From Desulfomicrobium escambiense DSM 10707 (GTDB taxonomy: Bacteria; Desulfobacterota; Desulfovibrionia; Desulfovibrionales; Desulfomicrobiaceae): a stretch of DNA of 64,000 nucleotides. The notes beneath the pieces are model-generated. The model was given only the letters and a program-made list of their open reading frames with translations, ran no database searches and had not been told where the DNA came from. The position numbers were made by a program, and so were the translations under genes. Positions 1-64,000 of this stretch are shown piece by piece; position 1 is the stretch's first letter; each line of letters opens with the position of its first letter. Location of the stretch: assembly GCF_000428825.1 (NCBI RefSeq), contig NZ_AUAR01000016.1:1-64000 (forward strand), read 5' to 3'.

Positions 1-77
1 CCGAACTCGGAAGTTAAGACCTCCAGCGCCAATGATACTGCCAGTCCACTGGTGGGAAAGTAGGTCGTCGCCAGGAC
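1..77 (+). rRNA. rrf: 5S ribosomal RNA, 3' part
   Basis: The window opens inside a 5S rRNA. The conserved loop segment CCGAACTCGGAAGTTAAG (2-19 region) and the closing segment GGGAAAGTAGGTCGTCGCC are both recognisable. The 5' part (about 40 nt) and presumably the rest of the rRNA operon lie upstream of the window. A run of T follows the predicted 3' end (78-84) and probably marks termination of the rRNA transcript. The exact 3' end is estimated. Confidence 0.93.
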
Positions 78-104
78 TTTTTTTATTTCTGCTCTCCACC
101 CCGT

Positions 105-605
105 ATGTCCACATTCATCGCCGCTTTTGTCTTTCTCCTCCTCATCACAGCCTTCTCTACACACGTCTTCGGCCTGCCGGCGAACTGGCTGGTGATCCTT
201 ATTCTCTGGATTTGGGACCTGCTAAATCCGGAAGTGAGCATCCCTCTACAGACCTACCTGCTTTTCCTCGGTTTTTCATTTCTCGGAGAATGCATCGAAT
301 TCGGGCTGCAGACTGTCGGCGCCAAAAAATATGGCGCCTCCCGGTCCGGAAACTGGGGCGCCATCGCCGGCGCCATTGCCGGCGCAATTTTCGGCGCCCC
401 GTTCCTGCTGGGTCTGGGCGCGCTGGTCGGGGCCATCGTCGGGGCTTATTTCGGTTGTTTCGGCATTGAATTGCTGAACAAGCGCCCTGTGCACGAAGCC
501 AAGCAGGCCGCTTGGGGCGCCATGCTCGGCAAGGTGCTCGGGCTTTCGGTCAAGATAGGAATCGGAGCGGTATTGCTGGTTCAGTCTTTCGACTTCATGT
601 TCTGA
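105..605 (+). CDS. DUF456 family membrane protein
   Basis: This 166-residue, strongly hydrophobic protein matches the DUF456 pattern: a hydrophobic N-terminal segment (about residues 1-40), a second around 48-68, then a glycine/alanine-rich stretch (GAIAGAIAGAIFG, near 85-97) made of GxxG/GxxxG helices, and a last hydrophobic segment at the C-terminus. DUF456 proteins are small inner-membrane proteins without an assigned function. No convincing Shine-Dalgarno precedes the ATG, so the start is the least certain part. It follows the 5S rRNA directly and converges on rnhA, with only 16 bp between the two stops. Confidence 0.8.
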   Translation: MSTFIAAFVFLLLITAFSTHVFGLPANWLVILILWIWDLLNPEVSIPLQTYLLFLGFSFLGECIEFGLQTVGAKKYGASRSGNWGAIAGAIAGAIFGAPFLLGLGALVGAIVGAYFGCFGIELLNKRPVHEAKQAAWGAMLGKVLGLSVKIGIGAVLLVQSFDFMF

Positions 606-621
606 ACATCGCCCGCGCCGG

Positions 622-1146
622 TCACGAATCCGACCGATACCCTTCGTCCATAACCCTTCCCGTTGTCATGGCCGCGTTCTTGGCCAGTTCGTCACAGCGT
701 TCGTTTTCCGGATGCCCGTTGTGGGCCTTGATCCAGTGGAAGTGGACCTTGTGCTTTTTCAGTAGAGGGATCAGCCGTTCCCACAAATCGCGGTTTTTCA
801 CAGGCTTTTTCGCCGATGTGAGCCACCCGTTTCTGACCCAGCCTGCAATCCACCGTTTGGCAACGGCGTCGCATACATAGCGGGAGTCGGTGTGGACATG
901 GACGGTGCACGGCCGCGTCAGTTCCGAAAGGGCATGGATGACCCCGCGGATTTCCATGCGGTTGTTGGTCGTCTCGAGATACCCCTTGCTGATCTCCTTC
1001 TTCACGTCTCCCCAAGCCAGAATTGCGGCCCAGCCTCCGGGTCCCGGATTGCCAAGACTGGAACCATCTGTATAAACTGTCACTTCGCAGCCCGGTGCGG
1101 GTGCATTTTTATCGCTGTCTTCAGGATGTTGGGCGGGTGCGGCCAA
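622..1146 (-). CDS. rnhA: Ribonuclease HI
   Basis: RNase HI cleaves the RNA strand of RNA-DNA hybrids (R-loops, lagging-strand primers) using two metal ions. The four catalytic acids are all visible: D27 in YTDGSS, E65 in NNRMEIR, D87 in HTDSRYV and D152 in NERCDELA, plus the supporting H142 in IKAHNGH. At 174 residues it is about 20 longer than the E. coli enzyme, because of a loose N-terminal extension (about residues 1-20) and a short C-terminal tail. An internal start nearer the core is possible. It is divergent from hflK across roughly 57 bp that must hold both promoters. Confidence 0.96.
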   Translation of the reverse strand: MAAPAQHPEDSDKNAPAPGCEVTVYTDGSSLGNPGPGGWAAILAWGDVKKEISKGYLETTNNRMEIRGVIHALSELTRPCTVHVHTDSRYVCDAVAKRWIAGWVRNGWLTSAKKPVKNRDLWERLIPLLKKHKVHFHWIKAHNGHPENERCDELAKNAAMTTGRVMDEGYRSDS

Positions 1147-1203
1147 TTGGGTCTCCTCTCATTTCCTTGACCTCTCATGAGGAGTCTTTTACCAAGGATA
1201 ATT

Positions 1204-2280
1204 ATGAATTGGGATTGGGAAAAACTACAAGAACGGCGGCAGAGGCAGTCTGGGCCCATACCAGGCCCGGATCTCGGTGATTTGAACGAGAAAGTCAAAC
1301 AGTTGAAACAGATGAATCTTCCCGGTTGGAAGGTCATCGTGCTCATCGCAGTTGTCCTCTGGCTCGGCAGCGGCATCTACCTCGTCCAGCCGGACGAGGT
1401 CGGCGTGGTCAAGCGTTTCGGCGCCTACGACAGGACCACGGAACCCGGCCCGCACTATCGTCTGCCCTTCCCCATAGAATCCGTGCTCACGCCGCAGGTC
1501 ACCAAGATCCAGCGGATCGAAGTCGGATTCCGTGGAAGCTCCGCGTTCACGGTCCCGACAGGTGCGCAGGTCCGGCTGGTGCCCGAGGAATCCCTCATGC
1601 TCACGGGCGACGAGAACATCGTCGACGTGCAGTTCATCGTGCAGTTCCTCATCGAGAACGCCCAGGACTACCTCTTCAACGTCGCCAATCAGGAGAAGAC
1701 CGTGAAGGACGCGGCCGAGGCGGCCATGCGCGAGGTCATCGGGTACAACAAGATCGACGCCGCCCTCACGGACGACAAGATGACCATACAGAACGACACG
1801 CGCGACCTTCTGCAGAAGACCCTCGACAGCTACAAGAGCGGCATCAGGGTTGTGGCCGTGCAGCTGCAGGACGTGCATCCGCCCAAGCAGGTCATCGACG
1901 CCTTCAAGGATGTGGCCAGCGCCAAGGAGGACAAGAGCCGCTTCATCAACGAGGCAGAAGCCTACGAGAACGACCTGATCCCCCGCACCAGGGGCGAGGC
2001 GGCCGCCATCACCAACCAGGCCCAGGCCTACAAGGAGTCGAAGATACTCCAGGCAAGGGGCGACAGCGACCGTTTCCTGTTCGTGCTCGAAGAGTACCGC
2101 AAGGCCAAGGACATCACCAAGAAGAGGCTCTACCTCGAAACCATGGAGGAAATCCTTTCCAGGCCCGAGGTCGAGAAGATCATTATTTCCAACGAGTCCA
2201 TGCAGAGGGTATTTCCGTACCTTCCCTTGCAGCGGTCGGGCAAGGCGGGCGTGTCCACGCAGGGAGGGGCGCAGCAATGA
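1204..2280 (+). CDS. hflK: FtsH protease modulator HflK
   Basis: HflK is one half of the HflKC complex, a SPFH/prohibitin-type assembly that surrounds and restrains the membrane protease FtsH. The protein (358 aa from ATG 1204) has a proline-rich cytoplasmic N-terminus, one membrane segment (about 43-61, WKVIVLIAVVLWLGSGIYLV) and then the SPFH domain (QPDEVGVVKRFGAY onwards), followed by an Ala/Glu-rich helical region. I chose ATG 1204 over the in-frame ATG at 1177 because AAGGA lies about 6 nt upstream of it and the protein then begins MNWDWEKL, as family members do. Its stop overlaps the hflC start (ATGA). Confidence 0.95.
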   Translation: MNWDWEKLQERRQRQSGPIPGPDLGDLNEKVKQLKQMNLPGWKVIVLIAVVLWLGSGIYLVQPDEVGVVKRFGAYDRTTEPGPHYRLPFPIESVLTPQVTKIQRIEVGFRGSSAFTVPTGAQVRLVPEESLMLTGDENIVDVQFIVQFLIENAQDYLFNVANQEKTVKDAAEAAMREVIGYNKIDAALTDDKMTIQNDTRDLLQKTLDSYKSGIRVVAVQLQDVHPPKQVIDAFKDVASAKEDKSRFINEAEAYENDLIPRTRGEAAAITNQAQAYKESKILQARGDSDRFLFVLEEYRKAKDITKKRLYLETMEEILSRPEVEKIIISNESMQRVFPYLPLQRSGKAGVSTQGGAQQ

Positions 2281-3122
2281 GAACGATCCAGATCACCCTT
2301 GCCGCCATTGTCGTAGGTGTTTTTCTGCTGCTGCAGTGCGTGTTCGTGGTTGACCAGACCGAGCGGGCCATTCTCCTGCAGCTGGGCAAGCCCATTGGCG
2401 CGGACTTCGGCCCTGGGCTGCATTTCAAGCTGCCCTTCGTGCAGAACGTCATCCTCTTCGACGGGCGAGTGCTGGAGTATGACGCCCCCGCGGCCGAGAT
2501 CATCACCCAGGACAAGAAGAACATGGTCGTGGACAACTATTCGCGCTGGAAGATCGAAAATCCGCTCCTTTTCTATAGGACCGTGCGCAACATCCAGGGC
2601 GGCCTGTCCCGCATCGACGACATCGTCTACTCGCAGATGCGCGAGGCCCTCGGGCGCTATACTCTGACCGAGATCGTGGCCGTCGAGCGCTCCACCATCA
2701 TGGAGGAGGTCACGACCAAGTCCAACGCGCTGCTCGGCGAATACGGGATTCGCGTCATCGATGTGCGCATCAAGCGCACCGACCTGCCCAAGGAGAACCA
2801 GATGGCCATCTACGGCCGCATGCAGGCCGAACGAGAGCGGCAGGCCAAGCAGTATCGCTCCGAAGGCCGGGAGGAGGCAGCGAAGATCACGACCATGGCA
2901 GACCGGCAGAGAACCGTCATCCTGGCCGATGCGAAGCGGGCTGCCGAGTCCGCCCGAGGCGAGGGCGAAGCGGCGGCCACGGCCATCTACGCCCAGGCCC
3001 TGACCCAGGATCCCGAATTCTACGAGTTCGTGCGGACCATGGATGCGTACAAGAAGACCATGAAGGACCAGACGCAGTTCGTTCTGACTCCAGAAAGCGA
3101 GTTCTTTAAGTTTCTGAAGTAA
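2277..3122 (+). CDS. hflC: FtsH protease modulator HflC
   Basis: HflC is the partner of HflK in the SPFH-domain cage around FtsH. The 281-aa protein starts at the ATG that overlaps the hflK stop by 4 nt, which implies translational coupling. An N-terminal membrane anchor (about 5-25) is followed by the SPFH domain (VDQTERAILLQLGKP; GLHFKLPFVQNV) and the characteristic helical part (MQAERERQAKQYRSEG, then alanine/arginine-rich coiled coil). The end, QFVLTPESEFFKFLK, is typical of HflC. A strong bidirectional terminator follows within 20 bp. Confidence 0.95.
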   Translation: MRTIQITLAAIVVGVFLLLQCVFVVDQTERAILLQLGKPIGADFGPGLHFKLPFVQNVILFDGRVLEYDAPAAEIITQDKKNMVVDNYSRWKIENPLLFYRTVRNIQGGLSRIDDIVYSQMREALGRYTLTEIVAVERSTIMEEVTTKSNALLGEYGIRVIDVRIKRTDLPKENQMAIYGRMQAERERQAKQYRSEGREEAAKITTMADRQRTVILADAKRAAESARGEGEAAATAIYAQALTQDPEFYEFVRTMDAYKKTMKDQTQFVLTPESEFFKFLK

Positions 3123-3140
3123 GTTGGCTGAACACAAGGC

Positions 3141-3174
3141 AAAAGAAAAGGCGGGGTGACCCGCCTTTTCTTTT
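3141..3174. terminator. Bidirectional terminator between hflC and purE
   Basis: A perfect 15-bp stem: AAAAGAAAAGGCGGG (3141-3155), loop GTGA, CCCGCCTTTTCTTTT (3160-3174). The A-rich base on one side and T-rich base on the other let it end transcription from both directions, which fits its place between the convergent hflC and purE genes. Confidence 0.92.
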
Positions 3175-3191
3175 GCAATTGTTGCCAAACG

Positions 3192-3674
3192 CTACAGCGT
3201 CTTCGCGTCTTCCTCGACCTGTTCGATCATCTTGCGTCGCTCGGCCTGAATCCGTTCGGCCAGGGCCGCATCGTGCAATGCCAGGATCTGGGCCGCGAGC
3301 CAGGCCGAGTTGCGGGCGCCGACCTTGTCCAGGGCCAGGGTGCCGACGGGGAAGCCCGGAGGCATCTGAACCGTGGCCAGCAGTGCGTCCCATCCGCCCA
3401 GGGACGAGGCCGAGATGGGTATGCCCAGCACCGGCCGGATGGTCTTGGCCGCCACGGCGCCGGCCAGGTGCGCCGCAAGACCCGCGGCGCAGATGAAGAC
3501 CTGCACGCCGGCGTCCTCCAACTCGCGGATCAGCCGGGCCGTCCGCTCGGGCGTGCGGTGGGCGGAGGTGATGGTGAAGGTGTACGTGATGCCGAGTTTG
3601 TCCAGCACGTCCGCGCACGGGCGCACCGTGGCCTCGTCGGATTTGCTGCCCATGAAGATCGCAACTTGGGTCAT
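3192..3674 (-). CDS. purE: 5-(carboxyamino)imidazole ribonucleotide mutase PurE
   Basis: This is the carboxylation step of de novo purine synthesis. The 160-aa length and the motifs MGSKSDEATV (phosphate binding, residues 8-17), SAHRTPERT (active-site His) and AAGLAAHLAGAVAA identify PurE. Whether it is class I (using N5-CAIR from PurK) or class II (using CO2 and AIR) cannot be settled by eye, and purK is not in the window. Its start overlaps the end of purD by 4 nt, so it is the last gene of the lptD-mutL-purD-purE operon. Confidence 0.95.
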   Translation of the reverse strand: MTQVAIFMGSKSDEATVRPCADVLDKLGITYTFTITSAHRTPERTARLIRELEDAGVQVFICAAGLAAHLAGAVAAKTIRPVLGIPISASSLGGWDALLATVQMPPGFPVGTLALDKVGARNSAWLAAQILALHDAALAERIQAERRKMIEQVEEDAKTL

Positions 3675-4948
3675 TGTGTTCTCCTAAGTCCTTTGACGGC
3701 GATATCCGTGCGGTAATAGCTGTTGTCGAACGATATCCTCTGCACTGCCTCGTAGGCGCGGGCGCGCGCCTGTCCGAGGTCCGAGCCCAGGGCGGTCACG
3801 CCCAGAACCCTGCCGCCGCTGCTGACGGTCCGCCCGTCCTGAAGCTGCGTTCCCGCCTGGAACACGTTGACGCCTTCGATTTTTTCCGCCTCGTCGATCC
3901 CCTCAATGATCATCCCTTTCGGGTAGCTTTGGGGGTAGCCCTTGGCGGCCATGACCACGCAGCAACTTGTTTCCGTATGGAAGACAACCTTGGCCGGGTC
4001 AAGGGTGCCATGCACGCAGGCAAGCATGATCTCGACCAGGTCTGACTTGAGTCGCGCCATGAGCGGCTGGCATTCCGGGTCTCCGAAACGGACATTGTAC
4101 TCCAGGATCATGGGGCCCTTTTCCGTCATCATGAGGCCGGCATAGAGCACGCCCTTGAAAGGCTGGCCGATGGCCGCAAGGTGCGTGGTGATGGGGCTGA
4201 TGGCAAGGTCGGCCATGGCGACGTACCGGTCCTCGGGCAGGACAGGGGCCGGGCTGTACGCGCCCATGCCTCCGGTGTTGAGGCCCGTGTCGTTGTCACC
4301 GATGCGCTTGTGGTCCTGCAGGGAAGGCATGGGCACCACGGTCGAGCCGTCGCAGAAGGCCAGGAAGGAGGCCTCCTCGCCCACCAGGGCCTCCTCGACG
4401 ACGACCGTCAGGCCGGCTTCGCCGAAGACGCGGTCCAGCATCATGTCCTTGAGGGCGCCTTCGGCCTCGGCCATGGTCTGGGCGATGACCACGCCCTTGC
4501 CCGCGGCCAGTCCGTCGGCCTTGATGACCATGGGCAGGGGATGGGCGCGGACGTATTCCAGGGCGCTGTCATAGGATTCGAACACCTGGAAGTCGGCCGT
4601 CGGTACCCCGGTCTCCCGCATCATGGTCTTGGCGAAGGCCTTGGAGCCCTCCAGCTGGGCGGCGAAGGCGCACGGGCCGAAACAGGGGATGCCCACCGCG
4701 TCGAGAGCCTCCTTGAGGCCCAAGACAAGGGGCAGCTCCGGGCCGGCGACGACAAGATCGATCCGGTTGTCCCGGGCAAAGGCCGTCAGACCGTCGATGT
4801 CGTCGTCCAGGATGGCGACGTTGGACCCGAGCAGGGCCGTGCCGCCGTTGCCGGGGGCGATGAAGAGCTTCGAGAGAAGCGGACTGCGGCTGATCTTCCA
4901 GGCCAGGGCGTGTTCGCGGCCCCCGGCCCCAACGATGAGAATATTCAA
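3671..4948 (-). CDS. purD: Phosphoribosylamine-glycine ligase (GARS)
   Basis: PurD joins glycine to phosphoribosylamine using ATP, the second step of purine synthesis. The 425-aa sequence starts with the typical MNILIVGAGGREHALAWK, then ATP-grasp elements (VIKADGLAAGKGVVIA; VVEEALVGEEASF; DHKRIGDNDTGLNTGGMGA; LEYNVRFGDPECQP). The length is normal. It lies 42 bp downstream of mutL on the same strand and overlaps purE. Purine genes coupled to mutL and lptD form an unusual but plausible housekeeping operon. Confidence 0.97.
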   Translation of the reverse strand: MNILIVGAGGREHALAWKISRSPLLSKLFIAPGNGGTALLGSNVAILDDDIDGLTAFARDNRIDLVVAGPELPLVLGLKEALDAVGIPCFGPCAFAAQLEGSKAFAKTMMRETGVPTADFQVFESYDSALEYVRAHPLPMVIKADGLAAGKGVVIAQTMAEAEGALKDMMLDRVFGEAGLTVVVEEALVGEEASFLAFCDGSTVVPMPSLQDHKRIGDNDTGLNTGGMGAYSPAPVLPEDRYVAMADLAISPITTHLAAIGQPFKGVLYAGLMMTEKGPMILEYNVRFGDPECQPLMARLKSDLVEIMLACVHGTLDPAKVVFHTETSCCVVMAAKGYPQSYPKGMIIEGIDEAEKIEGVNVFQAGTQLQDGRTVSSGGRVLGVTALGSDLGQARARAYEAVQRISFDNSYYRTDIAVKGLRRTQ

Positions 4949-4990
4949 AGGTTCCTCCTCGAATCTGATGCGTGGTGCGAGGCGCTTCCT

Positions 4991-6796
4991 TCAGGAGCGC
5001 CTCTTGAACTGTTTCTCCAGGTCGCCGACGCTCCAGCGCAGGGTGACGGGGCGACCGTGGGGGCAGAAATTTCTGTCTGGCAGGGACTGCCAGGATTCGA
5101 TCAGGGCCAGGGCCTCGTCAGGGGTCAGTACGTCGCCGGCCTTGATGGCCGCCTTGCAGGCCATGACCGCCCAGAGATCTTCCATGGAGCTGGCCTTGTC
5201 CGTCAGGGCGTCCTCCAGGAATTCCCGGGCTTTTGACGGTGTCAGCAGGGCCGGCACGGCGTGGAGCAGGAGCTTCGGTTCGGTCGCTAGTTCAAGGGAA
5301 AAGCCGAGTTCGTCGAGCTGGGTCCAGATTTCCTGCACCAGCAGCGCCTGCGACGGGTGCATGGGGATTTCCAGCGGCATAAGCAGCGGTCGGCGGTCGC
5401 CGCGGGACCCGCTGGTGCGCAGCATGTGGAAGAGCACGCGTTCGTGCGCCGCATGCTGGTCGATGAGCGTGATCTCGGTCGAACCCGCCAGGATGAGATA
5501 CGTGTCGGCGAACTGTCCCAGGTAGCGGGTGAGCGCGGCCTCGGGCTGCGGGGCGGGGTCAGGGCTGCGCTGCGGTGTTGGCTCCGGGGGCACGGGCGCC
5601 GCCGGTGTTTCGAAAAGTTGCTGCACGGCCGCAGAGGAGGAGAATTTCCGGGGCCAGGGCTGCTCGTAAAGCGGGCTGTCTGGTCGGGCAGGGACGGGGG
5701 CGTCTGCAAACGCCCGCTCCTGTGGGGGAGCGACGGGCAGGACGGGAAGGCTCCGGGACACGGAAAAGTGCGCCGCATTTTCGGTCAGGGGTGGCACGTC
5801 GGTGCATGCTTCCAGCGCCTTGGCCACGGCGCGTCGCACCAGACGGAAAACGGTGCCCTCATCTTGGAAGCGGACCTCGGTCTTGGCCGGATGCACGTTG
5901 ACGTCGACTTCATCGGGGGGGAGTTGTAAAAACAGCACGGCCTGAGGGTATTCCTTGCCCAGGATTCTGCCGCGATAGGCCTCCCGGACGGCGCTGATCA
6001 TGGTTCTGTCCTGGACGGGGCGGCCGTTGACGTACACGAGAATGCGGTCGCCGCGGGCCTGCGCCGTCGCCGGGTCGCCAATCAGGCCGCGGACGGAGAA
6101 CGGGCCGTCGGCCATGTCCACGTGGTGCGCGGAATCCACCAGTTCACGCGGCCAGATGGCGCTCAGGCGCCTGGGCAGGTCTTCGCCTGCCAGAAAACGA
6201 TGCACGGTTCTTTCACCGTTCAGCAGTTCGAAGTCCACGTCCAGGTTGGCCAAGGCGATGCGGACAAACAGATCGCCGCATTTGCGGGTTTCCGTGGCGG
6301 GCTGTTTCAGAAACTTGAGTCTGGCCGGGACGTTGGCGAAGAGATCCTGAACTTCGACTTCGGTCCCTCTGGGCATGGCCGCAGGACCGATGGCCACCAC
6401 GCGGCCGTGGAGGACTTCCAGGGCCGAACCTTCTCCATCATGCGTGGCGGACGCCAGCCGGAACCGGGACACGGAGGCGATGCTCGGCAGCGCTTCGCCC
6501 CGGAACCCGAAGCTGCGGATGGCGCTCAGATCCTCGATGGTCGAGAGCTTGCTCGTGGCATGCCGCGTCACGGCCAGTTCGAGCTCGTTTTCGGGGATGC
6601 CGCACCCGTTGTCGCTGACCCGGATGCAGGACTGACCGCCGTCGCGGATAAGGACGCGCAGGCGGGTCGCGCCGGCATCCAATGCGTTTTCGATGAGTTC
6701 CTTGAGAACACTGGCGGGACGTTCCACCACCTCGCCCGCGGCAATCTGGTTCTGCAGTTCGGGCGGAAGGAGGCGTATCTGTCTGGCGCTGGCCAT
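4991..6796 (-). CDS. mutL: DNA mismatch repair protein MutL
   Basis: The N-terminal GHKL ATPase has all its motifs: IAAGEVVERPASVLKELIEN (about 18-37), DNGCGIPENEL, ATSKL and GFRGEAL. A proline-rich linker (about 340-420) leads to the dimerisation domain. The C-terminal domain keeps the endonuclease-associated ACKAAIKAG and CPHGRP motifs, and has DQHAAHERVLFH, where the usual DQHA-x2-E-x4-E pattern ends in His instead of Glu. At 601 residues the length is normal. It lies 3 bp downstream of the lptD stop, so the two genes are almost certainly cotranscribed. Confidence 0.96.
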   Translation of the reverse strand: MASARQIRLLPPELQNQIAAGEVVERPASVLKELIENALDAGATRLRVLIRDGGQSCIRVSDNGCGIPENELELAVTRHATSKLSTIEDLSAIRSFGFRGEALPSIASVSRFRLASATHDGEGSALEVLHGRVVAIGPAAMPRGTEVEVQDLFANVPARLKFLKQPATETRKCGDLFVRIALANLDVDFELLNGERTVHRFLAGEDLPRRLSAIWPRELVDSAHHVDMADGPFSVRGLIGDPATAQARGDRILVYVNGRPVQDRTMISAVREAYRGRILGKEYPQAVLFLQLPPDEVDVNVHPAKTEVRFQDEGTVFRLVRRAVAKALEACTDVPPLTENAAHFSVSRSLPVLPVAPPQERAFADAPVPARPDSPLYEQPWPRKFSSSAAVQQLFETPAAPVPPEPTPQRSPDPAPQPEAALTRYLGQFADTYLILAGSTEITLIDQHAAHERVLFHMLRTSGSRGDRRPLLMPLEIPMHPSQALLVQEIWTQLDELGFSLELATEPKLLLHAVPALLTPSKAREFLEDALTDKASSMEDLWAVMACKAAIKAGDVLTPDEALALIESWQSLPDRNFCPHGRPVTLRWSVGDLEKQFKRRS

Positions 6797-6799
6797 GGT

Positions 6800-9094
6800 C
6801 TAACGGCCTACGGAGCCCAACTGCGCCAGGATGACACGGAATTCGAAACGGGTGTCGTCATCAGTCTGGGTCCAGGCCGTCTCGGTGGAGAAGCACTGGT
6901 GGTCGTAGCGCAGGGCGATGCGTTTCTCCAAATCGGTGCCGGACTCCCAGTCCACCCGGTACAGAAAGGCGGCGCTCCATTCCTTGGTGATGCCAAAGCC
7001 GCCGCCGAAGCCCGCGATGCGTTCCCGTTCCTGTTCCTGCCTGAGATATTCGTCGATCTCTTCCAGGAAATCCAGGCTGAAGGACGCGTACACCCTGTCT
7101 TCGTAGTACGCCCAGAGCGCGTGCTCGTGTTCGGTCACGTGGTTTTCGTACGGCGAGTACCACGTCTTGTTCGTCAGGTAGAGCCAGGGGGAGAGGCGTG
7201 TCGTCAGGTCCGCAAGCACGTCGGAGAAGGGACGGTTGGGGTACTCGTCCGTGTCTTCGGTCCTGGTATCCTCACGGATGTCGAACGACTGTTCGAGGCG
7301 CAGGCGGGCCAGGTCGAGGTAATCGACCTTCAGGCCCGTCTTGCCCTGCGTGTCGGGGCTTGGCTGCATCCTTCCGGTCTTGGTGGTGAAGATGTTGGTC
7401 AGGGAGTAGGTCAGTTCGTTGGTGGGCCTGATGCGGTCGTCTTCATCGAAATAGGGGTATTCGCCCTGAGACGCGTAGGGAATGTAGGTGTATTCGAGCC
7501 TCGGCTGCACGGCGTGCCGGAGTTTGAGCCAGGTGAAGGAGCCTGAATCGGGAGAGACGTCGCTTTCGTCCGTCAGGGTGAAGACGCGAGAAAACTCGGT
7601 GTAGGCCGAGGTGGTGAAGTCTGGCAGGAACCGCGACGGGTTGGTGTCGTCGGTGTTCACGTCGTCGTCTTCGCCTTCGTATTTTTCGACGAACCAGGTC
7701 GTGCCTCTGAGGCCGCCCTTGGGGATGACGGAGCCGTACTCGAAATGCAGGGGCAGCCCCAGGACGGGATGAACATCCAGGCGCGAGCCCGTGGTCCCGT
7801 ATTCGCGCCAGAAGGACGCCAGTTGCGAACTTCCTTCGATCGTCAGCGGCGTGCTCAGAAGCTGGGTCTGGTACAGGTGAAGATTGAGTTCGGGCAGACG
7901 CTGCAAGGTCGGGTCGTCTTCCTTGCCCTTGTTCGACAGCTTGCTGTTGCTGCCGTATTCCAGGTTCTGGGTGTATTCGACCAGGCCCTGCACGCCGACA
8001 TTGGCCCAGTTGTGGCTCAGCAGGAGGCGGTTGACGCGCAATTCGCTGTCGTTGTCCTCGATGTCGCGGCCGAAATACTGCAGGAAGTCCTTGCGGCTTT
8101 TGTTGAAGCCCGAATATCCGCGTGAGAATTCGCGCAGATAATCCTGATCAGAAACCAGGTCCAGGTCGAGCTTGAGGTTCCAGTCAGGCTCGCCGAGATA
8201 GCCGTCGAATTTGCCGCGGGCCCACCACCTGTTGCGGTCCTTCCTGCTCATTTCCGGGTTGTCGCTGTAGAGCGAAGTGTCCTCGGTCTCCTGGTCGAAG
8301 AGATAGTCGAGCTTGAAGATGCCCTTGGTGTGGATGTCCGGCACGAGTCGGTATTCACCGCCGAGCATGAGCCCTTTGGCCGTCATCAGGTGGGAGTAGA
8401 GGGTCACGTCCTGCTCTTCGTCGATGACCTGATAGTACGGTTGGTCATACGTGATGCCGAGCCTTTCGCTTGTGCCGATTTCCGGGAGCAGGAAGCCGCT
8501 TTGACGTTCCGTCTTGACCGGAATCACCGCGTAGGGCGCCATGAGCACGGGCTGGTCCAGAATCTGGAAGCGCGGGGCCCAGAGGTGCGCGTAGCCGTCG
8601 ACGGTGATGTCTCCTCGTGACGTCTTGATGGACCAGGCGGGTCGGTCCCCGTCGCAGACCGTGACGGTGGCCTCTCGGAATTCATAGGTTTCGGGGCCCG
8701 TTTTCTTCAGCACGGCGCCTTCGAAGTACATGTGCGGGTCTTCCATGAAGACCTGGCCGTTCTTGAGCCATCCCGTGTTCGATGCGAGGTCGAATTCGGC
8801 TTCCTCGGCCTTCAGGAAATCCCCCTGAAACCTGGCCTCGACGTTGCCGCGGAGGAAGACCCATTTCGTGGATTGGTAATAGCGTGCGTAATCGGCGCGG
8901 ATGTAGTCCGCGCCGCGATCGAGCACCACGTTGCCGAAGGCTTCGATATATTTGTTGTCATGGCTGGCTGCGGTCCTGTCCGCCAGCAGACGCCAGGATT
9001 GGGGTTCCGTCTCGGGGGCGTCGGCGGCGAGTGCCAGCCCAGCTGAAAAGAAAAACAGGCAAATCAGGCCGGGAAGCAGAGTGCGTAACTTCAT
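6800..9094 (-). CDS. lptD: LPS assembly outer-membrane protein LptD
   Basis: LptD (OstA/Imp) is the beta-barrel that inserts lipopolysaccharide into the outer leaflet. The first 23 residues form a signal peptide (MKLRTLLPGLICLFFFSAGLALA, with cleavage after ALA). The periplasmic OstA domain follows (AFGNVVLDRGADYIRADYAR; GNVEARFQGDFLKAEEAEFD), then a long region rich in aromatic, alternating beta strands that is the barrel. Only two cysteines stand out in the mature part (near TVCDGD and DHQCFSTE), fewer than in E. coli LptD. I chose ATG 9094 rather than the upstream 9151 because the signal peptide then sits at the N-terminus. First gene of the minus-strand operon. Confidence 0.92.
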   Translation of the reverse strand: MKLRTLLPGLICLFFFSAGLALAADAPETEPQSWRLLADRTAASHDNKYIEAFGNVVLDRGADYIRADYARYYQSTKWVFLRGNVEARFQGDFLKAEEAEFDLASNTGWLKNGQVFMEDPHMYFEGAVLKKTGPETYEFREATVTVCDGDRPAWSIKTSRGDITVDGYAHLWAPRFQILDQPVLMAPYAVIPVKTERQSGFLLPEIGTSERLGITYDQPYYQVIDEEQDVTLYSHLMTAKGLMLGGEYRLVPDIHTKGIFKLDYLFDQETEDTSLYSDNPEMSRKDRNRWWARGKFDGYLGEPDWNLKLDLDLVSDQDYLREFSRGYSGFNKSRKDFLQYFGRDIEDNDSELRVNRLLLSHNWANVGVQGLVEYTQNLEYGSNSKLSNKGKEDDPTLQRLPELNLHLYQTQLLSTPLTIEGSSQLASFWREYGTTGSRLDVHPVLGLPLHFEYGSVIPKGGLRGTTWFVEKYEGEDDDVNTDDTNPSRFLPDFTTSAYTEFSRVFTLTDESDVSPDSGSFTWLKLRHAVQPRLEYTYIPYASQGEYPYFDEDDRIRPTNELTYSLTNIFTTKTGRMQPSPDTQGKTGLKVDYLDLARLRLEQSFDIREDTRTEDTDEYPNRPFSDVLADLTTRLSPWLYLTNKTWYSPYENHVTEHEHALWAYYEDRVYASFSLDFLEEIDEYLRQEQERERIAGFGGGFGITKEWSAAFLYRVDWESGTDLEKRIALRYDHQCFSTETAWTQTDDDTRFEFRVILAQLGSVGR

Positions 9095-9289
9095 GTAGGT
9101 GCCGTTGCGGTGTCGAAAGTTCGTGTGGACGTGGCGGCACTGGTAGCACAAGCGGCGCTGGATGCCTAGCCCGAAGACGCAGGGTGTCCGGAACGGGCGC
9201 TGGACGAAGGACGGCCGGTGACATGAATTAACATGGCGGATTCACGGCCATGTTGCGTTCATCGTCCTTGTTTCATTTTTCACAAACGC

Positions 9290-9318
9290 TTGACCTTGAG
9301 GGGGAGGTGATTTAAGAA
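9290..9318 (+). promoter_or_regulatory. Candidate sigma-70 promoter ahead of the dsrM cluster
   Basis: TTGACC (9290-9295), a 17-bp spacer and TAAGAA (9313-9318) resemble a housekeeping promoter with a good -35 and a weak -10. It lies about 80 bp upstream of the gene at 9400. It is in the 305-bp divergent gap (9095-9399) between lptD and the dsr locus, which holds no other gene that I can support. Confidence 0.35.
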
Positions 9319-9399
9319 CCCCGCAAATCTGTCCTGCTCGCCACATGCGTTGCTCCGGCAACGTTCGCTTTTTTTAACAATCTGGAATTCAAGGTAATT

Positions 9400-9918
9400 A
9401 TGGAACTGAACAAATTTTTGACCGACAATCAGAAGGGCATTTGTGCGCAATGGACAGACGCCATCATCAAAACCTATCCCGACGAAGGCGCCAAATTTTT
9501 TTCCGGATCTTCCAACCAGTTCGCCAATCCGGTCGGGCACACCTTTCGAAACAACATTGAGAAAATATTCCTGATCCTTGCGCGTGGCGGAGACGTCGCG
9601 GAGTGTTCCACGGATCTGGACGGAATTCTGCGCATCAGGGCGGTGCAGGGTTTCGCGCCGTCCGTGGCGCTCAGCTTTCTGCCGGCGCTGAAGGAGATCG
9701 TACATCGGGAGTTGGCCAAGACCGGCCGGCCGGAGGAGATGGCTGAGGCGCTGCACGACTGGAACGTGCGCGTCGATCGTCTGACCATGGTCGGATTTGA
9801 TCTGTATATGGCGTGCCGCGAGGTTCTGTGGAAGCAAAAGGCCAATCAATTGTACAACAGAACACACAAGCTGCTTGAGCGAGCAAATTTGCTGAAAGAC
9901 GAGGAGGTAGCGGGGTAG
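9400..9918 (+). CDS. RsbRD N-terminal (RsbRD_N) domain protein upstream of dsrM
   Basis: This 172-aa all-helical, soluble protein resembles the RsbRD_N domain, the non-heme-globin-like sensor half of some stressosome (RsbR-type) proteins. Here it stands alone without the STAS domain. Visible features are an amphipathic start (MELNKFLTDNQKGICAQWTD), a hydrophobic core and a charged C-terminal helix. It is 51 bp upstream of dsrM on the same strand, so cotranscription is likely. From that place it may sense redox or small-molecule state for the Dsr complex, but no partner is proven. The family assignment is by eye. Confidence 0.72.
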   Translation: MELNKFLTDNQKGICAQWTDAIIKTYPDEGAKFFSGSSNQFANPVGHTFRNNIEKIFLILARGGDVAECSTDLDGILRIRAVQGFAPSVALSFLPALKEIVHRELAKTGRPEEMAEALHDWNVRVDRLTMVGFDLYMACREVLWKQKANQLYNRTHKLLERANLLKDEEVAG

Positions 9919-9969
9919 TGTCCGTTAAGTATATTTTCAGTGTTAACCCTTTAGCGAGGTAAAAGGTAC

Positions 9970-10983
9970 ATGAAAGCTCTTTACTCCCTATTCCTGGTCT
10001 TTGCCCTCGCGGCAATAGCCCTTGTGGGCGCCGGGGCCTTGGGTATGGAAAAAGCCTTTGGGCTGTACATACCCTTCCTGGCAGTCGCGGTTTTCGTGGT
10101 GGGATTCTGTGTGAGGGTTGTGGGCTGGGGCAAATCGGCTGTGCCGTTCTGCATCCCCACAACGTGCGGCCAGCAGGAGTCGCTTCCCTGGATCAAGCAG
10201 AGCACCATCGAGAACCCCTCCACCACGGGCGGCGTCGTGATGCGCATGCTTTTCGAAGTGCTGCTGTTCAGGTCCCTGTTCCGCAACACGAAGGTGGACC
10301 TGCATGAAGGCACGAAGGTGACCTACGGTTCGAGCAAATGGCTGTGGCTTGGCGCGCTGGCCTTCCACTACTCCTTCCTGACCATCGTGCTGCGTCACAT
10401 GCGGTTCTTCACCGAGCCGGTTCCGGGACTCATCGCCGGCATCGAGTCCCTGGACGCCTTGTTGCAGATCGGCGCACCGACCCTGTACCTGACAGACCTC
10501 GTCTTCGTGGTCGCGGTGACCTATCTTTTCCTGCGCCGCGTCGTCGTGCCCCAGGTCCGCTACATCTCCCTGGTGCAGGACTACTTCCCGCTGTTCCTGA
10601 TCCTCGCGATCGCGTTCACGGGCATCTTCATGCGCTACTTCGCCAAGGTCGACATCATTTCCGTCAAGCAGTTGGCCATGGGCCTGGTGACTTTTTCCTG
10701 GAACGTGCCGGAAGGAATCGGCGTGCTCTTTTACATCCACATGTTCCTGGTCTCCGTGCTGCTGGCCTACTTCCCCTTGAGCAAGCTCATGCACATGGGC
10801 GGCGTGTTCCTTTCGCCCACGCGCAACATGAACTGCGCTTCCAGAAAGTTCAGGCATGTCAACCCCTGGAAGTTCGAGAACGTTCATTACCACACTTATG
10901 AAGAATACGAGGACGAATTCCGTGAGAAGATGGTCGATAAGGACCTTCCCGTGGACAAGCCTCTAGCAGAAGGAGCCGAGTAA
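9970..10983 (+). CDS. dsrM: DsrM, membrane cytochrome b of the DsrMKJOP complex
   Basis: DsrM is the NarI-like diheme cytochrome b that exchanges electrons with menaquinol and passes them to DsrK. The 337-aa protein has two N-terminal membrane helices (about 1-55), a polar loop and four or more further helices. Candidate heme-ligand histidines are in AFHYSF, LRHMRF, YIHMF and LMHMG. The start is preceded by GAGG/AAAGG. Its stop overlaps the dsrK start by 1 nt. This is the first gene of a tight five-gene operon. Confidence 0.96.
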   Translation: MKALYSLFLVFALAAIALVGAGALGMEKAFGLYIPFLAVAVFVVGFCVRVVGWGKSAVPFCIPTTCGQQESLPWIKQSTIENPSTTGGVVMRMLFEVLLFRSLFRNTKVDLHEGTKVTYGSSKWLWLGALAFHYSFLTIVLRHMRFFTEPVPGLIAGIESLDALLQIGAPTLYLTDLVFVVAVTYLFLRRVVVPQVRYISLVQDYFPLFLILAIAFTGIFMRYFAKVDIISVKQLAMGLVTFSWNVPEGIGVLFYIHMFLVSVLLAYFPLSKLMHMGGVFLSPTRNMNCASRKFRHVNPWKFENVHYHTYEEYEDEFREKMVDKDLPVDKPLAEGAE

Positions 10984-12611
10984 TGTCTGATCTGCCACGC
11001 CCTGAAAAGCTTTTTGCGAGTATCGACTACACGCCCCCCAAGGCGGACTGGATGGACGTGCCGACGGTGATCAAGCCCGGCCGCTACTGCTACGCCGCCA
11101 ACCCCGACAGCGTGAACTACGTCGGCCTGCCCAACGCCCATAAGTGGAACCCTCTCGACGAGGATTGGGGTCTCCCCGAGAACTGGCAGGAGATCATTTT
11201 CAACGGCCTGCGCGAACGGCTGCACAAGTTCCGCTCCTTCAAGATCTTCATGGACATCTGCGTGCGCTGCGGCGCCTGCGCGGACAAGTGCCATTTCTTC
11301 ATCGGTTCCGGCGACCCCAAGAACATGCCGGTGCTGCGCGCCGAACTGCTGCGTTCCGTGTACCGCGGCGAGTTCACGACCTTCGGCAAGATCCTTGGCC
11401 GATTCGCTGGCGGCCGCAAGCTGACGGCTTCCGTGCTCAAGGAGTGGTGGTACTACTTCTTCCAGTGCTCCGAGTGCCGCCGCTGTTCCGTGTTCTGCCC
11501 CTACGGCATCGACACGGCCGAAGTGACCATAATCGGCCGCGAACTGCTGAACCTTCTGGGCCTGAACATCGACTGGATCGCAACGCCGGTGGCCAACTGC
11601 TACCGCACCGGCAACCACTTGGGCATCCAGCCTCACGCTTTCTTCGACATGATCGACTTCTTCTGCGACGACATCGAAGACATCACCGGCATCCGGCCCG
11701 AGCCGAACTTCAACCAGAAGGGCGCCGACATCCTCTTCGTCACGCCTTCGGGCGACGTCTTCGCCGATCCCGGCACCTACACCTGCATGGGCTACCTCAT
11801 GCTCTTCGAGTACCTCAAACGCGAGTACGGCCTGAGCGTGACCTGGTCGACCTACGCGTCCGAGGGCGGCAACTTCGGTTTCTTTACCTCGCACGAAACC
11901 ATGAAGCGCCTGAACTCCAAGATGTACATGGAAGCCGACCGCCTGGGCGTGAAGTGGATCCTCGGCGGCGAATGCGGTCACATGTGGCGCGTCATCCATC
12001 AGTACATGGACACCCTGAACGGCCCCGACTTCCAGTCCTCGCGCATGGAAACCCCGGTCAACCCCATCACGGGCACGGTGTTCAAGAACGCGGCCAGCAC
12101 CAAGATGGTCCACATCGCCGAGTTCACCGCCGATCTCATCAAGCACGGCAAGCTTAATCTGAACAAGAAACGCAACGCCAATGTGCATCTGACCTGGCAC
12201 GACTCCTGTAACCCCGCCCGCGGCATGGGTCTCCTCGACGAGCCCCGTTACGTGGCCAAGAGCGTGGTCGAGAAGTTCACCGAGATGCCCGAGGGAACCA
12301 TCCGTGAGCAGACCTTCTGCTGCGGAGGCGGCGCCGGCCTCAACGCCGGCGAGAACGACGAGCTGCGCATGATGGGCGGCCTGCCCCGCGCCAACGCCGT
12401 GAAGTACGTGCACGAGAAATACGGCGTGAACATGCTGGGCTGCGTCTGCGCCATCGACCGCGCCGTGCTGCCCAACTCCATGGCGTACTGGGTGCCTGAA
12501 GTCAGCGTCTGCGGCCTGCACGAACTTGTCGCCAACGCGCTGGTTTTCCCTGGCGAAAAGGAACGTGAAACCGATCTGCGTGGTGAAGACCTGCCCGGGG
12601 AGGATGAATAA
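10983..12611 (+). CDS. dsrK: DsrK, HdrD-like catalytic iron-sulfur subunit
   Basis: DsrK is the cytoplasmic HdrD-like subunit, proposed to reduce the DsrC trisulfide. Two ferredoxin-type [4Fe-4S] motifs are visible: CVRCGACADKC (C93, C96, C99, C103) and CSECRRCSVFC (C162, C165, C168, C172). The C-terminal half has CCG-domain cysteines that would hold the catalytic cubane (HDSCNPARG; TFCCGGGAG; GCVCAID). Length is 542 aa, as in other sulfate reducers. The stop codon shares a base with the dsrJ start. Confidence 0.97.
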   Translation: MSDLPRPEKLFASIDYTPPKADWMDVPTVIKPGRYCYAANPDSVNYVGLPNAHKWNPLDEDWGLPENWQEIIFNGLRERLHKFRSFKIFMDICVRCGACADKCHFFIGSGDPKNMPVLRAELLRSVYRGEFTTFGKILGRFAGGRKLTASVLKEWWYYFFQCSECRRCSVFCPYGIDTAEVTIIGRELLNLLGLNIDWIATPVANCYRTGNHLGIQPHAFFDMIDFFCDDIEDITGIRPEPNFNQKGADILFVTPSGDVFADPGTYTCMGYLMLFEYLKREYGLSVTWSTYASEGGNFGFFTSHETMKRLNSKMYMEADRLGVKWILGGECGHMWRVIHQYMDTLNGPDFQSSRMETPVNPITGTVFKNAASTKMVHIAEFTADLIKHGKLNLNKKRNANVHLTWHDSCNPARGMGLLDEPRYVAKSVVEKFTEMPEGTIREQTFCCGGGAGLNAGENDELRMMGGLPRANAVKYVHEKYGVNMLGCVCAIDRAVLPNSMAYWVPEVSVCGLHELVANALVFPGEKERETDLRGEDLPGEDE

Positions 12612-12997
12612 TGTACGACAAGAATAAGATTCTGACCGGTCTTGCCGTGTTCGTGGTCTTCATGACCTATCCTTTCTGGAACAACATCGGTAGCGCCGCT
12701 TACGTGAGACCCGAAATCGAGAAGCCGAAGAACTCCAAGGAATGCGTGGAGAGCGTCGAGTTCATGCGCGCCGAGCACATGGCCATGCTCAACCAGTGGC
12801 GCGACGAGGTCGTGCGCGACGGCGTCCACGAGTACCACTCCAAGGCGAATCACCAGGCCTTCCAGAAGAGCCTGACCAAAACCTGCATGAAGTGTCACGA
12901 GAACAAGGATCAGTTCTGCGACAAATGCCACGCTACGGTTTCCGTGAACCCCTACTGCTGGGATTGTCATGTTGATCCGAAGGGGGTGAAGAAATGA
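12611..12997 (+). CDS. dsrJ: DsrJ, triheme periplasmic cytochrome c
   Basis: Three CxxCH heme sites are visible in 128 aa: C92-H96 (CMKCH), C103-H107 (CDKCH) and C116-H120 (CWDCH). The uncleaved N-terminal hydrophobic segment (about 7-24) anchors it. C45 (NSKECVE) is in the position of the conserved cysteine known as an unusual distal heme ligand in DsrJ of Allochromatium; that equivalence is by position. The end overlaps dsrO by 4 nt (ATGA). Confidence 0.96.
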   Translation: MYDKNKILTGLAVFVVFMTYPFWNNIGSAAYVRPEIEKPKNSKECVESVEFMRAEHMAMLNQWRDEVVRDGVHEYHSKANHQAFQKSLTKTCMKCHENKDQFCDKCHATVSVNPYCWDCHVDPKGVKK

Positions 12998-13788
12998 AGA
13001 CCATGCGTAGAAACTTCCTGAAAATCGCCGCCGTGGCCGTGCTCGGCTGGAGTGTGCGTCCCGCCTCCCAGCTCCTGGCCTCCGGCGGCGCCGAGCCGAG
13101 CGAAGGCCTCCTCTTCGCCTCTCGTCACAAGGTCCATGCCGGCCCAGGCGCTCTCAAGGCGCAGCGCTGGGCCATGGTCATCGACACGGCCAAGCTGAAC
13201 GAAAAGGTCATGGAAGACATCGTGCATGTCTGCCACTCCATCCATAACGTGCCGAACATCCCGGGCAACCAGAACATCAAGTGGATCTGGGAGACGCACA
13301 TGGAGCACCTTTTCCTGGATGATCTCCACGAGTTCCAGCCCGAGGCCGGCGCCAAGGCCGCCCTGGCCCTGTGCAACCATTGCGACAATCCTCCCTGCGT
13401 GCGCGTCTGCCCGACCAAGGCCACGTTCCAGCGCGAGGACGGCATCGTCATGATGGACTTCCATCGGTGCATCGGCTGCCGCTACTGCATGGCCGGTTGT
13501 CCCTACGGCTCCAGAAGCTTCAACTTCATGGACCCGCGTCCGTACATCGAAAAGACGACCCCCGATTTCCCGACCCGCACCAAGGGTGTCGTCGAGAAGT
13601 GCGAGTTCTGCGCCGAGCGTCTGGCCGAGGGCAAGCTGCCGGCCTGCGTCGAGGTATCCGAAGGGGCGCTTACGTTCGGCGATCTGGCCGACCCCGAGTC
13701 CGATGTGCGTAAGCTGCTGGCGGAGCGTTTCTCCATCAGGCGTAGTCCGACCCTTGGAACCAAACCTTGTGTCTACTATCTCGTGTAA
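12994..13788 (+). CDS. dsrO: DsrO, periplasmic ferredoxin-like subunit
   Basis: DsrO carries several [4Fe-4S] clusters between DsrJ and DsrP. A twin-arginine signal opens the 264-aa protein (RRNFLKIAAVAVLGWSV from residue 5), so it is exported folded. Cysteine motifs of the DmsB/HybA type follow: CNHCDNPPCVRVCP (127-139), CIGCRYCMAGCP (159-169) and CEFCAERLAEGKLPAC. An isolated C80 lies upstream. An 11-bp gap separates it from dsrP. Confidence 0.96.
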   Translation: MKTMRRNFLKIAAVAVLGWSVRPASQLLASGGAEPSEGLLFASRHKVHAGPGALKAQRWAMVIDTAKLNEKVMEDIVHVCHSIHNVPNIPGNQNIKWIWETHMEHLFLDDLHEFQPEAGAKAALALCNHCDNPPCVRVCPTKATFQREDGIVMMDFHRCIGCRYCMAGCPYGSRSFNFMDPRPYIEKTTPDFPTRTKGVVEKCEFCAERLAEGKLPACVEVSEGALTFGDLADPESDVRKLLAERFSIRRSPTLGTKPCVYYLV

Positions 13789-13799
13789 AGGGGTGAACC

Positions 13800-14954
13800 A
13801 TGCTTGAAAAAGCCATAAAAGGATCAAAAGTTTACTGGGGCTGGATCGCCTTCCTGCTCCTCCTGATGAGCGTCGGGGCGGCCTGCTACTGGCAGCAGCT
13901 CTCCCACGGTCTGACCATCACCGGCATGAGCCGCGACGTGACCTGGGGCTTCTACATCGCGCAGTTCACCTTCCTGGTCGGCGTGGCCGCCTCGGCCGTC
14001 ATGCTGGTCATCCCCAAGTACCTGCACGACTACCACAAGTTCGCCAAGATCCTGATCCTCGGCGAATTCAACGCCGTGGCCATGGTCATCCTGTGCCTGC
14101 TCTTCATCGTAGCCGACCTGGGTTCCCCGCAGCGTCTGATGAACGTCCTGATCCACCCGACGCCCAACTCCATCCTGTTTTGGGACATGGTGGTCCTGAA
14201 CGGCTACCTGCTCATCAACATCCTGGTCGGCTGGGTGACCCTCGAAGCCGAGCGCAAGCAGGTCGCGCCGCCCAAGTGGATCAAGTTCTTCATCTACCTG
14301 TCCATTCCCTGGGCGGTGTCCATCCACACGGTCACGGCCTTCCTGTACTGCGGCCTTCCCGGCCGCGGCTACTGGCTGACCGCCGTGCTGGCCGCCCGCT
14401 TCCTGGCCTCGGCTTTCGCCGCCGGCCCCGCGTTCCTCATCCTGGTGACGTACATCGCCAAGGTCTTCACCGGCTTCGATCCCGGCAAGGGCGTCCTGCC
14501 CACTCTGGGCAAGACCGTGGTCTACGCCATGTGCGTAAACCTGTTCCTGCTCCTGTGCGAAGTGTTCACCGTCTTCTACAGCCAGATCCCTTCGCACATG
14601 GCGCACCTGCAGTACCTCTTCGCCGGGTACCACGGACACGGCGTGCTCGTGCCCTGGATGTGGTCCGCCATGATCATGGCCGTAGCGGGCATCCTCATCC
14701 TGCTTGTTCCCAAGAACAGACAGCAGGACAACATGCTTATCATCGGTTGCCTCCTGATCTTCATCGGGGCCTGGATCGACAAGGGCCTTGGCATGATCGG
14801 CGGCGGCTTCGTGCCGAACCCTCTGCACGAGATCACCGAATACGTTCCTTCCCAACTCGAACTGGGTGTCTCCCTGGGCATTTACGCCACCGGCTTCCTG
14901 GTTTTGACCATCCTGTACAAGGTCGCCATCGGCGTGAAGCAGGAAGTCGAGTAG
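13800..14954 (+). CDS. dsrP: DsrP, NrfD-type integral membrane quinone-interacting subunit
   Basis: DsrP is an NrfD/PsrC-family protein with about ten membrane helices and no cofactor of its own, the second quinone-interacting membrane subunit of DsrMKJOP. The 384-aa sequence shows repeated hydrophobic spans from WIAFLLLLMSVGAACY onward, with family features such as ADLGSPQRLMNVL, and ends in a short cytoplasmic tail. A strong intrinsic terminator begins 12 bp after the stop, so the five-gene operon ends here and the ferredoxin has its own promoter or depends on read-through. Confidence 0.96.
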   Translation: MLEKAIKGSKVYWGWIAFLLLLMSVGAACYWQQLSHGLTITGMSRDVTWGFYIAQFTFLVGVAASAVMLVIPKYLHDYHKFAKILILGEFNAVAMVILCLLFIVADLGSPQRLMNVLIHPTPNSILFWDMVVLNGYLLINILVGWVTLEAERKQVAPPKWIKFFIYLSIPWAVSIHTVTAFLYCGLPGRGYWLTAVLAARFLASAFAAGPAFLILVTYIAKVFTGFDPGKGVLPTLGKTVVYAMCVNLFLLLCEVFTVFYSQIPSHMAHLQYLFAGYHGHGVLVPWMWSAMIMAVAGILILLVPKNRQQDNMLIIGCLLIFIGAWIDKGLGMIGGGFVPNPLHEITEYVPSQLELGVSLGIYATGFLVLTILYKVAIGVKQEVE

Positions 14955-14966
14955 ATCGCCTCGTCC

Positions 14967-14998
14967 GCGGGCGCCCCACCGGGCGCCCGCTTTTTTTT
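14967..14998 (+). terminator. Rho-independent terminator after dsrP
   Basis: A perfect 10-bp GC stem, GCGGGCGCCC (14967-14976), loop CACC, GGGCGCCCGC (14981-14990), is followed by eight T. It separates dsrMKJOP from the ferredoxin gene. Confidence 0.95.
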
Positions 14999-15049
14999 CT
15001 GCCTGAAATCACAGCATAAATTTACTTTGTCGCAAAGTCTCGATTTGGG

Positions 15050-15078
15050 TTTACAGCTTTTTTGATCGTGTGTAAGGG
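15050..15078 (+). promoter_or_regulatory. Candidate promoter of the ferredoxin gene
   Basis: TTTACA (15050-15055), a 17-bp spacer and TAAGGG (15073-15078) form a weak sigma-70-like arrangement just after the dsrP terminator and about 55 bp before the ferredoxin start. The -10 is poor. The surrounding AT-rich stretch (15000-15070) is unlike the GC-rich coding DNA, which supports a promoter somewhere here. Confidence 0.3.
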
Positions 15079-15131
15079 TCCCTTATCCAACTCGCAAAAG
15101 CGGGAATTTCAAAGAATTTTGGAGGTAGATC

Positions 15132-15320
15132 ATGGGTTATACTGTTACCGTCGATGTCGACAAATGCGTTGGTGATGGCGAGTGCGTGGACGTGTGCCCC
15201 GTTGAAGTTTACGAACTTCAGGGTGGCAAGGCCGTGGCCGTGAACGAAGAGGAGTGCCTCGGCTGTGAGTCCTGCGTCGAAGTCTGCGAGCAGGGCGCCA
15301 TCACCATCGAAGAAAACTAG
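15132..15320 (+). CDS. Ferredoxin with CxxDxxC site (probable 7Fe/8Fe type)
   Basis: This 62-aa ferredoxin has two cluster motifs. The second, C42-x2-C45-x2-C48-x3-C52, is complete. The first is C12-x2-D15-x2-C18-x3-C22-P: the second ligand is Asp15 instead of Cys. By the usual ligand swap, cluster I would use C12, D15, C18 and C52, and cluster II C42, C45, C48 and C22. Asp at this position is known from ferredoxins that interconvert 3Fe and 4Fe forms (Pyrococcus, Desulfovibrio africanus Fd III). A good SD (GGAGG) precedes the ATG. It is monocistronic between two terminators, inside the dsr locus, and is a candidate electron carrier for it. Confidence 0.95.
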   Translation: MGYTVTVDVDKCVGDGECVDVCPVEVYELQGGKAVAVNEEECLGCESCVEVCEQGAITIEEN

Positions 15321-15331
15321 GTCTTTTTCTC

Positions 15332-15358
15332 AGGCAGGCCCCCCGCGGGCCTGCCTTT
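15332..15358 (+). terminator. Terminator after the ferredoxin gene
   Basis: A perfect 10-bp stem AGGCAGGCCC (15332-15341), 5-nt loop, GGGCCTGCCT (15347-15356), ends in a short T run. With the terminator at 14967 it isolates the ferredoxin as a single-gene unit. Confidence 0.85.
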
Positions 15359-15483
15359 GTCCCAACCGCCAACGGCTCAGGGCGCGCTCCCTGCTCCGCC
15401 GATAATCCATTTTTCAGTCCCAGATTCGGCTGTCGCGCCCATTTCCACGGGATGCCCTGCGCTCCCGGTGAAGGTAGTATTCC

Positions 15484-16170
15484 ATGAATTCAGACTTCTC
15501 AGTTTTCTTCAGCGAGTATGAGTCTCTAGTTGCTCAGATCGACGCCGTTTTTCAGAAGGTCGCCGGAAACTTCGTCGCCGAAGTGAAGTGCCGCCAGGGA
15601 TGCAGCGACTGCTGTCATGCCCTTTTCGACCTGACGCTTATCGAAGCCATGTACCTGAACTCGAAATTCGCCGAACTGGAAGAGTCCCGCCGCAACGAGA
15701 TTCTGATTGAAGCCGACAAGGCCGACCGCAAGGCCTATGTGTTCAAGAAGAAAGCCTCCCGGGAAGCGGAGGTTGTGGACCATTCCGAAATCCTGCTGCG
15801 CACGGCCCAGGAGCGTCTACGCTGTCCGCTGCTCGGACCGGACGACAAATGTGTCATGTACCGGTATCGGCCCATCACCTGCCGCATTTACGGAATCCCG
15901 CTCGAAATAGGCGGCAAGTCGCACACCTGCGGCTTGTCCGGATTCGAGCCCGGAAAGTCCTACCCGGCGGTGAAGCTCGAGCGTATTCAGGACATGCTGC
16001 TGGCGCTCAGCAACAAGGTGCTCGATTCCGTCGGTTCGCAGTACTCCGATTTCCGGTTCATGCACGTCCCGGTTTCCTCGGCCCTGATGACCGTCTATTC
16101 CGATGAATTTTTCGGTCTGCAGAAAGACGATGCTGCTACGGGCGGCTTCGCCGGAGGATCCGATGCATAA
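15484..16170 (+). CDS. YkgJ-type cysteine-cluster protein
   Basis: The 228-aa protein belongs to the YkgJ/CxxCxxCC family, thought to chelate iron or zinc; function is unknown. The signature is C36-x3-C40-x2-C43-C44 (CRQGCSDCC), with a second group around CPLLGPDDKC and PITCRIYGIP. The N-terminal 30 residues look helical. It begins a three-gene run (with the genes at 16163 and 16542) between the ferredoxin and dsrA. Its end overlaps the next start by 8 nt, so these genes are coexpressed. A role in metal or cluster handling for sulfite reductase is inference from position. Confidence 0.85.
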   Translation: MNSDFSVFFSEYESLVAQIDAVFQKVAGNFVAEVKCRQGCSDCCHALFDLTLIEAMYLNSKFAELEESRRNEILIEADKADRKAYVFKKKASREAEVVDHSEILLRTAQERLRCPLLGPDDKCVMYRYRPITCRIYGIPLEIGGKSHTCGLSGFEPGKSYPAVKLERIQDMLLALSNKVLDSVGSQYSDFRFMHVPVSSALMTVYSDEFFGLQKDDAATGGFAGGSDA

Positions 16171-16534
16171 GCCTTTCGCCATGACCGAAGAACACGAAGC
16201 CCAGAAAAAGGCCATCTATGAGACGATGTCCCCGCGACGGCGCAAGTTCGTGGACCGCATCGGCTACGAGCGCTGGAATCCCTTCGCCGAGCCCAAGGAG
16301 CCCATCGAGTGGCGCACTGACGGGACCAAGAGAACCACGCAGCAGCTCGTCAGGGAATACCTGCAGAAGCATGCCCCCGAGAAGTACAGCAATGCTTACG
16401 GGCAGGGCGTTCTCGAGATGTGTCTGGGCATGGTCAACGGCGACGAGCGCTATATCGGAATGTTCGAGTTTTCCCTGTGGTATGCGGAAGAACTCAAAAA
16501 GCACAGTGTCGACATCAACGATTACAAGCCCTAG
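16163..16534 (+). CDS. Conserved-looking hypothetical protein in the dsr locus
   Basis: I do not recognise a family for this 123-aa protein. The start at 16163 is preceded by GGAGG and overlaps the ykgJ-like gene. The sequence is soluble, charged and rich in aromatics, with stretches such as RRRKFVDRIGYERWNPFAEP and QLVREYLQKHAPEKYSNAYG, and a C-terminal helix ending HSVDINDYKP. It has one cysteine (EMCLG), so it is unlikely to hold a metal cluster alone. It is 7 bp upstream of the TPR gene, and the translational coupling on both sides says it works with its neighbours. Confidence 0.85.
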   Translation: MHKPFAMTEEHEAQKKAIYETMSPRRRKFVDRIGYERWNPFAEPKEPIEWRTDGTKRTTQQLVREYLQKHAPEKYSNAYGQGVLEMCLGMVNGDERYIGMFEFSLWYAEELKKHSVDINDYKP

Positions 16535-16541
16535 GTGCCTT

Positions 16542-17165
16542 ATGAAAAAACATGCTGATTACGGCCCCAAGTCGGTGGCAGCCCTCAAAGCCGCCCTGCA
16601 GGACAACCCCGATTCCGCAACGCTTCTGTACAATCTGGGCGTGTCCCTTGTCGCGGAAAGAAACCTCGATGAGGCCCAGAAAGCCTTCGAGGAGGCTCTC
16701 GCCCTCGAACCAGGGATTGCCGAGGCCTACGTCCAGCTCGGCGGTCTGGCAATGCACCGCGGCGACCTCGATGAATGCCTGAAGATGAATCGCAAGGCCA
16801 CCGAGGTACGTCCTCGCTTCGCCGTTCCGTGGGGAAACATCGGGTTCGTGCACATGCAGCAGCAGAACCCCGACAAGGCCGTGAAGGCCCTGAAAAAGGC
16901 CATCAGCCTGGACCCGCAGTTCATTCAGGCCCATACGACTCTCGGGAGCGCCTATCTCGCCCTCGGCGATCCGGACGGGTGCATCATGCAGTGCAGCAAG
17001 GCCATCGAGATCGAGCCGATGTTCGGCCCTGCCTACAACAACATCGGCCTGGCCTACTTGGACAAGGGTGAGCCGAAGAAGGCCCTCATCTACTTCGACA
17101 AGGCAGTCGAGACCGGTTTCGATGTCGAGTCCCAGGTGCTGGCGGAAATCGCGCAATATAGATAA
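16542..17165 (+). CDS. Tetratricopeptide repeat protein
   Basis: This 207-aa protein is almost entirely TPR units: NLGVSLVAERNLDEAQKAFE, QLGGLAMHRGDLDECLKMN, NIGFVHMQQQNPDKAVKALK, TLGSAYLALGDPDGCIMQCS and NIGLAYLDKGEPKKALIYFD, about five repeats of 34 residues. There is no signal peptide, so it is a cytoplasmic scaffold for protein contacts. It is the last gene before dsrAB and sits directly behind the 123-aa protein. An assembly or docking role for sulfite reductase or its partners is plausible but unproven. Confidence 0.92.
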   Translation: MKKHADYGPKSVAALKAALQDNPDSATLLYNLGVSLVAERNLDEAQKAFEEALALEPGIAEAYVQLGGLAMHRGDLDECLKMNRKATEVRPRFAVPWGNIGFVHMQQQNPDKAVKALKKAISLDPQFIQAHTTLGSAYLALGDPDGCIMQCSKAIEIEPMFGPAYNNIGLAYLDKGEPKKALIYFDKAVETGFDVESQVLAEIAQYR

Positions 17166-17202
17166 ACTCTTTGTTCCGGGCCGACGGCGGGTGAAATACA
17201 GG

Positions 17203-17232
17203 TTGACAATTAACCGGTATTGTACGAAGATT
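17203..17232 (+). promoter_or_regulatory. Candidate dsrAB promoter (-35 TTGACA)
   Basis: A perfect -35 hexamer TTGACA lies at 17203-17208 in the 183-bp gap before dsrA. The -10 is not obvious; AAGATT, 18 bp downstream (17227-17232), is the best fit. The leader from there to the dsrA ATG would be about 110 nt. A very strong SD (AAGGAGG, near 17335) precedes the dsrA start. Confidence 0.4.
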
Positions 17233-17348
17233 CACGAGCATGAATTTTTCAGAACTTGCTGAAATTGTTAAGAGGTAGAGGGTCGCGCAGTAGTTAGAAA
17301 CTGTCGCGATGACTGTGCACGGTCTAATCTTTTTAAGGAGGATGTGTA

Positions 17349-18662
17349 ATGGCTAAACATGCGACCCCGTTGCTGGATCAGCTTCAGAGCGGTCCGTGGC
17401 CGAGTTTTGTGGCGGACATCAAGGAGGAAGCCGAGAGACGTCTTAAGAACGCGAACAACGTTGAATACCAGATTCCCGTTGACGTTTGCGATGACCTCCT
17501 CGGTATCCTGGAGCTGTCCTACAAGGACGGCACCACTCACTGGAAGCACGGCGGCATCGTCGGTGTTTTCGGTTACGGCGGCGGCGTTATTGGTCGTTAC
17601 TGTGACCAGCCCCAGATGTTCCCCGGCGTTGCTCATTTTCATACCATCCGTGTCGCTCAGCCCGCGGGCATGTACTACACCACGGAGTTCCTGAAGCAGC
17701 TCTGCGATCTTTGGGAAATGCGCGGTTCCGGCCTGACCAACATGCACGGCGCCACCGGCGACATCGTGTTGTTGGGCACCACTACTCCCCAGCTGGAAGA
17801 GTTCTACTTCGAGCTGACCCACAAGATGAACAACGACTTGGGCGGTTCCGGTTCCAACCTGCGTACCCCTGCTTCCTGTCTGGGCGACTCCCGCTGTGAA
17901 TGGGCCTGTTACGACACCCAGGAACTGTGCTACCAGATGACCCAGGAATATCAGGACGAACTGCACCGTCCGGCCTTTCCCTACAAGTTCAAGTTCAAGT
18001 TTGATGGTTGTCCGAATGGTTGCGTGGCCTCCATCGCCCGTTCCGACATGTCCTTCATCGGCACCTGGCGCGACGACATCCGCATCGACCAGGAAGCTGT
18101 CGCCGCCTATATCGGTGGTGAAATCCAGCCCAACGGCGGCGCTCACGCCGGCAAGGACTGGGGCGCTTTCGACATCCAGAAGGAAGTCATCGACCTGTGC
18201 CCGACCGAATGCATGTGGCTGGAAGACGGCAAGCTGAAGATCAACAACCGTGAATGCACCCGTTGCATGCACTGCCTGAACGTCATGCCCCGCGCTCTGC
18301 GCATCGGTAATGACCGCGGTCTGTCCATCCTCGTCGGCGCCAAGGCCCCGATCCTGGATGGCGCGCAGATGGGCTCCCTGCTCGTGCCCTTCATGAAGGT
18401 CGAAGAGCCTTATGACGAGATCAAGGAGATCATTGAAGGCATTTGGGAATGGTGGATGGAAGAAGGCAAGAACCGTGAACGTCTTGGTGAACTCATCAAG
18501 CGTCAGGGCTTGGCCAAGGCCATCGCTGCCGTCGGTCTGACCCCGGTGCCCCAGCATGTTATGGAACCCCGCCACAATCCGTACATCTTCTGGAAGGAAG
18601 AGGACGTTGAAGGCGGCTGGGATCGCGACATCGCGGATTACCGTAAACACCATCAGAGATAA
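17349..18662 (+). CDS. dsrA: Dissimilatory sulfite reductase alpha subunit
   Basis: DsrA with DsrB forms the siroheme enzyme that reduces sulfite to sulfide or a DsrC-bound trisulfide. The siroheme-[4Fe-4S] ligand motifs C177-x5-C183 and C221-x3-C225 are visible, as is an inserted ferredoxin domain (CPTEC 284-288; CTRCMHC 303-309). Length (437 aa) is normal for Desulfovibrionales. The codon use is more T-ending and biased than in neighbours, as expected for a very abundant protein. The SD AAGGAGG is near consensus. Confidence 0.98.
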   Translation: MAKHATPLLDQLQSGPWPSFVADIKEEAERRLKNANNVEYQIPVDVCDDLLGILELSYKDGTTHWKHGGIVGVFGYGGGVIGRYCDQPQMFPGVAHFHTIRVAQPAGMYYTTEFLKQLCDLWEMRGSGLTNMHGATGDIVLLGTTTPQLEEFYFELTHKMNNDLGGSGSNLRTPASCLGDSRCEWACYDTQELCYQMTQEYQDELHRPAFPYKFKFKFDGCPNGCVASIARSDMSFIGTWRDDIRIDQEAVAAYIGGEIQPNGGAHAGKDWGAFDIQKEVIDLCPTECMWLEDGKLKINNRECTRCMHCLNVMPRALRIGNDRGLSILVGAKAPILDGAQMGSLLVPFMKVEEPYDEIKEIIEGIWEWWMEEGKNRERLGELIKRQGLAKAIAAVGLTPVPQHVMEPRHNPYIFWKEEDVEGGWDRDIADYRKHHQR

Positions 18663-18677
18663 GAAGGGGGGTTGAAA

Positions 18678-19838
18678 ATGGCTTTTGTTTCTTCCGGATA
18701 CAATCCCGAAAAACCAATGGAAAACAGGATTTCGGACATCGGCCCCCGCCATGCTTCCGACTTCTTTCCCCCGGTCATTGCCAAGAATAAGGGGCAGTGG
18801 CTGTGGCACGAAATCTGTGAACCCGGCATCCTGATGCACAAGGCCGAGAGCGGCGACGAAGTCTACACTGTTCGTTGCGGCGGCGCCCGCCTCATGTCCA
18901 TCGGTCACGTTCGCGAAATCTGCGAAATCGCCGACAAGTTCTGTGGTGGCCACCTGCGTTTCACCACGCGTAACAATATTGAGTTCATGGTCGGCACCCT
19001 TGCCGAAGCCAAGAAGCTCAAAGAATTCTTGAACGCCCAGAAGTTCGACGGCGGCAGCCACAAGTTCCCCGTTGGCGGAACCGGCGCCGGCATCACCAAC
19101 ATCGTCCACACCCAGGGTTGGGTCCACTGCCACACCCCGGCCACGGACGCTTCCGGTACGGTCAAGGTCGTTCTTGACGAACTGTTCGAAGAGTTCGGCC
19201 AGATGCGCATGCCCGCTCAGGTCCGCATCTCCATGGCGTGCTGCCTGAACATGTGCGGTGCCGTTCACTGCTCCGACATCGCCATCCTGGGCTACCACCG
19301 CAAACCTCCGGTCATCGACCACGAGTGGCTGGACAACCTGTGCGAAATTCCGTTGGCCGTCGCCGCCTGCCCCGTAGGCGCCATCCGTCCGACCAAGAAG
19401 GAAATCGTGACCGAAGCCGGCGAGACCAAGACGGTCAACACCGTTGCCATCAAGAACGAGCGCTGCATGTTCTGCGGTAACTGTTACACCATGTGTCCGT
19501 CCCTGCCCCTGTCCGACCAGACCGGTGACGGCCTCGTCATCATGGCCGGCGGCAAGGTTTCCAACCGCATCAGCAATCCCAAGTTCTCCAAGGTCGTCGT
19601 GGCCTTCATTCCGAACGAGCCGCCCCGCTGGCCCACGCTGGCCAAGACCATCCGCAAGATCGTCGAAGCCTACGCCGGTGACGCCCGCAAATACGAGCGC
19701 GTTGGTGACTGGGCCGAGCGCATCGGCTGGGAACGTTTCTTCGAAAAGTGCGGTCTGGATTTCTCCGAGCACATGATCGACGATTTCCGTGATCCGGCCT
19801 ACTACACTTGGCGTCAGACCACGAACTTCAAGTTCTAA
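18678..19838 (+). CDS. dsrB: Dissimilatory sulfite reductase beta subunit
   Basis: DsrB holds the catalytically active siroheme. Visible motifs are the substrate-side arginines and lysines in [11 protein letters not shown]151 and the C188/C189/C193 group ([12 protein letters not shown]), and a ferredoxin domain ([11 protein letters not shown] 263-273). The start is ATG 18678, 15 bp after dsrA, behind a G-rich SD; a TTG two codons upstream is less likely. Length is 386 aa. A hairpin follows 25 bp after the stop, before dsrD. Confidence 0.98.
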
Positions 19839-19863
19839 GCTGACCCGCCGATTTGAAAACCTA

Positions 19864-19887
19864 TAGGGCCGGCGCAAGCCGGCCCTA
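19864..19887 (+). other. dsrB-dsrD intergenic hairpin without a T run
   Basis: A perfect 10-bp stem TAGGGCCGGC (19864-19873) / GCCGGCCCTA (19878-19887) is closed by the tetraloop GCAA, a GNRA loop. No T run follows, so it is unlikely to be a simple terminator. It more likely protects the dsrAB message from 3' exonucleases or sets the dsrAB:dsrD ratio. Confidence 0.75.
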
Positions 19888-19906
19888 AACCATAAGAGAG
19901 GCGAGC

Positions 19907-20143
19907 ATGTCAGATCCTAAACAGATCGTTTTGGAGTACATCGAGTCCAAGTCCAAGCAGAAATCCAAGTTTTATTTCAACGACCTGGCCGCTCTTTTTC
20001 CCGATATGAAAATGCGCGAAGCCAAGAAGGTGATCAACCAGCTCGTTTCCGACGGCGTGCTTGAATACTGGTCCAGCGGCAGCACCACCATGTACGGTGT
20101 TCCCGGGGCTGGTAAGCAGGCTCATACCGAAGGCGAAGATTAA
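19907..20143 (+). CDS. dsrD: DsrD, winged-helix protein / sulfite reductase activator
   Basis: DsrD is the 78-aa winged-helix protein encoded beside dsrAB in sulfate reducers. It is reported to stimulate DsrAB activity rather than act as a classical DNA-binding regulator. The sequence is lysine-rich at the start (EYIESKSKQKSKFYFNDLAA), with helix-turn-helix-like AKKVINQLVSDGVLEYW and a wing-like SSGSTTMYG. A good SD (AGAGAGGCG) is present. It is separated from dsrB by the hairpin at 19864 and lies 9 bp ahead of dsrN. Confidence 0.96.
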   Translation: MSDPKQIVLEYIESKSKQKSKFYFNDLAALFPDMKMREAKKVINQLVSDGVLEYWSSGSTTMYGVPGAGKQAHTEGED

Positions 20144-20152
20144 GATTTTCTG

Positions 20153-21574
20153 ATGCCTGCCTCTGTTTTGACGTGTCCCCGGATACTTGTTGCCGGTCTT
20201 GGCGGCGGTTCCGGCAAGACCATCGTCAGCCTGGGGCTCGCACGCGCCTTCACGGAGCACGGCCTGAGCGTTCAGGCCTTCAAAAAGGGTCCAGATTATA
20301 TCGATGCCAAATGGCTGAGCCTGGCCAGCCGGAGCGACACGACGAATCTGGATCCTTTCTTGTTGTCGTCAGATGCCTTGCGGAACCTTTTCTGGTCTCG
20401 GGCTCGCGGAGCCGATCTGGCCTTGCTCGAAGGCAATCGGGGGTTGTACGACGGCAAGGACGTCGAAGGCTCCTGCTCATCGGCCGAACTGGCCAAACTT
20501 CTGAACTGTCCCGTCATCGTCGTTGCCGACTGCACCAAAGTCACCCGCACCATGGCCGCCATCATTCTTGGCCTGACCGCCTTCGACCCGCTGGTCGATA
20601 TCCGGGGCGTCGTTCTGAACCGCACGGCCGGGTGCCGTCATCAGAACATCCTGCGAGATTCCATCGAGAAATACACCGACGTCAAGGTTCTCGGCATCCT
20701 GCCGAAACTAGCAGAAAACCCCATTCCAGAACGGCACATGGGGCTCATTTCCGACGCCGAGCACGAACGCGACCCGTTCGCGGCCATCGCCGGTTGCCTG
20801 CGCGACAACGCCGATCTCGACGCGTGTCTGGCGATCGCCCGCTCGGCGCCTGCTTTCCATGGGGAACTGGCGTCTCTGTACCCGACCGCTTCTGCTGGGA
20901 AGTCAGTGCGCATCGGCGTGGCTCGTGACGCTGCCTTGTGGTTCTACTACCAGGAAAATTTCGAGGCCTTGCGGCATGCCGGGGCCGAACTTGTCGAATT
21001 CAGCCTGCTTGAGGACAGCGCAGTGCCTGACGTCGATGCCGTGTACATGGGCGGCGGGTTTCCCGAGACCCTGGCTCAAGGCCTGGCTGCTAATGCCGCC
21101 ATGCGCGAGTCGGTCCGTGGCCTCGTTCACGCAGGGATGCCCTTTTACGCCGAATGCGGGGGCCTCATGTACCTGAGCCGTGAGCTTTTGTATGGCGGCG
21201 TTTGCTATCCCATGTCCGGGGTGTTCCCGTTGACGACGAAGGTCTTCGAAAAGCCGCAGGGGCACGGCTACATGAGTTCCGTCGTGTCTGCGCCCAACCC
21301 CTTTTATGTCGGCTCCACGCGGCTCACCGGTCACGAATTCCATTATTCCCGCTGCATCGACATCGAAAACGTTTCATCCTTCGTTTTCAAGGTCGAGCGT
21401 GGCCAGGGCATGGCCAAAGGGTGCGATGGCGTGCTCTTTCGCAATTGCCTGGCCGGCTACACACATATGCATGCGCTCGGAAACCCCTCCTGGGCCGGAA
21501 ATTTTGCCGCCGCGGCCAGGGTGTACCGCGATGCCCGTCTTGCCGGCCATCTCTGCCCCGATATCAGACTTTGA
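20153..21574 (+). CDS. dsrN: Siroheme amidase DsrN (CbiA/CobB-like glutamine amidotransferase)
   Basis: The protein (473 aa) has the cobyrinate a,c-diamide synthase architecture: an N-terminal P-loop ATPase (GLGGGSGKTIVSLGLARA, about 15-32; KKGPDYID) and a C-terminal class I-type glutaminase domain (YMGGGFPE; nucleophile Cys in YAECGGLMYL; late HMHALGNP). In the dsr context this homologue amidates siroheme to the form found in DsrAB. A cobalamin role is possible in principle, but no other cobalamin gene is nearby. No clear SD precedes the ATG, so translation may be coupled to dsrD, 9 bp upstream. Confidence 0.9.
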   Translation: MPASVLTCPRILVAGLGGGSGKTIVSLGLARAFTEHGLSVQAFKKGPDYIDAKWLSLASRSDTTNLDPFLLSSDALRNLFWSRARGADLALLEGNRGLYDGKDVEGSCSSAELAKLLNCPVIVVADCTKVTRTMAAIILGLTAFDPLVDIRGVVLNRTAGCRHQNILRDSIEKYTDVKVLGILPKLAENPIPERHMGLISDAEHERDPFAAIAGCLRDNADLDACLAIARSAPAFHGELASLYPTASAGKSVRIGVARDAALWFYYQENFEALRHAGAELVEFSLLEDSAVPDVDAVYMGGGFPETLAQGLAANAAMRESVRGLVHAGMPFYAECGGLMYLSRELLYGGVCYPMSGVFPLTTKVFEKPQGHGYMSSVVSAPNPFYVGSTRLTGHEFHYSRCIDIENVSSFVFKVERGQGMAKGCDGVLFRNCLAGYTHMHALGNPSWAGNFAAAARVYRDARLAGHLCPDIRL

Positions 21575-21637
21575 AAGTCCACTTGACCTACTCAGGAATA
21601 GTTATTAATAGTTAATCTCAAGAAACGGAGGTGAACT

Positions 21638-21985
21638 ATGGGACAGTTACGAGCTTTCAAGGATCTCATCATTGATTGGGAAATGACCCCGGAAGATGCC
21701 GTGGCCATCTATCTCGAATGGGGCAACAACGGATATCGAGGCGGCTATCAGAACGCAGTGCGAGGCAAGGAAGACTTTTCCCATTACTTCGTCATAAATA
21801 CCTGGAATGAAAAACCGACGGTCACGCTTTTGTATCGCAACTCCGACGGTGCCGACGAACTCGCGGTCCTTCCGCTCCCTGACAAACTGGCGGACAAGTT
21901 CCTCAAGGGCGTGTACAACCACAAGGGCGTTTACCCAGTCAACGACGATGTGAGACAGTGGCTCGAAAAAGAGCTGTATAACTGA
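21638..21985 (+). CDS. Uncharacterised 115-aa protein downstream of dsrN
   Basis: I cannot assign a function. It resembles a small acidic protein that recurs as a hypothetical in Desulfovibrio genomes; that is recollection, not a search. The sequence is soluble and rich in aromatics (MTPEDAVAIYLEWGNNGYRG; FVINTWNEKPTVTLLYRN) and has no cysteine. A strong SD (ACGGAGGTGA) and biased codons suggest good expression. It lies 63 bp after dsrN and ends in its own terminator, so it may be the last gene of the dsr unit. Confidence 0.85.
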   Translation: MGQLRAFKDLIIDWEMTPEDAVAIYLEWGNNGYRGGYQNAVRGKEDFSHYFVINTWNEKPTVTLLYRNSDGADELAVLPLPDKLADKFLKGVYNHKGVYPVNDDVRQWLEKELYN

Positions 21986-22006
21986 CCTCATTTTCCATAT
22001 TCTCTT

Positions 22007-22037
22007 GAAAAGCCGGCTAGTCCGGCTTTTCGCGTTT
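22007..22037 (+). terminator. Terminator closing the dsr region
   Basis: A 10-bp stem GAAAAGCCGG (22007-22016), 5-nt loop, CCGGCTTTTC (22022-22031), followed by GCGTTTTT. It ends the transcript of the 115-aa gene and probably of dsrABDN. Confidence 0.85.
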
Positions 22038-22147
22038 TTGCGCATTGACTGTTCGTGCCACATCGCTACCGTATTTTCAGGCGTACCTGAGGTGCGTCGG
22101 CGTTTTCACCGTCGCTATGATGACCGACATGCTCCCAAGGAGGGCCG

Positions 22148-22771
22148 ATGTCTTTGAATACATGCCGCAGGTGCGGTACCTGCTGTCGAAAGGGTGGGCC
22201 GGCCCTGCATCTGTCGGACTCCGGGTTGCTTGAACACATTCCCATGGGCAGCCTGGTCTGCCTCAGGCGCGGGGAGCAGGCCTTTGATCCACGCGCGAAG
22301 GGCCTTCGTCCATTGGAGGTCGAGTTGCTGAAGATCCGCGGTCGGGACGGGGGATGGGCGTGCATGTATTTCGAGGAGGAGAACGCGGCGTGCGGTGTCT
22401 ACACGCACCGGCCCCTTGAATGTCGTTCCCTGTCCTGCGCGGATACGGGAGACATATTCTGCGCCATGGACACTCCGACTCTGGCCCGGGAGCATGTCGT
22501 TGCCGTCGGGTCGGCCCTGCGGGCATGCATCGAGGAGCACGAGCGCCTCTTTCCTGCAGGGGAAGCGGTTGGGCTTGCCGCTGTCCGGCGGACTGGCGAC
22601 GGTATCCCGCAGGAACTCGACAGCCTCATCCGCCGCGAGGCGCATTTCAGGCAAAGCTTCGCGGAGAAGGTCGGGACGACGGACGAAGACCTGTGGGCGT
22701 ACTTCGGCCGTCCGCTGTGGCTGGTCCTGGCTCCGCTGAACCGCGACTACATGCAGTATGGATTACGGTAA
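22148..22771 (+). CDS. Second YkgJ-type cysteine-cluster protein
   Basis: A 207-aa YkgJ/CxxCxxCC family protein, distinct from the one at 15484. The signature is at the very N-terminus (C6-x2-C9-x2-C12-C13, CRRCGTCC), with further cysteines in GWACMYFEEENAACGVY and RPLECRSLSCAD. The family is a putative Fe/Zn chelator of unknown function. A GGAGGG SD precedes the ATG. It stands alone after the dsr terminator and upstream of cbpA. Two members of this family flanking dsrAB is worth noting. Confidence 0.85.
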   Translation: MSLNTCRRCGTCCRKGGPALHLSDSGLLEHIPMGSLVCLRRGEQAFDPRAKGLRPLEVELLKIRGRDGGWACMYFEEENAACGVYTHRPLECRSLSCADTGDIFCAMDTPTLAREHVVAVGSALRACIEEHERLFPAGEAVGLAAVRRTGDGIPQELDSLIRREAHFRQSFAEKVGTTDEDLWAYFGRPLWLVLAPLNRDYMQYGLR

Positions 22772-22787
22772 AATCGGCGTCAAATTG

Positions 22788-22815
22788 TTGACTTGCGTTC
22801 GGAGCGCATTATCTG
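22788..22815 (+). promoter_or_regulatory. Candidate promoter of cbpA-cbpM-clpB
   Basis: TTGACT (22788-22793), a 16-bp spacer and TATCTG (22810-22815) form a reasonable sigma-70-like promoter just after the preceding gene and about 40 bp before cbpA. It does not match the heat-shock sigma-32 consensus, and I saw no CIRCE inverted repeat. Confidence 0.4.
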
Positions 22816-22852
22816 TGACGCGAACGATTCGAGCATAAGGAGTGGTACTACT

Positions 22853-23812
22853 TTGGAATACAAGGACTATTACACGCTGCTCGGTGTGGCCAAGGGGGCG
22901 AGTCAGGAGGAAGTCGGCAAGGCATTTAAGAAGCTGGCCCGAAAATACCACCCCGATCTGAACCCCGACAATCCCGAGGCCGAGGCCAAGTTCAAGGAGA
23001 TCAACGAGGCCTACGAGGTCCTGAAGGATCCGGAGAAGCGCAAGCTCTACGACTCCCTCGGGCCCAACTGGAAGGATGGACAGAACTTCCAGCCGCCGCC
23101 GGGTTTCGAGAATTTCCAGTTCCGTTCCGGCGGGTTCGGCGGCGAGGGCTTCAGCGACTTCTTCGAGACCATCTTCGGCGGCGCCGGCGGTTTCGGCGGG
23201 GGCGGAAGCTACGGTGGCGGCCGCTTCGGCGGCGACCCGTTCGGTCGGACCATGCGCAGCCGCGGCCACGACGCCGAGGTGCGCCTCAACCTGACCATGG
23301 AGGAGGCCTACCGCGGCGGGCGCAAGACCCTGACCCTGCAGGAGCAGGTGCGCGGGGCCGACGGCAGGCCGCAGATGCAGTCCAAGACCCTGGAGGTCAA
23401 CATCCCTTCAGGGGTCAAGGACGGGGCCAAGATACGTCTGGCGGGGCAGGGTTCGCCCGGCATGGGCGGAGGGCCGGCCGGAGATCTGCTGTTGCAGGTG
23501 ACCATTGCCGAACATCCGCTCTTTCGCCTCGAAGGAGTGAACGTCGTCTATGACCTGCGTCTGGCCCCGTGGGAGGCGGTCCTGGGATGCACAGTGCGCA
23601 TCCCGACCCTGGACGGGCCCGTGGACATGAATATCCCGGCCGGGATGAGCAGCGGACAGAAGCTGCGCCTGGCCGGCAAGGGCCTGGGCAAGGGCGAGAG
23701 CCAGGGAGACCAGTTCGTGCGCATGGTCATCCGTTCCCCGAAGAATCTTACGGACCGGGAGCGCCAACTGTGGCAGGAACTTGCCGAAATCTCTTCATTT
23801 CAGGCCAGGTAG
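22853..23812 (+). CDS. cbpA: CbpA-type J-domain co-chaperone
   Basis: A 319-aa class B J-protein. The J domain covers residues 2-70 with HPD at 33-35, then a Gly/Phe-rich linker (about 80-150) and two beta-rich C-terminal client domains. There is no CxxCxGxG zinc finger, so it is CbpA- rather than DnaJ-like. I place the start at TTG 22853 (protein [12 protein letters not shown]) because AAGGAG lies about 10 nt upstream; the 20 extra residues of the longer frame are not J-domain-like. The rare TTG start may hold expression down. It is followed by cbpM after 9 bp. Confidence 0.9.
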
Positions 23813-23821
23813 GAGTGGGGA

Positions 23822-24136
23822 ATGACCATCGTGCAGATACATGAACATGCCGTGCCGGCGACCTCGGACCGCATCAGCCTCAGGGAGTTCCTGGATCTGA
23901 CGGGGGTGACCGAGGACGCGCTCATGGAGCTGGTCCGGCTTGACTGGATTGTCCCGGCCCGGACCGCCCGGGAGGAATTTCTTTTTGTCGATATGGATGT
24001 GTATCGCGTGCGCAAATACAGACGCCTGTGTTCGGATTTCGAACTCAGCCCCGTGGCCGGCATCATAATCGTCGACCTTCTGGAACGTATCGCACACTTG
24101 GAAGAACGGCTGAGCGCCTCGGCTGACCGACTCTGA
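23822..24136 (+). CDS. cbpM: Chaperone modulator CbpM
   Basis: CbpM is the small MerR-like protein that binds the J domain of CbpA and inhibits it. The 104-aa sequence has the winged-helix-like ISLREFLDLTGVTEDALMELV and VDMDVYRVRKYRRL patterns, with a C-terminal helical stretch (DLLERIAHLEERLSA). It is immediately downstream of cbpA, the usual arrangement, and 35 bp ahead of clpB, so the three genes look like a stress operon. Confidence 0.9.
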   Translation: MTIVQIHEHAVPATSDRISLREFLDLTGVTEDALMELVRLDWIVPARTAREEFLFVDMDVYRVRKYRRLCSDFELSPVAGIIIVDLLERIAHLEERLSASADRL

Positions 24137-24171
24137 CGGTCCCGCTCGCGCGACGTTAACGGAGGATTCAC

Positions 24172-26766
24172 ATGGATCTGAATAAATTCACGCAGAAATC
24201 ACAGGAAGCGGTGGCCGAAGCCCAGCAGGCGGCCATCCGTTTCGGGCACCAGCAGGTGGATGTCGACCACCTCTTCCGCGCCCTGGTGGGGCAGGAGCAG
24301 GGTCTCGTCCCCCGACTGCTGGAGCGCGCCGGCTACGACGTGAAGGCCATCGCCCAGGCCCTGGACACGGAGCTCGGCAGGCTGCCGCGTGTCAGCGGCC
24401 CCGGCGCCCAGCCCGGACAGATTTACGTTACCCAACGCATGAACGAGGTCATGCTGGCCGCACTGGACCTGTCCAAGCAGATGCAGGACGAGTACGTCAG
24501 TGTGGAGCACGTGTTCCTGGCCATCCTCGACAAGCCGGGCACGGGCCCGGCGGCCGCGGTGTTGCGCCAGTTCGCCCTGACCAAGGACAAGGTCCTCTCC
24601 GTGCTGGCCGAAGTGCGCGGCAACCAGCGCGTGACCTCGGCCAACCCCGAGGAAACCTACGACGCCCTGAAGAAATACGGCCGCGACCTGGTCGAGGACG
24701 CCCGCAAAGGCAAGCTCGACCCCGTCATCGGCCGCGACTCGGAAATCCGCCGCTGCATCCGCATTCTCTCGCGGCGCACCAAGAACAACCCGGTCATGAT
24801 CGGCGAGGCCGGCGTCGGCAAGACGGCCATCGTCGAGGGCCTGGCCCAGCGCATCCTGAACAAGGACGTGCCCGAGGGCCTCAAGGACAAGACCGTCTTC
24901 GCCTTGGACATGGGCGCGCTCATCGCCGGGGCCAAGTACCGCGGCGAGTTCGAGGAGCGCCTCAAGGCCGTGTTGAAGGAAGTGCAGAAGTCCGAAGGCC
25001 GCGTCATCCTCTTCATCGACGAACTGCACACCATCGTCGGCGCGGGCAAGACCGAGGGCGCCATGGACGCGGGCAACCTGCTCAAACCCATGCTGGCGCG
25101 CGGCGAGCTGCACTGCATCGGCGCCACGACCCTGGACGAGTATCGCAAGTACATTGAGAAGGACCCGGCCTTGGAGCGCCGCTTCCAGCCCGTGGTGGTG
25201 GACGAGCCCAGCGTCGAGGACGCCATCTCCATCCTGCGCGGCCTGCGCGAGCGCTTCGAGGTCCATCACGGCGTGCGCATCTCCGACTCGGCCCTGGTCA
25301 CGGCCGTGACCCTGTCCAGCCGCTACATCTCGGACCGCCAGCTGCCCGACAAGGCCATCGACCTCATCGACGAGGCCGCGGCCATGATCCGCACGGAGAT
25401 CGACTCCCTGCCGACGGAACTGGACGAGATCAACCGTAAGACCATGCAGCTCGAGATCGAGCGCGAGGCCCTGCGCCGCGAGAGCGACGCCGCGTCGCGC
25501 GAGCGCCTGGAGAAGCTCGAGAAGGAGCTGGCCGAGCTCAAGGAGACCCAGACGGGCCTTCGCGCCCAGTGGGAGCGCGAGAAGAGCGGCATCGACGAGA
25601 TCAGCCAAATCAAGAAGGAGCTGGAGGCCACCAAGGAAGCCATCGCCAAGGCCGAGCGCGAGTACGACCTGAACCGGGCCGCCGAACTCAAGTACGGCCG
25701 TCTGACGGAGCTTGAGAAGAAGCTCGCGAGCCTCTCGGGCGGCGGCGACGGCGAGCCGCGCCTGCTGCGCGAGGAGGTCGGCCCCGACGACATCGCGGCC
25801 ATCATCTCCAAGTGGACGGGCATCCCGGTCTCCAAGCTGGTGGAAGGGGAGCGAGAGAAGCTTCTGAAGCTCGCCGACATCCTGCACGAGCGCGTCATCG
25901 GCCAGGACGAGGCCGTGCAGGCCGTGGCAGACGCGGTCCTGCGCGCCCGGGCGGGCCTGAAGAACCCGCAACGGCCCATCGGCTCCTTCATGTTCCTGGG
26001 GCCCACGGGCGTGGGCAAGACCGAGTTGTGCAAGACCCTGGCGAAGTGCCTCTTCGACACCGAGGAGAACATGGTCCGCCTCGATATGAGCGAGTACATG
26101 GAGAAGCACACCGTGGCCCGGCTCATCGGCGCGCCTCCCGGCTACATCGGTTACGACGAGGGCGGCCAGCTGACCGAGGCCGTGCGGCGCAAGCCCTACA
26201 GCGTGGTCCTCTTCGACGAGATCGAGAAGGCCCACCCCGACGTCTTCAACGTGCTCCTGCAGATCCTCGACGACGGCCGGCTGACGGACAGCCACGGCCG
26301 GACCGTGGACTTCAAGAACACGATCATCATCATGACCTCCAACATCGGCTCGCCCATGCTCCTGGACGGCATCACCGAAGGGGGCGAGCTGCGCGAGGGC
26401 GTGCGCGAGGCGGTCATGGGCGTGCTGCGCGGACACTTCCGGCCCGAGTTCCTGAACCGGGTGGACGAGATCGTGCTCTTCAAGCCCCTCCTGATCGAGC
26501 AGATCACGCGCATCATCGACCTGCTCCTGGGCAACCTGCAGAAGCGCCTCGAAGAGCGCAAGATCACCCTTGCACTCACCGACCGGGCCAAGGAGTTCAT
26601 CGCGCGCGAGGCCTACGACCCGGTCTACGGCGCGCGGCCGCTCCTGCGCTACCTGCAGCAGCGCCTGGAAACCCCGCTGGCCCGCGAGATCATCGGCGGT
26701 CGTCTACACGACGGGCAGAAGCTGGTGGTGGATGAGGAGGGCGGAAGCCTGGTTTTCAAGTCCTGA
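24172..26766 (+). CDS. clpB: ATP-dependent disaggregase ClpB
   Basis: ClpB is the hexameric AAA+ disaggregase that works with DnaK. The 864-aa protein has the N-domain (1-145), the first AAA+ module (Walker [10 protein letters not shown] near 205; Walker [11 protein letters not shown]), the long coiled-coil middle domain (about 400-520, Arg/Glu/Lys-rich) and the second module ([12 protein letters not shown] near 615; [15 protein letters not shown]), ending in the usual C-terminal domain. Full length. The SD is ACGGAGG. A strong terminator follows. Confidence 0.98.
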
Positions 26767-26787
26767 TCCCAGCCCTTTCATGACACG

Positions 26788-26827
26788 GCCCGGTTCCGGC
26801 GGGATTTCGCCGGGGCCGGGCTTTTTT
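26788..26827 (+). terminator. Terminator after clpB
   Basis: A two-part stem, GCCCGG-tt-CCGGCG with CGCCGG-gg-CCGGGC (26788-26821), is followed by six T (26822-26827). It ends the cbpA-cbpM-clpB transcript. Confidence 0.93.
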
Positions 26828-26937
26828 GCGTTCACGGAGTTTGCGGCCCGGAATTCTGGACCTCGGTGCCGAAAGCGGCTACCCGGGACCTTCGGGCCTC
26901 GGTGGCTCGAAATTCTCTCATCGCAAGGAGCGCGACC

Positions 26938-27975
26938 GTGCAATCCACGACCTGTCTCATTCTCGATATCGGAAGCGGCACCCAGGACGTGCTGCTCTAT
27001 CAGGAAGGCCTGGAGCTGGAGAACTGCCCCAAGTTGATCCTGCCGTCCCCGGCCCGGAACGTGGCCGCCCGCATCAGGGAGCTGACGAAGGCCGGGCGCG
27101 ACATCTATTTGCACGGCCAGAACATGGGAGGGGGCTTCTGGCGGGCGGTCAAAGCCCACCAGGACGCGGGCCTCAAGGTCTACGCCCACCCCGAGGCCGC
27201 CCTGGCCCTGGGCGACGACCTGGACCAGGTGCGCGGCCACGGCATCGAGATCACCTCCATCCCGCCTCTTTCGGCCTCGCAGGTGCTGCTGACGGACTTC
27301 GACCCCGGCTTCTGGCGCGGCCTTCTGCAGCACGCCGGGCTGCCCCAGCCCGACCTCGTCCTGGCCTGCGTGCAAGACCACGGCTTCCACCCCGGCAAGA
27401 GCAACCGCATCTCGCGCTTCGCCTACTGGGAGCGGTTCATGAACGAGGACGGTGGGGACATTTCGCGCCTGCTGTACGCCGACCCGCCCGAGGAGATGAC
27501 CCGCCTGCAGTGCCTGCGCCGCTCCATCGGCGTGGGACTCGTGGCCGACACGGGCTCGGCCGCCCTGCTGGGCGCGCTTTTCGACCCGTCCGTGGAGCGC
27601 ACGGCGGCGGACGAAGGCGTGCTCGTGGTCAACGTCGGCAACAGTCACACCATCGCCTTCCTGGTCCTCGGCAGGCGGGTCTTGGGCGTGTACGAACACC
27701 ACACCGGCCACCTGGACGAGGCCAGGCTGCTCGATCACCTGACGCGCTTCAGGCACGGGGAATTGAGCAATGCGGAAGTCTTCGACGACGGCGGCCACGG
27801 CTGCGTGACCGTGCCGGACCTGCCCGAGGGTTTCGAGCGCATCGTGGTCCTGGGCCCCCGTCGAGCCCTGCTGGCCGACGCCAAGGTGGAATTCCTGGCT
27901 CCCGGCGGCGACATGATGCTGGCCGGGTGCTTCGGCCTGCTGAAAGGGTGGCGGGAGATGGGCGGCGCGGCATAG
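26938..27975 (+). CDS. DUF1786 protein, ASKHA-fold ATPase-like
   Basis: A 345-aa protein with two phosphate-binding motifs of the actin/sugar-kinase/Hsp70 fold: LDIGSGTQDVLL at about residues 8-19 and VNVGNSHTIAFL near 232-243. This matches DUF1786, a family sometimes labelled as related to pyruvate formate-lyase activation but of unproven function; there is no radical-SAM cysteine motif. I start it at GTG 26938 because AAGGAG lies about 8 nt upstream and the first phosphate loop is then N-terminal. It stands alone between the clpB terminator and a convergent hairpin. Confidence 0.8.
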   Translation: MQSTTCLILDIGSGTQDVLLYQEGLELENCPKLILPSPARNVAARIRELTKAGRDIYLHGQNMGGGFWRAVKAHQDAGLKVYAHPEAALALGDDLDQVRGHGIEITSIPPLSASQVLLTDFDPGFWRGLLQHAGLPQPDLVLACVQDHGFHPGKSNRISRFAYWERFMNEDGGDISRLLYADPPEEMTRLQCLRRSIGVGLVADTGSAALLGALFDPSVERTAADEGVLVVNVGNSHTIAFLVLGRRVLGVYEHHTGHLDEARLLDHLTRFRHGELSNAEVFDDGGHGCVTVPDLPEGFERIVVLGPRRALLADAKVEFLAPGGDMMLAGCFGLLKGWREMGGAA

Positions 27976-27992
27976 CCGTCGCGCCGTTTCGG

Positions 27993-28020
27993 GGCGGGCC
28001 GGACAGGCGTCTGGCCCGCC
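27993..28020. terminator. Hairpin between convergent genes
   Basis: GGCGGGCC (27993-28000) pairs with GGCCCGCC (28013-28020), and GAC/GTC inside extends the stem around an AGGC loop. There is no T run. It lies in the 52-bp gap between the convergent DUF1786 and flavin-binding genes, so a role in termination or transcript protection is likely. Confidence 0.65.
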
Positions 28021-28027
28021 GGTATCG

Positions 28028-28501
28028 TCACTGCGCCCGTTTGCCCGTCATCTCGAGAATCCCGATCTTCCAGACATCGACTTTTTCGATCTTGTCCGCA
28101 GGTACCCGTTCGCCGTTTGTCGAGTATTGGTCCGCGATGACCTGCAGGGCCGCGCGCTTTTCGGACGGGTCCGTGATTCGGCCGGCTACGCCGTGGACGA
28201 TGACCGTGGCGTAGGCGAAGCCCCAGGCGCAGGGGCTGTCGCCTTTGGGTTCGAAGGCAAGGCCGTGCTCGAAGAGACAGCACACACGGGGGTTGCGGCA
28301 CAGGATGTCGAGCTTGAGTCCGTCCTGAGCGCAGTGAATGAAGATGGACGCGCCGTCGTATCCGAAGGACATGGGCACGACGTAGGGCTCGTCGTCCAGG
28401 CACATGGCCAGGCGCATGACCCTGGCCGAGCGGATGACGTGTTCCATCTCGGAAGGGTCGGTGATTTGGTTCTTCGCGCGGCGCATGGGGTGGTTCAGCA
28501 T
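28028..28501 (-). CDS. Pyridoxamine 5'-phosphate oxidase-like flavin-binding protein
   Basis: This 157-aa protein has the split-barrel FMN-binding pattern of the NimA/PNPOx-like family: a short helical start (MRRAKNQITDPSEMEHVIRS), then RLAMCLDDEPYVVPMSFGYD, then SIFIHCAQDGLKLDILCRNP and AWGFAYATVIVHGVAGRI. Such proteins bind FMN, F420 or heme; the ligand and substrate cannot be read here. The next gene (28529) is on the same strand, 27 bp upstream, so the two may be cotranscribed. Confidence 0.85.
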   Translation of the reverse strand: MLNHPMRRAKNQITDPSEMEHVIRSARVMRLAMCLDDEPYVVPMSFGYDGASIFIHCAQDGLKLDILCRNPRVCCLFEHGLAFEPKGDSPCAWGFAYATVIVHGVAGRITDPSEKRAALQVIADQYSTNGERVPADKIEKVDVWKIGILEMTGKRAQ

Positions 28502-28528
28502 CGATGGGTCCTTGAAGGAATGAGCGGG

Positions 28529-28921
28529 TTACGGAAAGATGCGCAGGGCGGCTGCCGCCACGGGAGAAACGGCGACCGTCGCGAGGACCAGGGGCCATAT
28601 GTCCCCGTTCTCGAAACGGTAGGCGCGCAGGAGTTCCGACCAGGATTTCCGGGCGACGAAACGGCCGAAGAGAAACTCGAAGGCCACGGTCAGCGTCAGC
28701 CAGGCGAGGCCGACTCCCGCGTAGTGCAGGTGACCGGGGAGCGGAATCCAGGGGACGGTCAGCAGAGTCCAGCCCAGGATGACCGCGCTCAGGATCAGCC
28801 CGCTGACCGTGCGCGCCCGTTTCGGTCCGAGCGTTCCGACGAGGATTGTGTCGCGAAGTATTCCGTTGGCTATGGCCATGGGGATGATGGCCGCCCAAAG
28901 GAGCAGTAGCCTGAAGGTCAT
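28529..28921 (-). CDS. Small four-helix integral membrane protein
   Basis: A 130-aa hydrophobic protein with about four membrane spans (1-20, 38-58, 65-90, 108-128) and a charged loop between the third and fourth (FGRFVARKSWSELLRAYRFE). I do not recognise the family. I chose the start at 28921 (MTFRLLLLW) because a CCGGAG SD lies upstream and the longer frame adds a polar, unlikely N-terminus. It is divergent from tex. Confidence 0.7.
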   Translation of the reverse strand: MTFRLLLLWAAIIPMAIANGILRDTILVGTLGPKRARTVSGLILSAVILGWTLLTVPWIPLPGHLHYAGVGLAWLTLTVAFEFLFGRFVARKSWSELLRAYRFENGDIWPLVLATVAVSPVAAAALRIFP

Positions 28922-29070
28922 GAACCGGTCTCCGGAGAGGTGAATGCCGTGCCCGGCCGGGTCGGGGCGGAGCGGGGACGCTGATTGCCCCGTCCGCAGC
29001 ATGTACGGTATTGATCTCGCGTCCCGCAAGCACTACGTCGGCCCTTCGATCGCACATTCAAGGAGTTGCA

Positions 29071-31200
29071 ATGCCTCAATCGGATATTTTCAAGCGCGTC
29101 GGCAAGGCCGTGTCCATTTCCGAGACCCAGGTCAGGAGCGTGGCCGAACTGCTGGACGAAGGCGGCACGGTCCCGTTCATCGCCCGCTACCGCAAGGAAC
29201 GCACAGGAGGCCTGGACGAGGTGGCCATCCAGAACGTCCGCGACGCCCTCGACGCGGCCCGCGAACTGGACAAGCGCCGGGAGGCGATCCTGGGCAGCCT
29301 GCGCGAGCGGGACCTGCTGAACGCCGAACTGGAGCGGGCCGTGCTGCGGTCCGGGACCCTGGCCGAACTGGAGGACGTCTACCTGCCGTACCGTCCCAAG
29401 AAGCGCACCCGCGCGACCATGGCCCGGGAGCGGGGTCTGGAGCCTCTGGCCCGGGCGATCCTGGGCGGCGGGGTGAATCCGGAAGCCGCGGCCGTGCAGT
29501 ACGTCAACCCTGGGAAGGACGTGCCCGACGCTGCGGCCGCCCTGGCCGGGGCGCGGGACATCATCGCCGAGGCGGTCAGCGAGGACAGGCGCTGCCGCGA
29601 GGGGCTGCGCGCCCTGTTCGCGGCCAAGGGCGTCATCTCGTCGGCGGTGCGCAAGGGCCAGGACGCCGAGGGGCAGAAGTACCTCGATTATTTCGACTGG
29701 CGCGAACCCGCGCGCACGGCTCCGGGGCATCGCATCCTGGCCATGCTGCGCGGGGAGCGGGAGAAGGTGCTGTCCCTGTCTCTGCGTCCGGACCAGGACG
29801 AGGCCCTGTCTCTGCTGCTGCGGACCTTCCCCGTCCCCAAGGGGCCGTGCGGCGAGGTGGTCAAGGAGGCCGCAGCCGACGGCTACTCCCGCCTTCTGGC
29901 CCCGTCCCTGGAGACGGAGCTGTGGGGCGAGCTCAAAACGAAGGCTGACGCGGAGGCCATCGGCGTGTTCGCCGCCAACCTGCGCGAGCTGCTGCTGGCC
30001 CCGCCCCTTGGGCCGCGCCGCATCCTGGCCCTGGACCCGGGCCTGCGCACGGGTGCCAAGCTCGTCTGCCTGGACGAGCAGGGGATTCTCCTGCACTGGC
30101 AGACGATATTTCCCGTGGGCGGCAAGGGCCAGGCCGAAGAGGCCGGGCGGGCGATCGTCTCATTGGTCCGAACCCACTCCGTGCAGGCCGTCGCCGTGGG
30201 CAACGGCACGGGGGGGCGCGAGACCGAGGCGTTCGTCAGGGGGCTTGGCCTGCCGGCGAACGTTGACGTCATCCTGGTCAACGAGGCCGGGGCTTCGGTC
30301 TATTCGGCATCGGAAATCGCGCGGCGCGAGTTTCCGGACCTGGACCTGACCTACCGCGGCGCCGTGTCCATCGGACGGCGGCTTATGGACCCGTTGGCCG
30401 AGCTGGTCAAGATCGATCCCAAGTCCATCGGCGTGGGCCAGTACCAGCATGACGTGGACCAGACGGCCCTGAAGAAGAGCCTCGATGACGTGGTCGTGTC
30501 CTGCGTCAACCAGGTCGGCGTGGACGTGAACACGGCAAGCCCGGAACTCCTGGCCCACGTCTCGGGCCTGGGCCCGGTCCTGGCCGCCAATATCGTAGAG
30601 CATCGCAAGGAGAATGGGCCCTTCACGGACCGTCGAGGCCTGCTCAAGGTCAAACGCCTGGGGCCCAAGGCCTTCGAGCAGTGCGCGGGCTTTCTGCGCA
30701 TCCGGAACGGAAAGAACCCCCTGGACGGCAGCGCCATCCATCCCGAGCGCTACGAACTGGTCGGGCGCATGGCCAAGGATGTTGGCTGCGGGATTGCCGA
30801 ACTCCTGCGGGACGAAGGCCAACGCAGACGCATCGATCTTTTGCGGTACGTGGGGGACGAGGTGGGGCTGCCCACCCTCAAGGACATCCTGGCCGAGCTG
30901 GAGAAGCCTGGGCGCGACCCGCGCCAGGCCTTTCAGGTCTTCCGCTTCGCCGACGTGCATGACATCGTGGACCTGCACCCGGGCATGAGCGTGCCGGGCA
31001 TCGTGACCAACGTGACGCGATTCGGGGCCTTCGTGGACGTGGGCGTGCATCAGGACGGCCTGGTGCACATCAGCAACCTGGCCGACCGCTACGTGCGCGA
31101 CCCCTCGGAGGTTGTCCGCACGGGCCAGCAGGTGCAGGTCACGGTGCTCGAAGTGGACGTGAAGCGACGCCGCATCGGCCTGTCCATGCGCGCAATCTGA
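29071..31200 (+). CDS. tex: Tex family S1 RNA-binding protein
   Basis: Tex is a conserved nucleic-acid-binding transcription accessory protein. The 709-aa sequence has the N-terminal HTH region, the YqgF/RNase H-like domain (RRILALDPGLRTGAKLVCLD, about 323-342), a helix-hairpin-helix region (NTASPELLAHVSGLGPVLA) and a C-terminal S1 domain (about 630-705, MSVPGIVTNVTRFGAFVDVG). I start it at ATG 29071, where AAGGAG lies 5 nt upstream. It is full length. A palindromic repeat follows 40 bp after its stop. Confidence 0.96.
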   Translation: MPQSDIFKRVGKAVSISETQVRSVAELLDEGGTVPFIARYRKERTGGLDEVAIQNVRDALDAARELDKRREAILGSLRERDLLNAELERAVLRSGTLAELEDVYLPYRPKKRTRATMARERGLEPLARAILGGGVNPEAAAVQYVNPGKDVPDAAAALAGARDIIAEAVSEDRRCREGLRALFAAKGVISSAVRKGQDAEGQKYLDYFDWREPARTAPGHRILAMLRGEREKVLSLSLRPDQDEALSLLLRTFPVPKGPCGEVVKEAAADGYSRLLAPSLETELWGELKTKADAEAIGVFAANLRELLLAPPLGPRRILALDPGLRTGAKLVCLDEQGILLHWQTIFPVGGKGQAEEAGRAIVSLVRTHSVQAVAVGNGTGGRETEAFVRGLGLPANVDVILVNEAGASVYSASEIARREFPDLDLTYRGAVSIGRRLMDPLAELVKIDPKSIGVGQYQHDVDQTALKKSLDDVVVSCVNQVGVDVNTASPELLAHVSGLGPVLAANIVEHRKENGPFTDRRGLLKVKRLGPKAFEQCAGFLRIRNGKNPLDGSAIHPERYELVGRMAKDVGCGIAELLRDEGQRRRIDLLRYVGDEVGLPTLKDILAELEKPGRDPRQAFQVFRFADVHDIVDLHPGMSVPGIVTNVTRFGAFVDVGVHQDGLVHISNLADRYVRDPSEVVRTGQQVQVTVLEVDVKRRRIGLSMRAI

Positions 31201-31239
31201 ACGCGTATCGTTACCCAATCAAAACCATCCCCCACGCGC

Positions 31240-31276
31240 GGGTGCAGGGGGCGCGCCCCCTGCCCGCCGGAGGCAT
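31240..31276. repeat. Dispersed hairpin repeat, copy 1
   Basis: GGGTGCAGGGGGCG / CGCCCCCTGCCC forms a near-perfect hairpin followed by the fixed tail GCCGGAGGCAT. The same unit recurs at 39291-39326 and 39652-39690. It lies between the convergent tex and EamA genes, 14 bp after the EamA stop, so it may act as a terminator or REP-like mRNA end. Confidence 0.85.
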
Positions 31277-31290
31277 CTTCTTCTTTCCCC

Positions 31291-32169
31291 CTACGACGCG
31301 CCCGGCCGGTTGGCCAGGTACACGCCGGAGATGACCATGGCGCCGCCCGCGAGCAGGGCGGAGGTCACGGGTTCGTCCAGGATGACGTAGCCCATGGCGA
31401 TGGCGAAGACGGGCACGAGGTTGATGAAGATGCCGGCTCGGGCGGCGCCGATGGCGCGGATGCCGGCGTAGTACCAGGTGAAGGCCACGCCCGTGGCCAC
31501 GACGCCCAAAAAGAGGATGTTGCCCCAGTCCACGAGGCTGGCGCGGCCGATGTCTTCCAGCAGGCCGTGGGTCAGGGCCGGGGTGACGAGCATCAGGGTG
31601 CCGAGGATGCAGGACCAGGTCACGGCCATGAGCGGGTTCACCCGTTTCATGACCCGGCTTCCGGCCACGGAGTAGGCGGTCCAGGCGGCCACGCAGCCGA
31701 GGATCATGAGATCGCCATGGGATAGGCCGCCCTGGAAGAGTTTCAGGGGGTTGCCTCCGGAGAGGACGATGGATGCGCCTGTCAGGGACAGCAGGGTCCC
31801 GGCGATCTTGCCCGGAGTGAGGCGTTCGCCGAGCAGGAGGGCCGAGATGATGCTGATGATGACGGGCACCGAAGCAATGATGAGGGCCGCGCGGCCGGCG
31901 GGGACGGTTTGGAGGCCGGTGAAGAAGAATGCGTTGTAGAGGAAGATGCCGGTCAGGCCGAGGAAGGCCACTGGCAGGATGTCCTTGCGGGGCAGGGCCG
32001 GGAATGCGCCGTTCACGCGCCAGGACCAGAAGAGCAGAAAGGCCGAGGCCGTGACGAAGCGCAGCAGGGCGGCGGAGAAGGGCCCCATGTCCTGGGCCAG
32101 GATGCGGCCGGAAATCCAGGTCGCGCCCCAGAAGAAGACGGAGCCGACGAGTTTGGCATAGACGAGCAT
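31291..32169 (-). CDS. EamA/DMT superfamily transporter
   Basis: A 292-aa membrane protein with about ten helices in two EamA repeats (first from VGSVFFWGATWISGRILAQD; second from ILGCVAAWTAYSVAGSRVMK), the layout of metabolite exporters of the drug/metabolite transporter superfamily. The substrate is unknown. The SD AAGGA precedes the start. It is divergent from bacterioferritin, and the hairpin repeat lies just beyond its stop. Confidence 0.92.
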   Translation of the reverse strand: MLVYAKLVGSVFFWGATWISGRILAQDMGPFSAALLRFVTASAFLLFWSWRVNGAFPALPRKDILPVAFLGLTGIFLYNAFFFTGLQTVPAGRAALIIASVPVIISIISALLLGERLTPGKIAGTLLSLTGASIVLSGGNPLKLFQGGLSHGDLMILGCVAAWTAYSVAGSRVMKRVNPLMAVTWSCILGTLMLVTPALTHGLLEDIGRASLVDWGNILFLGVVATGVAFTWYYAGIRAIGAARAGIFINLVPVFAIAMGYVILDEPVTSALLAGGAMVISGVYLANRPGAS

Positions 32170-32355
32170 GGCGTTCCTTGGAGCGAAAAGCGGTGTGCGT
32201 GAAGATGCGCTGTGTACTCCCGATGCCCTGCGGCATCAAGAGAGCGGGCCCGGAAAATCAGTTTTGAAATGACTTGCCGCTTGCGCCCTGTCTTTGGTAA
32301 ACTGTTAATGTTTTATGCAGAAGCAAGAAAACCTTTAATATCTCAGGAGGATAAT

Positions 32356-32889
32356 ATGGCTCTTTCGAAGGAAGAACGCCGTGCCCGCGTCATCGATGCC
32401 TTGAACCAGGCTCGGGCCATGGAACTCTTCGCCATCACCCAGTACATGAACCAGCACTACAATCTGGACAGCATGGATTACGGCGAACTGGCCGCCAAGA
32501 TGAAGCTCATCGCCATCGACGAGATGCGCCACGCGGAGATGTTCGCGGAGCGCGTCAAGGAACTCGGCGGCGAGCCGACCACGTCGTACGAAGGCGACCT
32601 GAAGAAGGGCCAGGACGTGCGCAGCATCTTCCCCTACGACACCCAGCTCGAGGACGACACCATCGACGTCTACAGCCAGTTCCTGCTGACCTGCCGCGAC
32701 AACGGCGATCCCATCAGCGCCAAGCTCTTCGAGACCATCATCGAGGAGGAACAGGCCCATATGAACTACTTCGACAACGTCGGCAACCACATCGAGACGC
32801 TGGGCGACACCTACCTGTCCAAGATCGCCGGCACCTCCGCTTCCACGGGCCCCTCCACCAAGGGTTTCCTGATCAGCGGCGGCAACTGA
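32356..32889 (+). CDS. bfr: Bacterioferritin
   Basis: The 177-aa ferritin-like protein carries all ferroxidase residues at E23, E56, H59, E99, E132 and H135, and Met57 in the place of the heme-ligating Met52 of E. coli Bfr. It oxidises and stores iron and consumes oxygen or peroxide. Desulfovibrio desulfuricans bacterioferritin uses iron-coproporphyrin III as its heme; whether this one does cannot be seen. I start it at ATG 32356, behind a near-consensus AGGAGG SD; longer upstream frames have no SD. A terminator follows at once, so it is monocistronic. Confidence 0.95.
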   Translation: MALSKEERRARVIDALNQARAMELFAITQYMNQHYNLDSMDYGELAAKMKLIAIDEMRHAEMFAERVKELGGEPTTSYEGDLKKGQDVRSIFPYDTQLEDDTIDVYSQFLLTCRDNGDPISAKLFETIIEEEQAHMNYFDNVGNHIETLGDTYLSKIAGTSASTGPSTKGFLISGGN

Positions 32890-32908
32890 ACCCTTCCCGT
32901 TTCAAGCC

Positions 32909-32940
32909 GATGCGCGGGCCTCGCCCGCGCATCTTTTTTT
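32909..32940 (+). terminator. Terminator after bfr
   Basis: An 11-bp perfect stem GATGCGCGGGC (32909-32919), loop CTC, GCCCGCGCATC (32923-32933), followed by seven T. Confidence 0.96.
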
Positions 32941-33036
32941 GTCACGGCTTGCCTTGACTCCCCAACCGCGCTAGTTTGCCCAACATATTGAATCCGTTCG
33001 CAGTGGCAATCGAGTCCGCACAGGAGGCCCGAGCGC

Positions 33037-35340
33037 ATGCCCCAGACCGCAACTCCCGAAATTCACCCCGATCCGCCCCGAAGGGCCGTGTCTGAAGCCC
33101 TGCACAACGACGTCGCGGCATGGGTCGTCCTGGCCATTTCCCTGATCATTACTCTTCTCAGCTGGCAGATCGCGTCCAGATCGGTTGAGAACCATTTGCG
33201 GGACAGTTTCAACTTCGAGGTGGAGAAGGCCGGGCAGGCCATCTCCAAGCGGATGCAGGAGTACGAGCAGGTGCTGCGTAGCGGCGTCGGGCTCTTTCTG
33301 GCTTCGGAGAGCGTGACCCGCAAGGATTGGCACCTCTTCGTCGAAAATCTGCAGATCGACACCTACTGGCCTGGCATCCAGGGCATCGGCTTCAGCCTCA
33401 TGATCTCACCGGAAGAACTGGCCGGGCATGAACGGCAGATACAGGCCGAAGGATTCCCCGACTACGGGGTTCGTCCGCGCGGGCCACGTGAGCAGTACAG
33501 CTCCATCATCTATCTCGAACCGTTCGACGACAGGAACGTGCGCGCCTTCGGCTACGACATGTTCTCCGAGTCCGTGCGGAGGGCGGCCATGACCCGGGCC
33601 AGGGACAGCGGCTTGCCGGCAGTGTCGGGCAAGGTCACCCTGGTGCAGGAGACGGACCAGGACGTGCAGCCCGGATTTCTCATGTACCTGCCCCTCTATC
33701 GTCCGGGGCTGCCCACCGATACCGTCGAAAGGCGCAGGGCCGCGTTGCACGGTTTTGTCTACAGCCCGTTCCGCATCCGGGATCTGATGAACGGAATCCT
33801 TGGTCATGGACTGCCGAACCTGCACTTCCGCGTCCATGACGGGCAGGGCGCGAACGCGGATTCGCTACTCTACGACTCGCAGCCGGCACGGATTTTCGGC
33901 CGGGATTGCTCGCTGGTCACCGAGAGAACCATTGAACTGCCCGGCCGGACGTGGACGGTCCGCTTCGCCGCCCTGCCCGAGTTCGAGGATGAGATGAGGA
34001 CGGATCAGCCCCTGATCATCGCGGTCGGGGGCGTGGCCGTGGACCTGTTGCTGTTTGCGGTGATCTGGTCCCTGTCGTTGCAGCGCAGGCGTTCAGTGCG
34101 GCACGCGGCGGCCATGGCCGCGGTCATGGGGGATCTGCAGGCGGCCAGGGACCAGGCCGAGGCGGCCAACCTGGCCAAGTCGGCGTTTCTGGCGAACATG
34201 AGCCATGAACTGCGCACTCCCCTGAACGGGATCATGGGCATGCTGCAACTCCTGCAGATGACGGAGCTCAACGGGGAGCAGGAGGATTACGCGTCGACGG
34301 CGGTGTTTTCCTGCACCAGGCTGACACGGCTGCTGGGGGACATTCTGGACCTCTCGCGGGTTGAAGCCGGCAAGATCCAGATTCAGCGCCAACCTTTCAA
34401 TCTGCGGGGGATGCTGCATTCCCTCGGAGAGTTGTTTCAGCCGGCGGCGCGCCAGTCCGGAGTCGAGCTCTCGGTGCACATCCCGGACGATCTGCCGGCC
34501 ATGGTCGAGGGCGACGAGCACCGGGTGCTGCAGATTCTCTCGAACCTTGTCGGCAACTCCGTGAAATTCACCGGCAGCGGTTCGGTGCGGCTCGAAGCCT
34601 GCATGCTGCCGTTTTCTCCGGTCGGCGACAGGATGTTTCTCTTTCTGGTTGCGGATACCGGGCCGGGCATCGACGACCGGAGTCTCGGGTCCATTTTCGA
34701 GCCGTTCAGACAGGGGGAGAACACGGGCGAGAAAAGCAGACAGGGCGCGGGCCTGGGCCTGAGCATCGTGCGTGGGCTGGTCGGGCTCATGGGCGGGACC
34801 GTTTCCGTGGAGACGGAACCGGGCGCAGGGACGACCTTTGCCGTTGCCCTGCCCCTTGGCGAGGCCGAGCGGGAAACTCCGGCCGAATGCTGCGAACTCG
34901 GGTTGCGTCCCGGTCAACGGATGACTTCCCTGCGTGTGCTGCTGGTGGAGGACGAACCCGTCAACCGCCTCGGCATCTCGGCCATGCTGGGCAAGCGCGG
35001 CGTCGAGGTCCTCCAGGCGGGGAACGGGCAGGAAGCCCTCGACATTTTGGGCCGGCAGCGTGTGGATCTCGTGTTCATGGACGTGCAGATGCCGGTTCTG
35101 GACGGCTTGGAAACCACGCGAATCATCAGGACCGACCCCCGCTTCGCCGAGTGCTCGCGTGTGCCCATCGTAGCCCTGACGGCCTATGCCATGGTCGGAG
35201 ACCGTGAGCGGCTGCTGGCGGCGGGCATGGATGCCTATTTGGCCAAACCTGTTGAAATGAAGAGCCTTTTCGAAATTCTTGAACGCCTGGTCCCCGAGGG
35301 GGAGCGAGGCGTGCAGGCAGAGGCGGATTCCGGCGCATGA
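33037..35340 (+). CDS. CHASE-domain hybrid sensor histidine kinase
   Basis: A 767-aa membrane sensor. Helix 1 (about 28-48) and helix 2 (about 320-345) enclose a periplasmic CHASE domain (typical QGIGFSLMI and [13 protein letters not shown]...LYRPG). After these come a HisKA domain with H390 ([12 protein letters not shown]), a HATPase domain ([24 protein letters not shown]) and a receiver ([10 protein letters not shown]; phospho-acceptor D682 in FMDVQMP; K in LAKPV). It has all its catalytic residues. No response-regulator gene is adjacent, so its output partner is elsewhere, and the ligand is unknown. Confidence 0.93.
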
Positions 35341-35413
35341 ACGCGGGCTTTACCGGAGCGGACCGAAGGCGTAAAAGCCGCCCTCCACGCAAACGTCAAC
35401 CACAGGCAACGTC

Positions 35414-36139
35414 ATGAACGCCCCCTCCCGCCCCGGCGCGCGGCACCTCCCGCCGAACCTGCGCATCATCCACGAAGACCGCGACATCATCGTCGTGGAT
35501 AAGCCCGCCGGCATGCTGACCATGGCCACGGACACGGAGAAGGAGCGCACGGCGTATTTCGCCCTGACGGACTACGTGCGCAAGGGTAACTCCAAATCCC
35601 GCAACAGGATCTTCATTGTCCACCGCCTCGATCGCGAGACCTCGGGCCTCGTCATCTTCGCCAAGTCCGAAGAGGCCAAGCGGACCCTGCAGGAGCGCTG
35701 GGCCGAAACGACCAAGATCTACGCGGCGGTGGTGCACGGGCGCATGGACAAGGCCTCGGGTCTGGTCATATCGCATCTCATGGAGAGCGGCGTGCACAAG
35801 GTCTATTCCACCCGCGACACGACCCAGGGGAAGCTCGCGCGCACGGCTTGGAAGGTGGTTCAGGAGCGGGGGGAGTATACGTTGCTGGAGATAGAACTGC
35901 TGACGGGCCGCAAGCACCAGATCCGCGTGCAGATGGCGGACCTGGGCCACCCCGTGGTCGGGGACAGGAAGTACGGGGCGGGCGGGGATTCCTTCCCGCG
36001 TCTTGCCCTGCACGCCAAGTCCGTCACCTTCGCCCACCCCTTCAGGGGGCAGAGCATGACGCTGACGGCTCCGGTGCCGGCGGCCTTTGCGCAGCTGGTG
36101 GGGAGAATCGGTCAGGACGAACCCAAAACGGGGGATTGA
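35414..36139 (+). CDS. RluA-family pseudouridine synthase
   Basis: The 241-aa protein has the RluA/RsuA-type active site: the catalytic Asp is in HRLDRETSGLV (about residues 72-82), with IIVVDKPAGMLTM upstream and LLTGRKHQIRVQMADLGHPV, VGDRKYG and LALHAKSV downstream. It isomerises uridine in rRNA or tRNA; the exact target (RluC/RluD/TruC-like) cannot be chosen. There is no S4 domain. It converges on the ABC ATPase gene, leaving only 8 bp. Confidence 0.93.
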   Translation: MNAPSRPGARHLPPNLRIIHEDRDIIVVDKPAGMLTMATDTEKERTAYFALTDYVRKGNSKSRNRIFIVHRLDRETSGLVIFAKSEEAKRTLQERWAETTKIYAAVVHGRMDKASGLVISHLMESGVHKVYSTRDTTQGKLARTAWKVVQERGEYTLLEIELLTGRKHQIRVQMADLGHPVVGDRKYGAGGDSFPRLALHAKSVTFAHPFRGQSMTLTAPVPAAFAQLVGRIGQDEPKTGD

Positions 36140-36147
36140 CCCGGAAC

Positions 36148-36882
36148 CTACCGGCCCGTGCCCACGATCTTGCCCAGGAAGTCCCGCAGGCGGGGGTTCT
36201 TCGGGTTGCCGAAGAAATCTTTCGGCGCTCCTTCCTCCTGGATCACGCCCTGGTCGATAAAGATGACCCTGTCGGCCACCTCGCGTGCGAAGCCCATCTC
36301 GTGGGTGACGACGATCATGGTCATGCCTTCGGCGGCCAATTTTTTCATGACTTCGAGCACTTCGCCGACGAGTTCCGGGTCCAGGGCCGAGGTGGGCTCG
36401 TCGAAGAGGATGACCTTGGGCTGCAGGGCCAGGGCGCGGGCTATGGCCACGCGCTGCTTCTGACCGCCCGAGAGCTGCTCGGGGAAGGCTTCGGCCTTGG
36501 AGGCCAGACCAACCTTGGCCAGCAGGTCGTAGCCGAGGTGCTCGGCGTCGGCTTTGGGCATCTTGCGGACTTTTATAGGACCCAGCGTCACGTTGTCGAG
36601 GACGGTCATGTGGGGGAACAGGTTGAACTGCTGGAAGACCATGCCCGCCTCGGTGCGGACGTAGTTGATGTCCGTGTGCGGGTCCATGATGTCGTGCCCG
36701 TCGACGACGACGGTGCCGGATGTCGGCGTCTCCAGGCGGTTGATGCACCTGAGCACCGTTGATTTGCCCGAGCCCGAGGGGCCGATGATGCAGACCACCT
36801 CGCCGGCGTTGACGGTCAGGTCGACGCCCTTCAGTACTTCCAGATCCCCGAAACTCTTGTGCAGATTCCTGATCTCGATCAT
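36148..36882 (-). CDS. glnQ: Polar amino-acid ABC transporter ATPase (GlnQ type)
   Basis: The 244-aa ATPase has Walker A (GPSGSGKST), the Q-loop ([17 protein letters not shown]), the [15 protein letters not shown] signature, Walker B ([13 protein letters not shown]) and the H-loop (VVTHEMGFA), all typical of the GlnQ/HisP family. It overlaps the permease gene by 4 nt and forms an operon with it and the binding protein. The amino acid carried is not decided by the sequence. Confidence 0.95.
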
Positions 36883-37553
36883 GCCCGCTTCGTCCTGTTG
36901 ATCAATCTGTTTTCCAGCATTTTCAGAGCCTTGGCGATGCTCATGGTCATGACGAGATAGACCATGGCCACGGCCATGTAGACCTCGAAGGCCCGGAAGT
37001 TGACGGCCACGATTTCCTGGCCCGTGCGCAGCAGTTCGCCCACGCCGATGACCATGAGCAGCGACGTGTCCTTGAGGCTGATGATGAACTGGTTGCCCAG
37101 CGGCGGGATCATGCGTTTGAAGGCCTGGGGCCAGATGATGTAGCGCATGGTCTGGGCCCGGGTCAGGCCGATGGAGCGGCCGGCTTCGGTCTGGCCGACG
37201 TTGATGGACTGGATGGCGCCGCGCACGATCTCGGCGATGTAGGCGCCGGAGTTGACGGCGATGACGATGATGCCGGCCATGAGCGGCGGGATGCGGATAC
37301 CGACGGCCATGGGCACGCCGTAGTAGAGGAACATGGCCTGGACCAGCATGGGCGTGCCGCGGATGAGTTCGACGTAGGTCTCGGCGACCTTGCGGGCCAC
37401 CCAGGGGCGGGCGATTTTCATCAGACCGACGGTCACGCCGAGGAGAAATCCGAAAAAGAGTCCGCCCACGGTCAGGTAGATGGTGTACCAGACGCCGCGC
37501 ATGAGCATGGGCAGGGTGTCGACGACTACGCTGGGTTCAAACTGGAAGGCCAT
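36879..37553 (-). CDS. glnP: Polar amino-acid ABC transporter permease
   Basis: A 224-aa HisM/GlnP-type permease with five hydrophobic spans and the EAA loop ([20 protein letters not shown]). The start is uncertain: the longer frame begins at GTG 37580, which lies at the exact centre of a 26-bp palindrome, so I prefer ATG 37553 (MAFQFEPS). It overlaps glnQ by 4 nt. The binding-protein gene is upstream, beyond the palindrome. Confidence 0.9.
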
Positions 37554-37567
37554 TGGATGTCTCGGGA

Positions 37568-37593
37568 CGGAGGCAGGCACGTGCCTGCCTCCG
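37568..37593. repeat. 26-bp perfect palindrome between binding protein and permease genes
   Basis: CGGAGGCAGGCAC (37568-37580) is directly followed by its reverse complement GTGCCTGCCTCCG (37581-37593). In RNA this is an 11-bp stem with a 4-nt loop. It lies in the 57-bp gap after the glnH stop. A hairpin here typically protects the 3' end of the upstream message, giving more binding protein than permease. Confidence 0.9.
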
Positions 37594-37610
37594 GGGATGA
37601 TGTGCGGGGC

Positions 37611-38351
37611 TTACTTGGGCTCGGTGCCGAACCACTTGATGTACAGTTCGCGGTAGGCGCCGCTGTCCTTGAGCTTCTTCAGAGCGGCGTTGGTCTTGGA
37701 GACCAGGTCGCTGCCCTTGGGGAAGGCGATGCCGTAGGACTGGCCCATGTACAGGGGACCGACGACCTTGACCTGGCCCTTGCCGGCGGTGCGCATGAAC
37801 TCGGACACGACGGGGGAGTCGAAGATGACGGCGTCGGCGCCGCCGGCCAGGAGTTCCATGAACATGGCGTCATTGTTGGGGAAGAGCTTGACTTCCTTGG
37901 CCCCGGCTTCCTTCTTGGCGAAGTCCTCGCTGGTGGTGCCGAGCTTGGTGGACACGACCTTGCCGGCCAGGCCCTTGACGTCGGCGATGTCGTTGTTGTC
38001 GGCCTTGACCAGGATCAGCAGGCCGGCGTTGTAGTAGGGGTCGGAGAAGTCCACGACCTGGGCGCGTTCGGGCTTGATGGTCATGCCGGCGATGCCCACG
38101 TCGAGCTGGCCGGACTGCAGGCCGGGGATGATGCCGTTGAAGTCCATGGGCTGGAGGTCGTATTCCGCCCCGATTTCCTTGGCGATGGCGGCCCAGAGCT
38201 CCACGTCGAAGCCGGTGTGCTTGCCGGATTCAGGGTCCTTGAACTCGAAGGGCGGGAAATTGGTGTCCGTGGCCACGATCAGTTTCTTGGCCGACGCGGT
38301 GGTCGCGCACAGGGCCAGGACCAGGGCGGCGAAAAGCAGAATGCGTTTCAT
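37611..38351 (-). CDS. glnH: Amino-acid ABC transporter substrate-binding protein
   Basis: The 246-aa periplasmic protein starts with a signal peptide (MKRILLFAALVLALCATTASA) and then has the bacterial solute-binding family 3 pattern (KLIVATDTNFPPFEFKDPES; GFDVELWAAIAKEIG; DVGIAGMTIKPERAQVVDFS). The ligand pocket sequence suggests a polar amino acid such as glutamine. ATG 38351 has a consensus SD (GGAGG); the longer open frame upstream is not coding-like. First gene of glnH-glnP-glnQ. Confidence 0.95.
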   Translation of the reverse strand: MKRILLFAALVLALCATTASAKKLIVATDTNFPPFEFKDPESGKHTGFDVELWAAIAKEIGAEYDLQPMDFNGIIPGLQSGQLDVGIAGMTIKPERAQVVDFSDPYYNAGLLILVKADNNDIADVKGLAGKVVSTKLGTTSEDFAKKEAGAKEVKLFPNNDAMFMELLAGGADAVIFDSPVVSEFMRTAGKGQVKVVGPLYMGQSYGIAFPKGSDLVSKTNAALKKLKDSGAYRELYIKWFGTEPK

Positions 38352-38586
38352 GGAGCCTCCTTTGGGTATGGGTGAGATTCGACGGGTTGGCCGGTGTGGC
38401 CTGAAATCGTTCTTGGCATGGTTCAAAAACAGGGAAAATGCAATACGGCAGTCGAAATTCGGGCTCTTCGTTCCTATAGTGGGATTATTGGTTCGCTCAG
38501 CGGATCGATAAAATGTGCACGACCTGCAAAAGACGTGGGCAAACGTCTGTCCGCAGTGTAGAAGGAAGCCAAAAAAGGAGGTCGAC

Positions 38587-39036
38587 ATGGGTACCTGCGA
38601 TCTGAAGGAATCGGCTGCTTTCATAACGTCCAAGGACACTCTTGACGGCGTGTATCCGGGTCTCATCCTGGGCATCAACGCCTGTCGCATCGGGATGAGC
38701 GCCAGCGTGTTCTACACGTTCATGGGCATCAATGTCATTCGCAAGGGGTGGGCGGAAAAGATCAAATTTCATCCACCGGGCTTCATGGGCGCGCTGCCGG
38801 GCATGTCCAGCGTGGCTACCTGGATGATGAAGCAGAAAATGGGCAAGGCCAACGTGCCGTCGGTCACGGATCTGCAGGAGGTCGCGGCCATAGAGGGAGT
38901 TCGCTTCGTTGCCTGTCGCATGACCGTGGACATGATGGGAATCAAGGAGAGCGATTTTATCGACGGCGTGACCATCATGACGGCCGAGGAATTCCTGCGG
39001 CACGCCAAGGACTGCAAGATTCTTCTCTATACCTGA
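38587..39036 (+). CDS. DsrE2-like (DsrE/F/H superfamily) sulfur-carrier protein
   Basis: This 149-aa protein resembles DsrE2-type proteins that bind or transfer sulfane sulfur. It has FMGINVIRKG, the long MGALPGMSSVATWMMKQKMG segment and the motif ACRMTVDMMGI with C110, the position of the reactive cysteine in the family; C33 is a second candidate. The start follows a good SD (AGGAGGTCGAC). It is not next to a dsr or rhodanese gene. A weak hydrophobic segment around 23-50 might bring it to the membrane. Confidence 0.8.
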   Translation: MGTCDLKESAAFITSKDTLDGVYPGLILGINACRIGMSASVFYTFMGINVIRKGWAEKIKFHPPGFMGALPGMSSVATWMMKQKMGKANVPSVTDLQEVAAIEGVRFVACRMTVDMMGIKESDFIDGVTIMTAEEFLRHAKDCKILLYT

Positions 39037-39062
39037 CCTGACGTTTTGGGCGATGGCGGTTG

Positions 39063-39263
39063 TGTGCTGTGTGCGGGGGGCGCGAGTCGGCGTGGTCCGG
39101 GCCGGGGCTGCCGGAACTTCTTCGCGGGCCTCGTAATGCTTCCCGGCCTTGCGGTTTGGCGGGGTTGCGGTCCCCGGTTCGGGGAGCGGCCGGGAAGCAA
39201 ACGATGCCTGGCTCAGTCGGACAGCCGACAACCCCGGCCCGGACCACGCCGACCCGCTTGAGG
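39063..39263. repeat. 201-bp structured direct repeat, copy A
   Basis: This segment is repeated at 39332-39532 with about seven mismatches and no length change. Within it, GTCGGCGTGGTCCGGGCC near the left end is inverted near the right end (GGCCCGGACCACGCCGAC), and GCTTCCCGGCC / GGCCGGGAAGC forms an inner stem, so the unit can fold into one long hairpin. There is no SD-led ORF in it. It lies in the non-coding stretch 39037-39692. Confidence 0.92.
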
Positions 39264-39290
39264 ACGAGCACAAGGTTGAGATGAGTGAAC

Positions 39291-39326
39291 GGGTGCAGGG
39301 GCGAGCCCCTGCCCGCCGGAGGCATT
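39291..39326. repeat. Dispersed hairpin repeat, copy 2
   Basis: GGGTGCAGGGGCGAGCCCCTGCCC forms a hairpin, followed by the same tail GCCGGAGGCATT as at 31240 and 39652. This copy sits between the two 201-bp repeats, not next to a gene end. Confidence 0.85.
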
Positions 39327-39331
39327 GCTTT

Positions 39332-39532
39332 TGTGCTGTGTGCGGGGGGCGCGAGTCGGCGTGGTCCGGGTCGGGGCTGCCGGAACTTCTTCGCGGGCCT
39401 CGTAATGCTTCCCGGCCTTGCGGTTTGGCGGGGTTGCGATGCCCGGTTCGGGAGACGGCCGGGAAGCAAACGATGCCTGGCTCAGTCGGACAGCCGACAA
39501 CCCCGGCCCGGACCACGCCGACACGCTTGAGG
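39332..39532. repeat. 201-bp structured direct repeat, copy B
   Basis: Second copy of the unit at 39063, offset by exactly 269 bp. The terminal inverted arms and the inner GCTTCCCGGCC / GGCCGGGAAGC stem are kept. Most of the few differences cluster in the loop region around 39430-39455, as expected when the stem is selected and the loop is free. Confidence 0.92.
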
Positions 39533-39604
39533 TGGTGCGGGAGGTTTGGGAAGAAAGTGAACGAGGTGCAGGGGACGCGTCGGAGGCAAGAGTTGGAACA
39601 AGAA

Positions 39605-39636
39605 AACGCCCCGGTTTGCACCGGGGCGTTCTTTAT
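39605..39636 (+). terminator. Terminator-like hairpin in the repeat region
   Basis: AACGCCCCGG (39605-39614), 6-nt loop, CCGGGGCGTT (39621-39630), then CTTTATTT. The stem is strong and the T tract imperfect. It faces + and has no coding gene just upstream except the DsrE-like gene 570 bp away, so it might end a non-coding transcript of the repeats. Confidence 0.6.
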
Positions 39637-39651
39637 TTAGCCTACATGAAT

Positions 39652-39690
39652 GGGGTGCAGGGGGCGAGCCCCCTGCCCGCCGGAGGCATT
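39652..39690. repeat. Dispersed hairpin repeat, copy 3
   Basis: GGGGTGCAGGGGGCGAGCCCCCTGCCC plus the tail GCCGGAGGCATT. It ends 2 bp before the stop codon of the glycyl radical enzyme, so like copy 1 it lies immediately downstream of a minus-strand gene and may form the 3' end of its mRNA. Confidence 0.88.
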
Positions 39691-39692
39691 TC

Positions 39693-42053
39693 CTACGCCA
39701 TCTCCTGCTCGGTCCGCCGGATGATCTCTTCCTGGTGGTCGAGGTCGAGGTCGACGAAGTAGTCGCTGTAGCCGGCCACGCGGACGAGGAGGTTGCGGTA
39801 TTCGTCGGGGTTGGCCTGGGCGTGGCGCAGGGTTTCGGTGTCCACGACGTTGAACTGGATGTGGTGTCCGTTCAGGCGGAAGTAGGTGCGGATCAGGCGG
39901 CAGAGCTTGTCGAGGTCTTGGTCGGTTTTGAGAACGTCCGGGAGGAAGCGCTGGTTGAGGAGGGTGCCGCCGGACTTGATCTGGTCCATCTTGGACAGGG
40001 ACTTGACCACGGCGGTGGGGCCGTTTCGGTCCGCGCCGTGGGAGGGCGAGGTGCCGTCGGACTCGGGCAGGTGCGCGAGGCGACCGTTGGCCGAGGCGCC
40101 GAGCATCTTGCCGAAGTAGACGTGGCAGGTGGTGGAGAGCATGTTCAGGTGGTAGGCCGTGCCCTTGGTGTTGGGGCGCCCGTCGATGGCGGTGAAGAGG
40201 GAGTCGTAGACGCGGCGCATGATGTCGTCGGCGCGGTCGTCGTCGTTGCCGAAGAAGGGGGTCTTGTTCCAGAGTTTGAGGCGCAGGGCCTCGGCGCCGT
40301 CGAAGTTGGCGCGCAGGGACGTCAGGAGACGGTCCATGGGGACGGCGGCGGTGTCGAAGACGTGGGTCTTGATGGCCGAGAGGCTGTCGGTGACGGTGCC
40401 GATGCCGCAGCACTGGATGTAGTTGGTGTTGTAGCGCGGGCCGCCGTTGTAGTAGTCGAGGCCCTTCTCGATGCAGTCGTGGATGACCGTGGACAGGAAG
40501 GGCGCGGGCGAGTGGGCGGCGTACATGCGTTCGATGTAGTTGTTGACGCGGACCTTGAGGTCCACGATCCATTCGAGCTGGCGGGTGAAGGCGGCGTAGA
40601 GGTCGTCGAAGGTCGCGAAGGCGAGCGGGTCGCCGGTGCGCGGGCCGATCTGGCGGTCCGTGAGCTGGTCACGGCCGTCGTTCAGGGCCAGTTCCAGGAC
40701 CTTGGGCACGTTCAGGTAGCCGGTCAGGATGTAGGCTTCCTTGCCGAAGGCGCCGGTCTCGATGCAGCCCGAGCAGCCGCCCTCGCGGGCGTCCTCCACG
40801 GTCTTGCCGACGCGGATCTGCTCCATGACCACGGCGTCGGTGTTGAAGACGGACGGGTAGCCGTAGCCGCTCTTGATGACGCGGGCGGCGGCCTTGAGGA
40901 AGGCGTCGGGGGTCTTCTGGCTGACGTGGACGCTGGTCTGGGGCTGCAGGAGGCGCAGTTCGTCCACGACCTCGAGGATGAGGTAGGAGACGTCGCTCAC
41001 GCCGTCGGAGCCGTCGCGTTTCAGCCCGCCCAGATTGATGTTGGTGAAGTCGTTATAAGTGCCGCTCTCCTTGGCGGTGACACCGACCTTGGGCGGGGCG
41101 GGGTGGTTGTTGACCTTGATCCACAGGCAGCAGAGCAGCTCCTTGGCCTTTTCGCGGGTCAGGGTGCCGTCGGCCAGGCCCTGCTCGTAGAAGGGCGCGA
41201 GGTGCTGGTCCAGGTGGCCGGGGGTCATGGCATCCCAGCCGTTCAGTTCCGTGATGGTGCCCAGGTGCACGAACCAGTACATCTGCAGGGCTTCCCAGAA
41301 GTTTCGCGGGGCGTGGGCCGGGACGCGGCGGCAGACCTCGGCGATGCGCGTCAGTTCGGCCTTGCGGACGGGGTCGGCTTCGGTCTTGGCCCTTTCCCAG
41401 GCCAGGTCGGCGTGGCGCTCGGCGAAGACGATGGCCGCGTCGCAGGCGATGTCCATGGCCCGGAGCTGTTCGGCGCGATACGAGGCCAGGGGGTCGTGCA
41501 GGTAGTCCAGGCAGGCCAGGCGGTCGGCGATGCGCGTTTTGAAGTCGAGCATGCCCGTGGAGTAGATGGTGCCGTCCAGAGCCGTGTGGCCGGGTGCGCG
41601 CTGCTCCATGAACTCGGTGAAGAGGCCGGCCTCGTAGGCGGCGCGCCATTCGTCCGGAACCTGGGAGAAGACGCGGTCGCGCATGGACCGGCCCGTCCAG
41701 TAGGGGATGACCTCGCGCTCGTAGGCGGCGATGTCCTCTTCGGACACATGGTAGCGGGTCATGGGCCGGGAGTTCAGCACGCGCAGGTCCTCGGCCGAGT
41801 GGCAGGTCAGCTCGGGGAAGGTCGGCACGCATTTGGGCCGCGGGCCGCGCTCGCCGACGATGAGCTCGCCGTCGCCGAGCCAGAGGGTCTTCTTTTCGCA
41901 AAGGTCCTTGAAGACCATGGCTCGCAGCACGGGCAGGGAATGTTTGCCGTAGTTCTCGCGGTAGAAGGCCGTTTCGAGGAGGGCGCGCTCGATGGAGATG
42001 GATGGCTCGGTCTCGAAGCTTTCCCGGCGCAGGCGGGCGATTCTGTCGTTCAT
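39693..42053 (-). CDS. hypD: Glycyl radical enzyme, trans-4-hydroxy-L-proline dehydratase type
   Basis: The 786-aa protein is a PFL-like glycyl radical enzyme. The radical Gly is G761 in VRVAGYSDYF; the active-site Cys/Glu are C430 and E432 in GCSGCIETGAFGKEAYILTG. This context, together with FTEFMEQRAPGHT, fits hydroxyproline dehydratase (which makes pyrroline-5-carboxylate) better than the choline, glycerol or isethionate lyases as I remember them. The substrate assignment needs a structural comparison. It starts directly after the activase stop. No proC or other proline gene is in the window. Confidence 0.85.
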   Translation of the reverse strand: MNDRIARLRRESFETEPSISIERALLETAFYRENYGKHSLPVLRAMVFKDLCEKKTLWLGDGELIVGERGPRPKCVPTFPELTCHSAEDLRVLNSRPMTRYHVSEEDIAAYEREVIPYWTGRSMRDRVFSQVPDEWRAAYEAGLFTEFMEQRAPGHTALDGTIYSTGMLDFKTRIADRLACLDYLHDPLASYRAEQLRAMDIACDAAIVFAERHADLAWERAKTEADPVRKAELTRIAEVCRRVPAHAPRNFWEALQMYWFVHLGTITELNGWDAMTPGHLDQHLAPFYEQGLADGTLTREKAKELLCCLWIKVNNHPAPPKVGVTAKESGTYNDFTNINLGGLKRDGSDGVSDVSYLILEVVDELRLLQPQTSVHVSQKTPDAFLKAAARVIKSGYGYPSVFNTDAVVMEQIRVGKTVEDAREGGCSGCIETGAFGKEAYILTGYLNVPKVLELALNDGRDQLTDRQIGPRTGDPLAFATFDDLYAAFTRQLEWIVDLKVRVNNYIERMYAAHSPAPFLSTVIHDCIEKGLDYYNGGPRYNTNYIQCCGIGTVTDSLSAIKTHVFDTAAVPMDRLLTSLRANFDGAEALRLKLWNKTPFFGNDDDRADDIMRRVYDSLFTAIDGRPNTKGTAYHLNMLSTTCHVYFGKMLGASANGRLAHLPESDGTSPSHGADRNGPTAVVKSLSKMDQIKSGGTLLNQRFLPDVLKTDQDLDKLCRLIRTYFRLNGHHIQFNVVDTETLRHAQANPDEYRNLLVRVAGYSDYFVDLDLDHQEEIIRRTEQEMA

Positions 42054-42971
42054 CTATCCTCCGATGCGGACCGTGAGCCCGCAGTTCCGTAAGATTTCCG
42101 CGGCCCACTCCGTCTGTTGCGGGTCGGCGGCGGGGAGATCGGCTCCGGGGTAGGCGAGGCCGAGCTTGGCGTACTTGCCTTTGGCCGTGGAGTGGTAGGG
42201 CAGCACGTCGATGCCGTCCACGCCCGGCAGGGAGGCGGCCAGGAGGCCCGTCCGCCGTATGTTTTCATCGCCGTCGTTGAACCCCGGTATGAGGGGTAGG
42301 CGCAGCTGGACGTGCGCCCCGGACTCGGCCAGGAGGCGGAGGTTGGCGAGGATGGGGGCGTTGTCCACGCCCGTGGCGCGGAGGTGTGCGGCCGGGTCCA
42401 TGTGCTTGAGGTCGAAGAGGAAGAGGTCCGTGTGGCGGGCGATGCGCAGCGCGGTCTCGGCCGTTGCGAAGCCGCTGGTGTCCACGGCGCGGTGGACGCC
42501 GAGGCGAAGGCAGGCCGCGAGGAGCGCTTCCAGGAAATCGGGCTGTGCCAGGGGCTCGCCGCCGGAAAACGTCACGCCGCCCTGGCTGCCCTCGAAAAAG
42601 GGGAGTTCCTTTTCGATCTCGGCCATGACCTCGGCCACGGTCCAACTCCTGCCCAAGGCCTCGTGGGCCAGGGCAGGGCAGGTTTCGACGCAGGCACCGC
42701 ATGCCGTGCAGGCTCCGGCATCCCGTCGCACGGAGGCCGGTCCGGCCGAGAGGGCGCCCTGGGGGCAGGCCGTCAGGCATTCGCCGCAGCCCACGCACCG
42801 GTCGGGAATGCTCAGGATCTGCGTGCCCGGCCGCATGCCCTCGGGGTTGTGGCACCAGAGGCAGGACAGGGGACAGCCCTTGAGGAACACGGTCACGCGC
42901 AGGTCGGGGCCGTCGTGCAGGGCGTAGCGCTTGATGGCGAAGATGGTTCCGGATGGGTTCGTGACGGGCAT
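42054..42971 (-). CDS. Glycyl-radical enzyme activating protein (radical SAM)
   Basis: The activase installs the glycyl radical on the enzyme encoded next to it. The 305-aa protein has the radical-SAM motif C33-x3-C37-x2-C40, the GGE motif (VTFSGGEPLAQP) and an inserted two-cluster ferredoxin domain: C59-x2-C62-x2-C65-x3-C69 and C88-x2-C91-x2-C94-x3-C98. This is the usual GRE-activase layout. The stop codon is directly next to the hypD start. No SD is seen before its ATG, so leaderless or weak initiation is possible. Confidence 0.92.
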   Translation of the reverse strand: MPVTNPSGTIFAIKRYALHDGPDLRVTVFLKGCPLSCLWCHNPEGMRPGTQILSIPDRCVGCGECLTACPQGALSAGPASVRRDAGACTACGACVETCPALAHEALGRSWTVAEVMAEIEKELPFFEGSQGGVTFSGGEPLAQPDFLEALLAACLRLGVHRAVDTSGFATAETALRIARHTDLFLFDLKHMDPAAHLRATGVDNAPILANLRLLAESGAHVQLRLPLIPGFNDGDENIRRTGLLAASLPGVDGIDVLPYHSTAKGKYAKLGLAYPGADLPAADPQQTEWAAEILRNCGLTVRIGG

Positions 42972-43097
42972 CTGTATTCAGTAATGGATATTGTTAGCCT
43001 TCTCAAGCAAAAGCTTGTGGAGGTGTATCCGGAGATAGCGTTATCGGCTGTCGTTGAAAAGAGTGCGGCAATTGTTCCCCTTTTTTAAAAGAAATTC

Positions 43098-43126
43098 TTG
43101 CCTCTTCAGTGTAAACCACGTATTTT
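43098..43126 (+). promoter_or_regulatory. Promoter of the RRM protein gene
   Basis: TTGCCT (43098-43103), an exact 17-bp spacer and TATTTT (43121-43126) make a good sigma-70-type promoter. Transcription would start near 43133, leaving an untranslated leader of about 128 nt before the ATG at 43261. Confidence 0.55.
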
Positions 43127-43260
43127 CCAGAGCCATGTATCAGTCATGCGGCTGATGCGTGGTACGAGGTGACGGGAAGGGGTTTGGCCCAAAGGCGCGA
43201 CGATCCGATGGGAGACTCAACCTGGATTGTTCAGTTTTTTTTACAGGAGACTAGTGCATC

Positions 43261-43530
43261 ATGTCGAAGAACATTTATGTCGGAAACCTGCCTTGGAGTG
43301 CCACCGAGCAGGACGTGGAAAACCTGTTTGCCACCTACGGCCAGGTTGCCAATGTGAAACTCATTTCCGACCGTGAGACAGGCAGAGCCCGCGGGTTTGG
43401 TTTCGTGGAGATGGAGAGCGGCGCCGAAGAGGCCATCGCCGCCCTGGACGGTGCCGATTACGGCGGACGTTCCCTGAAGGTCAACGAAGCCCGTCCGCGC
43501 CCCGAGCGTGAACGCCGGCCCAGATGGTAG
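43261..43530 (+). CDS. RNA-binding protein with one RRM domain
   Basis: The 89-aa protein is a single RNA-recognition motif: RNP2 at residues 5-10 (IYVGNL) and RNP1 around 44-51 (RGFGFVEM). It ends in a basic Arg/Pro tail (RPRPERERRPRW). Such proteins in bacteria bind RNA in cold or stress response. The SD CAGGAGA precedes the ATG. Its 5' leader is long and its terminator strong, so it is monocistronic. Confidence 0.95.
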   Translation: MSKNIYVGNLPWSATEQDVENLFATYGQVANVKLISDRETGRARGFGFVEMESGAEEAIAALDGADYGGRSLKVNEARPRPERERRPRW

Positions 43531-43550
43531 TCGCGTCGATCTGAGCCATG

Positions 43551-43578
43551 AAACCCTGCTCCGGCAGGGTTTTTTTTT
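43551..43578 (+). terminator. Terminator after the RRM gene
   Basis: AAACCCTGC (43551-43559), loop TCCG, GCAGGGTTT (43564-43572), continuing into an unbroken T run to 43578. Confidence 0.95.
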
Positions 43579-43689
43579 GCCCGGAGGTCGGACTGCCGGC
43601 CCGCAAAGTTGATCTGTCTACTTCCTGTCTTTCTCCGTATCCGGTTCCTCTCTGTCTTGCTCTTCCTCCGGAAGAGGCTGCCGCGCCCC

Positions 43690-43797
43690 TCAGGGCCTGT
43701 GCCCCATGCGGCGGTCTCCGCTGGCTACCCCGTCCATCCAGAACCAGGCCAGCGCGGCGCCGGCTGCGGCCAGCACGATGAACACCCCTATTTCCAT
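43690..43797 (-). CDS. 35-aa single-span membrane peptide coupled to the RND pump
   Basis: A small ORF, MEIGVFIVLAAAGAALAWFW... (35 aa), starts at 43797, 9 bp after the RND permease stop. The SD (AGGAGGGGGAA) overlaps that stop codon, the strongest local sign that it is translated. The peptide is one hydrophobic helix (residues 3-20) and a short basic tail (GDRRMGHRP). It is too short for normal gene callers. By analogy with AcrZ, a small helix that binds AcrB, it could be a pump subunit; there is no visible sequence link. Confidence 0.65.
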   Translation of the reverse strand: MEIGVFIVLAAAGAALAWFWMDGVASGDRRMGHRP

Positions 43798-43806
43798 TTC
43801 CCCCTC

Positions 43807-46905
<3,099 letters not shown>

Positions 46906-46908
46906 GGC

Positions 46909-48096
46909 TCAGTTTCCCGCGTCCCGGGCCAGGGTCAGGGGCATGTCCTGGATGGGCGTGGCCAGTTCGCTGGTCACGATGACGTCGCCCGCCGCAAGTC
47001 CGCTTGCCACCAGCACGGTTTCGGTGTCGCGCCAGGCCACGGCCACGGGCCGGATGTCCAGGGTGCCGTTCTGCACGGCCCAGACCGTGTCGTTTTCGCG
47101 CAGGGCGGAGCGCGGCAGGCGCACGACCTGATCGAGGTGTTTGCCTTCGATGTCCAGCCGGACGTACTCGCCCAGCAGGATGGGCGCGGGCGATGTCTCC
47201 AGGGGGCGCGGCAGGCTGACCAGCACGCGGGCCAGGCGGCCCTGGTCCTCCAGGTCGCCGCGCAGGCGCAGGATGCGCCCTTCGCGCTGGGCGCCGCTGG
47301 CCTGGGAGCGGACCAGCACGGAGGAACCGGGCCTGCCCTTTTCCGGCAGGAAAACCCAGGGCAGACGGTCCATGGGCAGCGTCGTCTCGACCCAGTACTC
47401 GCTTGCGTCGACCAGGGTGGCCAGGGTGTCGGTCGGTCCGATCCGGAATCCGATCTCCACCTGCTTGTCGAGCACCAGGGCCGTGAACGGCGCGGTCACG
47501 GTCGTGCGCTTCAGGTCGAGCCTGGCCTGGTCCAGCGCCGTTTCGGCCTGCAGGACCTTGGCCCTGGCCTGGGCCAGTTGCGGTTTGCGCAGGGCCAGGT
47601 TCGGGTCTTCTAGGGCTTTGCCGGATTTCTGCAGCAATTCGAGTTCGTGCCGTGCGACCTGCTGGTACCCGAGTTCGAGGTCCAGGGCCGCCCGGGCGCT
47701 GTCCAGGTCGGCCTGCCGGGCGCTCACGGCCAGGCGGAAGTCCTCGGCCTCCAGACGCAGGAGCGGCGCTCCGGCCTTCACGGTGGTGCCGGGCAGGAAA
47801 TCCGGGGATACCTCCCGCACCACGCCGGACACTTCGGGCCGGATGAGCGTCCGGCGCGACGGGACCACGGTCCCCATGGCGCGGACCACGACCGTTTCCG
47901 GCCCGGCCTTGGCGGTCATGACCTCGACCAGGGGCGCGATGACCGCTGGCGGACGCTGGGGCGGCTTGGGTCGGGTCTGGATGAAGCGTACGGCGGTGAA
48001 GACTCCGGCGCCGATGACGAGAATGGCCAGGAGAACGATGACGATTCTGACCTTGGAAGGCAGGGGCCTTGAGCTGTCGCACTCGGGGATGATCAT
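46909..48096 (-). CDS. RND efflux periplasmic adaptor (MFP/HlyD family)
   Basis: The 395-aa adaptor bridges pump and outer-membrane channel. An N-terminal membrane anchor (about 15-36, VRIVIVLLAILVIGAGVFT) is followed by the lipoyl-like half (VVPSRRTLIRPEVSGVVREV), a helical hairpin (AALDLELGYQQVARHELELL), the second lipoyl half (TVTAPFTALVLDKQVEIGF) and barrel domains. The start overlaps the outer-membrane-factor stop by 4 nt. A much longer open frame upstream is a shadow of that gene. Confidence 0.92.
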   Translation of the reverse strand: MIIPECDSSRPLPSKVRIVIVLLAILVIGAGVFTAVRFIQTRPKPPQRPPAVIAPLVEVMTAKAGPETVVVRAMGTVVPSRRTLIRPEVSGVVREVSPDFLPGTTVKAGAPLLRLEAEDFRLAVSARQADLDSARAALDLELGYQQVARHELELLQKSGKALEDPNLALRKPQLAQARAKVLQAETALDQARLDLKRTTVTAPFTALVLDKQVEIGFRIGPTDTLATLVDASEYWVETTLPMDRLPWVFLPEKGRPGSSVLVRSQASGAQREGRILRLRGDLEDQGRLARVLVSLPRPLETSPAPILLGEYVRLDIEGKHLDQVVRLPRSALRENDTVWAVQNGTLDIRPVAVAWRDTETVLVASGLAAGDVIVTSELATPIQDMPLTLARDAGN

Positions 48097-49484
48097 GACG
48101 CGTCCGGTTCCGTGGTTGCTGGCTGGTCGGGGAAGGCCTGCCGCCAGCCTCTGCCCAGGGCCCGGCACAGGCCGGTCTGGAAGTTCAGCAGGGAGGCCTT
48201 GGCCTGGATTCTGGTGCGTTCGAGGCCTTGGACCTTGAGCAGCAGGGAAAGCACGGTGTCGTATTCGAGAACACCGTTGCCGTAGCGGACTCTGGCGCTC
48301 TGCAGGGCCGAGCGCGCGGCCTCGAGCTGGCGGTCCAGGGCGTCGACGAGGCCGGACTGCTTGAGCACGTCGCTCACGCCCGTATCCACCTCGGACAGGG
48401 CCGTGAAGACGGCCTTCTCGTATGCGGCCAGCCGTTCGTCCCGTATGGCCTTCTGGCGTTCGACCTCGGCCGCGCGGCTGCCCCCGTCGAAGATGGGCGC
48501 CGTCAGGGACGCGGCCAGGTTGGCGAGCCAGTTGTCGAAAATGCGCCCCACGTCGTCCCCGTTCTGCTCGAAGCGGCCGGACAGGCGCAGGGCCGGCATG
48601 CGGTCGGCCCTGGCCGCCGCCACGTCCCAGCCCGCTTCCATGAGCCGCCGCCAGGAGGCGCGGATGTCGGGCCGATCCTGCAGCAGGTCGGAGGGCAGGC
48701 CCGTGTCGGGCAGGGGCAGGGGTTGCGGGAGGCGGGTGGAGGCGGAAAGGTCGAGGCTCCCCGGGGCCTTGCCCAGGAGCAGGTGCAGCCTGTTCTCCAG
48801 GCGCGCCGCCTCGGCTTGCACGGCGATGATGCGCGTGGTGTTCTCGGCCACGGCCTCGCGCTGCTGCAGCACGTCCAGGGCCGAAGCCAGGGAATTGGCG
48901 AAACGCAGGCTCAGGGCGGACTCGATGTCCGCGTTGGTGCGCTGCTGGGCTTCGAGGATGGCCAGTTGCTCGCGGGCCGAGCACAGGCCCACCCAGGCCT
49001 CGGCGATCTCGCCGCTCAGGGACAGGACCGCGGTGCGGAGGTCCTCAAGGCTGGCTTCGGCCGCAAGACTGTCGGCGCTGCGCAGGGAGCGCACCCGCCC
49101 CCAGAGGTCCAGCTCGAAGCTCGCGGCCAGGCCTAATCCGTAGGCGTCGGCTTCGACCACGTTCCGTTGCCTGATTTTGGACCAGTTGCGGGCCGCATCG
49201 CCGTCGGCGGTCACGGACGGCCACAGCGCGGCCCCCGTTCTGGCCGCGGCGGCCCTGGCCTGGTCCAGCCTGGCCAGGGCCGTGCGCAGGTCCGGGGCCG
49301 AGTGGAAGGCCTCGTCCATGAGGGCGTCGAGTTCCGGGCTGCCGAGTTCCCTCCACCACGCTTCGGGCGTGGCACGGTCTCCGGCCTCCACGCGGTAGGC
49401 CTGCGGCAGGGCGGGCTGGGGAGCCGGGTCAGGGGTGAAGGCGCGGCAGCCGGCCAGAAGAAGGAGAAGAAACAGCAGTCTCAT
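48093..49484 (-). CDS. Outer-membrane efflux lipoprotein (NodT/TolC family)
   Basis: The 463-aa protein begins with a lipoprotein signal (MRLLFLLLLLAGC, lipid-modified C13) and carries the duplicated TolC-type helical pattern (LDALMDEAFHSAPDLRTALA; IRASWRRLMEAGWDVAAARA). It is the outer-membrane channel of the tripartite pump. I chose ATG 49484 because the lipobox is then correctly placed. It overlaps the adaptor gene by 4 nt and is first in the operon. Confidence 0.93.
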   Translation of the reverse strand: MRLLFLLLLLAGCRAFTPDPAPQPALPQAYRVEAGDRATPEAWWRELGSPELDALMDEAFHSAPDLRTALARLDQARAAAARTGAALWPSVTADGDAARNWSKIRQRNVVEADAYGLGLAASFELDLWGRVRSLRSADSLAAEASLEDLRTAVLSLSGEIAEAWVGLCSAREQLAILEAQQRTNADIESALSLRFANSLASALDVLQQREAVAENTTRIIAVQAEAARLENRLHLLLGKAPGSLDLSASTRLPQPLPLPDTGLPSDLLQDRPDIRASWRRLMEAGWDVAAARADRMPALRLSGRFEQNGDDVGRIFDNWLANLAASLTAPIFDGGSRAAEVERQKAIRDERLAAYEKAVFTALSEVDTGVSDVLKQSGLVDALDRQLEAARSALQSARVRYGNGVLEYDTVLSLLLKVQGLERTRIQAKASLLNFQTGLCRALGRGWRQAFPDQPATTEPDAS

Positions 49485-49586
49485 GGGGCATGCTCCGGAT
49501 GGGAGGGGCAGTCCTCGGGGAAGCCGCATCCGGGGCTGGGTCCGGAGCGGGCTGGTGGCTGATGGTTCATCGGGACGAAAGGGGCG

Positions 49587-49982
49587 CTACGCCTGCAACT
49601 GCTCCGAAAACCGTTTGTCGACGACGAGGATGTGGTTGGTCAGCCAGCCGCGCAGGAAATGGAGCATGTCCCAGGCCAGCCCCTCGGACGCCAGGATGAC
49701 GTCGAGGTCGAAGAGCAGGATCTGGTCCACGAACATGGCGTGCTCGTCGCGGTGCTCGGCCAGTCCGGCATAGCCCGACTCCTCCATGATCTTCTCTTCG
49801 GTCCGGAAATGGTACTGCGCGTACTCCTTGAGCTGCTCGACGATGCCCTTGAGGGTGTTCTTGTCGGCGTGGCCGATGGCGTCGACAAGGGAATTGATGA
49901 TTTCGACCAGTCTCAGGTGCTGGGCGTCCACCTCGCTGATGCCGGTTTCGAAGGATGAGTCCCACGTGATCTTCGCAGTCAT
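49587..49982 (-). CDS. Bacteriohemerythrin
   Basis: The 131-aa four-helix protein has the diiron, oxygen-binding residues: H22 (DAQHLRLV), H58 and E62 (HFRTEE), H77 and H81 (HRDEH), and H117 and D122 (HILVVDKRF). This is a single-domain cytoplasmic hemerythrin, an oxygen carrier or sensor common in anaerobes exposed to air. It is divided from the efflux operon by about 100 bp and may have its own promoter. Confidence 0.95.
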   Translation of the reverse strand: MTAKITWDSSFETGISEVDAQHLRLVEIINSLVDAIGHADKNTLKGIVEQLKEYAQYHFRTEEKIMEESGYAGLAEHRDEHAMFVDQILLFDLDVILASEGLAWDMLHFLRGWLTNHILVVDKRFSEQLQA

Positions 49983-50117
49983 GTCGTGCTCCTGGATGGG
50001 CGGGGAGTATTCGAGAAGAATTCCTAACGCAGAACGGTCTTGGGGGAAAGGGGGAAATATCGAAAAGGGCGCAAAAGGAACGCTGCCTGTTGCCGTGCCC
50101 AGCGCGCCCGACCCGGC

Positions 50118-51191
50118 TCAGGCCGGATAGGTCCGGATCGTCCCGGGATCGTCCAGAGCGCGCAGGGCGGCCCGAGTCAGGGCGCCCATCTCGTCCTCGC
50201 CGGCATGGACCATGATCTTGGCCAGAAAGGATACCCTGCGGGAGACGGTGTCGACCAGATCCCCGTCATGCGCCAGGCCGCCCGTGAGGATGACCGCGTC
50301 GATGCGGCCTTCGAGCACGGCGGCCATGGCTCCGATCTCCTTGGCCACCTGGTAGGCCATGGCTTCACGCACTTCGCGGGCCCTCTCGTCGCCGGCCGTC
50401 ACGCGCCGGTCGATCTCCAGGCCGTCGGCCGTACCCAGGTAGGCCAGGAAACCGCCCCGGCCGGTGATCCGGCGCCGTATTTCGGCCTCGTCCGCGCCTG
50501 GCGCGAAGCACCAGTCCACCAGGGACCCGGCGGGCAGGCCGCCGCTGCGCTCGGGCGAGAAGGGACCGTCGCCGTCCAGGGCGTTGTTGACGTCGACCAC
50601 GCGCCCGCGGTCGTGGGCGCCCACGGACACGCCTCCGCCCATGTGGGCCACGATCAGGCGCAGATCCTCGTAGGGGCGCCCCAGTTCGGCGGCCGCCACC
50701 CTGGACACGGCCTTGTGGTTCAGGGCGTGAAAGATGCTGCGCCGGGAAATGTCCGGATGCCCGGAATAGCGGGCCAGGGGGCCCAACTCGTCCACGACCA
50801 CCGGGTCGGCGATGAGGGCGGGAATGCCGGCCTCGTCCGCCAGGTCGCGAGCCAGGATGGCTCCGAGGTTGGAGGCATGGGTGCCGAAGCGGCATGAACG
50901 CAGGTCGTCCAGCATGGCCTCGTTCACGGCGTAGGTGCCGCCGGGGATGGGCCGCATGAGCCCGCCGCGGCCGATGACGGCCGCCAGGTCGGTGACGGCG
51001 AGGCCGTGCCGGTGCAGGGCGGCAAGGATGAGTTCCCGCCTGTACCCTTCCTGGTCCATGATGTGGCCGAAGCCGGCAAGCTCCGTGGCGTCGTGGCGAA
51101 TGGTCTCGACGAAGACGGGTTCATCGCCGGCGAAGACCGCGATCTTGGTCGAGGTGGAGCCGGGGTTTATGGCCAGGATGTGCGGCGTCAC
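50118..51191 (-). CDS. buk: Butyrate kinase (acyl phosphate:ADP kinase)
   Basis: The 357-aa ASKHA-fold kinase converts an acyl phosphate and ADP to the acid and ATP. The adenosine/phosphate motif NPGSTSTKI lies at the N-terminus, and the family pattern HMGGGVSVGAHDRGRVVDVNNA is clear. It is downstream of ptb, overlapping it by 4 nt, the standard ptb-buk pair. In a sulfate reducer the natural substrate may be a branched-chain or other acyl-CoA. Confidence 0.94.
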   Translation of the reverse strand: MTPHILAINPGSTSTKIAVFAGDEPVFVETIRHDATELAGFGHIMDQEGYRRELILAALHRHGLAVTDLAAVIGRGGLMRPIPGGTYAVNEAMLDDLRSCRFGTHASNLGAILARDLADEAGIPALIADPVVVDELGPLARYSGHPDISRRSIFHALNHKAVSRVAAAELGRPYEDLRLIVAHMGGGVSVGAHDRGRVVDVNNALDGDGPFSPERSGGLPAGSLVDWCFAPGADEAEIRRRITGRGGFLAYLGTADGLEIDRRVTAGDERAREVREAMAYQVAKEIGAMAAVLEGRIDAVILTGGLAHDGDLVDTVSRRVSFLAKIMVHAGEDEMGALTRAALRALDDPGTIRTYPA

Positions 51192-52108
51192 GCGATGCCC
51201 TCCGCTTTCGCCGCGGCCATGAGCACGCCCAGCGCTACGGCGTTGATCTTGGTTTCGTGGGAGTCGGCCCGGGAGTTGAGGAGCACCGGGGCCTTGGTGC
51301 CCATGACCACCCCGGCCGAGCGGGCGTGGGCGAAGTACATGAGGCTCTTGTAGAAGATGTTGCCGGCGGCCAGGTCCGGAGCCAGGAGGATGTCGGCCTT
51401 TCCGGCCAGGGGGTCATCCATGCCCTTGTGGCGGGCGGCGCGCTCGCTGATGGCGTTGTCCAGGGCGTAGGGGCCGCCCACGCGGCAGCCGGGCAGGCGG
51501 CCGTCGCGGTTCATCTCGACCAGGGCCGCCGCGTCCACGGTGGCGGGCATCTTCGGGTTGACCTTCTCGGACTCGCACAGCACGCCGACCACGGGGTCCG
51601 GGTTGCCCAGGGCGCGGGCCACCTTCACGGCGTTGAGCACGATCTGGCGCTTGGTCTCGAGGTCGGGCTTGATGATCATGGCCGCGTCGGTCAGGAGGTA
51701 GAGCTTGTCGAAGCCGGGCACGTCCATGACAACGGTATGGCTGACGGTGCTCCCGTTGCGCAGCCCCGCGTCGCGGTCCAGCACGGCCCTGAAGAGGACG
51801 GAGGAGTCCACGAACCCCTTGAGCAGGATTTGGGCCCGCCCGGAGGCCACGACCTGAACCGTGGCCGACGCACCGGCGGCCTCGCCGCGGGCGTCCACGA
51901 GTTCGAAACTGGAAAGGTCGAGGCCCATCCCGTCGGCCAGGGTGCGGATCTTGTCGGTCTCCCCGACCAGGATGAACCGGGCCAGCCCCAGGGCGTAGGC
52001 CTCGGCCACGGCCTTCAGGGCCTCGGTGTCGTGGGCGCAGGCCACGGCCACGGTCTGGACGGGCAGGGTCAGGGCCTTTTCGCGGATCTGTTGCATCGAT
52101 GTGAGCAT
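51188..52108 (-). CDS. ptb: Phosphate butyryltransferase
   Basis: Ptb exchanges the CoA of an acyl-CoA for phosphate, giving the substrate of Buk. The 306-aa protein has the PTA/PTB-family pattern (FILVGETDKIRTLADGMGLD; QILLKGFVDSSVLFRAVLDRD; LLTDAAMIIKPDLETKRQIV). I place the start at 52108 because a strong AAGGAGG SD lies about 6 nt upstream. First gene of a two-gene operon, divergent from the MFS transporter across 149 bp. Confidence 0.93.
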   Translation of the reverse strand: MLTSMQQIREKALTLPVQTVAVACAHDTEALKAVAEAYALGLARFILVGETDKIRTLADGMGLDLSSFELVDARGEAAGASATVQVVASGRAQILLKGFVDSSVLFRAVLDRDAGLRNGSTVSHTVVMDVPGFDKLYLLTDAAMIIKPDLETKRQIVLNAVKVARALGNPDPVVGVLCESEKVNPKMPATVDAAALVEMNRDGRLPGCRVGGPYALDNAISERAARHKGMDDPLAGKADILLAPDLAAGNIFYKSLMYFAHARSAGVVMGTKAPVLLNSRADSHETKINAVALGVLMAAAKAEGIA

Positions 52109-52257
52109 CTCGCCTCCTTGCGAGCCTTGCCGATAGATCATCGATTAGATGAAAACAAGGGGCTGACGCAACCGATTTTGCGCCGGCTGCGCATTCGGTT
52201 GCCGGGCTTGCCCCGCGGGCGGGGGAAGGCTAACCAGACCCGACATTCGGAGGAAAC

Positions 52258-53619
52258 ATGCAGAACCGAACCGCCGCCCTGGTCGCCGGGTCCATGGCCA
52301 GCTTTCTCGTCCCGTTCATGATGTCCGCGGTGGGCATCACCCTGCCCGTGGTGCAGACCGAGCTTCAGGCCACGGCCGTGGAGCTGAGCTGGGTGGCCGG
52401 CAGCTACATCCTGGCCCTGGCCGCCATACTGCTGCCGGTGGGGCGCCTGGCCGACATCTGGGGGCGCAGGCGGACCTTCGTCTGGGGCACGGCGGCCTTC
52501 GTCGTGTTTTCCGTATGCGCCTCCCTGGCCTGGTCCGTGGCCAGCCTCGTCGTGCTGCGCATCGTGCAGGGCGTGGGCGCGGCCATGATCCTGTCCACGG
52601 GCGTGGCCATCGTGACGGACATCTACCCGAAGAACGAGCGCGGCAAGGTCATGGGCGTGCTGGTGGCCTGCGTCTATCTCGGCCTGTCCGTGGGGCCGCT
52701 GGTGGGGGGGCTGATGACCGACCTCGCGGGATGGCGCAGCGTCTTTTTCCTGAGCCTGCCCCCGGGTCTGGCCTGCTGGCTGCTGGCCATGCGCATCGAG
52801 GGCGAGTGGCGGCCGGCGGAAGGGGAGCGTTTCGACGCCCTCGGGAGTCTCTACTACGCGCTCTTCGTGGTCTGCTTCGTCAACGGCCTGACGGGTCTGG
52901 CCAGGCCCGTCCAGGGGCTCCCCCTGCTCGCGGGCGCGGCGTCCCTGGGCCTGTTGTTTGTGCTGCGCTCCAAGCGCGCCGTTCACCCCCTGCTGGAGCT
53001 GTCCCTGTTCACGTCCAACCGCGTGTTTCTGCTGACAAGCCTGGCGACCCTCGTCAACTATGCCGGCACCTTCGCCGTGGGCTTCCTGCTGAGCCTCTAC
53101 CTGCAGGTGGTCAAGGGCTTCTCGCCCATGAACGCCGGGTTTCTGCTCGTGGTCCAGCCCGTGGTGCAGAGCCTGCTGTCCCCTCTGGCGGGGACCCTTT
53201 CGGACAGGTTCAACGCGGCGGGCATGGCCAGCCTGGGCATGGCGCTGTGCGCCCTGGGACTTCTGTGCATGGTCGGCGTGGGCGCCGGCACCTCCCTGTG
53301 GGCCATCGGGGCGATTCTGGCGCTTCTCGGGCTGGGCTTCGCGCTCTTCGCCTCGCCCAACATGAGCGTGATCATGGGCAGCGTCGAGCCCCGGCATTAC
53401 AGCATCGCCTCCAGCCTGGTGGCGACCATGCGCACTTTCGGCATGTCCCTGTCCATGGGCATCGCCACGGTGGTCTTCGGCTTCCTGCTGCACGGGCGGC
53501 AGGTCAGCCCCGAGACCGTCCCGCAGTTTTTGGTCAGTATGCACATCATCTTCGCCGTGTGCGCGGCGCTGTGCGTCATCGGCGTGTTCTGCTCCCTGGG
53601 CCGGGTCCGCAAGGGCTGA
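52258..53619 (+). CDS. MFS transporter of the DHA2 (EmrB/QacA) type
   Basis: The 453-aa protein has a 14-helix-type pattern with the MFS motif A (GRLADIWGRRRTFVWG, about residues 62-77) and the drug:H+ antiporter motif C region (VYLGLSVGPLVGG). It opens like EmrB-type exporters (FLVPFMMSAVGITLPVVQTE). The SD GGAGG precedes the ATG. Substrate is unknown. It is followed after 87 bp by a small cytochrome c gene. Confidence 0.94.
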   Translation: MQNRTAALVAGSMASFLVPFMMSAVGITLPVVQTELQATAVELSWVAGSYILALAAILLPVGRLADIWGRRRTFVWGTAAFVVFSVCASLAWSVASLVVLRIVQGVGAAMILSTGVAIVTDIYPKNERGKVMGVLVACVYLGLSVGPLVGGLMTDLAGWRSVFFLSLPPGLACWLLAMRIEGEWRPAEGERFDALGSLYYALFVVCFVNGLTGLARPVQGLPLLAGAASLGLLFVLRSKRAVHPLLELSLFTSNRVFLLTSLATLVNYAGTFAVGFLLSLYLQVVKGFSPMNAGFLLVVQPVVQSLLSPLAGTLSDRFNAAGMASLGMALCALGLLCMVGVGAGTSLWAIGAILALLGLGFALFASPNMSVIMGSVEPRHYSIASSLVATMRTFGMSLSMGIATVVFGFLLHGRQVSPETVPQFLVSMHIIFAVCAALCVIGVFCSLGRVRKG

Positions 53620-53706
53620 TGCCTTCGAAGCGCCTGGCGTTTGCCTTCGGTGACCGTCCCGGTGTACAAGGGGGCAGAGTTGGAAACCACAACCGGAGGA
53701 ATCGAG

Positions 53707-53973
53707 ATGCGCAGAAGCAACCTGTCGTTGGCGACCGCCATCGCCGTGTGCCTGGTGTCCGTGTGGGCCTTTGCCGTCGACGGCGAGGCCCTGGTGCAGC
53801 AAACCTGTACGAAATGCCATGACCTGACCCGCGTGCGTGCGGCCTTCGGGGTCAAGGACCAGGCCGCGTGGTCGACCACTGTGGTCAGGATGCTCGCCAA
53901 GCCGAACGCCCCGGCCGTGGGCGCCGAGGAGCAGGCGGCCATCATCGGCTGGCTTTCGGCGCAGAAAAAATGA
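53707..53973 (+). CDS. Small monoheme cytochrome c
   Basis: The 88-aa protein begins with a signal peptide (MRRSNLSLATAIAVCLVSVW...AFA) and has one heme site, CTKCH, about residue 34. The mature protein is only about 65 aa, with a candidate axial Met (VVRMLAKPNAP). It is smaller than a class I cytochrome c-553 and could be an electron carrier or sensor. I chose ATG 53707 because GGAGG lies 8 nt upstream; an in-frame ATG at 53641 lacks a signal peptide. Confidence 0.88.
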   Translation: MRRSNLSLATAIAVCLVSVWAFAVDGEALVQQTCTKCHDLTRVRAAFGVKDQAAWSTTVVRMLAKPNAPAVGAEEQAAIIGWLSAQKK

Positions 53974-54009
53974 GCCGGAAAGGGCAACGAGCTGGGAAAC
54001 CGGGCGTGA

Positions 54010-54046
54010 ATGCAGCATCGGACAAGTACCGGCGCTGCATTTTTTT
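54010..54046 (+). terminator. Terminator after the small cytochrome
   Basis: ATGCAGC (54010-54016) pairs with GCTGCAT (54034-54040), with a second CGG/CCG stem inside (54019-54021 / 54029-54031), followed by a T run to 54046. Confidence 0.85.
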
Positions 54047-54132
54047 ACGTCTGCGCGCATGGTGTTGCGAACCCGACCTGTTTGGGCGGAATTTGCTGTC
54101 ATCGTTGACATATTCGCTTTTCGAGGCATAAT

Positions 54133-54158
54133 TCCAGGGTCATTTCATAACCCTGGAG
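54133..54158 (+). promoter_or_regulatory. Hairpin overlapping the wtpA ribosome binding site
   Basis: TCCAGGGT (54133-54140), 9-nt loop, ACCCTGGA (54150-54157). The right arm includes the GGA of the SD GGAGG (54154-54158), which serves the ATG at 54166. When folded, the SD is partly hidden, so translation could be switched. I see no known molybdate/tungstate riboswitch here; the element is far too short. Confidence 0.5.
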
Positions 54159-54165
54159 GTAACTC

Positions 54166-55152
54166 ATGAACAGCGTGACGTGTGTCTGGTCGATCAAAGC
54201 CCTGATGGCGGCCCTCTTCGTTTTCATTCTGGCCGGTCCGGTCTGCGCCGAACCCTCGGGCAAGCTGGTCATTTTTCATGCCGGCAGCCTGGCCGTGCCT
54301 TTCGGGGACATGGAAAAGGCCTTCGAGGCCAAGTACCCCAAGGTCGACATCCAGCGCGAGTCCGGCGGAAGCACCAAGCTGGCCCGCATGATCACGGAAC
54401 TCGGCAAGCCTGCTGACATCATGGCTTCGGCCGACTACTTGGTCATCGACGAAATGCTCGTGCCCGGGTTCGCCGGCTGGAACGCCCGTTTCGCCACCAA
54501 CCAGATCGTCCTGTGCTACACGCCCCAGAGCAAATACGCCGCCGAGATCAACGACAAGAACTGGACGGAGATCCTGCAGCGTCCCGACGTGGTTTGGGGG
54601 CATTCTGACCCCAACTTGGACCCGTGCGGATACCGCAGCCTCATGACCGTCCAGCTGGCCGAGAAGTTCTCGGGCCAGGCCGGCCTCTATGACAAGATTC
54701 TGGCCAACAGGCCGGAAAAGAATGTGCGGCCCAAATCCGTTGAGCTCATCTCCATGCTCGAATCCGGAAACATGGACTACGCCTTCGAGTACATGTCCGT
54801 AGCGGTGCAGCACGGGCTCAAGTTCGTGGCCTTCGACGACCACATCAACCTGGGCAACTACGCCATGGACCCGTTCTACGCCACGGCCGTGGTCAAGGTC
54901 ACGGGCAAGGAGCCCGGCACGTTCATGGAAATGAAGGGCAGCTCAATCACCTACGGCGTGACCATGCTCAAGAATGCGCCCAATCCCGAGGCGGCCGAGG
55001 CCTTTCTGGCCTATCTGCTGGATGAGAACGGGGGCCTGAAGATTCTCAAGGATCAGGGCCAGCCTCCCATCATGCCGGCCAGCGTCGCTACCCAGGACAT
55101 GCATACAGCGCTTCCGCAGGGCCTCAAGACTTTGGTCAAGGTCTCGAAATAA
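54166..55152 (+). CDS. wtpA: Tungstate/molybdate ABC transporter substrate-binding protein
   Basis: The 328-aa protein has a signal peptide (hydrophobic stretch about 11-28, cleavage after VCA) and the extracellular oxyanion-binding pattern of the WtpA/ModA group ([58 protein letters not shown]). The HAGS and PCGYR motifs fit WtpA (high-affinity tungstate/molybdate). In sulfate reducers tungsten is used for formate dehydrogenases. It is the first of three genes in wtpABC. Confidence 0.92.
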
Positions 55153-55983
55153 ATGCTCCTTTCCTTTGCTGGCGTGCGCCGGGAAGGCCTCCCAGGAGGC
55201 CTTCCCGGACGTGTTTTTCAGGCCTGGCTGGCGCTGTCCTGCGTGCTGGTTCTGCTTTTCATCGTCGTGCCCCTGGCCCGGACCGTGGTTTCGCCGGATG
55301 CGGAGCGCATGTGGGCCACCCTGCGCGATCCGGATGTGCTGCGTTCCGTGGGCCTGTCCATGGGCGCATCGGCCATGGCCGCCGTCCTGTCGCTGTTCTT
55401 CGGCACCCCCCTGGCTTATGTCCTGGCCAGACGGGAGTTTCCCGGCAAGAAGGTCGTGGAGAGTCTCATCGACCTGCCCATCATGATCCCGCATCCGGTC
55501 ATCGGCATCGCTTTCCTGACCCTGGCCGGCCGCAACAACTGGTTCGGGCGGATGCTCGGTGGGATGGGCGTGGAGATCATGGGCACGGTCACTGGCATCA
55601 CCATGGTCCTCTTTTTCGTGGGGCTGCCGTTCTACATCAACACGGTCAAGGCCGGATTCGAGAGCGTGCCCGTGCGCCTGGAGCGCGTCTCCCGCTCCCT
55701 TGGCGCGGGACCCGGCGAAACGTTCTTCCGCGTCACGCTGCCCATGTGCCGCCGATCCGTGCTGGTGGGCATGATCATGTGCATGGCCCGGGCGCTGAGC
55801 GAGTTCGGGGCCGTGGTCATCGTGGCCTACCATCCCATGATCGCGCCGGTGCTCATGTTCGAGCGCTTCACCGCCTACGGCCTGAAGTACTCGCAGCCCG
55901 TGGCGGTCATCCTCATTCTGGTCAGCCTCGTTTTCTTCGTGCTGTTGCGTTTGCTGTCGCGCGGCCCCGGGGGGCGGGCATGA
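55153..55983 (+). CDS. wtpB: Tungstate/molybdate ABC transporter permease
   Basis: A 276-aa permease with six membrane helices and the EAA loop (VSRSLGAGPGETFFRVTLP). The ATG follows the wtpA stop without a gap, so translation is coupled. The first 20 codons carry a 14-bp palindrome. If that hairpin is a message-processing site, the true start could be later, but no good alternative start codon precedes the first helix. The stop overlaps wtpC by 4 nt. Confidence 0.92.
   Translation: MLLSFAGVRREGLPGGLPGRVFQAWLALSCVLVLLFIVVPLARTVVSPDAERMWATLRDPDVLRSVGLSMGASAMAAVLSLFFGTPLAYVLARREFPGKKVVESLIDLPIMIPHPVIGIAFLTLAGRNNWFGRMLGGMGVEIMGTVTGITMVLFFVGLPFYINTVKAGFESVPVRLERVSRSLGAGPGETFFRVTLPMCRRSVLVGMIMCMARALSEFGAVVIVAYHPMIAPVLMFERFTAYGLKYSQPVAVILILVSLVFFVLLRLLSRGPGGRA
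55179..55208. repeat. 14-bp-arm palindrome at the wtpA-wtpB junction
   Basis: CCGGGAAGGCCTCC (55179-55192), 2-nt spacer CA, GGAGGCCTTCCCGG (55195-55208). It is inside the first codons of wtpB, 26 bp after the wtpA stop. As with the palindrome at 37568 it marks the border between a binding-protein gene and its permease gene. Confidence 0.88.
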
Positions 55984-57023
55984 TCCGCATTTCAGGCCTG
56001 TGTCTGCGCCTGGCTGGTTTCAGCCTCAAGGACGTGACCTTCGGGGTCGGCGCGGGGGAATTTTTCGCCCTCATGGGTCCCACGGGATCGGGCAAGACCT
56101 TGGTGCTGGAGTCCGTGGCAGGGCTTGCGGAGTATCAGTCCGGCAGCATCCATGTGGCGGGGCAGGACGTCAGTCTCCTTCCCCCCGAGCGGCGCAGGGT
56201 CAGTCTGGTGTACCAGGACCATTCGCTTTTCCCGCACATGACGGTGCTCGAGAACGTGACTTATGGGCAGCGCTATCACGGCATCCCCGCCGCGGAAGGC
56301 CGGGTCGAGGCTCTGGACCTTCTGGAGCGTCTGGGCCTGTCCAGGCTGGCCTCGCGTTCTCCGGCGCACCTGAGCGGCGGGGAGAGGCAGCGCGTGGCCC
56401 TGGCCCGGGCCCTGGCCTGCCGGCCCGATGTGGTGCTGCTGGACGAGCCCCTGTCTTCCCTGGACCCGCAGTTCCGCGACGGCCTGCGGTCCGAGCTCAA
56501 GGCGCTGCACCGCCGGTCGGGACTGACCTTTCTGATGGTCACGCACGACTTTGTGGACGCCCTGACCTTGGCCGACCGGGCCGCGGTCATCCGCGACGGG
56601 CGTCTGGAACAGGTCGGGACCGTCGGCGAAGTCTTCCGTAAGCCGGCCACATCCTTCGTGGCCTCCTTCGTGGGCATGCGCAACATATTCCCCCTGGATG
56701 TCGACGGCGTCTGCCGCCTTGGCGGGGAAACGTCTTTCGCGGTATGCGGCGCAGGCCTCACGGGCAGCGTGGCCTTGCGGCCCGAGGATGTCTTCGTGTC
56801 CCCGGGCGGGACGTTCCCAGCGGACTGGGTCAGCCTGCAGGGCAGCCTCGCGGCCGTTCGCCACGAGGGATTTTCCTGGTTCGCCGAGGTGTCCTGCGGT
56901 CAGGCCCGTTTCACCGCCGCCCTGGACCGGCAGTTCCTGGCCGACGGCCCTCCGGAACTGGGGACCCCGGTCAGCCTGGGCTTCGCCCCGGACCGTCTGC
57001 ATGTGATCCCGGAAGAGTCCTGA
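55980..57023 (+). CDS. wtpC: Tungstate/molybdate ABC transporter ATPase
   Basis: The 347-aa ATPase has Walker A (GPTGSGKT), the Q-loop ([17 protein letters not shown]), the LSGGERQRVALARAL signature, Walker B (VVLLDEPLSSLDP) and an H-loop (VTHDF). A C-terminal MOP-like or TOBE domain of about 110 residues (from about 235) may bind oxyanion for feedback control. The start is the ATG overlapping the wtpB stop. Confidence 0.94.
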   Translation: MIRISGLCLRLAGFSLKDVTFGVGAGEFFALMGPTGSGKTLVLESVAGLAEYQSGSIHVAGQDVSLLPPERRRVSLVYQDHSLFPHMTVLENVTYGQRYHGIPAAEGRVEALDLLERLGLSRLASRSPAHLSGGERQRVALARALACRPDVVLLDEPLSSLDPQFRDGLRSELKALHRRSGLTFLMVTHDFVDALTLADRAAVIRDGRLEQVGTVGEVFRKPATSFVASFVGMRNIFPLDVDGVCRLGGETSFAVCGAGLTGSVALRPEDVFVSPGGTFPADWVSLQGSLAAVRHEGFSWFAEVSCGQARFTAALDRQFLADGPPELGTPVSLGFAPDRLHVIPEES

Positions 57024-57106
57024 GACGCGCTTGCAGACTGCCTCCCTGAGCGCCTATATGACCGGGACCGCCACTTCCCCCATATCTTTCCCCAAGGAGG
57101 CCTTCC

Positions 57107-57559
57107 ATGTCCGGCACCCCTATCCAGCACCAGTACCCCGACGATCTCAGCCACTGTTACGGCTGCGGCAAAAACAACGAGCACGGCCTGCATATCGAGT
57201 CCCGCTGGGACGGTGAGCAGGGGATCGCGCGCTTCACGCCCCGGCCCGAGCACATCGCCCTGCCTGGCTACGTCTACGGCGGGCTCCTGGCCTCGCTGGT
57301 GGACTGTCACGGAGTGGCCACGGCGGCCGCGGCCGCGGCCGGAGACGGCGAGGGACCGCAACGCTACGTCACGGCCTCGCTTCATGTGGATTTTCTGCGG
57401 CCCACGCCCTTGGGCCCGGAACTGACGCTGCTGGCCCGGTTCGTCGAGCGGCGGGGCAGGAAGGTCGTCGTGGAGGTGGAGATTCTGGCCCTGGACGAGC
57501 TGCGCGCCAGGGGACAGGTGGTCGCCGCGCCCATGCCCAGCACCATGGCCCCGGAGTGA
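57107..57559 (+). CDS. PaaI-type hotdog-fold thioesterase
   Basis: The 150-aa protein has the hotdog-fold pattern of PaaI/YbgC-like acyl-CoA thioesterases: HIALPGYVYGGLLASLVD (helix and catalytic region), then TASLHVDFLRPTPLGPELTL. The N-terminus has HCYGCGKNNEHGLHIE, with two Cys. Substrate unknown. The SD AAGGAGG is consensus. It is divided from wtpC by 83 bp and stands alone. Confidence 0.9.
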   Translation: MSGTPIQHQYPDDLSHCYGCGKNNEHGLHIESRWDGEQGIARFTPRPEHIALPGYVYGGLLASLVDCHGVATAAAAAAGDGEGPQRYVTASLHVDFLRPTPLGPELTLLARFVERRGRKVVVEVEILALDELRARGQVVAAPMPSTMAPE

Positions 57560-57605
57560 TGTCCCCTCTGCGGGCTTCAGCCGCGAAGACCCGTGCACGG
57601 GGTTT

Positions 57606-60458
<2,853 letters not shown>

Positions 60459-60579
60459 GGTGCATCCTGTCCGGGGTTGAGAATGCGGCGCGAATTCGGG
60501 GTATGCGAGAGCAATTGCATCTTTTGCCCGTGATGACAACCAGGGACGCGCAATTCGACCGCTTCCGCAAGGGCGGTCA

Positions 60580-61980
60580 TCACCGCCCCACGCCCCGTTC
60601 CTTGAGCAATGCGTAGAGCCGCGGCCGGGACAGGCCGGACAGCCGGCAGGCGACGGCGATCTGGCCCTTGCTGATGAGCATGAGGTTCTTGAGATACCAC
60701 GTCTCCAGCTCGGCCAGGTGCTTTTCGCGGTAGGTGCGCAGGTCGGGGAAGTCGTCCGGGCTGGTCATGGGCGGGGTTCTCTCCTCCAGAGGCGGGAGGT
60801 CGGCGACCTGCAGCCGGGCGACGCTGGCGCGGATGTTCCGCGACAGGTGCTGGGGGTAGAGGATGGGTTCGCTGCCTGCTCGCAGCACGGCCTGGTCGAT
60901 GGCGTTGGACAATTCGCGAATGTTGCCCGGCCATGTGTACTGCATGAGGGTGTCCAGGAAATCCGGGGACGAACCCTTGTTGTCGATGCCCTGGCGCTGG
61001 CAGGCACGGCGGATGAAGTGGCAGACGAGGTCGTTCATGTCGTCCAGCAGGTCGCGCAGGGGGGAGAGCTCCAGACGGATGCCGCGCAGCCGGTAGTAGA
61101 GGTCGCGGCGGAACGTCTCGGAGCGGACCATGGCTTCCAAATCGCGGTTGGTGGCTGCGACCAGCCTGAAATTGCTGGTCACCTCCTGCGCTCCGCCTAC
61201 GGGCCGGAAGCTGCGGCCTTCGAGCACGCGCAGGAAGACCTTCTGCACCGAAAGGGGCAGTTCGCCGACCTCGTCGAGGAACAAGGTGCCGCCGTCCGCC
61301 TGCCTGATCAGGCCCACGGAGCGGCTTTCGGCGCTGGTGAAGGCGCCGCGCTCATGGCCGAAGAGCATGCTCTCCACCAGCGTGTCGGGCAGCGCGGCGC
61401 AGTCGACGACGACGAAGGGCTTCCCTGCCCGGCCGCTGTTGGCGTGGATGGCCCGGGCGAAGAGCTCCTTGCCCGTGCCCGTCTCGCCGGTGATGAGCAC
61501 GCTGACGTCCGAGGCCGCGGCTTCGGCCACGATGTCCAGGCAGGAGTTTAGAAGCCGGCTGTTGCCGATGATGCCCTCCCGGCGCAGGGAGACAGGGGCG
61601 CTCTTGGCCGGCCGTTCGCGGTGGTACTCCAGGGCCCGCTCCACGAGGACCATGAGGCGCGGCATGTTGACGGGCTTGGGCATGAAGTTCCACGCGCCGC
61701 CGCGGATGGCGGCTTCGGCGGCGTCCGGGTCGCGGCTGCTGGACAGGACGATGATCTCCGGGCGCGACGGAATCTCGCGCAGCGTGGACAGGTACTCCAG
61801 GGTGTTCCTGTCCCCGGATTCCTCGCCCAGCAGGACCAGCCGGAAATCACCCACATGGAGCATGGCCAACCCTTTGGAAAGGTTTACGCTGTAGGCGGCG
61901 TGCAGGCTCCGTTTGGAGAGTTCGGTCATCAGATCCTGGCCCAGATCCCTGTCCGCGTCGATGATGAGGATGTTGTTCAT
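60580..61980 (-). CDS. NtrC-type sigma-54 activator with a degenerate receiver
   Basis: The 466-aa protein is receiver, AAA+ and Fis-like HTH. Walker A is GETGTGKE (165-172), the sigma-54 contact loop is GAFTSA (212-217; the usual form is GAFTGA), Walker B is GTLFLDE (231-237), and the C-terminal HTH is VACRLSGLSRPRLYALLKE. In the receiver the acids D8 and D10 and the lysine K102 remain, but the phospho-acceptor Asp is replaced by Gly52 (RLVLLGEES). It therefore cannot be switched by phosphorylation at the normal site. It lies upstream of the hybrid kinase and divergent from the orphan IS3 OrfA-like gene. Confidence 0.93.
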   Translation of the reverse strand: MNNILIIDADRDLGQDLMTELSKRSLHAAYSVNLSKGLAMLHVGDFRLVLLGEESGDRNTLEYLSTLREIPSRPEIIVLSSSRDPDAAEAAIRGGAWNFMPKPVNMPRLMVLVERALEYHRERPAKSAPVSLRREGIIGNSRLLNSCLDIVAEAAASDVSVLITGETGTGKELFARAIHANSGRAGKPFVVVDCAALPDTLVESMLFGHERGAFTSAESRSVGLIRQADGGTLFLDEVGELPLSVQKVFLRVLEGRSFRPVGGAQEVTSNFRLVAATNRDLEAMVRSETFRRDLYYRLRGIRLELSPLRDLLDDMNDLVCHFIRRACQRQGIDNKGSSPDFLDTLMQYTWPGNIRELSNAIDQAVLRAGSEPILYPQHLSRNIRASVARLQVADLPPLEERTPPMTSPDDFPDLRTYREKHLAELETWYLKNLMLISKGQIAVACRLSGLSRPRLYALLKERGVGR

Positions 61981-62434
61981 GGGCTGTTCCTGTCGGTTTG
62001 TCTTGCGAGGCGAGACGGTTGTCTCGTCCCGGTTTGCCCTTTCAAGGTGAGGATGACGGATTGCCTGTTGGCGTGGATAGACTTGTAGGACGATATGACT
62101 CTCTCATACATGTGTCGTGTGTCTCGTCAAGCAAGACATTTATTTTTCTTCGAGATGAACGATACGCGTCACTCTCCATGTCTTCTCCTGTTTTGAATCA
62201 GATATTTCTATCTATCATGGCTTGCTGAAATACTAAAATGAATTTGGCATGTTTTATGACATAGGGACGACGTGAGAGAACAGCGGCGTAGTGGAAAAGA
62301 GTTCTTTAACAGACATATATGGTTAAGATGACATAGCAATGGCGTGGGTCAGGAAAGGTGAATGCGTTTTCCTTTCCGGGTGAGCGGTCCGTGACCCCGG
62401 GGTCGGCTGGACCCCCTGACGGGAGGAAATGAGG
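61981..62434. other. 454-bp divergent intergenic region
   Basis: No gene is supported here. The middle (about 62080-62340) is much more AT-rich than the rest of the window. It holds a small hairpin GGAAAGG (62352-62358) / CCTTTCC (62371-62377) and the palindrome GACCCCGGGGTC (62393-62404). It must hold the promoter of the activator (minus) and of orfA-hdrA (plus), and is a natural place for activator binding sites. Confidence 0.6.
62245..62260 (+). promoter_or_regulatory. Weak candidate sigma-54 promoter
   Basis: TGGCATG (62245-62251) is a near-consensus -24 element; after four bases comes ATGA (62256-62259), where TTGC is expected. The -24 is good and the -12 poor. It lies in the gap next to a sigma-54 activator gene and points at orfA-hdrA. 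Confidence 0.25.
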
Positions 62435-62704
62435 ATGAAACGCAAGTGGGACGCAAGGACCAAGGCGCGGATCGTGCTCCAAGGACTCATGGGCGGCTGC
62501 GTGAACGAAATCTGCCGCTCCCATGAGCTGCGGCCGGGGTTGTACTACAAGTGGCGCAACCATTTTTTGGATAACTGCCACATCGTGTTCGAGGAGCAGC
62601 CGCGTCCGCCGAGCCAGTCGGATCTTGCCGTGGAGAACGAGAAACTCAAGCGGCTGGTGGGCGAGTTGACCCTGGAACTGAACAACGGCGGAAGCCACAG
62701 GTGA
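62435..62704 (+). CDS. Orphan IS3 OrfA-like helix-turn-helix protein
   Basis: An 89-aa protein with the IS3/IS150-type transposase OrfA pattern: basic start (MKRKWDARTKARIVLQGLMG), HTH (NEICRSHELRPGLYYKWRNH) and a leucine-zipper-like tail (ENEKLKRLVGELTLELN). There is no OrfB, no terminal repeat and no frameshift window after it; hdrA begins 21 bp later. I start it at ATG 62435, 8 nt behind GGGAGG. This looks like a domesticated DNA-binding protein or a stable remnant rather than an active insertion sequence. Confidence 0.8.
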   Translation: MKRKWDARTKARIVLQGLMGGCVNEICRSHELRPGLYYKWRNHFLDNCHIVFEEQPRPPSQSDLAVENEKLKRLVGELTLELNNGGSHR

Positions 62705-62725
62705 TCGCGGGACAAGGGGGATGAC

Positions 62726-64000
62726 ATGGCCAGAAAGATCGGAGTGTACGTCTGTCATTGCGGGTCGAACATCGCGGGCCGGGTCGATTGTCCGGAGGTG
62801 GCCCGGTTCGCCGGGGGCCTGAAGAACGTGGCCGTCGCGCGCGACTACCAGTTCATGTGTTCTGACCCCGGGCAGGACATGATCATCCGGGATATCCGCG
62901 AGCACGGGCTGGACCGGGTGGTGGTCGCCTCCTGTTCGCCCCGCCTGCATGAAAAGACATTTCAGAAGGCCTGCGCCCGGGCCGGCCTCAACCCCTACCT
63001 CATGCAGCACTGCTGCATCCGTGAGCACTGCTCCTGGGTGACCCCCGACAAGGGCGAGGCCACCCTAAAGGCCAAGCACATCGTCGAGGCAGCGGTCCTT
63101 CGCGTCGGGCGGCACCAGGAGCTGCACTCCCGCGAGGTCGAGGTCCTGCCCGACGTCATGGTCGTGGGCGCGGGCATTGCCGGCATCCAGGCGGCCCTCG
63201 ACATCGCCAAGTCCGGGCACCGCGTCATCCTGGTCGAGAAATCACCCTCCATCGGCGGCCACATGGCCCAGTTCGACAAGACCTTCCCGACCCTGGACTG
63301 CGCCGCCTGCATCTCCACGCCGAAGATGGTCGCCGTGGCCCAGGAGCCGAACATCGAGCTGCTGACCTGGACCGAGGTCGAGGACGTCTCGGGCTTCGTC
63401 GGCAACTACACCGTCACCGTCCGCCGCAAGGCCCGCTACGTCCACGAGGACATCTGCACGGGCTGCGGCGCCTGTCTCGAAAAGTGCCCGACCAAGGTCG
63501 TCAGCGAGTTCGAGGAGGGCCTGAGCCACCGCCGGGCCATCTACCGCAATTCACCCCAGGCCGTGCCGAGCACGCCCGTCATCGACCGGGACCACTGCAA
63601 GATGCTCACCAAGGGCAAGTGCGGCGCGTGCCAGAAGACCTGCCCCACGGGCGCCATCGACTTCACCATGCAGGACCGCCGGGAGGTCTACCACGTCGGC
63701 AGCGTGGTCCTGGCCACGGGCTACGACACCATGGACCCGACCCCCATGCGCGAGTACGGCTTCGGGCGTTTCCCCGAGGTCTACACGGCCCTGCAGTTCG
63801 AGCGCCTGAACAACGCCGTGGGCCCCACCGGCGGCAAGATTCTGATGAAGAACGGCGAGTTGCCCAAGAGCGTGGCCATCATCCACTGCGTCGGCAGCCG
63901 CGACAGGAACTACCACGAGTACTGCTCCCGGACCTGCTGCATGTACGCCCTCAAATACGACCACCTCATCAAGGATAAGGTCGGGCATGGGTGTGAAGTC
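62726..64000 (+). CDS. hdrA: Heterodisulfide reductase subunit A (HdrA), 5' part
   Basis: The open frame runs from ATG 62726 to the window end (425 codons, no stop). HdrA is the FAD- and iron-sulfur-containing electron-bifurcating hub of Hdr complexes. The N-terminal cysteine cluster (C10, C12, C22, C45, C70), the FAD fold (GAGIAGIQAA, 148-157; IGGHMAQFDKTFPTLDCAAC) and two ferredoxin sites are visible: C244-x2-C247-x2-C250-x3-C254 and C291 with C299-x2-C302-x3-C306. The C-terminus is missing. In sulfate reducers HdrA partners with HdrBC, MvhD or FloxABCD; none is in view. It is 21 bp after the OrfA-like gene. Confidence 0.95.
   Translation, partial: MARKIGVYVCHCGSNIAGRVDCPEVARFAGGLKNVAVARDYQFMCSDPGQDMIIRDIREHGLDRVVVASCSPRLHEKTFQKACARAGLNPYLMQHCCIREHCSWVTPDKGEATLKAKHIVEAAVLRVGRHQELHSREVEVLPDVMVVGAGIAGIQAALDIAKSGHRVILVEKSPSIGGHMAQFDKTFPTLDCAACISTPKMVAVAQEPNIELLTWTEVEDVSGFVGNYTVTVRRKARYVHEDICTGCGACLEKCPTKVVSEFEEGLSHRRAIYRNSPQAVPSTPVIDRDHCKMLTKGKCGACQKTCPTGAIDFTMQDRREVYHVGSVVLATGYDTMDPTPMREYGFGRFPEVYTALQFERLNNAVGPTGGKILMKNGELPKSVAIIHCVGSRDRNYHEYCSRTCCMYALKYDHLIKDKVGHGCEV

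Follow-up and report, generated by a model that had tools for sequence, protein, structure and literature searches.

The question raised by this locus is what the two nearly identical, hairpin-forming units at 39063-39263 and 39332-39532 represent within the window (the whole stretch of DNA that was analysed, 64,000 nucleotides from Desulfomicrobium escambiense DSM 10707). The earlier note, made from the sequence alone, had described a tandem pair of 201-bp units about 96% identical and 269 bp apart, with inverted ends of 18 bp or longer, an inner stem, and differences falling mostly in the loop. All of these claims held. Units A and B were identical at 194 of 201 bases, with a start-to-start distance of 269 bp, and five of the seven differences were located within the apical loop (39170-39186). 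The outer arms extended over 33 nt, with a complementarity of 91% in copy A and 88% in copy B; the previously noted outer-arm 18-mer was intact in copy A and carried one change in copy B (39371). The inner stem (TGCTTCCCGGCC/GGCCGGGAAGCA) was perfectly paired in both copies. A terminator-like hairpin that had been placed at 39605 was present but statistically unremarkable, the shuffled region averaging 0.9 such sites. The features of the locus are the following.

39079-39263, minus strand (the more probable functional strand): copy A, folded unit; covariance model (CM) match 39095-39244, 149.7 bits; minus-strand MFE -130.5 kcal/mol
39082-39114, no strand: copy A outer-stem arm 1, pairing with 39225-39257; inverted repeat, 91% complementary
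39111-39135, no strand: copy A conserved core, plus-strand 5' side (CCGGAACTTCTTCGCGGGCCTCGTA); many columns invariant or nearly so
39137-39148, no strand: copy A inner-stem arm 1, pairing with 39188-39199, 100%; covaries across the family
39149-39187, no strand: copy A variable apical loop, between the inner-stem arms; holds five of the seven A/B differences
39188-39199, no strand: copy A inner-stem arm 2, 100% inverted repeat with arm 1
39200-39229, no strand: copy A conserved core, plus-strand 3' side (AACGATGCCTGGCTCAGTCGGACAGCCGAC); many columns invariant or nearly so
39225-39257, no strand: copy A outer-stem arm 2, same inverted repeat as arm 1
39278-39328, no strand: linker between the tandem copies, with a shortened REP-like hairpin copy inside (about 39292-39324); differs among orthologous arrays
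39348-39532, minus strand: copy B, folded unit; CM match 39364-39513, 153.8 bits; minus-strand MFE -114.4 kcal/mol
39351-39383, no strand: copy B outer-stem arm 1, pairing with 39494-39526, 88%
39406-39417, no strand: copy B inner-stem arm 1, pairing with 39457-39468, 100%
39457-39468, no strand: copy B inner-stem arm 2, inverted repeat with arm 1, 100%
39494-39526, no strand: copy B outer-stem arm 2, inverted repeat with arm 1, 88%
39605-39630, plus strand: terminator-like hairpin; one found, shuffles mean 0.9

When copy A was folded with short flanks (39060-39277) and compared with dinucleotide shuffles, z was -6.53 for the plus and -9.17 for the minus strand, and none of 200 shuffles was as stable on either strand. 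A search of both strands over 38950-39750 found no sigma-70-like promoter. A REP-like hairpin repeat (GGTGCAGGGGRCGMGYCCCCTGCCCGCCGGAGGCA), separate from the element, occurs in the window at 31241-31275 and 39654-39688, with the shortened form at about 39292-39324; it gave two window matches and none in shuffles, has more matches in the genus, and was also found after several element copies. A DsrE/DsrF-like gene (Pfam DrsE_2) lies at 38584-39036; of the orthologous loci read, this one and that of G007 are the only two to have it. The window starts in the interior of a 5S rRNA gene (1-76).

The units proved to belong to a dispersed family. A DNA search of the same genome returned 26 matches, several of which were pieces of one copy or arm-to-arm matches, and a plus-strand covariance model built from 21 copies (R1) gave 23 matches, corresponding to 21 copies and two antisense readings of copies. 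CM matches were obtained in 20 of 41 genomes, this one included. Among the 16 Desulfomicrobium genomes, ten had 6 to 52 matches (D. baculatum had 42), one had 3, and five had none; the highest count, 67, came from one genome of the Desulfonatronum genus group. Wider searches gave matches in 16/199 genomes of a class sample, in 33/297 genomes of the order, and, in a phylum sample of 395 (some of them order members), in the source genome only; these searches scored 7-15 candidates per genome, and weak copies may have been missed. An exact-pattern scan of named genomes found 71 stretches, in Desulfomicrobium, Desulfonatronum, Desulfonatronaceae, Desulfovibrionales, and 'Proteobacteria KR46'. In the searches made, the family was found only within the order Desulfovibrionales. 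In locus L149 of G026 (9451-9840 and 11421-12400), distant variants are arrayed in tandem about every 225 bp; a copy near 9451-9655 there has 35-nt outer arms that are 100% complementary and is followed by a second, partial copy.

Rfam (4227 families, release 15) gave no match over the element in the window at the gathering score; for eight loci searched to E 10 the sub-threshold matches fell outside the cores, and ten further loci gave no match over the element. A phage, plasmid, or virus origin was dropped: blastn found no match of the unit in phages or of 38500-39700 in plasmids, and the core pattern had no exact match among viral contigs. The open-licence literature searched (titles and abstract openings) contained no description of the element; PMC3733652 does not mention Desulfomicrobium, Desulfovibrio, or Desulfonatronum, and PMC10969869 does not contain 'Desulfo'.

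Across the family, the shared core on the plus strand approximates GYCGRAACTYCYTCGCSGGCCTCGTA ... CAAACGATGCCTGGCTCRGTCRGACAGYCGAC, and the flanking stems vary between copies, differing along their whole length, yet stay largely complementary. The predicted fold is a single rod, in which a long outer stem leads into a conserved internal-loop core and then an inner stem of about 12 bp, capped by a variable apical loop. In alignment A3 (113 rows, 111 distinct, run unfiltered), 94.1% of cells were paired, compared to 74.4% after shuffling (0/500 shuffles reached the observed value) and 28-42% in slid controls. Cells with two-sided change numbered 906 vs 276, 30 of 43 pairs showed two-sided change (shuffled mean 26.4; 7/500 reached 30), and the covariation score was 0.495 vs 0.161. 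A3 had been fitted to a model, which favours structure; the margin was nonetheless large. Other counts derived from A3 omit two antisense rows as well as duplicates or truncated rows by differing rules, leaving 106, 105, 99, 108, or 107 rows, and the covariance model R2 was built from an unfiltered alignment (A4) holding three antisense rows.

Compensation was then examined at orthologous loci, with copies grouped by their flanking DNA and the comparison limited to 26 stem pairs, each pairing in more than 85% of copies. Over divergence classes set by flank identity (tandem, >=93%, 86-93%, 78-86%, and <78%, with 27, 26, 104, 42, and 4 copy pairs), compensated changes per stem pair were.007,.010,.046,.092, and.096, while one-sided changes were.084,.110,.127,.089, and.125. 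Copy pairs overlap in these counts, and one orthologous group holds 37 copies. Because compensated changes rise with divergence and one-sided changes stay flat, broken pairs arise freely but are compensated in place. In 290 linked copy pairs, 999 changes that break or mend a pair exceeded 352 compensated ones (plus-strand wobbles, 177), so the constraint on any single copy is mild. The fold is kept in place by compensatory change at orthologous loci, and covariation beyond both the shuffled and the slid controls meets one criterion for a structured RNA. The suggestion in the earlier note of a structured RNA thus held at the level of the family; the transcription of any copy remains an inference. 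That note had also held that, with no other copy, no transcript, and no stem covariation, the pair would be left as a simple local duplication. The checks on copies and on covariation went against this refutation, the former through 21 copies in the genome and many in relatives and the latter through strong covariation. The tandem-hairpin observation was real and understated: family size, the probable minus-strand orientation, and the fact that the pair is one state of an array of 0 to 4 copies were absent from it.

Several lines of evidence point to the minus strand, the complement of the one printed, as the likely functional strand. One-sided intermediates gave G·U on the minus vs the plus strand at 65:33 (binomial p 0.0016), each locus, pair, and type being counted once over 40 locus groups and 28 strand-neutral stem pairs; over overlapping copy pairs the ratio was 316:95. 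The bias came from the outer stem (plus-strand G·U 19, A·C 90, by cells), and the inner stem showed none (G·U 17, A·C 18). Plus-strand core pairs, which lay outside the wobble test, leaned the opposite way (G·U 57, A·C 29). Desulfonatronum-type loci favoured the minus strand by 75 to 39 in 54 copies, partly by inheritance. The minus strand was the more stable one in 75/105 copies by z and in 60/105 by MFE, and RNAalifold on 107 rows gave -133.8 for minus vs -125.9 for plus. Covariance models of either strand (R1 plus, R3 minus) scored the copies near-equally and did not resolve the strand. Gene orientation was 32 co-oriented vs 11 opposite by copy; by locus it was 9 vs 4, which was not significant (p 0.27).

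Read on the minus strand, the core is YGA-C-Y-GA opposite GA-R-G-R-A, that is, tandem G·A pairs separated by a C-G pair and a covarying Y-R pair. Among 108 copies, the first motif was found in 90, the second in 94, and both in 80; at the Y-R position, these 80 copies had U-A (46), C-G (29), U-G (4), or C-A (1). Tandem G·A pairs alternating with Watson-Crick pairs are typical of protein or tertiary contacts.

Evidence of mobility came from relatives. In Desulfonatronum, and in single copies from two other genera (G035 and G017), the core lies inside small elements of mostly 220-265 bp bounded by terminal inverted repeats (TIRs). With type A ends (CAGGGCAnnnTTGTTCTC), a 10-bp target-site duplication (TSD, >=9/10) was seen in 9/15 copies vs 1/210 control flank pairs; with type B ends (GTAACTACTCAG), an 8-bp TSD (>=7/8) in 10/21 vs 4/420; and with type D ends (GGGnGCATTAGnAnTTTGTCCC), an 8-bp TSD (>=7/8) in 6/7 vs 0/42. 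These counts leave out copies without a recognisable TIR at both ends. The type B total of 21 retains a spurious row (L095 plus, length 0), and one counted TSD (AAAAAAAC, L134) is of low complexity. The type D TIR was defined after the sequences had been read (21 loci offered), an earlier and shorter definition having given 0/5 (55 loci offered); the counted copies include L091, with a different inner TIR, and L110, which is short. Type B ends may be IS66-like and type A ends ISAs1-like. Elements whose interiors are unrelated also have type A ends, so these ends and the core are separable. Type A-like termini were likewise seen around short core-less elements filled with ATCGAAATCG-like repeats (L246:205-404 and L247:1652-1840), and three G027 copies show a putative further end type (CCTGGATCCGTGAAA).

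At least three different transposon termini carry the same core in Desulfonatronum, with TSDs of 10, 8, and 8 bp, and the MITE criterion of TIRs plus a TSD of constant length is met in relatives of the unit. The earlier reading of the pair as a non-autonomous element was upheld in this sense, at the level of the family; the mobility of the Desulfomicrobium copies themselves was not shown. In the flanks of these copies and at orthologous loci, no TIR or TSD was recognised by eye, although no systematic TSD scan was made, and the sole element-free orthologue (G009) was too diverged to place an insertion. Since TIRs and TSDs were demonstrable only in relatives and not in their own genus, we stop short of classing the window copies as MITEs.

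The Desulfomicrobium copies are intergenic and often in tandem. Sequence conservation among 99 copies fades about 22 bases before and about 31 bases after the CM match, and beyond these limits an ungapped comparison covering 70 bases on each side found nothing above 0.3 bits. The motif CGCTTGAGG (<=2 mismatches, within 45 bases) was located 3' of the element in 56/99 copies vs 7/99 shuffled. Of 33 loci sorted by gene orientation, 16 were convergent, 9 co-oriented, 4 opposite, 2 divergent, and 2 tied; a crude gene caller was used, which missed the DsrE-like gene, so the window copies were labelled co-oriented though they lie between convergent genes. By eye, and without a count, a terminator-like hairpin was noted on the plus-strand 5' side of the copies in L009, L010, L011, and L020, which lie at or near its T-run.

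The window locus, which is flanked by a solute-binding-protein gene and a glycyl-radical-enzyme gene (Pfam), holds two copies here and in G014, G002, G007, and G015, one in G001, three in G010, and four in G013. G008 has a single damaged copy, G009 has none, and the G003 contig ends too early. The damaged orthologous copy (L230) lacks one arm of its inner stem and some of the core. We infer that arrays at this locus grow and shrink at an old site. At a second locus, two copies are flanked by hrpB and selB, and in this genome a 4.2-kb module lies between them, containing DUF4123, Tli4-like, and LCAT/PGAP1-like domains (Pfam). The module is also found in G008, where the contig starts in the first copy, and is absent from G013 and G014; in G015, a wide distance separates hrpB from selB, and each gene has copies next to it at the break. 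Recombination between repeats is the simplest cause of these rearrangements. A T6SS effector/immunity-like module with these same domains was observed between or beside copies at two loci of this genome (L010:3532-7574 and L013:3248-6225), the Pfam assignments covering the L010 set only; G013 and G014 lack it at the first of the two.

Partner proteins were sought by clustering the ORFs within 2.5 kb of 144 core matches at 119 loci (one of which had none). Some ORFs of the largest cluster (71 loci) overlap the element, and that cluster is unresolved; in the second (18 loci), one member reads as an ABC-transporter ATPase. No nuclease, reverse transcriptase, or transposase was noticed as a recurrent partner near the core matches, most neighbouring ORFs being unannotated. 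A RAYT was considered as mobiliser and set aside: Y1_Tnp genes occur in 28/41 genomes, but the element was present in only 1/16 fetched neighbourhoods, a subset of the total.

The reading that we prefer is that of a structured RNA module, carried by MITEs, which acts in cis within read-through transcripts. We give it a probability of roughly 0.5, its transcription and function being inferred. In this view, a dispersed element of about 200 bp, specifying one folded rod, would be present here as a tandem pair, the folded strand probably being the minus strand of the window with its core of alternating Watson-Crick and tandem G·A pairs. In the absence of transcript data, we suppose that the RNA would be made mainly by read-through from neighbouring genes. 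Given that few loci are divergent (2/33) and that no promoter-like site was found at the window locus, the copies are most simply viewed as RNA domains flanking the 3' ends of transcripts. In that position the element may serve as a structured RNA acting in cis, in the 3' flank or between genes, in the processing, protection, or insulation of transcript ends, and a nuclease or a protective protein could bind a rod that carries a tandem-G·A module. Copies would have spread on transposons and then been kept in place, with tandem arrays growing and shrinking by homologous recombination. A bolder version, for which the evidence at present falls a little short, is that the family represents a new class of structured RNA in bacteria, built on a tandem-G·A core and belonging to the Desulfovibrionales: a portable module in at least three DNA-transposon chassis that spread to dozens of loci and was then selected at individual loci.

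The main rival, which remains possible, is that the selected object is folded single-stranded DNA, as in attC sites or the ends of HUH transposases, with a strand-specific hairpin serving a recombinase or transposase during replication or transfer and selection keeping a DNA rather than an RNA fold. Wobble pairs are indeed rare (G·U 36 and A·C 108 of 3152 outer- and inner-stem cells), copies lie at rearrangement breakpoints with the 4.2-kb module between two of them in some species only, and a one-strand bias suits a single-stranded DNA substrate as well as RNA. However, the Desulfonatronum core moves within inverted-repeat termini (8-10-bp TSDs), where a hairpin mobility of its own is unneeded; the element occurred in a single one of the 16 fetched Y1_Tnp (HUH) neighbourhoods; and the breakpoints are accounted for by homologous recombination between repeats.

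A family without function is unlikely. It would be a selfish MITE whose arms are kept complementary by template switching or gene conversion between inverted arms. In its favour, pair-breaking changes are common among related copies (999 vs 352 compensated), stems differ over their whole length, and linkers and copy number vary between species. Arm-to-arm correction, however, predicts strand symmetry and not a 65:33 wobble bias, and it leaves unexplained both the conserved non-palindromic core common to families of the order and the presence of that core in several transposon termini.

A trans-acting small RNA, encoded by many paralogous genes each with its own promoter, would suit the high copy number, the conserved core, and the mostly intergenic placement, but we also consider it improbable, as the window locus has no promoter-like site, no position farther out than 22 bases before or 31 bases after the CM match exceeds 0.3 bits among the 99 copies (70 bases compared on each side), and species differ in copy number at one locus, from 0 to 4. 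That meaningless palindromic DNA was simply duplicated locally is all but excluded: the pair is a true tandem duplication, but 21 dispersed genomic copies, many in relatives, and strong covariation contradict it.

Among known systems, the cis-acting RNA module that we favour finds its closest functional likeness, by analogy, in MITE families with folded, processed transcripts, such as the Correia elements of Neisseria, which can bind and be cut by RNase III (PMC2649163; PMC10969869). Like these, the element is short, intergenic, gene-less, multicopy, and hairpin-forming, with TIRs and TSDs in Desulfonatronum; it differs in that a single internal core and its covarying stems recur across families of an order and within several different termini. 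Ordinary MITEs conserve their termini, and bacterial MITEs are usually recognised by their ends, the interiors being disposable. BOX elements (named in PMC10969869) are, in Streptococcus pneumoniae, intergenic and structured, with variable tandem unit copies and a modular boxA-B-C organisation; here whole folded units are repeated instead of boxA-B-C modules, although no sequence comparison was made. REP/BIME and RAYT-linked repeats are likewise palindromic and intergenic, and REPs often lie in convergent regions. REPs measure 20-40 bp (PMC3733652), and the unit of about 200 bp fails this size criterion for a REP or REPIN; it also fails that of RAYT flanking, with one positive among 16 fetched Y1_Tnp neighbourhoods. 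In comparison with integron attC sites, a cassette-like context was found at one locus only. HEARO and omega RNAs are structured RNAs on mobile elements in many copies; the element differs from them in having no Rfam match and no adjacent nuclease gene noticed, most neighbours being unannotated.

The unusual point is the combination of a conserved core fold with different transposon ends; because the interior fold is conserved while the ends differ, something selects the fold. The many natural variants, the orthologous loci with 0-4 copies, and the culturable D. baculatum make it testable whether bacterial small mobile elements spread functional RNA domains. CORE-SINEs of eukaryotes combine a conserved central RNA domain with varied mobilising ends. 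The likeness is one of analogy only, the termini here being those of DNA transposons without retrotransposition; if true, the portable RNA module would be an equivalent in bacteria of what CORE-SINEs are in eukaryotes.
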